Virus record (IMG/VR): IMGVR_UViG_3300015371_000142
Coordinates: 1 to 27,127 of that record
Reading direction: 5' to 3' (one strand)
DNA from: a virus
DNA length: 27,127 nucleotides
Numbering within the stretch: position 1 is the stretch's first letter; the number at the start of each line of letters is the position of its first letter. Both the position numbers and the translations under genes were made by a program. Shown here piece after piece: positions 1 to 27,127 of this stretch. Below the pieces are notes generated by a model. It had not been told where the DNA came from and did no database searches. It was given only the letters and a program-made list of their open reading frames with translations.

Positions 1-551
1 CCGATCCGGCCGTCAACCTTGCATGAGATGAGCATGGACGCCATACCGGTCCGGAGGGCGACGATGTCGGCCTCGCCGAACGACCCGGCGGCCCGGATCA
101 CCCACCACCCCTGGGCGGCCAACGCGGCCTTGGTTTGCCGTTCTAGGTAGTCACCGGCCCGGCGGTTCGCGTTCGGCATCTCATCCCGTCCTTGTTGTTC
201 GGTCCGGCGCCCGTGGACGTATTGGGGGAGGACATATGGATGGCAACCGTCACGCCGGCCCTCTAGGCGGGCGATCCGGCCGACGGCGTGGAGGTTGGAG
301 AGGGCGCCGGATATCGACCCGTGGTGGTCGGGGTAGAGGATTCGGCGGGCGTCGGCGACGGTGAGACCGTCGGGGCCGGTTTGGGCGACGAGGACGACGA
401 GGCGGGTTTGGAGGTTGGCGGTGGACCCGTCCCCGTCCCGCCGGATGGCCCGGTCCCGTGACGTATCGGTTCCGGACCACCCGGACGTGCCGGCGTACGG
501 CAGGGCCGGTTCGTCCCACACCGTCGGCCCGTCGTCCCAAACGTCGCGCAT
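1..551 (-). CDS. winged-helix/Hjc-like PD-(D/E)XK nuclease (partial, C-terminus beyond window)
   Basis: I read this open frame directly on the minus strand from an ATG at 551 to the window edge, about 183 codons without a stop. Residues about 48-100 look like a winged helix (LTVADARRIL, then ALSNLHAVGRIARL). From about residue 126 the protein resembles Hjc-type Holliday-junction resolvases of actinophages: NRRAGDYLERQ with Glu137, VIRAAGSFGEADIVAL with Asp162, and SCK with Lys178. The usual E/Q-x-K residue before the Cys-Lys is Ser here. An internal ATG at 179, preceded by AGGACGG, could give the nuclease alone. The start lies 17 bp past the stop of the previous gene, so it probably ends the leftward recombination operon. 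Expected role: cutting branched DNA during phage recombination or replication. The fold assignment is from motifs only. Confidence 0.72.
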   Translation of the reverse strand, partial: MRDVWDDGPTVWDEPALPYAGTSGWSGTDTSRDRAIRRDGDGSTANLQTRLVVLVAQTGPDGLTVADARRILYPDHHGSISGALSNLHAVGRIARLEGRRDGCHPYVLPQYVHGRRTEQQGRDEMPNANRRAGDYLERQTKAALAAQGWWVIRAAGSFGEADIVALRTGMASMLISCKVDGRI

Positions 552-567
552 GGCACCGCACGGGCGC

Positions 568-1053
568 CTATGCGCGCAACGAACGGAGGCCGAAGGAGCG
601 ACGTCGTCCGCGGGTGTTCGAAAGGGCGGCGGTGGGCGGGAGCCGGCCGCCCTCGACCTCCACCGTCGTCACCTGGCCGCCGGCGCCGTGGCCGTCCTTC
701 TTCGTCGTCACCGTCGCCACGGCCGGCGTGACGCTGTGACGTGGCCGCGGTGGCACCCGTTGGATCGGGTGGTTGAGGTACATGTCGCGGGGGTCGGGGA
801 CGACACCCTGGTCGAAGTTGACGAGGAGGGCCTGTTCGGGCGCCGGGGTGAGGTAGACGACACGGGTCCCGTCGGGCAACGTCCATCGGATCGTTTGGAG
901 GTCGACGGTCACCCGCAGGGCCTCGGGGATCGCGGCCCGGATGGCGTCGGCGACGACACAATGGGCCGAGTCCCGGGCAACGGCGTTATTGATGACTTCC
1001 TGGGTGATCGGGATGTGAAGGCGGCGGGTGCCCACCTTCCTAGGCTTCGTCAT
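568..1053 (-). CDS. conserved actinophage hypothetical protein
   Basis: This encodes 161 aa, starting with ATG at 1053 inside the end of the recT-like gene (14-bp overlap), with GGAGGGACC just upstream as ribosome binding site. The first 95 or so residues are an ordered domain (HIPITQEVINNAVARDSAHCVVADAIRAAIP, then VDLQTIRWTLPDGTRVVYLTP), a type I recall as a recurrent unknown in Streptomyces and related phages. The remaining 65 residues are Arg- and Thr-rich low complexity. I do not assign a function. Its position between a recT-like gene and a resolvase-like gene suggests a replication or recombination accessory. No transmembrane segment or metal-binding motif is visible. Confidence 0.8.
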   Translation of the reverse strand: MTKPRKVGTRRLHIPITQEVINNAVARDSAHCVVADAIRAAIPEALRVTVDLQTIRWTLPDGTRVVYLTPAPEQALLVNFDQGVVPDPRDMYLNHPIQRVPPRPRHSVTPAVATVTTKKDGHGAGGQVTTVEVEGGRLPPTAALSNTRGRRRSFGLRSLRA

Positions 1054-2239
1054 CTGGTCCCTCCTGTTCCGGTGGTGGTTGGCGTACGTCGGTGATCGTG
1101 ATTGCGCCGGTGGCGAGGTCGGGGGTCCACCGCATCGAGCCGTCCTGGATGCGGCCGATGACGTCGAGGACCCGGAACGCTTCGTCGCGGGTCAGGTCCT
1201 TGGTTGATTCGACGGGGTGGTCGAGGATGCCGGCGAGCATGGCGTGCTTCTCCTCGCGGGTAGCGACGGTGCCTAGTTCGGCGGTGAGGGCGGCCTGGAC
1301 GGCCTTCAACTGGCCCGGGCCGATCATGCGCGGCCCGACCGCGGGCGGTTCGTCCGTCGGCGCCTCGGGTTCTAGGTCGGGTAGCGGGACGTCGTCGACG
1401 GTGGGGCCGTTGTCGACCACCGGCCCGTCGTCGTCGGCGCGGGCGAGTTCGTCGTACCGCCGACGAATCTCGTCCGGTGTGTCGACGGGTTCGGGTACGG
1501 GACGGGGCCGGGTCGCTTCCCCACCGGCGTCGCCCCCGTCCCGTACGTCGGGTGTGGCCGGGGCGGCCGGTTCCGGTTCGGGCGCCGGTTCGGGCGGCGT
1601 AACCGTCGCCGCCTTCCGTCGTTGCAGACGCTTCCGGGGCGCCGGTTCCTCAACGGGCGGGCCGGGGGATAGAGCCCACCCGTCGAGGTCACCCGCCGAC
1701 ACGTCCTCGGCGACGTAGCCGAGGCCCTTGACGACGTCGGGGAACTTCGCCCGGGCGAGGTCACCGGTGGCCCGGGCGAGGAGCATGGCACGGGGGTAGT
1801 TGCGCCAGTTGTTCTTGTTGAGGAGGCCGGCGGCCCGGGCCATGTCAATCGTCCATTCGACCGGGAACCGCTCCGACTCCGGTTCACCCCGCCGAAGGCC
1901 GGAGACGCGTACCCGGGTGCCGCTCATCTCGTGAACCGTGAACGTGTGCCCGGCCCGGAGGATCATGGCGCGCATGAGTTCCGCGGATGGTTGTGGCCGG
2001 CCCTCGACGATGTGGAGGCCGGCCAGGGCCTGCATAGGTCCCACCCCGACCTCGGCGCCGTACATGATCGCGGCGGCGACAACGTCGGGTTTGCCGCGCA
2101 TCGCGGCCGGCACGAACTCGGTGTCGGCGACCCGGTCGGCGATCCGGGCGGCCATGATGAGGGCGTCGGTCCAGGCGGTGACGTCGATCCCGGGCGCGAG
2201 GACGTTGCGGTCGTCGACGATGGCGAGGTCGGTGGTCAT
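1040..2239 (-). CDS. recT: RecT-family single-strand annealing protein (recombinase)
   Basis: This encodes 399 aa from ATG 2239, chosen because it overlaps the preceding stop as ATGA; a longer upstream frame is Arg-rich shadow. Residues 1-180 carry the pattern I associate with RecT-like proteins of actinophages: MYGAEVGVGPMQALAGLHIVEGRP, SAELMRAMILRAGHTF, VEWTIDMARAAGL and YPRAMLLARATGDLARAKFPDVV. RecT proteins coat single-stranded DNA and anneal it to a complementary strand, usually with a partner exonuclease; the gene at 2615-3400 fits that role. Residues about 190-330 form a long Pro/Glu/Asp/Arg-rich linker, and the last 70 (MIGPGQLKAVQAAL to IGRIQDGSMRW) look like a separate small helical domain. 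The tail is longer than in classical RecT (about 270 aa). Confidence 0.75.
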   Translation of the reverse strand: MTTDLAIVDDRNVLAPGIDVTAWTDALIMAARIADRVADTEFVPAAMRGKPDVVAAAIMYGAEVGVGPMQALAGLHIVEGRPQPSAELMRAMILRAGHTFTVHEMSGTRVRVSGLRRGEPESERFPVEWTIDMARAAGLLNKNNWRNYPRAMLLARATGDLARAKFPDVVKGLGYVAEDVSAGDLDGWALSPGPPVEEPAPRKRLQRRKAATVTPPEPAPEPEPAAPATPDVRDGGDAGGEATRPRPVPEPVDTPDEIRRRYDELARADDDGPVVDNGPTVDDVPLPDLEPEAPTDEPPAVGPRMIGPGQLKAVQAALTAELGTVATREEKHAMLAGILDHPVESTKDLTRDEAFRVLDVIGRIQDGSMRWTPDLATGAITITDVRQPPPEQEGPDDEA

Positions 2240-2406
2240 TCGTCGGTCTCCGGTCCCGGCCCCGCCGCCATGTACGCGTGCCATGCGCGGACGATGTGGT
2301 CGTCGTCGATGTCGACACCGCGCGCCCACCCGTCCCGGATGATCGTGGCGATACCGCGGAGGGTGCCGGCGAGGTACCAGTCGGGGACGACGGCCGGCGC
2401 GCTCAT
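2236..2406 (-). CDS. small hypothetical protein (56 aa)
   Basis: I translated this from ATG 2406 to a TGA at 2238-2236. It reads MSAPAVVPDWYLAGTLRGIA, continues TIIRDGWARGVDIDDDHIVR, and ends AWHAYMAAGPGPETDE. It overlaps the upstream gene by four bases (ATGA) and the recT-like gene downstream by four bases (ATGA), which is strong evidence that it is translated in a coupled operon. The sequence suggests one or two short amphipathic helices. No family is recognised. Its place between a putative annealing protein and another small protein suggests an accessory of the recombination module, which is inference only. Confidence 0.75.
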   Translation of the reverse strand: MSAPAVVPDWYLAGTLRGIATIIRDGWARGVDIDDDHIVRAWHAYMAAGPGPETDE

Positions 2407-2597
2407 TCCGCGTCGCCCTTCAACGCCTCGGCCCGTTCGGCCATGAGCATCCCGACCAACTCGACGGCGGCGTGCAACGGGTCCCGGGCCTCACGGAGCA
2501 ACGTGTCGGCGTACATCGGCTGCTCGGTCCGCATGGCGTACGCGGCGTGGACGACGAGGGCGTGGTCGTGGGTGAAGTGGTCGACGTGAATGGACAC
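2403..2597 (-). CDS. small hypothetical protein (64 aa)
   Basis: This encodes 64 aa, with a GTG start at 2597 and AGGAAGGAA 12-20 bases upstream. It is His-rich at the N-terminus (MSIHVDHFTHDHALVVHAAY) and then predicted helical (ADTLLREARDPLHAAVELVGMLMAERAEAL). It ends in a four-base ATGA overlap with the next gene. No family is recognised. It sits directly downstream of the exonuclease gene with a 17-bp gap, so it is part of the same leftward operon. Confidence 0.75.
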   Translation of the reverse strand: MSIHVDHFTHDHALVVHAAYAMRTEQPMYADTLLREARDPLHAAVELVGMLMAERAEALKGDAE

Positions 2598-2614
2598 GGG
2601 TCCGGTGTTCCTTC

Positions 2615-3400
2615 CTAGGCGGCGGTGGCGGGGACGGGGTACGGGGCGCCGACGACGTCGTCACGGTTGAGTTGGCCCCACCGCCAGACCTCGATGGCGT
2701 GGAGGAACGTCGACCACTGGAACCCATCGGACTTCAACGGCAACAACTCCCAGGCGTCCGGGCGAACCCATAGCGCGGCACACCGCTGGATGGGCGGCAT
2801 GAGGAGGTCCCGGTCACCGATCTGGACATGCGTGGCCCGGGCGTACCCGGTCGCCTGCAACGCGGTCTCGGGGTACACCCCGGACGCACCGGTCTTGTAG
2901 TCGATGAGCCACCGGTCACCGCCCCGAAGGGTGGCGATGAGGTCGGGCCGGCCGGCGTAGCGGTGTTCGTCGTTGAACACCGGCACCTCGACGAGGGCGG
3001 TGTCGGGGGTGACGTCCCAGGCGTCCATAAAGCGGGCGGTCTGTTCACCCATCCGCACCACGTCGTCCTCGTACACCTCCCCGGTGTCCGGGTCCGCGGT
3101 GTCGACCGGTTGGCCGTAGACGAGGCGTTCGGCGATCGAGTGAACCTGGGTGCCGACGAGGGCCGAATGGTTCCACACCGTCCGGTAATGGCCCTTCGCC
3201 GTCGTGATCCACGCCGGCTGGCCGAGCATGTCGAGTTCGGCGGCGTGCGTGGCGCACCACATCGCCGTCTCCTTCGCGGCGGCCGGCGCCAGCGCGTCCT
3301 TCGCCAACGCGCCCGTTACCGACGTCACCCCGGGGACCCGTTCACCGTCGAGGGCGTAGCGGTGGAACCGGCCACCGGTGACGACGAGCCGGGAGGTCAC
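2615..3400 (-). CDS. RecB/Cas4-type PD-(D/E)XK exonuclease
   Basis: This encodes about 261 aa. GTG 3400 is chosen because it forms a GTGA overlap with the preceding stop; GTG 3403 is in frame and equally possible. The protein shows the full RecB-like nuclease motif series: GTQVHSIAE (His about 88), ALVEVPVF (Glu about 139), YAGRPDLIA (Asp about 154), WLIDYKTG (Asp168-x-Lys170) and ALQATGYARA (the QxxxY motif). These residues bind the two metal ions and cut DNA. Only the nuclease domain is present, with no helicase part. Next to a RecT-like protein it most likely resects double-stranded ends to give single strands for annealing, comparable to RecE or lambda Exo. No four-cysteine iron-sulfur cluster typical of Cas4 is visible. 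Confidence 0.87.
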   Translation of the reverse strand: MTSRLVVTGGRFHRYALDGERVPGVTSVTGALAKDALAPAAAKETAMWCATHAAELDMLGQPAWITTAKGHYRTVWNHSALVGTQVHSIAERLVYGQPVDTADPDTGEVYEDDVVRMGEQTARFMDAWDVTPDTALVEVPVFNDEHRYAGRPDLIATLRGGDRWLIDYKTGASGVYPETALQATGYARATHVQIGDRDLLMPPIQRCAALWVRPDAWELLPLKSDGFQWSTFLHAIEVWRWGQLNRDDVVGAPYPVPATAA

Positions 3401-3702
3401 CACGCCACCTCGTCGTCGTCATCGTCATCGGGCAACGTCAACTGCACCCCGGGCGGGTTCAACCCGTCGGGTTCGTATCGGGTGGACGCCTTCTCCCCGG
3501 ACCGGACCCGGGCCATCCGCGCCCGGTAGTAGTTGGCGACGGCGGCGTCGAGTTCGTCGGGGGACATCACCCCGTCGGGGTCGACGGCCCGTTCGGCACG
3601 GCGCCGGTTTGCGGCCCGTAGCGCGGCCGATTGGCGTTCCCGGGCACCGGGGCGCGCCCAGCGCTCGTTGGACGCCACACGCGCCCGTTCCGCGGCGTTC
3701 AC
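3397..3702 (-). CDS. basic hypothetical protein (101 aa)
   Basis: The start is GTG 3702, which overlaps the TGA of the HTH gene as GTGA; the frame is open upstream but is Arg/Pro shadow there. The first 40 residues are strongly basic (ERARVASNERWARPGARERQ), the centre is helical (MSPDELDAAVANYYRARMAR), and the tail ends in five consecutive Asp residues and EVAW. The basic N-terminal half could bind nucleic acid, but no known domain is recognised. It is the second gene of the leftward operon and overlaps the exonuclease gene start. Confidence 0.72.
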   Translation of the reverse strand: MNAAERARVASNERWARPGARERQSAALRAANRRRAERAVDPDGVMSPDELDAAVANYYRARMARVRSGEKASTRYEPDGLNPPGVQLTLPDDDDDDEVAW

Positions 3703-3935
3703 GCCGTCACCTCGTCGTCGACCGCGTGTGCGATGGCGGCGAACCCCGCCTCCCCGAACACCACCGCCATCCGGGCGAGGAGTTCGTGGCCGGGCACCGA
3801 TCGGTGGTTGAGGACCCGGGACAACGTCGACGCCGACACGTCGAGGCCGACGGCGATGTCGGAGAGGGTCACCCACCCGTGAGGTCGGGCGGCCCGGAAC
3901 AGTTCGGCCTCGTCGATCACCCATCGTGGGGACAC
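3699..3935 (-). CDS. small HTH DNA-binding protein (Cro/CI-like or accessory regulator)
   Basis: This encodes 78 aa from GTG 3935, chosen because GGAGG lies eight bases upstream; an in-frame GTG at 3968 has no such site. A helix-turn-helix occupies about residues 20-55: WVTLSDIAVGLDVSASTLSRVLNHRSVPG, then ELLARMAVVFG. This is the layout of XRE/Cro-type regulators, where the Ser-Ala-Ser-Thr-Leu-Ser helix contacts DNA. It is the first gene of the recombination operon, downstream of a promoter candidate at 4093-4122. It could be the immunity repressor, a Cro-like early regulator or an excisionase-like accessory. The sequence alone does not decide which. Confidence 0.75.
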   Translation of the reverse strand: MSPRWVIDEAELFRAARPHGWVTLSDIAVGLDVSASTLSRVLNHRSVPGHELLARMAVVFGEAGFAAIAHAVDDEVTA

Positions 3936-4089
3936 GCGCAACACCTCCGAGACATGACGAACCCGCACCGGGGCGCGGGCCGGGTAGGTGATGTGCCGGT
4001 GTCTAATCCCGAGATGGGCCTTCTGTGACGACGAACGAGGCAGAAAGCCTGGGTGGGTTCCCCGCGGCGTCGGCGTTCACCTGATGTCG

Positions 4090-4122
4090 CACACGCTAAC
4101 CATGCGTTCGCCGCTATGTCAT
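4090..4122 (-). promoter_or_regulatory. candidate leftward promoter with shared motif GTTAGCGTGTG
   Basis: On the minus strand ATGACA (4122-4117) is followed after 18 bases by TAGCGT (4098-4093), a fair match to actinobacterial -35 and TANNNT -10 boxes. The -10 lies inside GTTAGCGTGTG (4100-4090). The same 11 bases recur at 5811-5821, upstream of and pointing towards the rightward operon. It would give a leader of about 150 nt before the HTH gene. The rest of 3936-4234 holds only the integrase terminator and a tandem repeat; I see no credible gene there. Confidence 0.5.
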
Positions 4123-4179
4123 TGCGTGGACGCCACGAGTTTGCTCCAGATGCAAGTCATGTCCCGCTCCGCGAGACAA

Positions 4180-4211
4180 CCGGCCCCGAACCGGGGTCGG
4201 TTCGGGGCCGG
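4180..4211 (-). terminator. hairpin terminator of the integrase gene
   Basis: CCGGCCCCGAACC (4180-4192) and GGTTCGGGGCCGG (4199-4211) are perfect 13-bp inverted arms around a six-base loop. The hairpin begins 24 bp past the integrase stop (4235) in the leftward direction. There is no long T run, as is common in actinobacteria. It separates integrase transcription from the recombination operon. Confidence 0.75.
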
Positions 4212-4231
4212 ATGTGGGCCGGATGTGGGCC
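4210..4231. repeat. two tandem copies of GGATGTGGGCC
   Basis: The 11-bp unit GGATGTGGGCC occurs twice head to tail (4210-4220 and 4221-4231), between the terminator hairpin and the integrase stop codon. The role is unknown. It may be a slippage product. Confidence 0.6.
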
Positions 4232-4234
4232 GGG

Positions 4235-5323
4235 TCAGGCGAGGCCGCGGGCGCGGATGGCGTTCACCGCACGATCGTTCTTCAGGTTCCGGGCGTACCG
4301 GTCGACCATCTCCCGGTCCCGCCACCCGAGAACCTCCATCACGTCACCCTCGGCCACATCGGCGCGGAGGAGTTCGTCGGCGCGGGTGTGCCGGAACGCG
4401 TGGCACCCGATGGTGTCCGGGTCGTACCCCGCCTCGGCCGCCCGACGCTTCACCATCCGGAGGATGCCGGACCCGGTCATCCGGGACCGACCCCGGGTGC
4501 CGTACCACATCCACCCCGAATCGGGACGGTCGACGAGTTTGTGGCCGGCGCGGACCCGGAGCCACCGTTGGAGGGCGAGGACGGTGTCGTCGTTGATCGG
4601 GATGTAACGGCCGGCCCGGTGCTCCTCCCCGTCGACCAACCGGACCACCCCGGCCTTCGCCCGCGCCGACTTGAACGCCCCCAACCGGACCCCGCGGCCG
4701 GCTAGGTCCAGGTCCTCGACCCACATGTTGCACACCTCCGCCCGACGGGCGCCGGTCATCAACATCCGGATGATGGCGGTGTCCCGGACATCCTCGTACG
4801 CCTTCCCCCGGCACGTCGCGAGGAGGTCGTGGACGACGTCACCGCCCAACGCGGACGGCGGCGGTTCCGACGCCTTGTACCGCGCCACCTTCCCGGACCT
4901 GAACGGGTTGACGTGGTCGTCGTACGTCGCCTCGACCCACCCGAAGAACGTCCGGAGCCGACGGGCCTTCGTGTTCGTCCCGCCCTGGGTGTGTGACCGA
5001 CGGTAGGCGGCCAACCACCCGTTGACCTCGTCGACCGTCACGTCGACATAGTCGCCGGTGAACCCGGTCCGGGTGAGGTAGTCACCGAACGCGTCGACGG
5101 TCTCTAGGTAACCCTCGATCGTTCGACGGGAGTAGAGGTCGCCGGCCGACGACGTGGCGTTCGTCAGATGGCCCTCGTAGATTCCGCGGGTCGCGGAACG
5201 ATGCATCGCCCCGATGTTCTCCCGGCCCTTGGTGACGGGGCCGGCGCCGGTCCGCGTGGCGCCCGCGCGGGCGTCCTTCAACGGTGTAACGGTGGCGGTG
5301 GCGGTGTGTTTCCTAGCGGTCAT
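4235..5323 (-). CDS. int: tyrosine recombinase integrase
   Basis: This encodes 362 aa from ATG 5323, with GGGAAGGA about ten bases upstream. Residues about 55-135 are a SAM-like core-binding domain (RRTIEGYLETVDAFGDYL, then TKARRLRTFFGWVEATY). The catalytic domain follows: MTGARRAEVCNM with Arg193, HAFRHTRADELL with His308 and Arg311, and VLGWRDREMVDRYAR with the nucleophile Tyr343. The usual second His of the LGH motif is Trp334, a replacement known in some tyrosine recombinases. The basic N-terminal 50 residues could contact arm-type sites. The gene lies about 140 bp from a candidate attP that carries a tRNA 3' end, the normal arrangement for this family. It integrates and, with an excision factor, excises the phage genome. 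Confidence 0.93.
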   Translation of the reverse strand: MTARKHTATATVTPLKDARAGATRTGAGPVTKGRENIGAMHRSATRGIYEGHLTNATSSAGDLYSRRTIEGYLETVDAFGDYLTRTGFTGDYVDVTVDEVNGWLAAYRRSHTQGGTNTKARRLRTFFGWVEATYDDHVNPFRSGKVARYKASEPPPSALGGDVVHDLLATCRGKAYEDVRDTAIIRMLMTGARRAEVCNMWVEDLDLAGRGVRLGAFKSARAKAGVVRLVDGEEHRAGRYIPINDDTVLALQRWLRVRAGHKLVDRPDSGWMWYGTRGRSRMTGSGILRMVKRRAAEAGYDPDTIGCHAFRHTRADELLRADVAEGDVMEVLGWRDREMVDRYARNLKNDRAVNAIRARGLA

Positions 5324-5466
5324 GGCCCAACGGTCCTTCCCGGATTGCAGTGGATGTCAACCCGGCTACGCACCCCTTTGATTGGCCGGGGCGGGTGCGT
5401 AGCGTGCAATCCGTCCCGGTGGGCGCCTCGTCCGATCGGTGTTTCCGCAGGTCAGGGGCCATATTG

Positions 5467-5491
5467 CGCCCCCGACCGGATTCGAACCGGT
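5467..5491 (-). other. attP: candidate attP core: 3' end of a tRNA gene
   Basis: On the minus strand 5491-5475 reads as a perfect T arm: stem ACCGG, loop TTCGAAT, stem CCGGT. It is followed by CGGGGGC (5474-5468), fitting the 3' acceptor strand, and then G as discriminator (5467). The 5' acceptor GCCCCCG, the D arm and an anticodon arm are not found in the 75 bases upstream, so this is only the 3' end of a tRNA. Tyrosine integrases often use such ends as the att core, so that insertion restores the host tRNA. The acceptor resembles actinobacterial tRNA-Arg, but the isotype is not certain. Confidence 0.7.
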
Positions 5492-5602
5492 GCGCCCGCC
5501 TCCGGAGATATGTGGCCGGTGACGCCATGCTATCAACGCAAACCCGCAGGTGGGAACATCCCCCGGAATCCCCGCGTGGCCGGGTGGGCGCGTGCGTAAC
5601 CA

Positions 5603-5712
5603 CGCCCCCGAATCGGTGCGTACCGTCAACACTCGGTTGACGGATTCTACGCACCCGCCCTGTACGCCCCAGAAGGTGCGTAGCCGGCCGCTACGCACCC
5701 GCCCCCGAATCG
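5603..5712 (+). repeat. 13-bp direct repeat CGCCCCCGAATCG
   Basis: CGCCCCCGAATCG is present at 5603-5615 and 5700-5712, each next to GTGCGTA sites. A related string, CGCCCCCGA followed by CCGGATTCG, lies in the tRNA-like core at 5467-5484. The repeat could be a core-type or accessory-protein site of attP. The function is inferred from position only. Confidence 0.6.
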
Positions 5713-5737
5713 ACCCGTCGAATTACCGGTGATAGGA

Positions 5738-5757
5738 CCCCGCCCGAACGGGGCGGG
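5738..5757. other. GC-rich hairpin before the rightward operon
   Basis: CCCCG and CGGGG form a short hairpin around CCCGAA, overlapping the last GTGCGTA site. It may be part of the attP or operator structure rather than a terminator. The stem is short. Confidence 0.4.
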
Positions 5758-5810
5758 TGCGTATCTGGGAATCCCACCTCGACGGGGATGGCGCCGAACG
5801 AATCCGGCGA

Positions 5811-5821
5811 GTTAGCGTGTG
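5811..5821 (+). promoter_or_regulatory. second copy of GTTAGCGTGTG, upstream of the rightward operon
   Basis: This is an exact copy of the 11-mer at 4090-4100, in the orientation pointing to the rightward genes and 60 bp before the ATG at 5881. It contains TAGCGT, a possible -10 (TANNNT), but I see no good -35 at the right distance. The shared motif may therefore be a regulator site rather than, or as well as, a promoter. Confidence 0.45.
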
Positions 5822-5880
5822 GTTCGTCAACGGGGTTACTACGGTGTTCGCCAACAACAACCCATTCCGGGAGGGAACGT

Positions 5881-6207
5881 ATGGCCGAACCGATAGCCGC
5901 CGAAACATTCGTCGGGGACCTATCCGACCGAACACTCCATTGCCGTGAACTCGGGCACCAGTGGAAACCACTGACGGTGTCGTGGGACCGAACGGCGTCC
6001 GTGTACGACCGGCGCCTCCGGTGCCCGTCGTGCAAGACGATTCGTGTCCAGATGCTCACCGACCACGGGCATGTCGTTAGCAACCGATACGTCTACCCGG
6101 ACGGGTATCTGGCGAAAGGTGTGACGGTCGGGGACCTCAACCGCGACATGTTCCGCATGGAGGCCATTCAACGGTTCCTCGGGGCGACGGAGGCGGCGGC
6201 ATCATGA
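5881..6207 (+). CDS. small zinc-ribbon-like early protein
   Basis: This encodes 108 aa from ATG 5881 with GGGAGGG about six bases upstream; an in-frame ATG at 5788 lacks such a site. The protein has a His/Cys N-terminal part (DRTLHCRELGHQW) and a CPSCK pair in RRLRCPSCKTIRV, consistent with one zinc site of the C-(H)-C-C kind. The C-terminal half (YVYPDGYLAKGVTVGDLNRDMFRMEAIQRFL) is helical. Proteins of this type occur in actinophage early regions, but their role is unknown to me. It is the first gene of the rightward operon and overlaps the next by ATGA. DNA binding, control of excision or host takeover are possible. Confidence 0.8.
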   Translation: MAEPIAAETFVGDLSDRTLHCRELGHQWKPLTVSWDRTASVYDRRLRCPSCKTIRVQMLTDHGHVVSNRYVYPDGYLAKGVTVGDLNRDMFRMEAIQRFLGATEAAAS

Positions 6208-6752
6208 GCCAGAAGATCGTGACGTTGTGCGACATCCACCAGCAGCGGGACGAGGAGGTGCCGGGTCGTCCGTTCGACGTGGTGGCCCGGGTCGACGGCG
6301 GCGGGTTCCGGTTCGTGACGATCGACCTTTGCGAATCGTGCGCGAAACCCCTCGTGGACATGGTCGACGGGTTCGCCGAACTCGGACGCGAATACACGGG
6401 CGCGGTTCCGCGGCCACCGAAGCGCCGGTCGCGGGCGACGTCGGTGGCCCGGGCGTCGCGGCCGGACGCGGGGACCCGGGGACCGTTGCCCGTCGAATAT
6501 CCGATCGAGGGGACGGACGACGGCCGGGTGGTGTGCCCGACGTGCGGGACGACGGCGGCGAACAAGTCGTCGTTGCGTTCCCACCTCCGGAACCGGCACG
6601 GGCAGACGATGTCGGCGGCGTACGGCCGGGAGGACGATGCGGCGTTCGTGTGCCCGGTGTGCGCGGACCGGTTCGACGGCGCGACGGGGTTGTCGTCCCA
6701 CATCCGGGCGACCGGGCACCGGACCCCGCCGCGACCCGCGGGGGACGCGTGA
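6204..6752 (+). CDS. Lsr2-like N-domain joined to two C2H2 zinc fingers
   Basis: This encodes 182 aa, overlapping the previous gene by ATGA. Residues 1-65 (VTLCDIHQQRDEEVPGRPFD, then GFRFVTIDLCESCAKPLVDM, then VDGFAELGREY) resemble the dimerisation half of Lsr2 (beta-beta-alpha with IDL and a closing GR). Two Cys-x2-Cys pairs could add a zinc. An Arg/Pro-rich linker follows at about 70-95. Two fingers then occupy about 110-134 (VCPTCGTTAANKSSLRSHLR, then NRH) and 149-172 (VCPVCADRFDGATGLSSHIR, then ATGH). Lsr2 silences AT-rich DNA in actinobacteria. This could be a phage DNA-binding regulator that replaces the Lsr2 AT-hook with zinc fingers. The zinc fingers are clear; the Lsr2 link is my inference. 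Confidence 0.78.
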   Translation: MSQKIVTLCDIHQQRDEEVPGRPFDVVARVDGGGFRFVTIDLCESCAKPLVDMVDGFAELGREYTGAVPRPPKRRSRATSVARASRPDAGTRGPLPVEYPIEGTDDGRVVCPTCGTTAANKSSLRSHLRNRHGQTMSAAYGREDDAAFVCPVCADRFDGATGLSSHIRATGHRTPPRPAGDA

Positions 6753-6756
6753 CGTC

Positions 6757-6939
6757 GTGTCCGGTCTCGACCACGCCGGCTCGGGGTGGGGGTTGCCGTA
6801 CACGGCGGCGACCCGGCACCACCATTGCCACGCGTGCGGGCGGGCGGTCAGCCTTCTGCCGTGCGGCGGGTGTTACGAGTGCCGACATTGTGGGGCGACG
6901 TACGACGACGGGCACCACACCCACCTAGACGACGAATAG
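6757..6939 (+). CDS. small Cys/His-rich zinc-binding protein (60 aa)
   Basis: The start is GTG 6757, four bases after the previous stop, with GGGGGA upstream. The protein reads VSGLDHAGSGWGLPYTAATR, then HHHCHACGRAVSLLPCGGCY, then ECRHCGATYDDGHHTHLDDE. CHAC, CGGC and CRHC pairs give six or seven cysteines, enough for one or two zinc sites as in rubredoxin-like or ribbon proteins. No exact family is recognised. It is the last gene of the rightward operon; a strong hairpin follows 57 bp later. Confidence 0.72.
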   Translation: MSGLDHAGSGWGLPYTAATRHHHCHACGRAVSLLPCGGCYECRHCGATYDDGHHTHLDDE

Positions 6940-6996
6940 CGGCCCGTAGACGGCCCGGCCGGCCAACGGTGGGGGATTGGTCCGGCCGGGAACCGG

Positions 6997-7035
6997 AACC
7001 GCCCCGGATCGGCGCGCAGCCGGTCCGGGGCGGTT
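6997..7035 (+). terminator. rightward terminator hairpin
   Basis: AACCGCCCCGGA (6997-7008) and TCCGGGGCGGTT (7024-7035) are perfect 12-bp arms, followed by a T-rich tail (TTCGTGTTGTTGT). It ends the 5881-6939 operon. The structure lies between convergent operons, so it may also stop the leftward transcript that passes 7084. Confidence 0.82.
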
Positions 7036-7083
7036 CGTGTTGTTGTCCGGGAAGGAACATCAACGGGATGGGATGTTACCCGG

Positions 7084-7305
7084 TCACCACCCGACCCCGA
7101 ACCATAGGCCGGACACGAACCGCTCCCAGGCGGTGGCCGGCCGCCATCCCGCCGCCGTCAACTTCCAGCCCTTGTGGACGTCGCCGACGCGGACGAGGGA
7201 ACCATCGGGCGCCTGGGCGTGGCCGGGTATCCAGCCGCGGTGGGTTAGTCCGTGGCCGTTGACGTAGTCGCCGACCCGGTACGTGGTGGGTGTGGTGTCG
7301 CTCAT
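7084..7305 (-). CDS. hypothetical beta-rich small protein (73 aa)
   Basis: This encodes 73 aa from ATG 7305, which overlaps the RHH gene stop by ATGA; GGGAAGGA lies upstream. The sequence (TYRVGDYVNGHGLTHRGWIP, then GSLVRVGDVHKGWKLTAAGW) looks like a small SH3-like or KOW-like beta barrel, with a hydrophobic aromatic tail (WERFVSGLWFGVGW). The fold is a guess from the pattern of beta strands and Gly/Trp. It is the last gene of the small-protein cluster. No catalytic motif is seen. Confidence 0.72.
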   Translation of the reverse strand: MSDTTPTTYRVGDYVNGHGLTHRGWIPGHAQAPDGSLVRVGDVHKGWKLTAAGWRPATAWERFVSGLWFGVGW

Positions 7306-7466
7306 CGTTCGTTGTCCTTCCCGGTGGTGGTGCGGGTCTTGGTGTACCGGATCAATGCCCGGGTGATTGCGTCGGTGACGGTCTCGCCGCGGGCCTCCGC
7401 CTCGGCCTTCGCCGCCGCCCATAGGTCCTCGTGGACCCGCACGGCGCGGAGCGGCTTGGCCGCCAT
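7302..7466 (-). CDS. ribbon-helix-helix (Arc/CopG-like) DNA-binding protein
   Basis: This encodes 54 aa from ATG 7466, which shares one base with the preceding TGA (TGATG); an in-frame GTG at 7469 is also possible. The layout PLRAVRVHEDLWAAAKAEAE followed by ARGETVTDAITRALIRYTK is a typical RHH: one beta strand, helix A, a turn with Gly-Glu-Thr-Val, and helix B. Such proteins dimerise and contact DNA through the strand residues. It may repress its own cluster, for example through the repeated palindrome-like sites at 8116 and 9147. That link is inference. A toxin-antitoxin antitoxin is an alternative, but no toxin-like partner is obvious. Confidence 0.78.
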   Translation of the reverse strand: MAAKPLRAVRVHEDLWAAAKAEAEARGETVTDAITRALIRYTKTRTTTGKDNER

Positions 7467-7723
7467 CACGCCCGCCCGGCGGCACGGGCCAGGGATTCGG
7501 CGGCCCAACGGCGGGACCCCGACTTGCCCTCCGCCGAACGGTCCGCGGTCGTCCACGTCCACGACCGTTCGCGGAGCCGGGACCCGTTCTTCCGGACGTA
7601 TCCGACGAGGGTGCGCGCCTCGGGGACGGTGCTCTCGACGTGTACGGCCCATTCGCCGGAACCGACGCGGGTCCGGTAGGTGAACCGGTCGTCGGCCTGG
7701 GTGCGGTAGGTGGTGCGTGTCAT
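7466..7723 (-). CDS. hypothetical protein (85 aa)
   Basis: This encodes 85 aa from ATG 7723 with GGGAAGGAAC 7-16 bases upstream; a longer frame upstream is Pro-rich shadow over a hairpin. The N-terminal half alternates as beta strands (MTRTTYRTQADDRFTYRTRV, then GSGEWAVHVESTVPEARTLV). The C-terminal half is basic (KNGSRLRERSWTWTTADRSA, then RRWAAESLARAAGRA). No family is recognised. It may be a small nucleic-acid-binding protein given its basic charge. Confidence 0.72.
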   Translation of the reverse strand: MTRTTYRTQADDRFTYRTRVGSGEWAVHVESTVPEARTLVGYVRKNGSRLRERSWTWTTADRSAEGKSGSRRWAAESLARAAGRA

Positions 7724-7746
7724 GTCGGGTTCCTTCCCGTTCGGGG

Positions 7747-7770
7747 CCGGCGCCCCGGGTGGGGCGCCGG
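7747..7770 (-). other. intercistronic hairpin upstream of a ribosome binding site
   Basis: CCGGCGCCCC and GGGGCGCCGG form perfect 10-bp arms around GGGT. The hairpin lies between the stop at 7782 and the start at 7723, just before the GGGAAGGA box. It could attenuate transcription or protect the mRNA. Similar hairpins precede two other genes of this cluster (8807-8831 and 9068-9083). Confidence 0.65.
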
Positions 7771-7781
7771 CGGGTGGTTGG

Positions 7782-8024
7782 TCAGGCGTTGGCGGCGGCG
7801 GCGGCCCGGAACCGGTCACCGAACCGGACGGCCGTCCACGGGCGGGTGTTGCAGAACGCGTAGTCGGCGTCGGTGAACGGCCGCTGGTGGCCGCACTCCT
7901 CGCACTCCCACACCGACGCGATGGTGTCGCCGTCGACGCGGGCGGCGGTCGACGTGTGGTGCTCGCAACGGGGCGCGCGCGGGGCGCCGGCGGTCATGGC
8001 GGCGATCTTCTGGCTCTCGTACAT
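7782..8024 (-). CDS. small zinc-finger-like protein (80 aa)
   Basis: This encodes 80 aa from ATG 8024 with GGGAAGGAAC upstream. A potential zinc site is formed by CEHHTSTAARVDGDTIASVW, then ECEECGHQRPF: C, H/H, C and C. The later CNTRPWTAVRFGDRF part is unique. It is the first gene of the second transcription block of the cluster, below the regulatory module at 8076-8127. The function is unknown; it may bind nucleic acid or a protein partner. Confidence 0.75.
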   Translation of the reverse strand: MYESQKIAAMTAGAPRAPRCEHHTSTAARVDGDTIASVWECEECGHQRPFTDADYAFCNTRPWTAVRFGDRFRAAAAANA

Positions 8025-8075
8025 GGTGGGTTCCTTCCCGGTGGTTTGGTTCGACATGGACAAACCTAGCCGGCC

Positions 8076-8127
8076 GTATATACACGCGCCACCGAATCGC
8101 CGGAATCGGTCGGGCCTGTCTATACAG
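8076..8127 (-). promoter_or_regulatory. regulatory module copy 2 (GTATATAC box plus CTGTCTATACAG box)
   Basis: GTATATAC (8076-8083), followed by ACGCGCCACCG on the plus strand, may act as a -10 for leftward transcription. CTGTCTATACAG (8116-8127), an imperfect palindrome, lies 32 bases upstream of it. CTAGGTT follows the -10 on the leftward strand. The same set, in the same order and spacing to within two bases, is found at 9109-9158. It would drive the genes 8024 to 7084. No clear -35 is seen. Confidence 0.68.
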
Positions 8128-8131
8128 CACG

Positions 8132-8162
8132 ACGACCCCGGACCGTGGTGGCCCGGGGTCGT
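8132..8162 (-). terminator. leftward terminator hairpin after the 8175-8492 gene
   Basis: ACGACCCCGG (8132-8141) and CCGGGGTCGT (8153-8162) pair around an 11-base loop. It lies 13 bases past the stop at 8175 in the leftward direction and just before the second regulatory module. It therefore separates the two blocks of the small-gene cluster. Confidence 0.72.
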
Positions 8163-8174
8163 GGTGGTGGTCGG

Positions 8175-8492
8175 TCAGACGGTGACGGTTCGGCGGCCGG
8201 CGCCCCGGGTGACCCGGACGGCGTCATACGACACCCCGGCCTCGCGGGCCGCATCGTGAATGATCGACACCGCCTCGCCGTCGCCGGCGGCGTCGTACGT
8301 GAACGTTAGGACGAACACCGACGGGGACCCGGTCGGGTTCCACGACGACCGGCCGAGGATCATGTGGCGGTCGACCTTCGCCGCCATCGTGGCGTGGACG
8401 CCGTCGACCCATGCGAACCGGCCGGTTTGGCTGACGCGGTTGAGGGCGACGGGGACGACGACGTTGACCGTCGCGCGGTAACGGGCCGTCAC
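8175..8492 (-). CDS. hypothetical alpha/beta protein (105 aa)
   Basis: This encodes 105 aa from GTG 8492, a GTGA overlap with the upstream stop. The pattern of strands and helices (YRATVNVVVPVALNRV, WVDGVHATMAAKVDRHM, SVFVLTFTYDAAG, EAVSIIHDAAREAGVSYDAV, VTRGAG) suggests a ferredoxin-like alpha/beta fold. No catalytic residues are recognised. It is the last gene of the first block and is followed by a hairpin terminator. Confidence 0.75.
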   Translation of the reverse strand: MTARYRATVNVVVPVALNRVSQTGRFAWVDGVHATMAAKVDRHMILGRSSWNPTGSPSVFVLTFTYDAAGDGEAVSIIHDAAREAGVSYDAVRVTRGAGRRTVTV

Positions 8493-8785
8493 TTCGCGGC
8501 CTTCGCGGCCTTGCGGGCGGCGGCGGCGGCGGCACGCTTCTCCGCGGCACGCTCGGCCTTCCGTTCGGCCCCGCACGCCTCGCACCACTCGTCGGGGTGG
8601 TGGACCCACGACCCGGCCAACTTGCGGGTCTCGTGGGCCACGACCTCGTCGTGACGGAGGCAAAGGGTGGACCACGGGCCGCCGTCGGTGTCGAGGCCGG
8701 CCTCGGCGCCGTTGAGGACGACGGCGCGCTTCGTGGCGTACCGGAACCCGGCCATCTTGGTCGGGTCGATGGTGTTGTCGGTCAT
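8489..8785 (-). CDS. hypothetical protein with Cys pair and Ala/Lys-rich basic tail (98 aa)
   Basis: This encodes 98 aa from ATG 8785 with GGGAAGGAACGC upstream. Residues 40-72 contain CLRHDEVVAHE and HHPDEWCEACGAERKAE, a possible zinc knuckle (C, H, C, C). The last 25 residues are a highly charged Ala/Lys/Arg helix ending AARKAAKAAK, like histone-tail DNA-binding segments. A nucleic-acid-binding role is plausible, but no family is known to me. It overlaps the next gene by GTGA. Confidence 0.75.
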   Translation of the reverse strand: MTDNTIDPTKMAGFRYATKRAVVLNGAEAGLDTDGGPWSTLCLRHDEVVAHETRKLAGSWVHHPDEWCEACGAERKAERAAEKRAAAAAARKAAKAAK

Positions 8786-8806
8786 GGTGCGTTCCTTCCC
8801 GGTGGT

Positions 8807-8831
8807 GGGGCCGCCCCGTGTGGACGGCCCC
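8807..8831 (-). other. intercistronic hairpin upstream of a ribosome binding site
   Basis: GGGGCCG (8807-8813) and CGGCCCC (8825-8831) form 7-bp arms between the stop at 8846 and the GGGAAGGAAC box of the gene starting at 8785. It may be an attenuator or processing site. Compare 7747-7770. Confidence 0.55.
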
Positions 8832-8845
8832 GGTGTGATGGTTGG

Positions 8846-9049
8846 TTAGCGGGCGACTTCGGCGGCCCGGCGGGCCTCCTCGGTGGCCCGGCGGGTCGCC
8901 TTCTCGCACCGGAGGCAGTTGGCGTCGGCCTCGGTGACCCGGACCCGGCTCCGCTCCCACGCGTACGGGTTGCACAACGACCCGGAGACCTTGGTGCCGA
9001 AGGTGTACGCAATGTGGACGGTGGCCCCGTTGCCGATGGTGACGTTCAT
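8846..9049 (-). CDS. hypothetical protein (67 aa) with CxxC and helical tail
   Basis: This encodes 67 aa from ATG 9049 with GGGAAGGAACACC upstream. It starts as beta strands (NVTIGNGATVHIAYTFGTKV), has CNPYAW then CLRCEK (a possible C-x-C-x2-C zinc site), and ends in a charged helix (TRRATEEARRAAEVAR). No family is recognised. It is the first gene of the cluster below regulatory module 1. Confidence 0.74.
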   Translation of the reverse strand: MNVTIGNGATVHIAYTFGTKVSGSLCNPYAWERSRVRVTEADANCLRCEKATRRATEEARRAAEVAR

Positions 9050-9067
9050 GTGGTGTTCCTTCCCGGT

Positions 9068-9083
9068 GGCCCCGTTCGGGGCC
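9068..9083 (-). other. leader hairpin upstream of the 8846-9049 gene
   Basis: GGCCCC and GGGGCC pair around GTTC, in the leader between the -10-like box and the GGGAAGGAAC box. It resembles the other hairpins of this cluster. Confidence 0.5.
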
Positions 9084-9108
9084 GATGTGAAGAACCTAGA
9101 GGCCGGGC

Positions 9109-9158
9109 GTATATACGCGCCACCGCTTCGGCGAAGGTCCCCCGCGCTGTCTATACAG
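9109..9158 (-). promoter_or_regulatory. regulatory module copy 1 (GTATATAC box plus CTGTCTATACAG box)
   Basis: GTATATAC (9109-9116) and CTGTCTATACAG (9147-9158) are 30 bases apart. Both are identical to the boxes at 8076-8083 and 8116-8127, and the flanks GCGCCACCG and CTAGGTT are also shared. The distal box starts five bases after the stop of the putative holin gene. The module would drive leftward transcription of the genes from 9049. Confidence 0.68.
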
Positions 9159-9163
9159 GCCGG

Positions 9164-9337
9164 CTATTCGTCGTCGTCCTGGGTGTGCCGCCGCCGGCCG
9201 CGCTTCACGTCCCGCGTCATATGGAGGTCGATGGTGTAGCCGCGGAGGAGGGCAATCACGAGGGTGATGGCGAGGGGCGCGACGGCAATCACGGCGATCA
9301 CGGCGAGGTTGCGGGCGTCGGCGGTCGTCAACGTCAT
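9164..9337 (-). CDS. one-TM small membrane protein, putative holin
   Basis: This encodes 57 aa from ATG 9337, which shares one base with the preceding TGA. Residues about 11-35 (LAVIAVIAVAPLAITLVIAL) form one membrane span; the C-terminus is strongly charged (KRGRRRHTQDDDE), typical of a cytoplasmic tail. The size, the single span, the charged tail and the place after an M23 peptidase gene suggest a holin or spanin-like lysis factor. Many unrelated small phage membrane proteins look the same, so this is an inference from context. Confidence 0.62.
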   Translation of the reverse strand: MTLTTADARNLAVIAVIAVAPLAITLVIALLRGYTIDLHMTRDVKRGRRRHTQDDDE

Positions 9338-10086
9338 CACCACGGGATCGCTTCGCCGTACGGCCGGTGATCGCTCGATGCATCGTCCTTCAACAACACC
9401 GCCTTGGTTGGTTTCGCCGTCGACCACGTCGCGTCGATCAACCGGTTGCCGTGCGTCCCCTTCCCGTCCGGTGGTTCCCGGTCACCGCCCCAGGTGCAGA
9501 ACATCGAGGGGAACACGTCGCCGACGTACGACATCCAACAAGACTTGTGGAAGTCGATGTTCCAGTCGGCGACGATGAGGGCGACGTTCGGCTGGTTGGC
9601 CTTCCGGACGGCGTTCCAATGGTCGGACCACCCGGCCACCGCGTCCTTCCACGCCGCCGCCTGTTTGTTCCCCTCGAACGCGCACCCGTTCTGCACGTTC
9701 GACGGTAGGTGGCACACCGACACGAACGCGGTGGCGCCGGTGTCGTTGTGAACGAGGAGGATGGAGCCGCAGTAGGTTTCGTGTTGCCGGCCCTGGCCGT
9801 CCGTCCACACCTTCGGCGTTAGTTTCTCCGCGCCCTTCCACGCCGGCGAATATTGGCCCTTCCGCCACATCACCCCGACGTCGGTGGCCGATGGCACCCA
9901 GGCGGCCCATTCGTCGGGGTCCGCGTCCTTCAACACCTCCGTCCGCGCCGTCGACCCAACCTCGGTGAACGTGAGGAGGGTGGCGTTCGGGTCGTCGGCC
10001 TCGACGGCCCGTTCGACCTGGGCCGCCAACGATGCGGGGGAGGCGGAGTAGAGCGACGATGAGTGCGCGTGCCGGAACGTCGGCAT
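9337..10086 (-). CDS. endonuclease/exonuclease/phosphatase (EEP) family protein
   Basis: This encodes 249 aa from ATG 10086. The upstream frame is shadow of the peptidase gene. It shows the EEP fold motifs: LLTFTEVG with Glu42, SVCHLPSN with His126, VADWNID with Asp174 and Asn176, and SSDHRPYG with Asp239 and His240. In this superfamily these residues bind a divalent metal and activate water to cleave phosphodiesters in DNA, RNA or other substrates. The substrate cannot be read from the sequence. It sits between the M23 peptidase and the putative holin, downstream of the tail genes. It might degrade host DNA late, act on injected or competing DNA, or travel in the virion; all of these are inference. 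Confidence 0.85.
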   Translation of the reverse strand: MPTFRHAHSSSLYSASPASLAAQVERAVEADDPNATLLTFTEVGSTARTEVLKDADPDEWAAWVPSATDVGVMWRKGQYSPAWKGAEKLTPKVWTDGQGRQHETYCGSILLVHNDTGATAFVSVCHLPSNVQNGCAFEGNKQAAAWKDAVAGWSDHWNAVRKANQPNVALIVADWNIDFHKSCWMSYVGDVFPSMFCTWGGDREPPDGKGTHGNRLIDATWSTAKPTKAVLLKDDASSDHRPYGEAIPW

Positions 10087-10088
10087 GG

Positions 10089-10682
10089 TTACGTCGCCCG
10101 CGTGATCTTCTGCCACACCTCGCGCAGCACCTGTTCCCGCCGCTTCGTGGTGTCCGTCCCGGTGCCCGGCGGGGTGACCGTCATGTGACGCTGCCACGCC
10201 GCCTCGACCTCGACGGCGACGATGTGTTCGAGCCGGTTCCAATCGTCCTCGGTCATCGTGTCCTCCTCCCATTGAATCGACGGGGCGGGGTCGCGGACGA
10301 CCCCGCACGACCACGGCCCCGTCGTGGTGGCGTGGCGTTCGAAGTGGAGGTGCGGCCCGGTCACGTTGCCCTCCGCGCCCACCTCCCCGACCTTGTGGCC
10401 GGCGCGCACCGGACCCTCGGGGACCCGCGCGCTCATGTGGGCGTAGAAGTCGCGGGTGCCGTCGTCGCACCGAACCTCGACCTGGTGGCTCCCGAACGCC
10501 GACCCGTGGTCGCAATGGACCAACGTCCCGGGCCGGGCGGCGACGACCCGGGTCCCGACCGGAGCGCCGTAGTCGACGCCGGTGTGGATGCCGTTCCCGT
10601 TGACGTCGCGGTCACATGACCAGTACGGGCCGCGGCGACCGTACGGGGTGTCGACGAATGGTGAGTCGGGGACGGGGGTCAC
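10089..10682 (-). CDS. M23-family peptidase, putative endolysin
   Basis: This encodes 197 aa from GTG 10682, a GTGA overlap with the glycosyltransferase stop. The LytM/M23 zinc site is complete: HTGVD (His33, Asp37), YAHMS (His82) and GPHLHFE (His111, His113). M23 enzymes cut peptide crosslinks of peptidoglycan. The last 60 residues (TEDDWNRLEHIVAVEVEAAW, then KRREQVLREVWQKITRA) are helical and similar to C-terminal segments seen in actinophage lysins. There is no signal peptide, so release would need a holin. A tail-associated wall hydrolase is the alternative, but its place after the tail genes and before a membrane protein favours lysis. Confidence 0.87.
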   Translation of the reverse strand: MTPVPDSPFVDTPYGRRGPYWSCDRDVNGNGIHTGVDYGAPVGTRVVAARPGTLVHCDHGSAFGSHQVEVRCDDGTRDFYAHMSARVPEGPVRAGHKVGEVGAEGNVTGPHLHFERHATTTGPWSCGVVRDPAPSIQWEEDTMTEDDWNRLEHIVAVEVEAAWQRHMTVTPPGTGTDTTKRREQVLREVWQKITRAT

Positions 10683-11623
10683 GACACCACCGCCCGTAAC
10701 CGTTCGTCGTCCCACACCCGGGCGGTCGTCATGTAGTCGCCGGGGCGGGTGGTGATCCGGAGGGCGCGGGCGGCCATCCCCGCCGCCTCGGCGTCCCGGT
10801 GGTGGTGCCGGTAGAGGTCGACGAGGTCGACGACGGCGTCCCGCCGCCCCGGGTCCTCGGCGATGGCGTGGAGGAGCCACCGTTCGGGGTCGTGGTCCAT
10901 GTCGGCGATGTACCGATACGCCTCCGCCCGTTCCGCCGGCCACGTCGCCTCGGGCATCGCGAGGTATTCGACGAACCCGTCCCGGGCGGCGTTCCAGTCG
11001 CCGCGGTAGAAGTGTTCGCGGGCGAGGTAGAACCGTTGCCGCGGGTTGTGCGGTTCCTCGTCGACGGCGATGGCGAGGAGGGCGAGGTATCCGGCCCGTG
11101 ACTTCGTGGCGTCCGGGTGGTGTTCGATGGTGAACCCGGCCGGTACCGCGTGTTGGGTCCGCAACGGCCCGGCGGGCGTGAGGACCTCGTGGACGGCGCC
11201 ATGCCACCGCCACCCGTCGCGGGTGTGGCACCGGTCGGCGGTGAACCGGACATCGGGGACCCCGGGCGCGACCCACGACCACACGTACTCATACGACCAT
11301 CGGGCGGCGAACGGGGCCGCCGCGTACGCCCGCTCGAGCGCGGGCCGCCACCCGTCCACGAGGACCTCGTCCATATCGACGGTCACGACGACGTCGACGT
11401 CGGCGGGGAGGGCCGCGAGGGCGGCGTTACGGGCCGTGTCGAACCGGAACGGGTCGACGTGGACCCGGGACACCCGGACGCCGTGGTCGGCCGCCACGTC
11501 GGCGGTTCCGTCGGTGGACCCGGTGTCGGCGATGGCGAGGAGGTCGGCGTCGGCCGCGGACGCCGCCCACCGTTCGACGTGCCCGGCCTCGTTGAGGGCG
11601 ATGGTGTGAACCGCTACCTTCAC
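10679..11623 (-). CDS. family 2 glycosyltransferase with C-terminal helical repeats
   Basis: This encodes 314 aa from GTG 11623 with GAGG upstream. The N-terminal GT-A domain has IALNEAGHVERWAASAADAD, IADTGSTDGTADVA (nucleotide-sugar binding), and VVVTVDMDEVL with the DxD-like metal site; WRWHGAVHEVL is typical of this GT2 subgroup. Residues from about 190 form tetratricopeptide-like helices (RQRFYLAREHFYRGDWNAAR, then AERAEAYRYIADM). It transfers a sugar from a nucleotide donor. The acceptor is unknown. Phage copies placed in tail operons are usually thought to modify virion proteins, and the Thr-rich collagen-like fibre two genes upstream is a good candidate. Confidence 0.88.
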   Translation of the reverse strand: MKVAVHTIALNEAGHVERWAASAADADLLAIADTGSTDGTADVAADHGVRVSRVHVDPFRFDTARNAALAALPADVDVVVTVDMDEVLVDGWRPALERAYAAAPFAARWSYEYVWSWVAPGVPDVRFTADRCHTRDGWRWHGAVHEVLTPAGPLRTQHAVPAGFTIEHHPDATKSRAGYLALLAIAVDEEPHNPRQRFYLAREHFYRGDWNAARDGFVEYLAMPEATWPAERAEAYRYIADMDHDPERWLLHAIAEDPGRRDAVVDLVDLYRHHHRDAEAAGMAARALRITTRPGDYMTTARVWDDERLRAVVS

Positions 11624-11630
11624 CGGAACC

Positions 11631-11939
11631 TCATCCCTGCAACGGGTGTCGGGCGCCGGCGCCGTCGACCCATTCGGTAACGGGTTTGAGGGTTTGGAGG
11701 GTCGACCCGTCCCACCATCCCCGGACCCGCGCCGGCCGCCGCCGCGTCCCGTCCCAATAGGTGACGGTGGCGGCGGTTGCCGGCGTCAGACGGTAGGCGA
11801 CCTCAACCAACGTGGTCGATATCCGGCTATCGGGGACGGGGAGGACGAGGGTTTCGGCGAGGGCGACGGAGACCCGGCCGTCCGGGGTCGGAAGGACTAG
11901 GGATTCGGCGAGGACAACGGAGGCGCGGGCGTCGGTCAC
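11631..11939 (-). CDS. small tail-region protein with three beta repeats
   Basis: This encodes 102 aa from GTG 11939, a GTGA overlap with the upstream gene. The first 55 residues contain an imperfect threefold repeat: ASVVLAESLVLPTPDGR, VSVALAETLVLPVPDSR and ISTTLVEVAYRLTP. It then ends with a Trp-rich segment (VTYWDGTRRRPARVRGWWDG). This looks like a small beta-sheet structural or fibre-attachment protein. No family is recognised. The position at the distal end of the tail genes suggests a virion role. Confidence 0.78.
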   Translation of the reverse strand: MTDARASVVLAESLVLPTPDGRVSVALAETLVLPVPDSRISTTLVEVAYRLTPATAATVTYWDGTRRRPARVRGWWDGSTLQTLKPVTEWVDGAGARHPLQG

Positions 11940-12976
11940 ACGAGTTCAACCCCGACCTGTGTGGCGTTGACGTCGGACGGCGTGAACACCCCGCCGGCGT
12001 GTGGTTTGAGGTAGAGGGTGGGCGCCCAATACGGGAGGTAGGTGGTCGTCAACGCCTGCGTGGCCTGGACCGTCACCGTGGCGTCGGGTTCCCGGACTAG
12101 CGGGTTGACGGACCGGGCGCCGGCGTCGGTCTTCTGCGAGTAGTGGCCGACCCGCAGGCCGTAGACGGACACCACCGACCCGGATAGGTCGGTGACGTTA
12201 TAGAGGTCCCGTTGGCCCGCCACGTTCGACGACACGAAGTCGGTGGTGTTCGGCGGCACCTCGTCGACAAGGGTGGCGTGTGTGGTCCCGGTCGACGGGG
12301 TCCATTGGACGGACGCGCCGTCACCGGTGGGGATGAGGGCGGCGATGCGGAGATCACCGAGGAAGTCGTTGTTGGGTCGCCCCTGGGTGGCCGTGGCGTC
12401 GACGGCGTCACACGCCCACATGTCGTCGTACGTGTTGCCGGTGGTCCCCGACACCTGCACCCGCACACCCTCCACCGACCCGGCGACGGAGAGGGCGGTT
12501 TGCCCGGTGTAGTTGATGACGGTCACCCCGTCCATCTTCATCAGGAACGTTCCCGCGGACGGGTGGCAGATCACCTTGAATTGGTAGTGATGCCATTCGC
12601 CGGTGTTCACCGGTGCGTGTCCGGACGAGGTGGCGAGGACGGTCCCGGCACCGCTGTTGAGGCGTAGGTCCCAGAACCCGGAGGCGTTGAGGTTGATGCA
12701 CGGTTCGATGGCGAGGGACCGGACGAACCCGAGGTGAACGGTCGCCCCGTTCACCACACCCTGCACCCCGGCGTTGATGGCGACCCCGAAGAAGCACGTC
12801 GCGGCGGCCGACGGGAACAGCGCGGTCTTGACCCGGCCACCGGACCCCTGCGTCGACGCCGCGCCCTGCGCCGAACCGTCCCGGCCGGTTTGTCCCGACC
12901 ATCCGTCGCCGGCGACCCATTCCGGCTTTTGCATCAGGGCCGCGTTGCTGAGGCCGTCCATCCATAGGAGTGTCAT
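11936..12976 (-). CDS. minor tail protein with concanavalin/LamG-like lectin fold
   Basis: This encodes 346 aa from ATG 12976, with AAGGCG overlapping the stop of the collagen-like gene. The beta-rich N-terminal 200 residues (ATCFFGVAINAGVQG, VHLGFVRSLAIEPCINLNAS, TGEWHHYQFKVICHPSAGTF, MKMDGVTVINYTG, NTYDDMWACDA) have the strand order of laminin-G/concanavalin-like lectins, often found in phage receptor-binding proteins. The C-terminal part (DLRIAALIPTGDGASVQWTP, then VGHYSQKTDAGARSVNPLVR) resembles an external actinophage tail domain. Likely role: host surface or sugar recognition at the tail tip. The fold is inferred from pattern. Confidence 0.8.
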   Translation of the reverse strand: MTLLWMDGLSNAALMQKPEWVAGDGWSGQTGRDGSAQGAASTQGSGGRVKTALFPSAAATCFFGVAINAGVQGVVNGATVHLGFVRSLAIEPCINLNASGFWDLRLNSGAGTVLATSSGHAPVNTGEWHHYQFKVICHPSAGTFLMKMDGVTVINYTGQTALSVAGSVEGVRVQVSGTTGNTYDDMWACDAVDATATQGRPNNDFLGDLRIAALIPTGDGASVQWTPSTGTTHATLVDEVPPNTTDFVSSNVAGQRDLYNVTDLSGSVVSVYGLRVGHYSQKTDAGARSVNPLVREPDATVTVQATQALTTTYLPYWAPTLYLKPHAGGVFTPSDVNATQVGVELV

Positions 12977-12980
12977 GGCG

Positions 12981-14621
12981 TCACGCCTTCTCGAAGATCA
13001 CGGTGTTAGCGGGTGTCCCGCCCGGAACGGACGCCCCGGCGTCGAGGAGTAGAACCCCGGTGCCGGTGGGTCCCGTCGGCCCCGTGGCGCCGGCGGTGCC
13101 GGCGGTGCCGGCCGTCCCGGTGGGTCCCGTCGCCCCGGACGGTCCGGACGGCCCGGACGGTCCCGTCGGCCCGGTCGCACCCCGGGCACCGGTGGCGCCG
13201 GTTGGCCCGGTGGGGCCGCCGGGGGACCAGAGGAGGTAGACGTCGGTGCCGACCGGCCACGGGTCCCCCGGGACGTTGATGACGAAGTGGAACTGGTACT
13301 CGTTCCCGGACACGGTGACGTTCGTTATCGGTTCGACGATGACGGTCCCGTCGGCGCCGGTGAGTTGGAGGGTGCCGGTGTTGATGACGTTCGCGGCGTC
13401 GAATAGCGAGGTGTTGTCGCCGCCGTCGTCGTCGTACGCCCAACACAGGACGGCGGAGCCGAGGTCGTTCGTGGTGAGGACCCCGACGTCGGTGGCCGGT
13501 GTGCCGCCGCCGTCCTGTTGCCCGGCCCACACGTACCGGATACCGGCCGCCGCGCCACCGCCGGCACCGTCGGCACCCGGCGGCCCGGTCGGTCCGACGG
13601 CACCGGTCGCCCCGGTCGCCCCGGTCGCCCCGGTGGGTCCGACACCGCCCGCGGGACCGGTCGGACCGGTCGCCCCGGCGGGACCCGTCGGCCCCTCCAA
13701 CGAACCCTCGGACACCATGATCGTGAGGGCGGTGGGCGCGTTACCGCCGGGCACCGCCCCGTTGCTGTAGAGGACCCCGACCGGGAACTTCCACCACGTC
13801 CCCATATCGACCGGGGGACCGGTGACGACGTAGTGACCGAACCGGGTGGCGTCGGTCTTCATCTGCACCCGTAGTTCGTCGCCGACGGCGACCCGGGATA
13901 GGTAGGGGAGGACGTCGGCGTTATCGGCCTTCTGCTGGTTGACATTGAGTTGTGGGGCGGCCCAGGTGCCGGTGGTGACACCGATCTGGCCGGCGGTGTT
14001 CGCGTCCGTCGTCTTGACCGTCCACGTCCACGTTGCGGTGTAGAGCGCGTTACTCAACCCCGGCGGCCCGGTGGGGCCGGTGGGTCCGACACCGGCCGAT
14101 CCGGTGGGGCCGGTGGGGCCGGTCGGCCCGGGGAACCCCGGCGCCCCCGTGTCGCCCTGCGCCCCGGTCGGCCCGACGGCCCCGCGCGCGCCCTGCGGGC
14201 CGGTGGGTCCGGTGCCGCCGGTCGGGCCGGGGATGGTGGACGCCGGACCGGTTGGCCCGGCGGGTCCCGCGGCACCGGTGGGACCGGGCACCGTCGACAC
14301 GGCCCCGGTGGGACCGACGGCACCGGTGGGTCCGGTGGGGCCGATCGCCCCCGATGGCCCCGTGGGACCCGTCAACGCGGCCCCTGTCGGCCCCGTGGCG
14401 CCCGGTGGTCCCGTTGGTCCGGTGCCGCCCGCCGGCCCCGTAGGACCCGCGTCCCCGGTTGGCCCGGTCGGTCCGGCCGGGCCGGGGATCGAGATGACTT
14501 CGTCGAGGATCACCTCGACCGCGGCGGCACCCTGCCCGATGACGTCGACGGTCGGGCGAACGTCGGCGACGACATCCACCGTCACCTCGTCGGGTGGTCC
14601 CGCGTCGAACGTGTCGGGCAT
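12981..14621 (-). CDS. collagen-like tail fibre protein
   Basis: This encodes 546 aa from ATG 14621 with GGAGG eight bases before. A short N-terminal domain (about 1-45) is followed by three Gly-X-Y collagen-like blocks: about residues 46-190, 310-360 and 465-525. Between them are beta-rich non-repeat domains ([18 protein letters not shown] and further; [20 protein letters not shown] and further). GPT is the dominant triplet, so Thr fills most Y positions. Gly-X-Y stretches form trimeric rods, and phages use them as flexible fibres. Pro-to-Thr bias is also seen in bacterial collagen-like proteins whose Thr residues carry sugars. It lies in the distal tail module. Confidence 0.9.
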
Positions 14622-14630
14622 GGCGGCCTC

Positions 14631-14993
14631 CTACCGGGTGACGTCCGGGCCGACGGTGAGGACCCCGTGCGCAATCGTCTGGATCGACGTCCCGCCGCCG
14701 TCCCAGTCGATCTGGATGTCCCACACGCACCGGGCCGGCAACACCGCGGTATCGGTGGGGAGGAGGGCGAGGGCGATCTCGTTCCCGGTGATGGTCACCC
14801 CGAACTCGGCCTCGACGTCCGGCGCGTCGGGGGTGAGGCGGAGTTGGGCGCGGACCACGGCGTCGGTGAGGTCCGACGGAACGGTCTTGTCGGGGTCCTG
14901 CCACACCCGGACCTTGAACCCGAACGAATCGCCCCGAATGGTCGTGAGGTTGGTCGGGGGTGACCCCGTCGTCTCGATGCCGCTGCAACTCAT
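14631..14993 (-). CDS. beta-sandwich structural protein (baseplate N-domain-like)
   Basis: This encodes 120 aa from ATG 14993 with GAAGGGATGAGG upstream. The sequence [50 protein letters not shown] and [20 protein letters not shown], then [12 protein letters not shown], is the pattern of small beta-sandwich domains common in phage baseplate and fibre proteins. It sits directly before the fibre gene. Likely role: a connector or part of the fibre base. The assignment is by pattern and context. Confidence 0.78.
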
Positions 14994-15014
14994 GGCCTCA
15001 TCCCTTCCTCGTCG

Positions 15015-15770
15015 TCACGGCGCACCGACTAGCCGGATGACGCCCCAGGTTCCGTCCGGGTGCTTGATCTGGACACACGACGACCGTTCGGCGTTCTGGA
15101 GGCAAACGGTGGTCCCGTATTCGACCGTCAACACCGCCTCGTAAACCTTGAACACGCTGTAGACGGGCGCCCCGAGTCCGGGGAGCGAACCGACCTGCGA
15201 CACGAAGATGATGTGCCCGCCGATCAACAACTCGTACAGGTCCGGGAGGGGGTAGCCGGACGACGAGGCGTCGAGGTCGGTGGACGTGTACCAGGCGCGG
15301 TCCGCGTCGTCGATGATGGCGGGGAAGAACACCGACCCCGCCTCCACGCTGTCGTCGAACAACCCGTCGCCGATCCGGAAGATGAATTGGCCGGACGGGA
15401 GGGAGGTGAAAAGGTTGCAGGAGAGCCGGACGCGGACATACATCCGGGTGACCTCGTCGGACGGCGGGATCGGGTCGATGTCGGCGGTCGGCCACGCCTG
15501 GAACCCGTCAACCGCCACATAGTCGCCGAACGTCCCGGCGTTCCCCGACTCGCCCCATAGTTCCGCGTAGGTGTCGTCGTCGCCGTCGAATAGTTCGTCG
15601 GTGAACGGACCCTCCGCCGGCGGGTGGAACCCGTCGGTGGACCACACCCCGGTGACGTGCGGCGGCGTGGTCTGGGTGACCCCGCCACCCTCCGGCGACG
15701 CACCGGGGATGTCGGTGGTCTGGACGGCGATGAGGTTGGGCGCGTTGAGGGCGAGGGTGGCGACGGGCAT
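15015..15770 (-). CDS. minor tail protein (251 aa)
   Basis: The start is ATG 15770, which shares one base with the previous TGA. The protein is beta-rich with many Asp/Gly loops and few Lys: [60 protein letters not shown], then [10 protein letters not shown] at the end. It looks like a jelly-roll or galectin-like structural protein of the tail tip. No exact family is recognised. Its neighbours are tail proteins on both sides and it overlaps them tightly. Confidence 0.8.
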
Positions 15771-16159
15771 CAGATGTCGGCCTCCTCCCATCCGTCGTAC
15801 GGTTTGGCGTTCACCGGTTCGGCGGTGCCGAGCCATAGGACCCAGGTGGCCGACGGGCGGAGGACGGTTCCGTCGGTGCCGTGGTGGACGATGACCATTC
15901 CGGACGACGCGGGGATGTAGAGGAGGTCGTCGAGTTGGTAGACGTCGACGAGGTCCCCGACGTCGGGCATGTCCCCGAGGACGGCGACCCCCGGCACGTC
16001 CTCGCCGTTGATCAGGACGGTGGCGGTGTCGGTCGCGGTGTCCGTCACCTTCCCCGCCACGTACCGCAACGACGGCGACGGTTGACCCATCGGGAAGAAC
16101 ATCCCGAGCGGGGTGCGGGGGACCCGGTACGCGTCCCGAGCGCGTGGCGTCGCCTTCAC
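15770..16159 (-). CDS. small tail protein, OB-like beta barrel
   Basis: This encodes 129 aa from GTG 16159 (GTGA overlap with the preceding stop). The central part VAGKVTDTATDTATVLINGE, VPGVAVLGDMPDVGDLVDVY and LDDLLYIPASSGMVIVHHG has the short strands of an OB-like barrel, as in puncturing-device or baseplate hub domains. That is an inference from pattern. It follows the large hub-like gene. Confidence 0.75.
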   Translation of the reverse strand: MKATPRARDAYRVPRTPLGMFFPMGQPSPSLRYVAGKVTDTATDTATVLINGEDVPGVAVLGDMPDVGDLVDVYQLDDLLYIPASSGMVIVHHGTDGTVLRPSATWVLWLGTAEPVNAKPYDGWEEADI

Positions 16160-17403
16160 GTCAGACTCGGGGTGGTTAGGACCCGGGTCCGGCACCGCAT
16201 GGCGTCGCCGGTCAGGTCGAACTCGATTCGCTCTAGGTAGTAGTTCGCCGGCGCGGCCCCGTTGATCGACACCGTCACCCGGTCGTCGGGTTCGACCCAA
16301 TACGAGGGGATGGCGTCGAAGTCGACGAATTGGACCATGCCGCGCCGACGCTTCAGCAACTTGCGGGCGCGTTGGGTCTGCCGGTCCGTCAACGGGTCGG
16401 TGATCTTGTCGACGTCCTTGGTTTCGACCAGCGGGATACGGCCGAACACGTCACCCCAGGCGATCGACCCGCCCGCGGTCTCTAGGTGGTTCCAATGGAG
16501 CGGGGTGTCCGGGTCGTCCTTGGGTTTGCGGAGGGCGTCGAGGTTGACGGCGACCCCGTTCACCGAACCCTCGCGGGACAACGACACGGTGGTGCCGACG
16601 AGGTTCCCGTGCTCCATGTCGGCGAACACCGCGACCGGTCGGGCCACGTCCCCGATGTCCGGCCCGGCCTCGGATGGGTCCCAGGTCGCATCGTCGTCGT
16701 CGGTGAGGTCCCGACGAATGACGGCGTCGCCGGCCCAGTCGAAGAACCCCTCGTACCCCCACTTCCCGGCCACCTCATTCGCCGCCTCTAGCCGGGATTG
16801 GCCGGCGTCGGCCACGAACGTCTTAACGTCCACGTCGACCGCACCCGCCGACGCCTCGACGTCGTACAGGCCGGATGGGAGGGCGGCGTCGATCATGGCG
16901 TCGATGGCGTCAACCAACGTCTGACCCCCGTACCCCTTCCGGCGTACGTGGAGGTATTCGTGCAACGTGGACCCGGGGTCGGCGCAGGTGAGGGTGGTGA
17001 TGAGCGACGGCCGCTCGAACACGTTCTCCCGAATCGGTCCGGTGAACATCTTCAACCGGGGGAACCACCCGCCGCCGGCCCGGTCGATCTGCACATACAG
17101 GTGGATGCGTTGGCCCCACGGTGGAAGGGGATCGTTCGCCGCCGTCGCCTCCCATTCGTCGCCGCCGCCGACGGTGATGGTGAGTTGTCGACGAATCTGG
17201 TCCCCGGCGTCCAACGTCAACCGGCCGCCGGTGATCGGGATGTCCGTCGCCAACGTCACCTCGTCCGACCCGTCCCACCGGGTCACGTCCGCGGACCACC
17301 GCGCGGTGTGCGACTCCCGACACCGGTCCTTGAACTCCAACGCGTCGGCGGTGGTGATGGTCGGTGTCTTGGTCGACCACCCGCGCTTGGTGAGGTGGCC
17401 CAT
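16156..17403 (-). CDS. tail hub/baseplate-like minor tail protein
   Basis: This encodes 415 aa from ATG 17403, chosen because it shares one base with the preceding stop; the longer frame upstream is shadow. Motifs: SADVTRWDGSDEVTLATDIP, GGRLTLDAGDQIRRQLTITV, LYVQIDRAGGGWFPRLKMFT, LTCADPGSTLHEYL, AIDAMIDAALPSGLYDVEAS and AANEVAGKWGYEGFFDWAGD. The arrangement is that of siphophage tail proteins related to the gp27-like hub (DUF5047-type in actinophages). It likely closes the tail tube and carries the fibres. No peptidase domain is seen. Confidence 0.82.
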   Translation of the reverse strand: MGHLTKRGWSTKTPTITTADALEFKDRCRESHTARWSADVTRWDGSDEVTLATDIPITGGRLTLDAGDQIRRQLTITVGGGDEWEATAANDPLPPWGQRIHLYVQIDRAGGGWFPRLKMFTGPIRENVFERPSLITTLTCADPGSTLHEYLHVRRKGYGGQTLVDAIDAMIDAALPSGLYDVEASAGAVDVDVKTFVADAGQSRLEAANEVAGKWGYEGFFDWAGDAVIRRDLTDDDDATWDPSEAGPDIGDVARPVAVFADMEHGNLVGTTVSLSREGSVNGVAVNLDALRKPKDDPDTPLHWNHLETAGGSIAWGDVFGRIPLVETKDVDKITDPLTDRQTQRARKLLKRRRGMVQFVDFDAIPSYWVEPDDRVTVSINGAAPANYYLERIEFDLTGDAMRCRTRVLTTPSLT

Positions 17404-18524
17404 CACGCGTGAACCTGCACCGTCTGGGTTCGGGAATGGTAGCCGGCGCCGGACCCGCCGAACCGTAGTTTGATGCCCTTCTGGCCGCGGGACGTCCACC
17501 GGACCTTGTGCGGCCCCTGCGTGTAGAACTTGCCGACCCAGTTGGCGCCCTCGTTGCCGCCGCCGATGGTCCAATCCCAGTCGTCACCGAGGCCGGTAGA
17601 CGTGTCGGTGAGGGTGACCCATTGCCCGACGGCGGGGGTGGTGTCGGAGATGGTGAAGTCGGCGATGGGTTCGGAGACCAACGAGTCGTTGTCGCCGGAC
17701 CGGGCGACCAACGGCCCCGGCTCAATCTCCACATAGTCGATATGGATATACCGCATGTCGGGGTCCATCCGGGTCGACTGCTCCACCTCGACGTCGAGGG
17801 GGAGGATGCGCATGTCGTCGAGGAGCATGGTGGCGTCGCCGCCGCCCTGGATCACCACCGGCCGGATACGCCCGGACGACGGGAACACGATCCGGCGGAG
17901 GTCGTTGTATTGGCCGAGTTGCCGGGTCTGGACCGTCACCGTTCCGCGCCGTGCCTCCCGGGTGTCCGCGACGTACACCGGGTATTGGGAACCCATCACG
18001 GCATGTTCGGTTCCGCGCGCCGTGTACTTCGGCCCGTCCATGTCCACCACACACGCCTCGACGTAGTGCGCGAGTTCGGCGGTGGAACGGAGGAGGATGT
18101 GCCCGACGTCGGGGACGGCGTTGAGGTCGAGGTCGGCAATGTCCTGGTTGAAGTGGACGACGTCATCGTCGAGGACCCCGCGCGACACCGGATAGGTGCC
18201 GTCGGCGAAGTCCCATTCGTGCGGGCCGCCGGCCGACGATAGGCACACGAAGTATTGGGTCGGCCGCTTCGGACACTCATAGTCGCGGAACGTGTGGGAC
18301 GCCGCCGACGCCGCCCATCCCATCCGGTGCGACACCACCGACCACAGGCCGCGCCGGTCGGGTAGTTCCCGTTCGTACATCCGGGCGCCGACGTCGTCCT
18401 TCCCGAGGTACCGGATCTGCAACCGGAACACGTCGTACCGTTCGCCGGCGGTGAGGCCGGTGAGCGCGACCTTGACCGACAACGTCTCCACGTCGTCCTT
18501 AATGACGTCGATCCCGAGGACCAT
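17403..18524 (-). CDS. distal/minor tail protein with C-terminal PKD domain
   Basis: This encodes 373 aa from ATG 18524, sharing one base with the tape-measure TAA (TAATG). Residues 1-280 are a beta-rich tail protein (VKVALTGLTAGERYDVFRLQ, RMGWAASAASHTFRDYECPK, VDMDGPKYTARG, then MRYIHIDYVEIEPG). The last 85 residues (ADFTISDTTPAVGQWVTLTD, then STGLGDDWDWTIGGG, then FYTQGPHKVRWTSRGQKGIK) match a PKD immunoglobulin-like domain, common on phage surfaces for weak binding to carbohydrates or cells. Its place right after the tape measure suggests a Dit-like protein. Confidence 0.83.
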   Translation of the reverse strand: MVLGIDVIKDDVETLSVKVALTGLTAGERYDVFRLQIRYLGKDDVGARMYERELPDRRGLWSVVSHRMGWAASAASHTFRDYECPKRPTQYFVCLSSAGGPHEWDFADGTYPVSRGVLDDDVVHFNQDIADLDLNAVPDVGHILLRSTAELAHYVEACVVDMDGPKYTARGTEHAVMGSQYPVYVADTREARRGTVTVQTRQLGQYNDLRRIVFPSSGRIRPVVIQGGGDATMLLDDMRILPLDVEVEQSTRMDPDMRYIHIDYVEIEPGPLVARSGDNDSLVSEPIADFTISDTTPAVGQWVTLTDTSTGLGDDWDWTIGGGNEGANWVGKFYTQGPHKVRWTSRGQKGIKLRFGGSGAGYHSRTQTVQVHA

Positions 18525-20866
18525 TACGGGTTACGCCTCCCGCCCGTGGCGGCTAGTTGCCGGCCGCGCCGTTCGAGGTGGGTGGCGACATCCTCCCCGT
18601 CGATCTGCACGACGATTCGGGGCGCCCGTGCCGGCTCGCGCCGTTCGGTGGTGGGGCCGCGGTCGATGGCGTCGGGGGATCGGACCCCGCCGGCCGCGCC
18701 GGCCGATCCGATACCGAGGGTGGAGAGTTGGCCGCGTACGGCGTCCATGTCGCCCTGCGCTAGCCGGACACCGATCAACGCCTCGCGGCCGGTGCCGCCC
18801 GGGTTGGCGACCTCGTCAATCTCCGCCCGCGACACGTCCGCGCCGGCCACGTCGGTCGTGATGGTGGCCGTCGGTCCTTCGGCGCCGGCGCCGAGGTCGA
18901 TACCCAACGCCGCCTCGATCGCGTCCCGCCCCTTCCCGGTCACCCGGGGGACGATGTCGACGGGGACGGACGCGTCGGGGAACAGGCCGGCGGCGGCGGC
19001 GTTCGCCTGCGCCTTCGTGAACCCCTCAATCTGCGGGTCCACCTTCCACGGCGCCGGGACACCGAGGACGGTGTCTAGGAACTCGTTCACGTTCTTCGGG
19101 TCGATCCCGGCCTCGATCACCAGGGGCCGTAGTTGTTTGCGGAGGTCGCGGTAGAAGTCGTCGGCGTTGAACGTCGGGTCGATGGTGGCGCGCCGGGCGC
19201 CCTCCTCTAACCCGGTTTGGACGAAGTCGGACAACGAACCGACGAGGTCCTGTTGCACGTCGGTCAACCCGGCTATCTGGCCGATCTTCAATTCGGCCGG
19301 CAACGTCACCGGTTTCTGGTCCTTCGTCCCCTCGGTGATCTTCCGAATCTCGTCCTCGATGTCGTCCTTGGAGATGATGAAGTCGACGCGGGCGCGGACG
19401 GTGGTCCCGATTCCCTCGAACGCGTCGACCGCGTCCTGGAACTCCTGGGCGAGTTGTTTGGCGTCGGCCTCCGCCTGCTTGATCTTGTCGTCGGCGGTGG
19501 TCAACCCGGCGATGACGCCGCCGACGAGGTCGGCGCTGAACGACGTCTGGATCGAGTCGGCGGTGTCGTCGGCGGTGTCCGCGGTGTCCTTCAACCCGCC
19601 GTTGAGGACGTCGAGGGCGAGTCCCAACGGTGCAATGTCGGTGAACGTGAACCCCGTCCGGTTCTCCATCGCCGTATTCGCCTGCGCCCAGGCTTGGGCG
19701 AGGTGAAGTAGCGGGGTGATCGACTCGTTAAGGATCGCCACTAGGTCCTTCATGGCGGGGAGGAATGTGGTCCCGACGGCCTGCCCGGTTTGGTTGATGT
19801 TGTCGTGGAGCGTCGACATCTGGCCGTTGAACGTTTGCGCCTGCCGGGCCATCGCACCGGAGTAGGTTTGGGCGAGGGATTCGCGGAGGAGGTCGATGGC
19901 GTCGGCGCCTAGTTTGCCTTCGGTCGCTAGTTGCTGGACCTGCGCGACGGATAGGTGGAGCCGGTCGGCGAGGATGCGCCACACCGGGATGCCGGCCTCG
20001 GCTAGTTGTTGGAGTTCCTCGTACGACGCCTTGCCCTTCGACACCATCTGCCCGAACACCGTGGCGACCTGTTCCAACGGGACGCCGGTGGCCGACGCGA
20101 CCTCGCCGAGGTCGGAGATGTTGTCGGGGATGTCCTTCAACTGCACGCCGGCCGCTAGTAGTCGCTTCGTGGCCGCGGTGACCTCGTCCATCTCGAACGG
20201 CGTGGTGGCGGCGAACGTTTGGAGGTTGGCGAACGTCTCCGCACCCATCCCGGACGTCAACGCGTCGAGTTGGGCGATGGAGGTTTCGGCGTCGGCCGCG
20301 TTCTGGCCGAGTTTCCAGGCGGCCCCGCCGGCGACGACCATTGCGGCCCCGACGGCGGCGACCGGTGCGGCGGCGGCGGCGGCCTCGCCACCGACGGCAC
20401 CGAGGCCGCGGGATGCCGCGGACAGCCCGCCGATGAGGCCACCGCCGCCGATCCCGCCGCCACCGGCTACCGCGTTCTGGATGTCGGTCACGGTGGTGCG
20501 GAGGGTGTCGAGGCGGGTGGTGCGGACGGTGACGTCGACGACCGGGTCCTCCGCGTCCAACACCTTGATGGTTCGTTGCAGGTCCTTGATGCGCCGTTCC
20601 GCGTCCTTCGTGTTCGCGGTGACGTCGGTCCGTAGGTCCTCCCGCATCTGGTTGCGGAGTCGGGTTATCTCGGCGCGGGCCGCCGCGATGGCCTCGTCGT
20701 TGACCCGGACCTTGATCGGCGTGGTGCCGATGGCGTCGAGGGCGGCCTCGGTGTTCTCCGCCGCCGCCGCGGCCTGGTCGAGCGACGTCATCATGGGTTT
20801 GAGGCCGGCGGCGACACCGCGGGAGTCCGCGGTAATCCTCATCTCAATGTCGTTACGGGTAGCCAT
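18524..20866 (-). CDS. tape measure protein
   Basis: This encodes 780 aa from ATG 20866; it shares one base with the preceding TAA, and upstream frame residues are shadow. The N-terminal 150 residues are Ala-rich coiled coil (AENTEAALDAIGTTPIKVRV, then TNTKDAERRIKDLQRTIKVL in spirit). A conserved tape-measure core covers about 200-370 (LDALTSGMGAETFANLQTFA, KRLLAAGVQLKDIPDNI, MVSKGKASYEELQQLAEAGI, YSGAMARQAQTFNGQMSTL). A hydrophobic Ala/Gly segment (AAVGAAMVVAGGAAW) could be membrane-active. By the usual 1.5 angstrom per residue rule the tail would be about 115-120 nm; this is an estimate. It sets tail length and leads DNA entry. Confidence 0.92.
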   Translation of the reverse strand: MATRNDIEMRITADSRGVAAGLKPMMTSLDQAAAAAENTEAALDAIGTTPIKVRVNDEAIAAARAEITRLRNQMREDLRTDVTANTKDAERRIKDLQRTIKVLDAEDPVVDVTVRTTRLDTLRTTVTDIQNAVAGGGGIGGGGLIGGLSAASRGLGAVGGEAAAAAAPVAAVGAAMVVAGGAAWKLGQNAADAETSIAQLDALTSGMGAETFANLQTFAATTPFEMDEVTAATKRLLAAGVQLKDIPDNISDLGEVASATGVPLEQVATVFGQMVSKGKASYEELQQLAEAGIPVWRILADRLHLSVAQVQQLATEGKLGADAIDLLRESLAQTYSGAMARQAQTFNGQMSTLHDNINQTGQAVGTTFLPAMKDLVAILNESITPLLHLAQAWAQANTAMENRTGFTFTDIAPLGLALDVLNGGLKDTADTADDTADSIQTSFSADLVGGVIAGLTTADDKIKQAEADAKQLAQEFQDAVDAFEGIGTTVRARVDFIISKDDIEDEIRKITEGTKDQKPVTLPAELKIGQIAGLTDVQQDLVGSLSDFVQTGLEEGARRATIDPTFNADDFYRDLRKQLRPLVIEAGIDPKNVNEFLDTVLGVPAPWKVDPQIEGFTKAQANAAAAGLFPDASVPVDIVPRVTGKGRDAIEAALGIDLGAGAEGPTATITTDVAGADVSRAEIDEVANPGGTGREALIGVRLAQGDMDAVRGQLSTLGIGSAGAAGGVRSPDAIDRGPTTERREPARAPRIVVQIDGEDVATHLERRGRQLAATGGRRNP

Positions 20867-21339
20867 TACGACAACACCCGCGCGACGTTGGCCCCGATGG
20901 CCCGATTGATCTTCGGCAACCATTCGCGGACGGTCGGCCAGACGAAGTACCCTTCGCGGCCGAGGTGGGGGAGGAACTGCATCGTTGTACGCCGGCGCAC
21001 CACGTACCGCCGGCCGGTCCGCGACGTGGTCGCATACCGGACCTTCCGCGACACCCGGCCGCCGTATTCGCCGCCGTAGTAGAGGACGCGGTCGAGGGCG
21101 GTGCCGGCGGCGGCCCCGGCTAGTTCGACGCCGTACCGGTCGGGACGAATGGCGACGGACCGGGCGGCGTGCCGTTGGATCGGCGTAAACGCAGCGGTAT
21201 GCATGGCGCGGACCATCGGCGCGGCCTCGTGGTGGATCACCCGCACCGCCTCGCGTTGGGCGGTCACCGGTGCCCGCCCGAACCTCACCCGGACGGCGTC
21301 TAACCCGATGAGTTCCACCCGGCCCTGTACGCCGCCCAT
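20866..21339 (-). CDS. HK97 gp10-like tail component
   Basis: This encodes 157 aa from ATG 21339 with AAAGGAG ten bases upstream. The sequence shows GLDAVRVRFGRAPVTAQREA, AAPMVRAMHTAAFTPIQRHA, YGGEYGGRVSRKVRYATTSR and FLPHLGREGYFVWPTVREWL, the typical outline of small head-tail joining or tail-completion proteins (HK97 gp10-type). However, its place between the tail chaperone frames and the tape measure is unusual; gp10-like genes normally precede the major tail gene. It could serve in tail assembly instead. Confidence 0.72.
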   Translation of the reverse strand: MGGVQGRVELIGLDAVRVRFGRAPVTAQREAVRVIHHEAAPMVRAMHTAAFTPIQRHAARSVAIRPDRYGVELAGAAAGTALDRVLYYGGEYGGRVSRKVRYATTSRTGRRYVVRRRTTMQFLPHLGREGYFVWPTVREWLPKINRAIGANVARVLS

Positions 21340-21343
21340 CGGG

Positions 21344-21448
21344 TCACTCCTTTCGCGTGAGGATGTCCAACGCCGTCTCAACAACCGCCGGGTCCTCGCG
21401 TTCCCACACCGACACGGGGATGCCGCTACGGATGGCGAGGGCGACCAT
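21344..21448 (-). CDS. second tail assembly chaperone frame (GT-type extension or small overlapping gene)
   Basis: The frame reads MVALAIRSGIPVSVWEREDP, then AVVETALDILTRKE, and ends at 21344. It is in the -1 frame relative to the preceding chaperone gene and stays open back to about 21640. In siphophages the second chaperone frame is usually made by a -1 slip that joins it to the first. Here an ATG (21448) overlaps the first gene's TGA (TGATG), so separate coupled translation is also possible. A run of five G on the coding strand (plus-strand CCCCC 21512-21516) is the only slippery-looking sequence in the overlap. The fused product would be about 144 aa. Confidence 0.68.
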   Translation of the reverse strand: MVALAIRSGIPVSVWEREDPAVVETALDILTRKE

Positions 21449-21777
21449 CAGCCGGCCGAGGGATCGGTCGGGGTACCCGAGGCCGGTTCGGGAGGGTCCG
21501 GGGCCGCAGCGCCCCCGTTGTCGTCGTCCGGACTCAAACCCCGGACGTCGACACACTTGGCGTCGAACGCCTCGTACCGGTCGAACGCGCCGTTGATCGA
21601 CCCGTCCCGCTTCGCCGCCGACCAACCCAGGAAGGTCAGCATGGACAACGACATCGGGCCGACTAGTGAGGACCGGTTGAACTTCGATTCCCAGGCGCGG
21701 AGGTCGCGGGCGTCATACGTCGCCTCAACCGCGGTGCCGTCGTCGAGTTCTAGCCGGACCTTCTGACGGAGGGTCAC
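21448..21777 (-). CDS. tail assembly chaperone (G-like)
   Basis: This encodes 109 aa from GTG 21777 (GTGA overlap with the major tail stop). It starts TLRQKVRLELDDGTAVEATY, DARDLRAWESKFNRSSLVGP and MLTFLGWSAAKRDGSING, with an acidic Pro-rich tail (LSPDDDNGGAAAPDPPEPAS). The size, the ARDLRAWE motif and the place between major tail protein and tape measure match siphophage G-type chaperones, which hold the tape measure during tail assembly. The downstream -1 frame supports this. Confidence 0.83.
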   Translation of the reverse strand: MTLRQKVRLELDDGTAVEATYDARDLRAWESKFNRSSLVGPMSLSMLTFLGWSAAKRDGSINGAFDRYEAFDAKCVDVRGLSPDDDNGGAAAPDPPEPASGTPTDPSAG

Positions 21778-22178
21778 GGTGCGAGCGCCACCTCGTCCGG
21801 GGTGCCGACGACGTCGAGGGTGACGTCGAACGTGAGGGGTGATCCGGCGGCCCCGCCGAACGGGATGTCGGCCGTCGGCTTGCATTGACCCGACCGCCAT
21901 TGCGACGCCGGCTCACCGAGCGCGACCTCGAAGTCGATCTCGGCGGTGGGTTCGGTCGTGTAGGCGGTGTGGATGATGTCGCAGATGCCGTCCACGTCGG
22001 TCCAGTCCTGGGCGCCGGCTAGATGCAACTTGTACGCCGGGGACGCGAACGTCTCGGTACCGCAGAACGACTGGAACTCCTCGGTGGTGGGTTCGTCGGT
22101 GACCTCCGCGGTGGTGAGTTGGCATTCGTACTGGTTCGCCCCGAGTTGGAGGGTCAACTTCTTGAGTAGGGTTGCCAT
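21774..22178 (-). CDS. major tail protein
   Basis: This encodes 134 aa from ATG 22178 with AGGAAGGAATC upstream. It begins ATLLKKLTLQLGANQYECQL, then TTAEVTDEPTTEEFQSFCGT, and ends PLTFDVTLDVVGTPDEVALA. The beta-strand profile and size fit a tail-tube subunit of siphophages. It is followed by the chaperone frames and tape measure, the normal order. A head-tail connector is less likely. Confidence 0.83.
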   Translation of the reverse strand: MATLLKKLTLQLGANQYECQLTTAEVTDEPTTEEFQSFCGTETFASPAYKLHLAGAQDWTDVDGICDIIHTAYTTEPTAEIDFEVALGEPASQWRSGQCKPTADIPFGGAAGSPLTFDVTLDVVGTPDEVALAP

Positions 22179-22200
22179 CGGGTGATTCCTTCCTGGGTTG

Positions 22201-22596
22201 TTACGCGAGGACGCGGACGCGGATGGTGTAGCCGGGTAGTTCCTGGCCGGCGATGGTGGCGACGGTCGGGGCGGCGTTGAGGAGTTGGATGTCGTGAACG
22301 CCGGTCACGGGGGTGTGGTTGAGGGCGTTGGCGACGTCCCGAACCAGCCGGGATAGTTCGGCCTGCGCGTCCCGGTCGTTCGACCGGCCGGTGATGACCG
22401 TCACCGGGAACTCCCACGACGCCCAGCAGAACCCGGCGTCGGGGTCGTCGAACGTGATGGTGGGTAACGCGACGACGGCGACCGGTGGCCGCGACTTGTC
22501 CGACACGTACGGTTCGACCCGGAGACCGCCGACGCCGGCCAGGAGACCAGCCAGGACACCGGCGACGTCGACGGTCTCGGAATCGGTGACGGCCAT
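22201..22596 (-). CDS. tail terminator-like protein
   Basis: This encodes 131 aa from ATG 22596, sharing one base with the preceding TGA. The sequence GVLAGLLAGVGGLRVEPYVS, PPVAVVALPTITFDDPDAGF, FPVTVITGRSNDRDAQAELS and LVRDVANALNHT, then TIRVRVLA, is the alpha/beta outline of tail-terminator proteins (gpU/gp17-type). It sits between a connector and the major tail gene, as expected. Confidence 0.78.
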   Translation of the reverse strand: MAVTDSETVDVAGVLAGLLAGVGGLRVEPYVSDKSRPPVAVVALPTITFDDPDAGFCWASWEFPVTVITGRSNDRDAQAELSRLVRDVANALNHTPVTGVHDIQLLNAAPTVATIAGQELPGYTIRVRVLA

Positions 22597-22946
22597 CACG
22601 ACACCGGGATCGTTCGGTGCGGCCCCTCTAGGTGCCAGACGTCGTTGTCGAATGACGGGAGGCGGGCGCCGACGAAGTCGCCGCCGGTGCCGGTCAACCC
22701 GACCACACCCTCCGGGCTGTTCCGCCGGGCCGCTAACCGTTGGGCGCGGAGGAAGATGGCGTCCCGGAGGTCGGGGGTCATCACGGGTTCGTCGAACGCG
22801 TCCCGGGGGTAGGACACCACCCGACATTGGGCCTCCATCGCGGCGGCCAACGATTCGGTGAGGACCACGTCGTCCTCGGTGTCGTCGGCGTCCAGCCCTA
22901 GCCACGCCTTGAGCGCGGCTAGGTCCGGGGCGCCGTTCATGGTCAC
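22596..22946 (-). CDS. head-tail connector protein (gp6-like)
   Basis: This encodes 116 aa from GTG 22946 (GTGA overlap); ATG 22940 is an alternative. Helical sequence LAALKAWLGLDADDTEDDVV, LTESLAAAMEAQCRVVSYPR and MTPDLRDAIFLRAQRLAARR matches HK97 gp6-type connectors that bind the portal after DNA packaging. It directly follows the capsid gene. Confidence 0.82.
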   Translation of the reverse strand: MTMNGAPDLAALKAWLGLDADDTEDDVVLTESLAAAMEAQCRVVSYPRDAFDEPVMTPDLRDAIFLRAQRLAARRNSPEGVVGLTGTGGDFVGARLPSFDNDVWHLEGPHRTIPVS

Positions 22947-24109
22947 GCGGTCTTGGCCTCGACAAGCGCCTGGGGACGAACGACGGCGGTGAGGCCGCGA
23001 CGCTCGGCGAGCAACGTGAACACGTTGGAGAGGAACGTGTCGCCGTGCGAGTCGGTGACGTAGAGGTTGATCTGGGAACGGACGTAGTGGTGTACGGCGG
23101 CCCGGAAGTCGCCGACGATCGCGGTCCCCTCCGCCTGCGCGGACGACGGGATCGGGGTCAACCCCCAGAACGTCTGGTTGATCCGTGGCCCGTTGAGGGT
23201 GTCGCCCATGATGGCGACGTCCATGACGGCCCAGTCGGCGGGGTTGAGGAGGACGGCGGTCGGGGTGTACCCCGCCTCCTGCACCGTCCCGATTCCGGTA
23301 CGGATCGAGGCGAGGAGGTCACCGGAGACGTTGACGTCGGGGATGGTCGCGGACGCGGCGGCGAGGACGGAGACGGCGTCGGCCTCCTCGGCCCGGACGA
23401 TGTCGCGGCGTAGTTCGCCGTCGATGTAGGACCGGACGGCCGAGAAGTCCTCCATGAGTTGCCGGGTCAACTGGGTGTAGACGGCCCAGTTGTCGAGGGT
23501 GTCGGACGTGACGGTCGGCGCCCATTCGGCCGACGGCTTCGCCGCCTTCTCCGCCACCTTCGCGGCACCGCCGGCGACCTTCGCCCACGACACGTATTCG
23601 ACGGCGTTACCGGACACCCCGATGGTGGTGATGTTGTCGAGGAGCGGGGTCGGCGCCTGGGGCGGCGTGAGGTCGACGGAATACTTCGTCGGGGTGAGGC
23701 CGGCGGCGATGAGTTCGGCCATGCCGGTCGGGAGGGCGCGGGTCTCGACGTCGTCGATGGCGAACATCCCGGACGTGCCGCGGCCCCGGTATCCCTTGAA
23801 CTCGTCGGACCGGATGAACGCCTCGCCCCACGATTCGCGGGTCTGGATTCCGCGGGACGGTTCGTCGGCGCGCTGCTGCCGGGCCTGCGCGGCCTTCGCC
23901 AACCGGCCGTCGAGGTTGTCCGATTCCCGCTGCGCCTCTAGGAGGTCGGCGAGGGACGCGATGCGGGCGTCGAGGTCGGTGGCGCGGGACCGGAGTTCTA
24001 CGTACGTCTTGTCGTCGGGGGTGAAGTCGTCGGATTCGGCGATGGCGACGGCGGCCGAACGGGCCTCGTCGCGCTCGGCGCACAACTTGTCGATAACGGC
24101 GGTGGACAT
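22943..24109 (-). CDS. major capsid protein (HK97 fold)
   Basis: This encodes 388 aa from ATG 24109 with GGAGG eight bases upstream. Residues 1-100 are a charged coiled coil (VELRSRATDLDARIASLADL, then LEAQRESDNLDGRLAKAAQA), typical of the scaffolding delta domain removed by the protease. The mature part has GEAFIRSDEFKGYRGRGTSG, TPLLDNITTIGVSGNAVEYV, ISSWAKVAG-like and TLDNWAVYTQLTRQLMEDFS stretches, and ends with AVVRPQALVEAKTA. Order and motifs fit the HK97 family. Confidence 0.92.
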   Translation of the reverse strand: MSTAVIDKLCAERDEARSAAVAIAESDDFTPDDKTYVELRSRATDLDARIASLADLLEAQRESDNLDGRLAKAAQARQQRADEPSRGIQTRESWGEAFIRSDEFKGYRGRGTSGMFAIDDVETRALPTGMAELIAAGLTPTKYSVDLTPPQAPTPLLDNITTIGVSGNAVEYVSWAKVAGGAAKVAEKAAKPSAEWAPTVTSDTLDNWAVYTQLTRQLMEDFSAVRSYIDGELRRDIVRAEEADAVSVLAAASATIPDVNVSGDLLASIRTGIGTVQEAGYTPTAVLLNPADWAVMDVAIMGDTLNGPRINQTFWGLTPIPSSAQAEGTAIVGDFRAAVHHYVRSQINLYVTDSHGDTFLSNVFTLLAERRGLTAVVRPQALVEAKTA

Positions 24110-24271
24110 GGCGGGCCTCCTACGGCGCGCTCGGGTTACGGAGCGGCGGAGGTTCGTCGTGCGACTAGCCGGGCCGGCGAACGGGCCATGCCGGGCGCCG
24201 TGGTGGCCGTGCGGCTGGGTGCCGTGCTCATAGCGCGGGTCGGGCGGGTGCCCTGCACCATCTGTCGCGCA

Positions 24272-24850
24272 TCAAGATACGCGCCCGGTGCCGGCCGTCA
24301 ATGAGGCGAGGTAGGCGAGTTCCCGTTCCCGGGTCCGGTCGACCTCGGCGGCCCGAACCGACAACACCCGGGCGTCGCGCCCGTAGGCGCCGGCGGCGAC
24401 GGGGGAGACGGCGAGGAGGACGGCGCGGTCGTGACGGATCAGCGTCCCGCCGTCCCGTTGCGCCACCCGCATGTGCTTGCGCATCGGCGCGAACTCCACC
24501 GACATCTCGTCGAGGACACCGGCACGAAGCAATGTCAGGACGTCGCGGCCGGCGACGGTGTCGGCGATCCGAAGTTTGCCGTAGTGGCCGTCGTCGGAGT
24601 CGCGGAGTTCGATGGCGTTACCGATGACCACCGACCGGTTGTGCTGCTGGTCCGTCACCTTCACCCGCGACGGGTTGCCGACGGCGCCGGCGAACGCGCC
24701 CCGCGTGAACACCTCATAGAGGCCGGTGTCGAGTTCGGCCTCGACCTCGTATGGCACCATCCGGACCTCGACCACCCCGGTGTCGTCGTCGATCGACTCG
24801 ACCTTCGCCGCCCGGACCTGGACCCCGTCGAACATCGTGTCGTCAACCAT
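24272..24850 (-). CDS. prohead protease (HK97 type)
   Basis: This encodes 192 aa from ATG 24850 with GGAAGG upstream. It shows VEVRMVPYEVEAELDTGLYE, FTRGAFAGAVGNPSRVKVTD, QQHN with His70, and LLRAGVLDEMSVEFAPM with Ser117, the usual catalytic pair of the family. The protease cuts the capsid delta domain in the prohead. It lies between the portal-side genes and the capsid gene. Confidence 0.9.
   Translation of the reverse strand: MVDDTMFDGVQVRAAKVESIDDDTGVVEVRMVPYEVEAELDTGLYEVFTRGAFAGAVGNPSRVKVTDQQHNRSVVIGNAIELRDSDDGHYGKLRIADTVAGRDVLTLLRAGVLDEMSVEFAPMRKHMRVAQRDGGTLIRHDRAVLLAVSPVAAGAYGRDARVLSVRAAEVDRTRERELAYLASLTAGTGRVS
24274..24301 (-). promoter_or_regulatory. candidate promoter for the capsid gene
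   Basis: On the minus strand TTGACG (24301-24296) is followed after 16 bases by TATCTT (24279-24274), close to -35 and -10 consensus. It lies within the last codons of the protease gene and about 160 bp before the capsid ATG. The 24110-24271 stretch otherwise shows only an unlikely 31-codon frame. It would give extra capsid transcription. Confidence 0.6.
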
Positions 24851-25004
24851 CGTCGGCCGCCTTCCGTCTCGTCCCCTTCGTCGCCGCCTTCTTCGCCGGC
24901 GCCTTCGTGGCCGTCGCCTTCTTCGCCGCCGGTCGGGGTGCCCGTCGCGCGGGTGCCGCCGCCGCCGCCTTCGCGGCCCGCCGCCGCTGCTTCTTGTTCG
25001 TCAC
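24843..25004 (-). CDS. small Lys/Ala-rich histone H1-like protein (53 aa)
   Basis: The start is GTG 25004 (GTGA overlap with the upstream stop), with GGAGGA upstream. The sequence TNKKQRRRAAKAAAAAPARR, then APRPAAKKATATKAPAKKAA, then TKGTRRKAADDG is like histone H1 or Hu-tail segments. It would bind DNA or nucleic acid non-specifically. It overlaps the protease start by eight bases. Possible roles: DNA condensation during packaging, or an internal head protein cut by the protease. I infer this from composition only. Confidence 0.74.
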   Translation of the reverse strand: MTNKKQRRRAAKAAAAAPARRAPRPAAKKATATKAPAKKAATKGTRRKAADDG

Positions 25005-25234
25005 GCGTCCTCCTCGGAGTCGTGTTCGGGTGTTTCGCCCGGTGACCCGGGTTCGACCGGCGGCGACGCGAACGGGAACGTGAGGTCGACGCCATGCGCG
25101 AGGAGGTATCGGGCGATCGTGATGGGCCGGGTGGAACACCACGACCGGCCCGCCGGCGCGGCCTTGATGAGGAGGGCGAGGTGGTGCGCCCGGTAGTCGT
25201 CGGCGAGTTGGGTGGGTACGCGTTGGGTGGTCAC
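25001..25234 (-). CDS. small hypothetical protein (77 aa)
   Basis: This encodes 77 aa from GTG 25234 (GTGA overlap with the portal stop); the frame further upstream is portal shadow. It has a helical start (RVPTQLADDYRAHHLALLIK), WCSTRPITIARYLLAHGVDL, and an acidic Pro/Glu/Asp tail. No family is recognised. It is positioned just after the portal; the acidic tail could pair with the basic neighbour protein, which is inference. Confidence 0.72.
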   Translation of the reverse strand: MTTQRVPTQLADDYRAHHLALLIKAAPAGRSWCSTRPITIARYLLAHGVDLTFPFASPPVEPGSPGETPEHDSEEDA

Positions 25235-26661
25235 CGTCGCACCGCCGGGGGACGGGACCGGGCCGGGACCGGGGCCGGTTCGGGTGGCGGTAACGCGGGC
25301 GGGTTCGCGGCGTTGGCGGCTAGTTCGGGTGGGATCACCGGCGCCGGTTTCTTCGGCAACGGCGGCAACCCCTCCGACGCCCGCCATTCGTCCTCGGTGA
25401 TCAGGCCGGCGTCCACCGCAACCTTGCCGGTGGCGACCCGTTCGGCGAGGGATGGTTGGGCGAACGCGTCCAACGACACGACGACACCGGCGAGGCCGGG
25501 CATGAGGGCCGACAGGACGTCCTGTAGCGCGGTGATCCACGGGGATAGGGCGTAGTCGCGGTGGTTGACCCAGGCGTCCCGAACGTTGTTGTACGTCGCG
25601 CTGTTCGCCAACGAGACGTTGAGGGTGACGGGGTCCATCCCGAACGCGAACGCGACGTCGGCGATCGACAACCGCCACGATTCGCCGGCGGCGGCGTCGA
25701 CGGGGGAGAACGAGAGGGGGACGAACGACGTGGTGGCGTTGAGGACGGCGATGGAGCGGCGGTCGCCGCCGTGGGCGGCCATCCAGTTCGCTTTGAGTTC
25801 GTCGGATTGGGTCTGCGTCAACCCCGGCTGCTGGACCTGGATGTACCCGGCCGGCACCCCCGACCGGAACGTCCCGGACATGTATGAGGCGATCTGGGCG
25901 CCGAGGCGGAAGGCGCCGGGGGACATGGCGAACACCCCGTACGACATGCCCTCGGTGTCCACATCCGACAACGGGTTCCGGAGGACGGTGAGGCGGTAGC
26001 GGACGGGTCCCAACGTGAGGTATCCGTCGCGGTCGAACGTCGCCGGGTCACCCTGCCCGGCGTCCAATGACCACCGGAGGACGCCGTCGTCGTCGCGGAC
26101 GGTGGTGAGGAACCGGGGGTCGACCAACCGACACGAACCGGCCAACGGTTGCCCGGTGTCGTCGGGGATGGAGAGGAAGGCGCCGAGGCCGTAGTGGAGG
26201 GCGGAGCGGACGAACCCGCCCCAGAACGCGGACCGGGACAACCGGGTGACCGCCGGATAGACGGCGTCGATGATCCGGGCGTCCGGGCGGAGGAGCATCG
26301 GGTCGCGCAACCACGGCGGCGTCGGCAACGGGTCCCCCGCCGTACCCTCCGCAACCACCTTGTACGGGGCCGCGCACAACGGCCCGACGATCAACGACGT
26401 CGCGCGGACCACCACGGCCTGCCCGGCGCCGGCCGGGAACGGCCCGTTGGGTCCGATCGGGGCGGCACCGCCACCGGAGTCGATGCCGTACCACCAGTCG
26501 GAGGGGCCGTAGCCGCCGGCGCCGGGGCCGCCCATCCACACGATCGGTGGATACGCGGACGGGAACCCGTCGGGGTTGTTGACGAGGATGTCGTTGGCGC
26601 CGGCCCGGACGTACCGCGCCCGGTTCTCGATTCCGGCTACGCGGGCGGGACGTGTCGACAT
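25231..26661 (-). CDS. portal protein
   Basis: This encodes 476 aa from ATG 26661 with GAGG about ten bases upstream. Typical features of actinophage HK97-like portals: VVVRATSLIVGPLCAAPYKV, WGGFVRSALHYGLGAFLSIP, GVPAGYIQVQQPGLTQTQSD, LKANWMAAHGGDRRSIAVLN, and the clip/crown region IADVAFAFGMDPVTLNVSLA, NSATYNNVRDAWVNHRDYAL. The Pro-rich tail ends RSRPPAVRR. It forms the dodecameric DNA gate. It is the first gene of the leftward operon, with no terminase gene before it. Confidence 0.92.
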   Translation of the reverse strand: MSTRPARVAGIENRARYVRAGANDILVNNPDGFPSAYPPIVWMGGPGAGGYGPSDWWYGIDSGGGAAPIGPNGPFPAGAGQAVVVRATSLIVGPLCAAPYKVVAEGTAGDPLPTPPWLRDPMLLRPDARIIDAVYPAVTRLSRSAFWGGFVRSALHYGLGAFLSIPDDTGQPLAGSCRLVDPRFLTTVRDDDGVLRWSLDAGQGDPATFDRDGYLTLGPVRYRLTVLRNPLSDVDTEGMSYGVFAMSPGAFRLGAQIASYMSGTFRSGVPAGYIQVQQPGLTQTQSDELKANWMAAHGGDRRSIAVLNATTSFVPLSFSPVDAAAGESWRLSIADVAFAFGMDPVTLNVSLANSATYNNVRDAWVNHRDYALSPWITALQDVLSALMPGLAGVVVSLDAFAQPSLAERVATGKVAVDAGLITEDEWRASEGLPPLPKKPAPVIPPELAANAANPPALPPPEPAPVPARSRPPAVRR

Positions 26662-26692
26662 ACCGGGAACCTCGGGAGGGTAGTTCCGGGGT

Positions 26693-26779
26693 CGGACACT
26701 CGACCGTTGCGGACGCGGACACTCGCGCTGCTACGGCGCACCGTACGCCCAGTCGGACCGGGGTGGCGAGGTACGGTGC
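26693..26779. promoter_or_regulatory. divergent promoter region with operator-like repeats
   Basis: CGGACACTCG occurs at 26693-26702 and 26716-26725, 23 bp apart (about two helix turns). GCACCGTAC (26738-26746) and GTACGGTGC (26771-26779) are perfect inverted arms, and TACGG-CGCA-CCGTA is at 26732-26745. The right arm lies four bases before the PLP-enzyme ATG. These could be binding sites for a regulator controlling both the portal operon and the divergent gene. No strong -10/-35 pair is seen. Confidence 0.6.
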
Positions 26780-26783
26780 GGGG

Positions 26784-27127
26784 ATGACGCTAACGCCGGT
26801 CGACGACTACCCGGCCGGGTGGTGGGCGAAGCGGGACGACATGGCGGCGTACGCCGGCCCCGACGAACCGTCGGGCGCGAAGGTCCGGCAATACGCGGCG
26901 ATGATCGCGGCGGCCCCGGCCGACGCCGCGTTGATGGTCGGTTGCTCCGCCGACGGCGCCATGCAGATCTACGTCGCGCACGCCGCGGCGAAGGCCGGCC
27001 GGACCGGGATCGTGGTGGTTCCCCGCCGCGCCGAACGGACGGCGGCCACGGCGTACGCCGCGGAGGTGGGCGCCGAGGTGGTGGAGGTGTCGCCGGGGTA
27101 TCCGTCGGTGTACCGGCGCCGGGTCCG
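26784..27127 (+). CDS. PLP-dependent enzyme, fold type II (ACC deaminase/D-Cys desulfhydrase-like), partial
   Basis: I read this from ATG 26784 to the window edge, 114 codons, with no stop. The sequence GWWAKRDDMAAYAG, then SGAKVRQYAAMIAA, MVGCSADGAMQIYVAHAAAK, AGRTGIVVVPRRAERTAATA and YAAEVGAEVVEVSPGYPS matches the start of fold type II PLP enzymes: a KRDDM-like entry, a SGAKVRQ motif whose Lys fits the PLP-binding Lys, and a GCSADGAMQ substrate loop in place of the usual GGVQSNH. Phages seldom carry such enzymes; in actinophages some are proposed to act in DNA base modification. The substrate is unknown. The C-terminal half is outside the window. Confidence 0.78.
   Translation, partial: MTLTPVDDYPAGWWAKRDDMAAYAGPDEPSGAKVRQYAAMIAAAPADAALMVGCSADGAMQIYVAHAAAKAGRTGIVVVPRRAERTAATAYAAEVGAEVVEVSPGYPSVYRRRV

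Follow-up and report, generated by a model that had tools for sequence, protein, structure and literature searches.

Between the integrase gene and a divergent rightward gene of this virus lies a dense array of a single 7-bp word, GTGCGTA, and the question that the locus raises is whether these words serve integration, the transcription of the flanking genes, or neither. The window analyzed is the whole virus record of 27,127 bases, which is GC-rich and carries tailed-phage genes. The tyrosine integrase gene (int; 4235-5323, minus strand; 362 aa; PF00589, 9.1e-21; phrog_1) and the rightward gene, which codes for a phrog_4480 protein and starts at 5881 on the plus strand, are separated by a 557-bp intergenic gap containing all of the array sites and the attachment core. 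Two regulators are encoded as well: a small HTH protein (3699-3968, minus strand; phrog_3642, 1.9e-10), whose gene lies on the opposite side of int from attP, and an Arc-like ribbon-helix-helix (RHH) protein (within 7302-7652), both of which are candidate binders of the array.

Other features of the record include a C2H2 zinc-finger phage protein encoded at 6204-6752 (PF13894/PF00096, above cut-off), with similar proteins coming after phrog_4480 in contigs L129, L131, and L168. The product of a 388-aa open reading frame at 22943-24109, taken to be the capsid protein, has 100% identical counterparts in two short contigs from other metagenomes (L132 and L133). Neither contig extends to the attP region, but the matches indicate that this phage, or a close twin of it, has been sampled elsewhere.

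The attP core and its tRNA-Arg identity

The tRNA-like core described in the initial annotation can be refined to the 3' half of a tRNA-Arg(CCG) (5467-5507, minus strand), extending from the anticodon loop to the discriminator. Read along the minus strand from 5507 to 5467, it comprises the anticodon loop (CTCCGGA, with the CCG anticodon), the 3' anticodon stem (GGCGG), the variable loop (GCGC), the T arm (ACCGG, TTCGAAT, and CCGGT), the acceptor 3' strand (CGGGGGC), and the discriminator (G), with the integrase gene starting 143 bp from the core. ARAGORN calls no complete tRNA in the record, as expected for half a tRNA. A degenerate half-tRNA pattern run on the viral contig collection matched five contigs, in two of which (L153 and L154) a full tRNA-Arg(ccg) is called; in two others (L151 and L152), a homologous integrase starts shortly downstream of the half-tRNA in the same orientation, which argues that three divergent integrase systems share both the target and the placement of attP. 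The genome collection contains no exact match to the core (with two variable-loop bases left free), and no host attB was found there.

A second feature shared by the three diverged attP sites is the hexamer TAGCAT (5527-5532, minus strand, with counterparts at L151:4758 and L152:3843), which precedes the core CTCCGG by exactly 19 nt in every case and can be extended to GCGYTG(N)TAGCAT. It is a position-locked attP element, perhaps serving either as a contact for the integrase or an accessory protein or as an extended -10 for int. Judged from its sequence organization, the region is almost certainly the attP through which the phage integrates into a tRNA-Arg(CCG) gene.

The GTGCGTA array

There are eight exact copies of GTGCGTA in the window and all lie within 5367-5763, so the initial annotation was right to place eight words within 400 bp around the tRNA 3' end, to see none elsewhere in the record, and to divide them two and six about the core. 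Site 1 (5367-5373, minus strand) and site 2 (5395-5401, plus strand) are on the int side, in the int leader and next to a TTGACA box, and the remaining six are on the far side: site 3 (5592-5598, plus), which is 84 nt from the core palindrome/anticodon loop, site 4 (5616-5622, plus), site 5 (5648-5654, minus), site 6 (5676-5682, plus), site 7 (5692-5698, minus), and site 8 (5757-5763, plus), whose 26-bp neighborhood is 85% identical to that of site 2. The perfect inverted pairing also noted at the outset holds for sites 6 and 7, which are convergent and form a 10-bp inverted repeat (GGTGCGTAGC-CGGCC-GCTACGCACC); sites 4 and 5 are likewise convergent. Seven of the eight sites extend to GGTGCGTA and four to CGGGTGCGTA, and when aligned in one direction they have a GC-rich left flank, GCGGGTGCGTAGC, and are degenerate beyond the 7-mer. 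The order of orientations is - + core + + - + - +, and the site-to-site steps of 28, 197, 24, 32, 28, 16, and 65 bp are irregular, a pattern that fits asymmetric sites acting independently better than dimeric operators with a set geometry.

The total of eight copies is just mildly high relative to whole-window shuffles (mean 2.74, largest 9), and it is the clustering that is extreme, a 400-bp stretch containing eight copies where 0.026 would be expected (Poisson log10 p = -17.4). This is the most extreme cluster among all 7-mers in the record, and none of 200 order-2 Markov sequences reaches it, their best 7-mer cluster having a log10 p of -12.6. The array sites were also considered as extra core-type sites and rejected, the motif matrix scoring no higher than 4.2 at the core. 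A sigma-70 promoter scan of the int/phrog_4480 intergenic region found none, and blastn of the same region against phages returned no match.

Several other features of the region are of note. The plus-strand transcript of the array (5585-5770) is predicted to fold strongly (z -4.0) as a consequence of the inverted words. A GGATTGC/GCAATCC inverted pair (about 5343-5349 and 5406-5412) brackets sites 1 and 2 and the TTGAC block, and the same pair is present in L151 (about 4853-4859 and 4921-4927), possibly representing a second protein-binding word. Dense GTGCGTA arrays of 5 to 10 copies per 75 to 190 bp, found with GTGCGTA pair and triple patterns in the viral contig collection, are also present in unrelated viral contigs (L161:881-1018, L155:2667-2760, L156:1818-2006, L158:2799-2987, L164:7546-7734, L167:3548-3621, and L116:5621-5720). 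An HMM search found no integrase adjoining these arrays, the exception being L155, with a weak match about 4.5 kb away.

The integrase and the array in related phages

The integrase has a complete catalytic set (conserved R193, H308, R311, and Y343), and a Pfam search of its sequence recognized no arm-binding domain. The AlphaFold2 model, built with a 14-sequence alignment, is confident overall (pLDDT 82, pTM 0.70) and contains a core-binding domain of four helices (34-55, 66-85, 97-110, and 116-134) followed by the catalytic domain; residues 1 to 31 are disordered and of low confidence, this tail being backed by just two homologous sequences, and the modeled disorder is compatible with folding on DNA. 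By fold, the protein is closest to XerA, a Tn1549 integrase truncated at its N terminus, an integrase from an integron, XerD, and Brujita Int (5vfz, E 2.9e-7). The protein thus appears from its model to be a simple Xer/Brujita-like recombinase lacking an arm-binding domain. Tyrosine recombinases are divided into simple enzymes and those with an arm-binding domain, and by far the most phage integrases belong to the second group (PMC8138268). The Brujita system has been described as having no N-terminal domains, arm-type sites, or directionality factors (PMC7194413). An arm-like array is therefore unexpected beside an integrase of this simple type.

The distribution of the array among relatives of the phage indicates to which neighbor it belongs. 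Contigs L131, L129, and L128 are syntenic with the record for the neighboring exonuclease or phrog_4480 genes, the phrog_4480 protein of L131 being 72% identical, and they have other integration systems (a serine integrase elsewhere in L131 and L129, and another tyrosine integrase in L128). There is no GTGCGTA cluster upstream of phrog_4480 in these three records, nor anywhere else in them. Conversely, the closest integrase relative, that of L151 (51% identical over residues 36-361), has the same tRNA-Arg core with a different neighboring gene. G004, the 21-kb contig to which L151 belongs, has genes for HTH, exonuclease, phrog_4480, and zinc-finger proteins at its opposite end (L168); it is therefore a true relative, in which the integration module sits away from phrog_4480.

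Scanning L151 with the motif matrix of the record gives one outstanding match, GGGCGGGTGCCTAGCCTGG (4859-4877), the diverged counterpart of site 2, located between the core and int; its score of 18.1 is the best in 6.3 kb, compared with 9.1 for the next match and a null best of 11.2 on average and 17.7 at maximum (n=200). Across the core from int, L151 also contains a second close copy (14/16; 1/2000 shuffles) of its own word, CTAGGCACCCGCCCTC, lying 83 nt from the anticodon loop; site 3, its positional counterpart, lies at 84 nt. A small open reading frame with a GTG start (L151:4938-5127) lies between attP and int in that contig and overlaps the int start, and is absent here. The L152 integrase is 37% identical and has the same core, together with a different repeat, TAGCATCT, present three times and split two and one about the core, as would be expected if site specificity diverges with the system. 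More-distant integrase homologues (about 26 to 32% identical) have no comparable array by 8-mer counts beside int, and a single-sequence search with the integrase of the viral and genome contig collections returned nothing.

By these comparisons, the array is part of the int/attP integration module and not of the rightward gene. Repeats flanking the core appear to characterize this attP family and to diverge in sequence from one system to the next; the eight-site GTGCGTA array appears to be an expansion found to date in this phage alone, although the comparison rests on a single close integrase relative (L151).

Proposed binding in trans and comparison with known systems

It is an even call whether the GTGCGTA words are attP accessory sites in the position of arm-type sites, expanded in this phage and probably bound by a protein acting in trans. 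The words would be asymmetric, individually bound protein sites of the integration module, and the array would have grown from an ancestral pair that flanked the core, an arrangement still present in the closest relative. A DNA-binding protein on these words may fold attP or cover it while regulating the int transcription that overlaps it, with occupancy coupling integration to int expression. Crossover in the anticodon loop would leave sites 1 and 2 at the tRNA-restored, int-bearing junction and sites 3 to 8 at the other. Because the integrase seems to have no arm-binding domain, a separate phage protein or the integrase tail is a likelier binder than an arm domain of the lambda type, and binding of the attP sites by a phage regulator is possible. 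The HTH protein would be the best candidate, the disordered integrase tail and the RHH protein being the others; we infer binding, the identity of the binder, and the effects on recombination and transcription from this organization. Two phrog_3642 HTH homologues are encoded in G004, one of them adjoining its attP, and none were found in L128, L129, L131, or L152. A one-mismatch site between HTH1 and phrog_4480 in G004 likewise favors the HTH protein. The two diverged copies in the closest relative count against a trans-bound array, in that a large array is not required by the integrase family.

The initial annotation likened the layout to integrase arm sites in attP, and as regards position this stands: the region is attP-like, the word is local to it and co-occurs with the integrase family, sites flank the core on both sides (as do the diverged copies in the closest relative), the word diverges in L151 and L152 alongside the integrase, and mixed orientations have actinophage precedents (PMC3203893). 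An ordinary lambda- or L5-like system, with the N-terminal region of Int binding GTGCGTA and the array assembling the intasome, is nonetheless rather doubtful, since neither Pfam nor the structural model has an arm-binding domain, the residues preceding the core-binding domain at 34 being the low-confidence tail, and the spacing is wide and irregular (16 to 65 bp within an arm). The other proposal made at the outset, a repressor operator array, would have the words govern transcription from the int promoter and the divergent rightward promoter (5881) while playing no part in recombination. The array does occupy the gap between divergent genes, its sites adjoin TTGAC boxes at 5355, 5625, and 5637, the phage codes for HTH and Arc-like proteins, and G004 has its one-mismatch site in the gap between HTH1 and phrog_4480 (P of about 0.02). 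However, the relatives sharing the rightward gene have no array, and in G004 the motif goes with attP, distant from phrog_4480, which together weaken the tie to the rightward promoter. The pair geometries also vary (16, 28, and 32 bp), and whereas phage repressor operators are expected at several promoters, including that of the regulator itself, no site lies outside 5367-5763, leaving the other promoters of the record without one. Upstream of the HTH gene the best motif score is 6.0 and the expected site is missing, arguing against the HTH protein as an autoregulated repressor that uses GTGCGTA, and an operator role overall is improbable.

A third and very improbable explanation is that the words form RNA or terminator hairpins, or are a chance expansion of a GC-rich repeat with no binding protein. 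The unusually good folding of the region and its perfect inverted repeats fit this, but what is conserved is the 7-mer, which occurs in either orientation and also as direct copies unable to pair, the null models fall short of the cluster, and the relative has one positional counterpart and one strong motif match.

Returning to sites bound in trans, a broader and more tentative proposal is that the attP of this simple, arm-less integrase has become complex and arm-like again by way of a separate DNA-binding protein, a phage regulator that binds the eight-site array and couples the lysogeny switch to recombination directionality. If so, the array bound in trans would stand in for the arm-binding domains of lambda-type integrases. 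Simple phage integrases are described as having neither arm sites nor directionality factors, and an arm-like array on the attP of such an enzyme would point to another means of controlling integration, by a protein in trans. The locus would also bear on the evolution of complex attP sites, with two flanking sites in one relative and eight here, and int with its attP could serve as an integration tool aimed at a tRNA-Arg gene.

Among known systems, actinophage attP sites offer established cases of predicted arm-type sites, some with inverted copies or with six sites (PMC3203893). As in those phages and L5, the core here has identity to a tRNA or tmRNA 3' end and lies on the 5' side of a tyrosine int, with short repeated sites on both sides, some of them inverted (Pixie has six sites, one inverted). 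The differences are in the word itself, its eight copies, and their wide spacing, and in the integrase: the N-terminal regions of the actinophage and L5 enzymes are predicted to bind arms, and it is because the corresponding domain was looked for here and not recognized that the system is set apart from the lambda/L5 class. Brujita-type simple integrases, in the account of Lunt and Hatfull (2016) as cited in PMC8138268 and PMC7194413, similarly have core-binding and catalytic domains only; however, the Brujita system is reported in those citing accounts to have no arm-type sites and an attP inside the repressor gene, whereas attP here is intergenic (between int and phrog_4480), with eight accessory sites and a tRNA-Arg core. 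The intS/argW attL of the KplE1 prophage (PMC2951348) shares the tRNA-Arg target, the arrangement of the tRNA followed by int in the same orientation, and protein sites overlapping the int leader, where Int and the recombination directionality factor (RDF) repress int in KplE1; but IntS binds its own arm-type sites, whereas the binder here is a candidate only. Control of the int promoter by Int and RDF is predicted for this tRNA-then-int layout and was shown in Escherichia coli cases (PMC2951348). The layout itself is thus not new; the difference lies in its combination with an integrase showing no arm domain, and the contrast of two sites in a relative with eight here.
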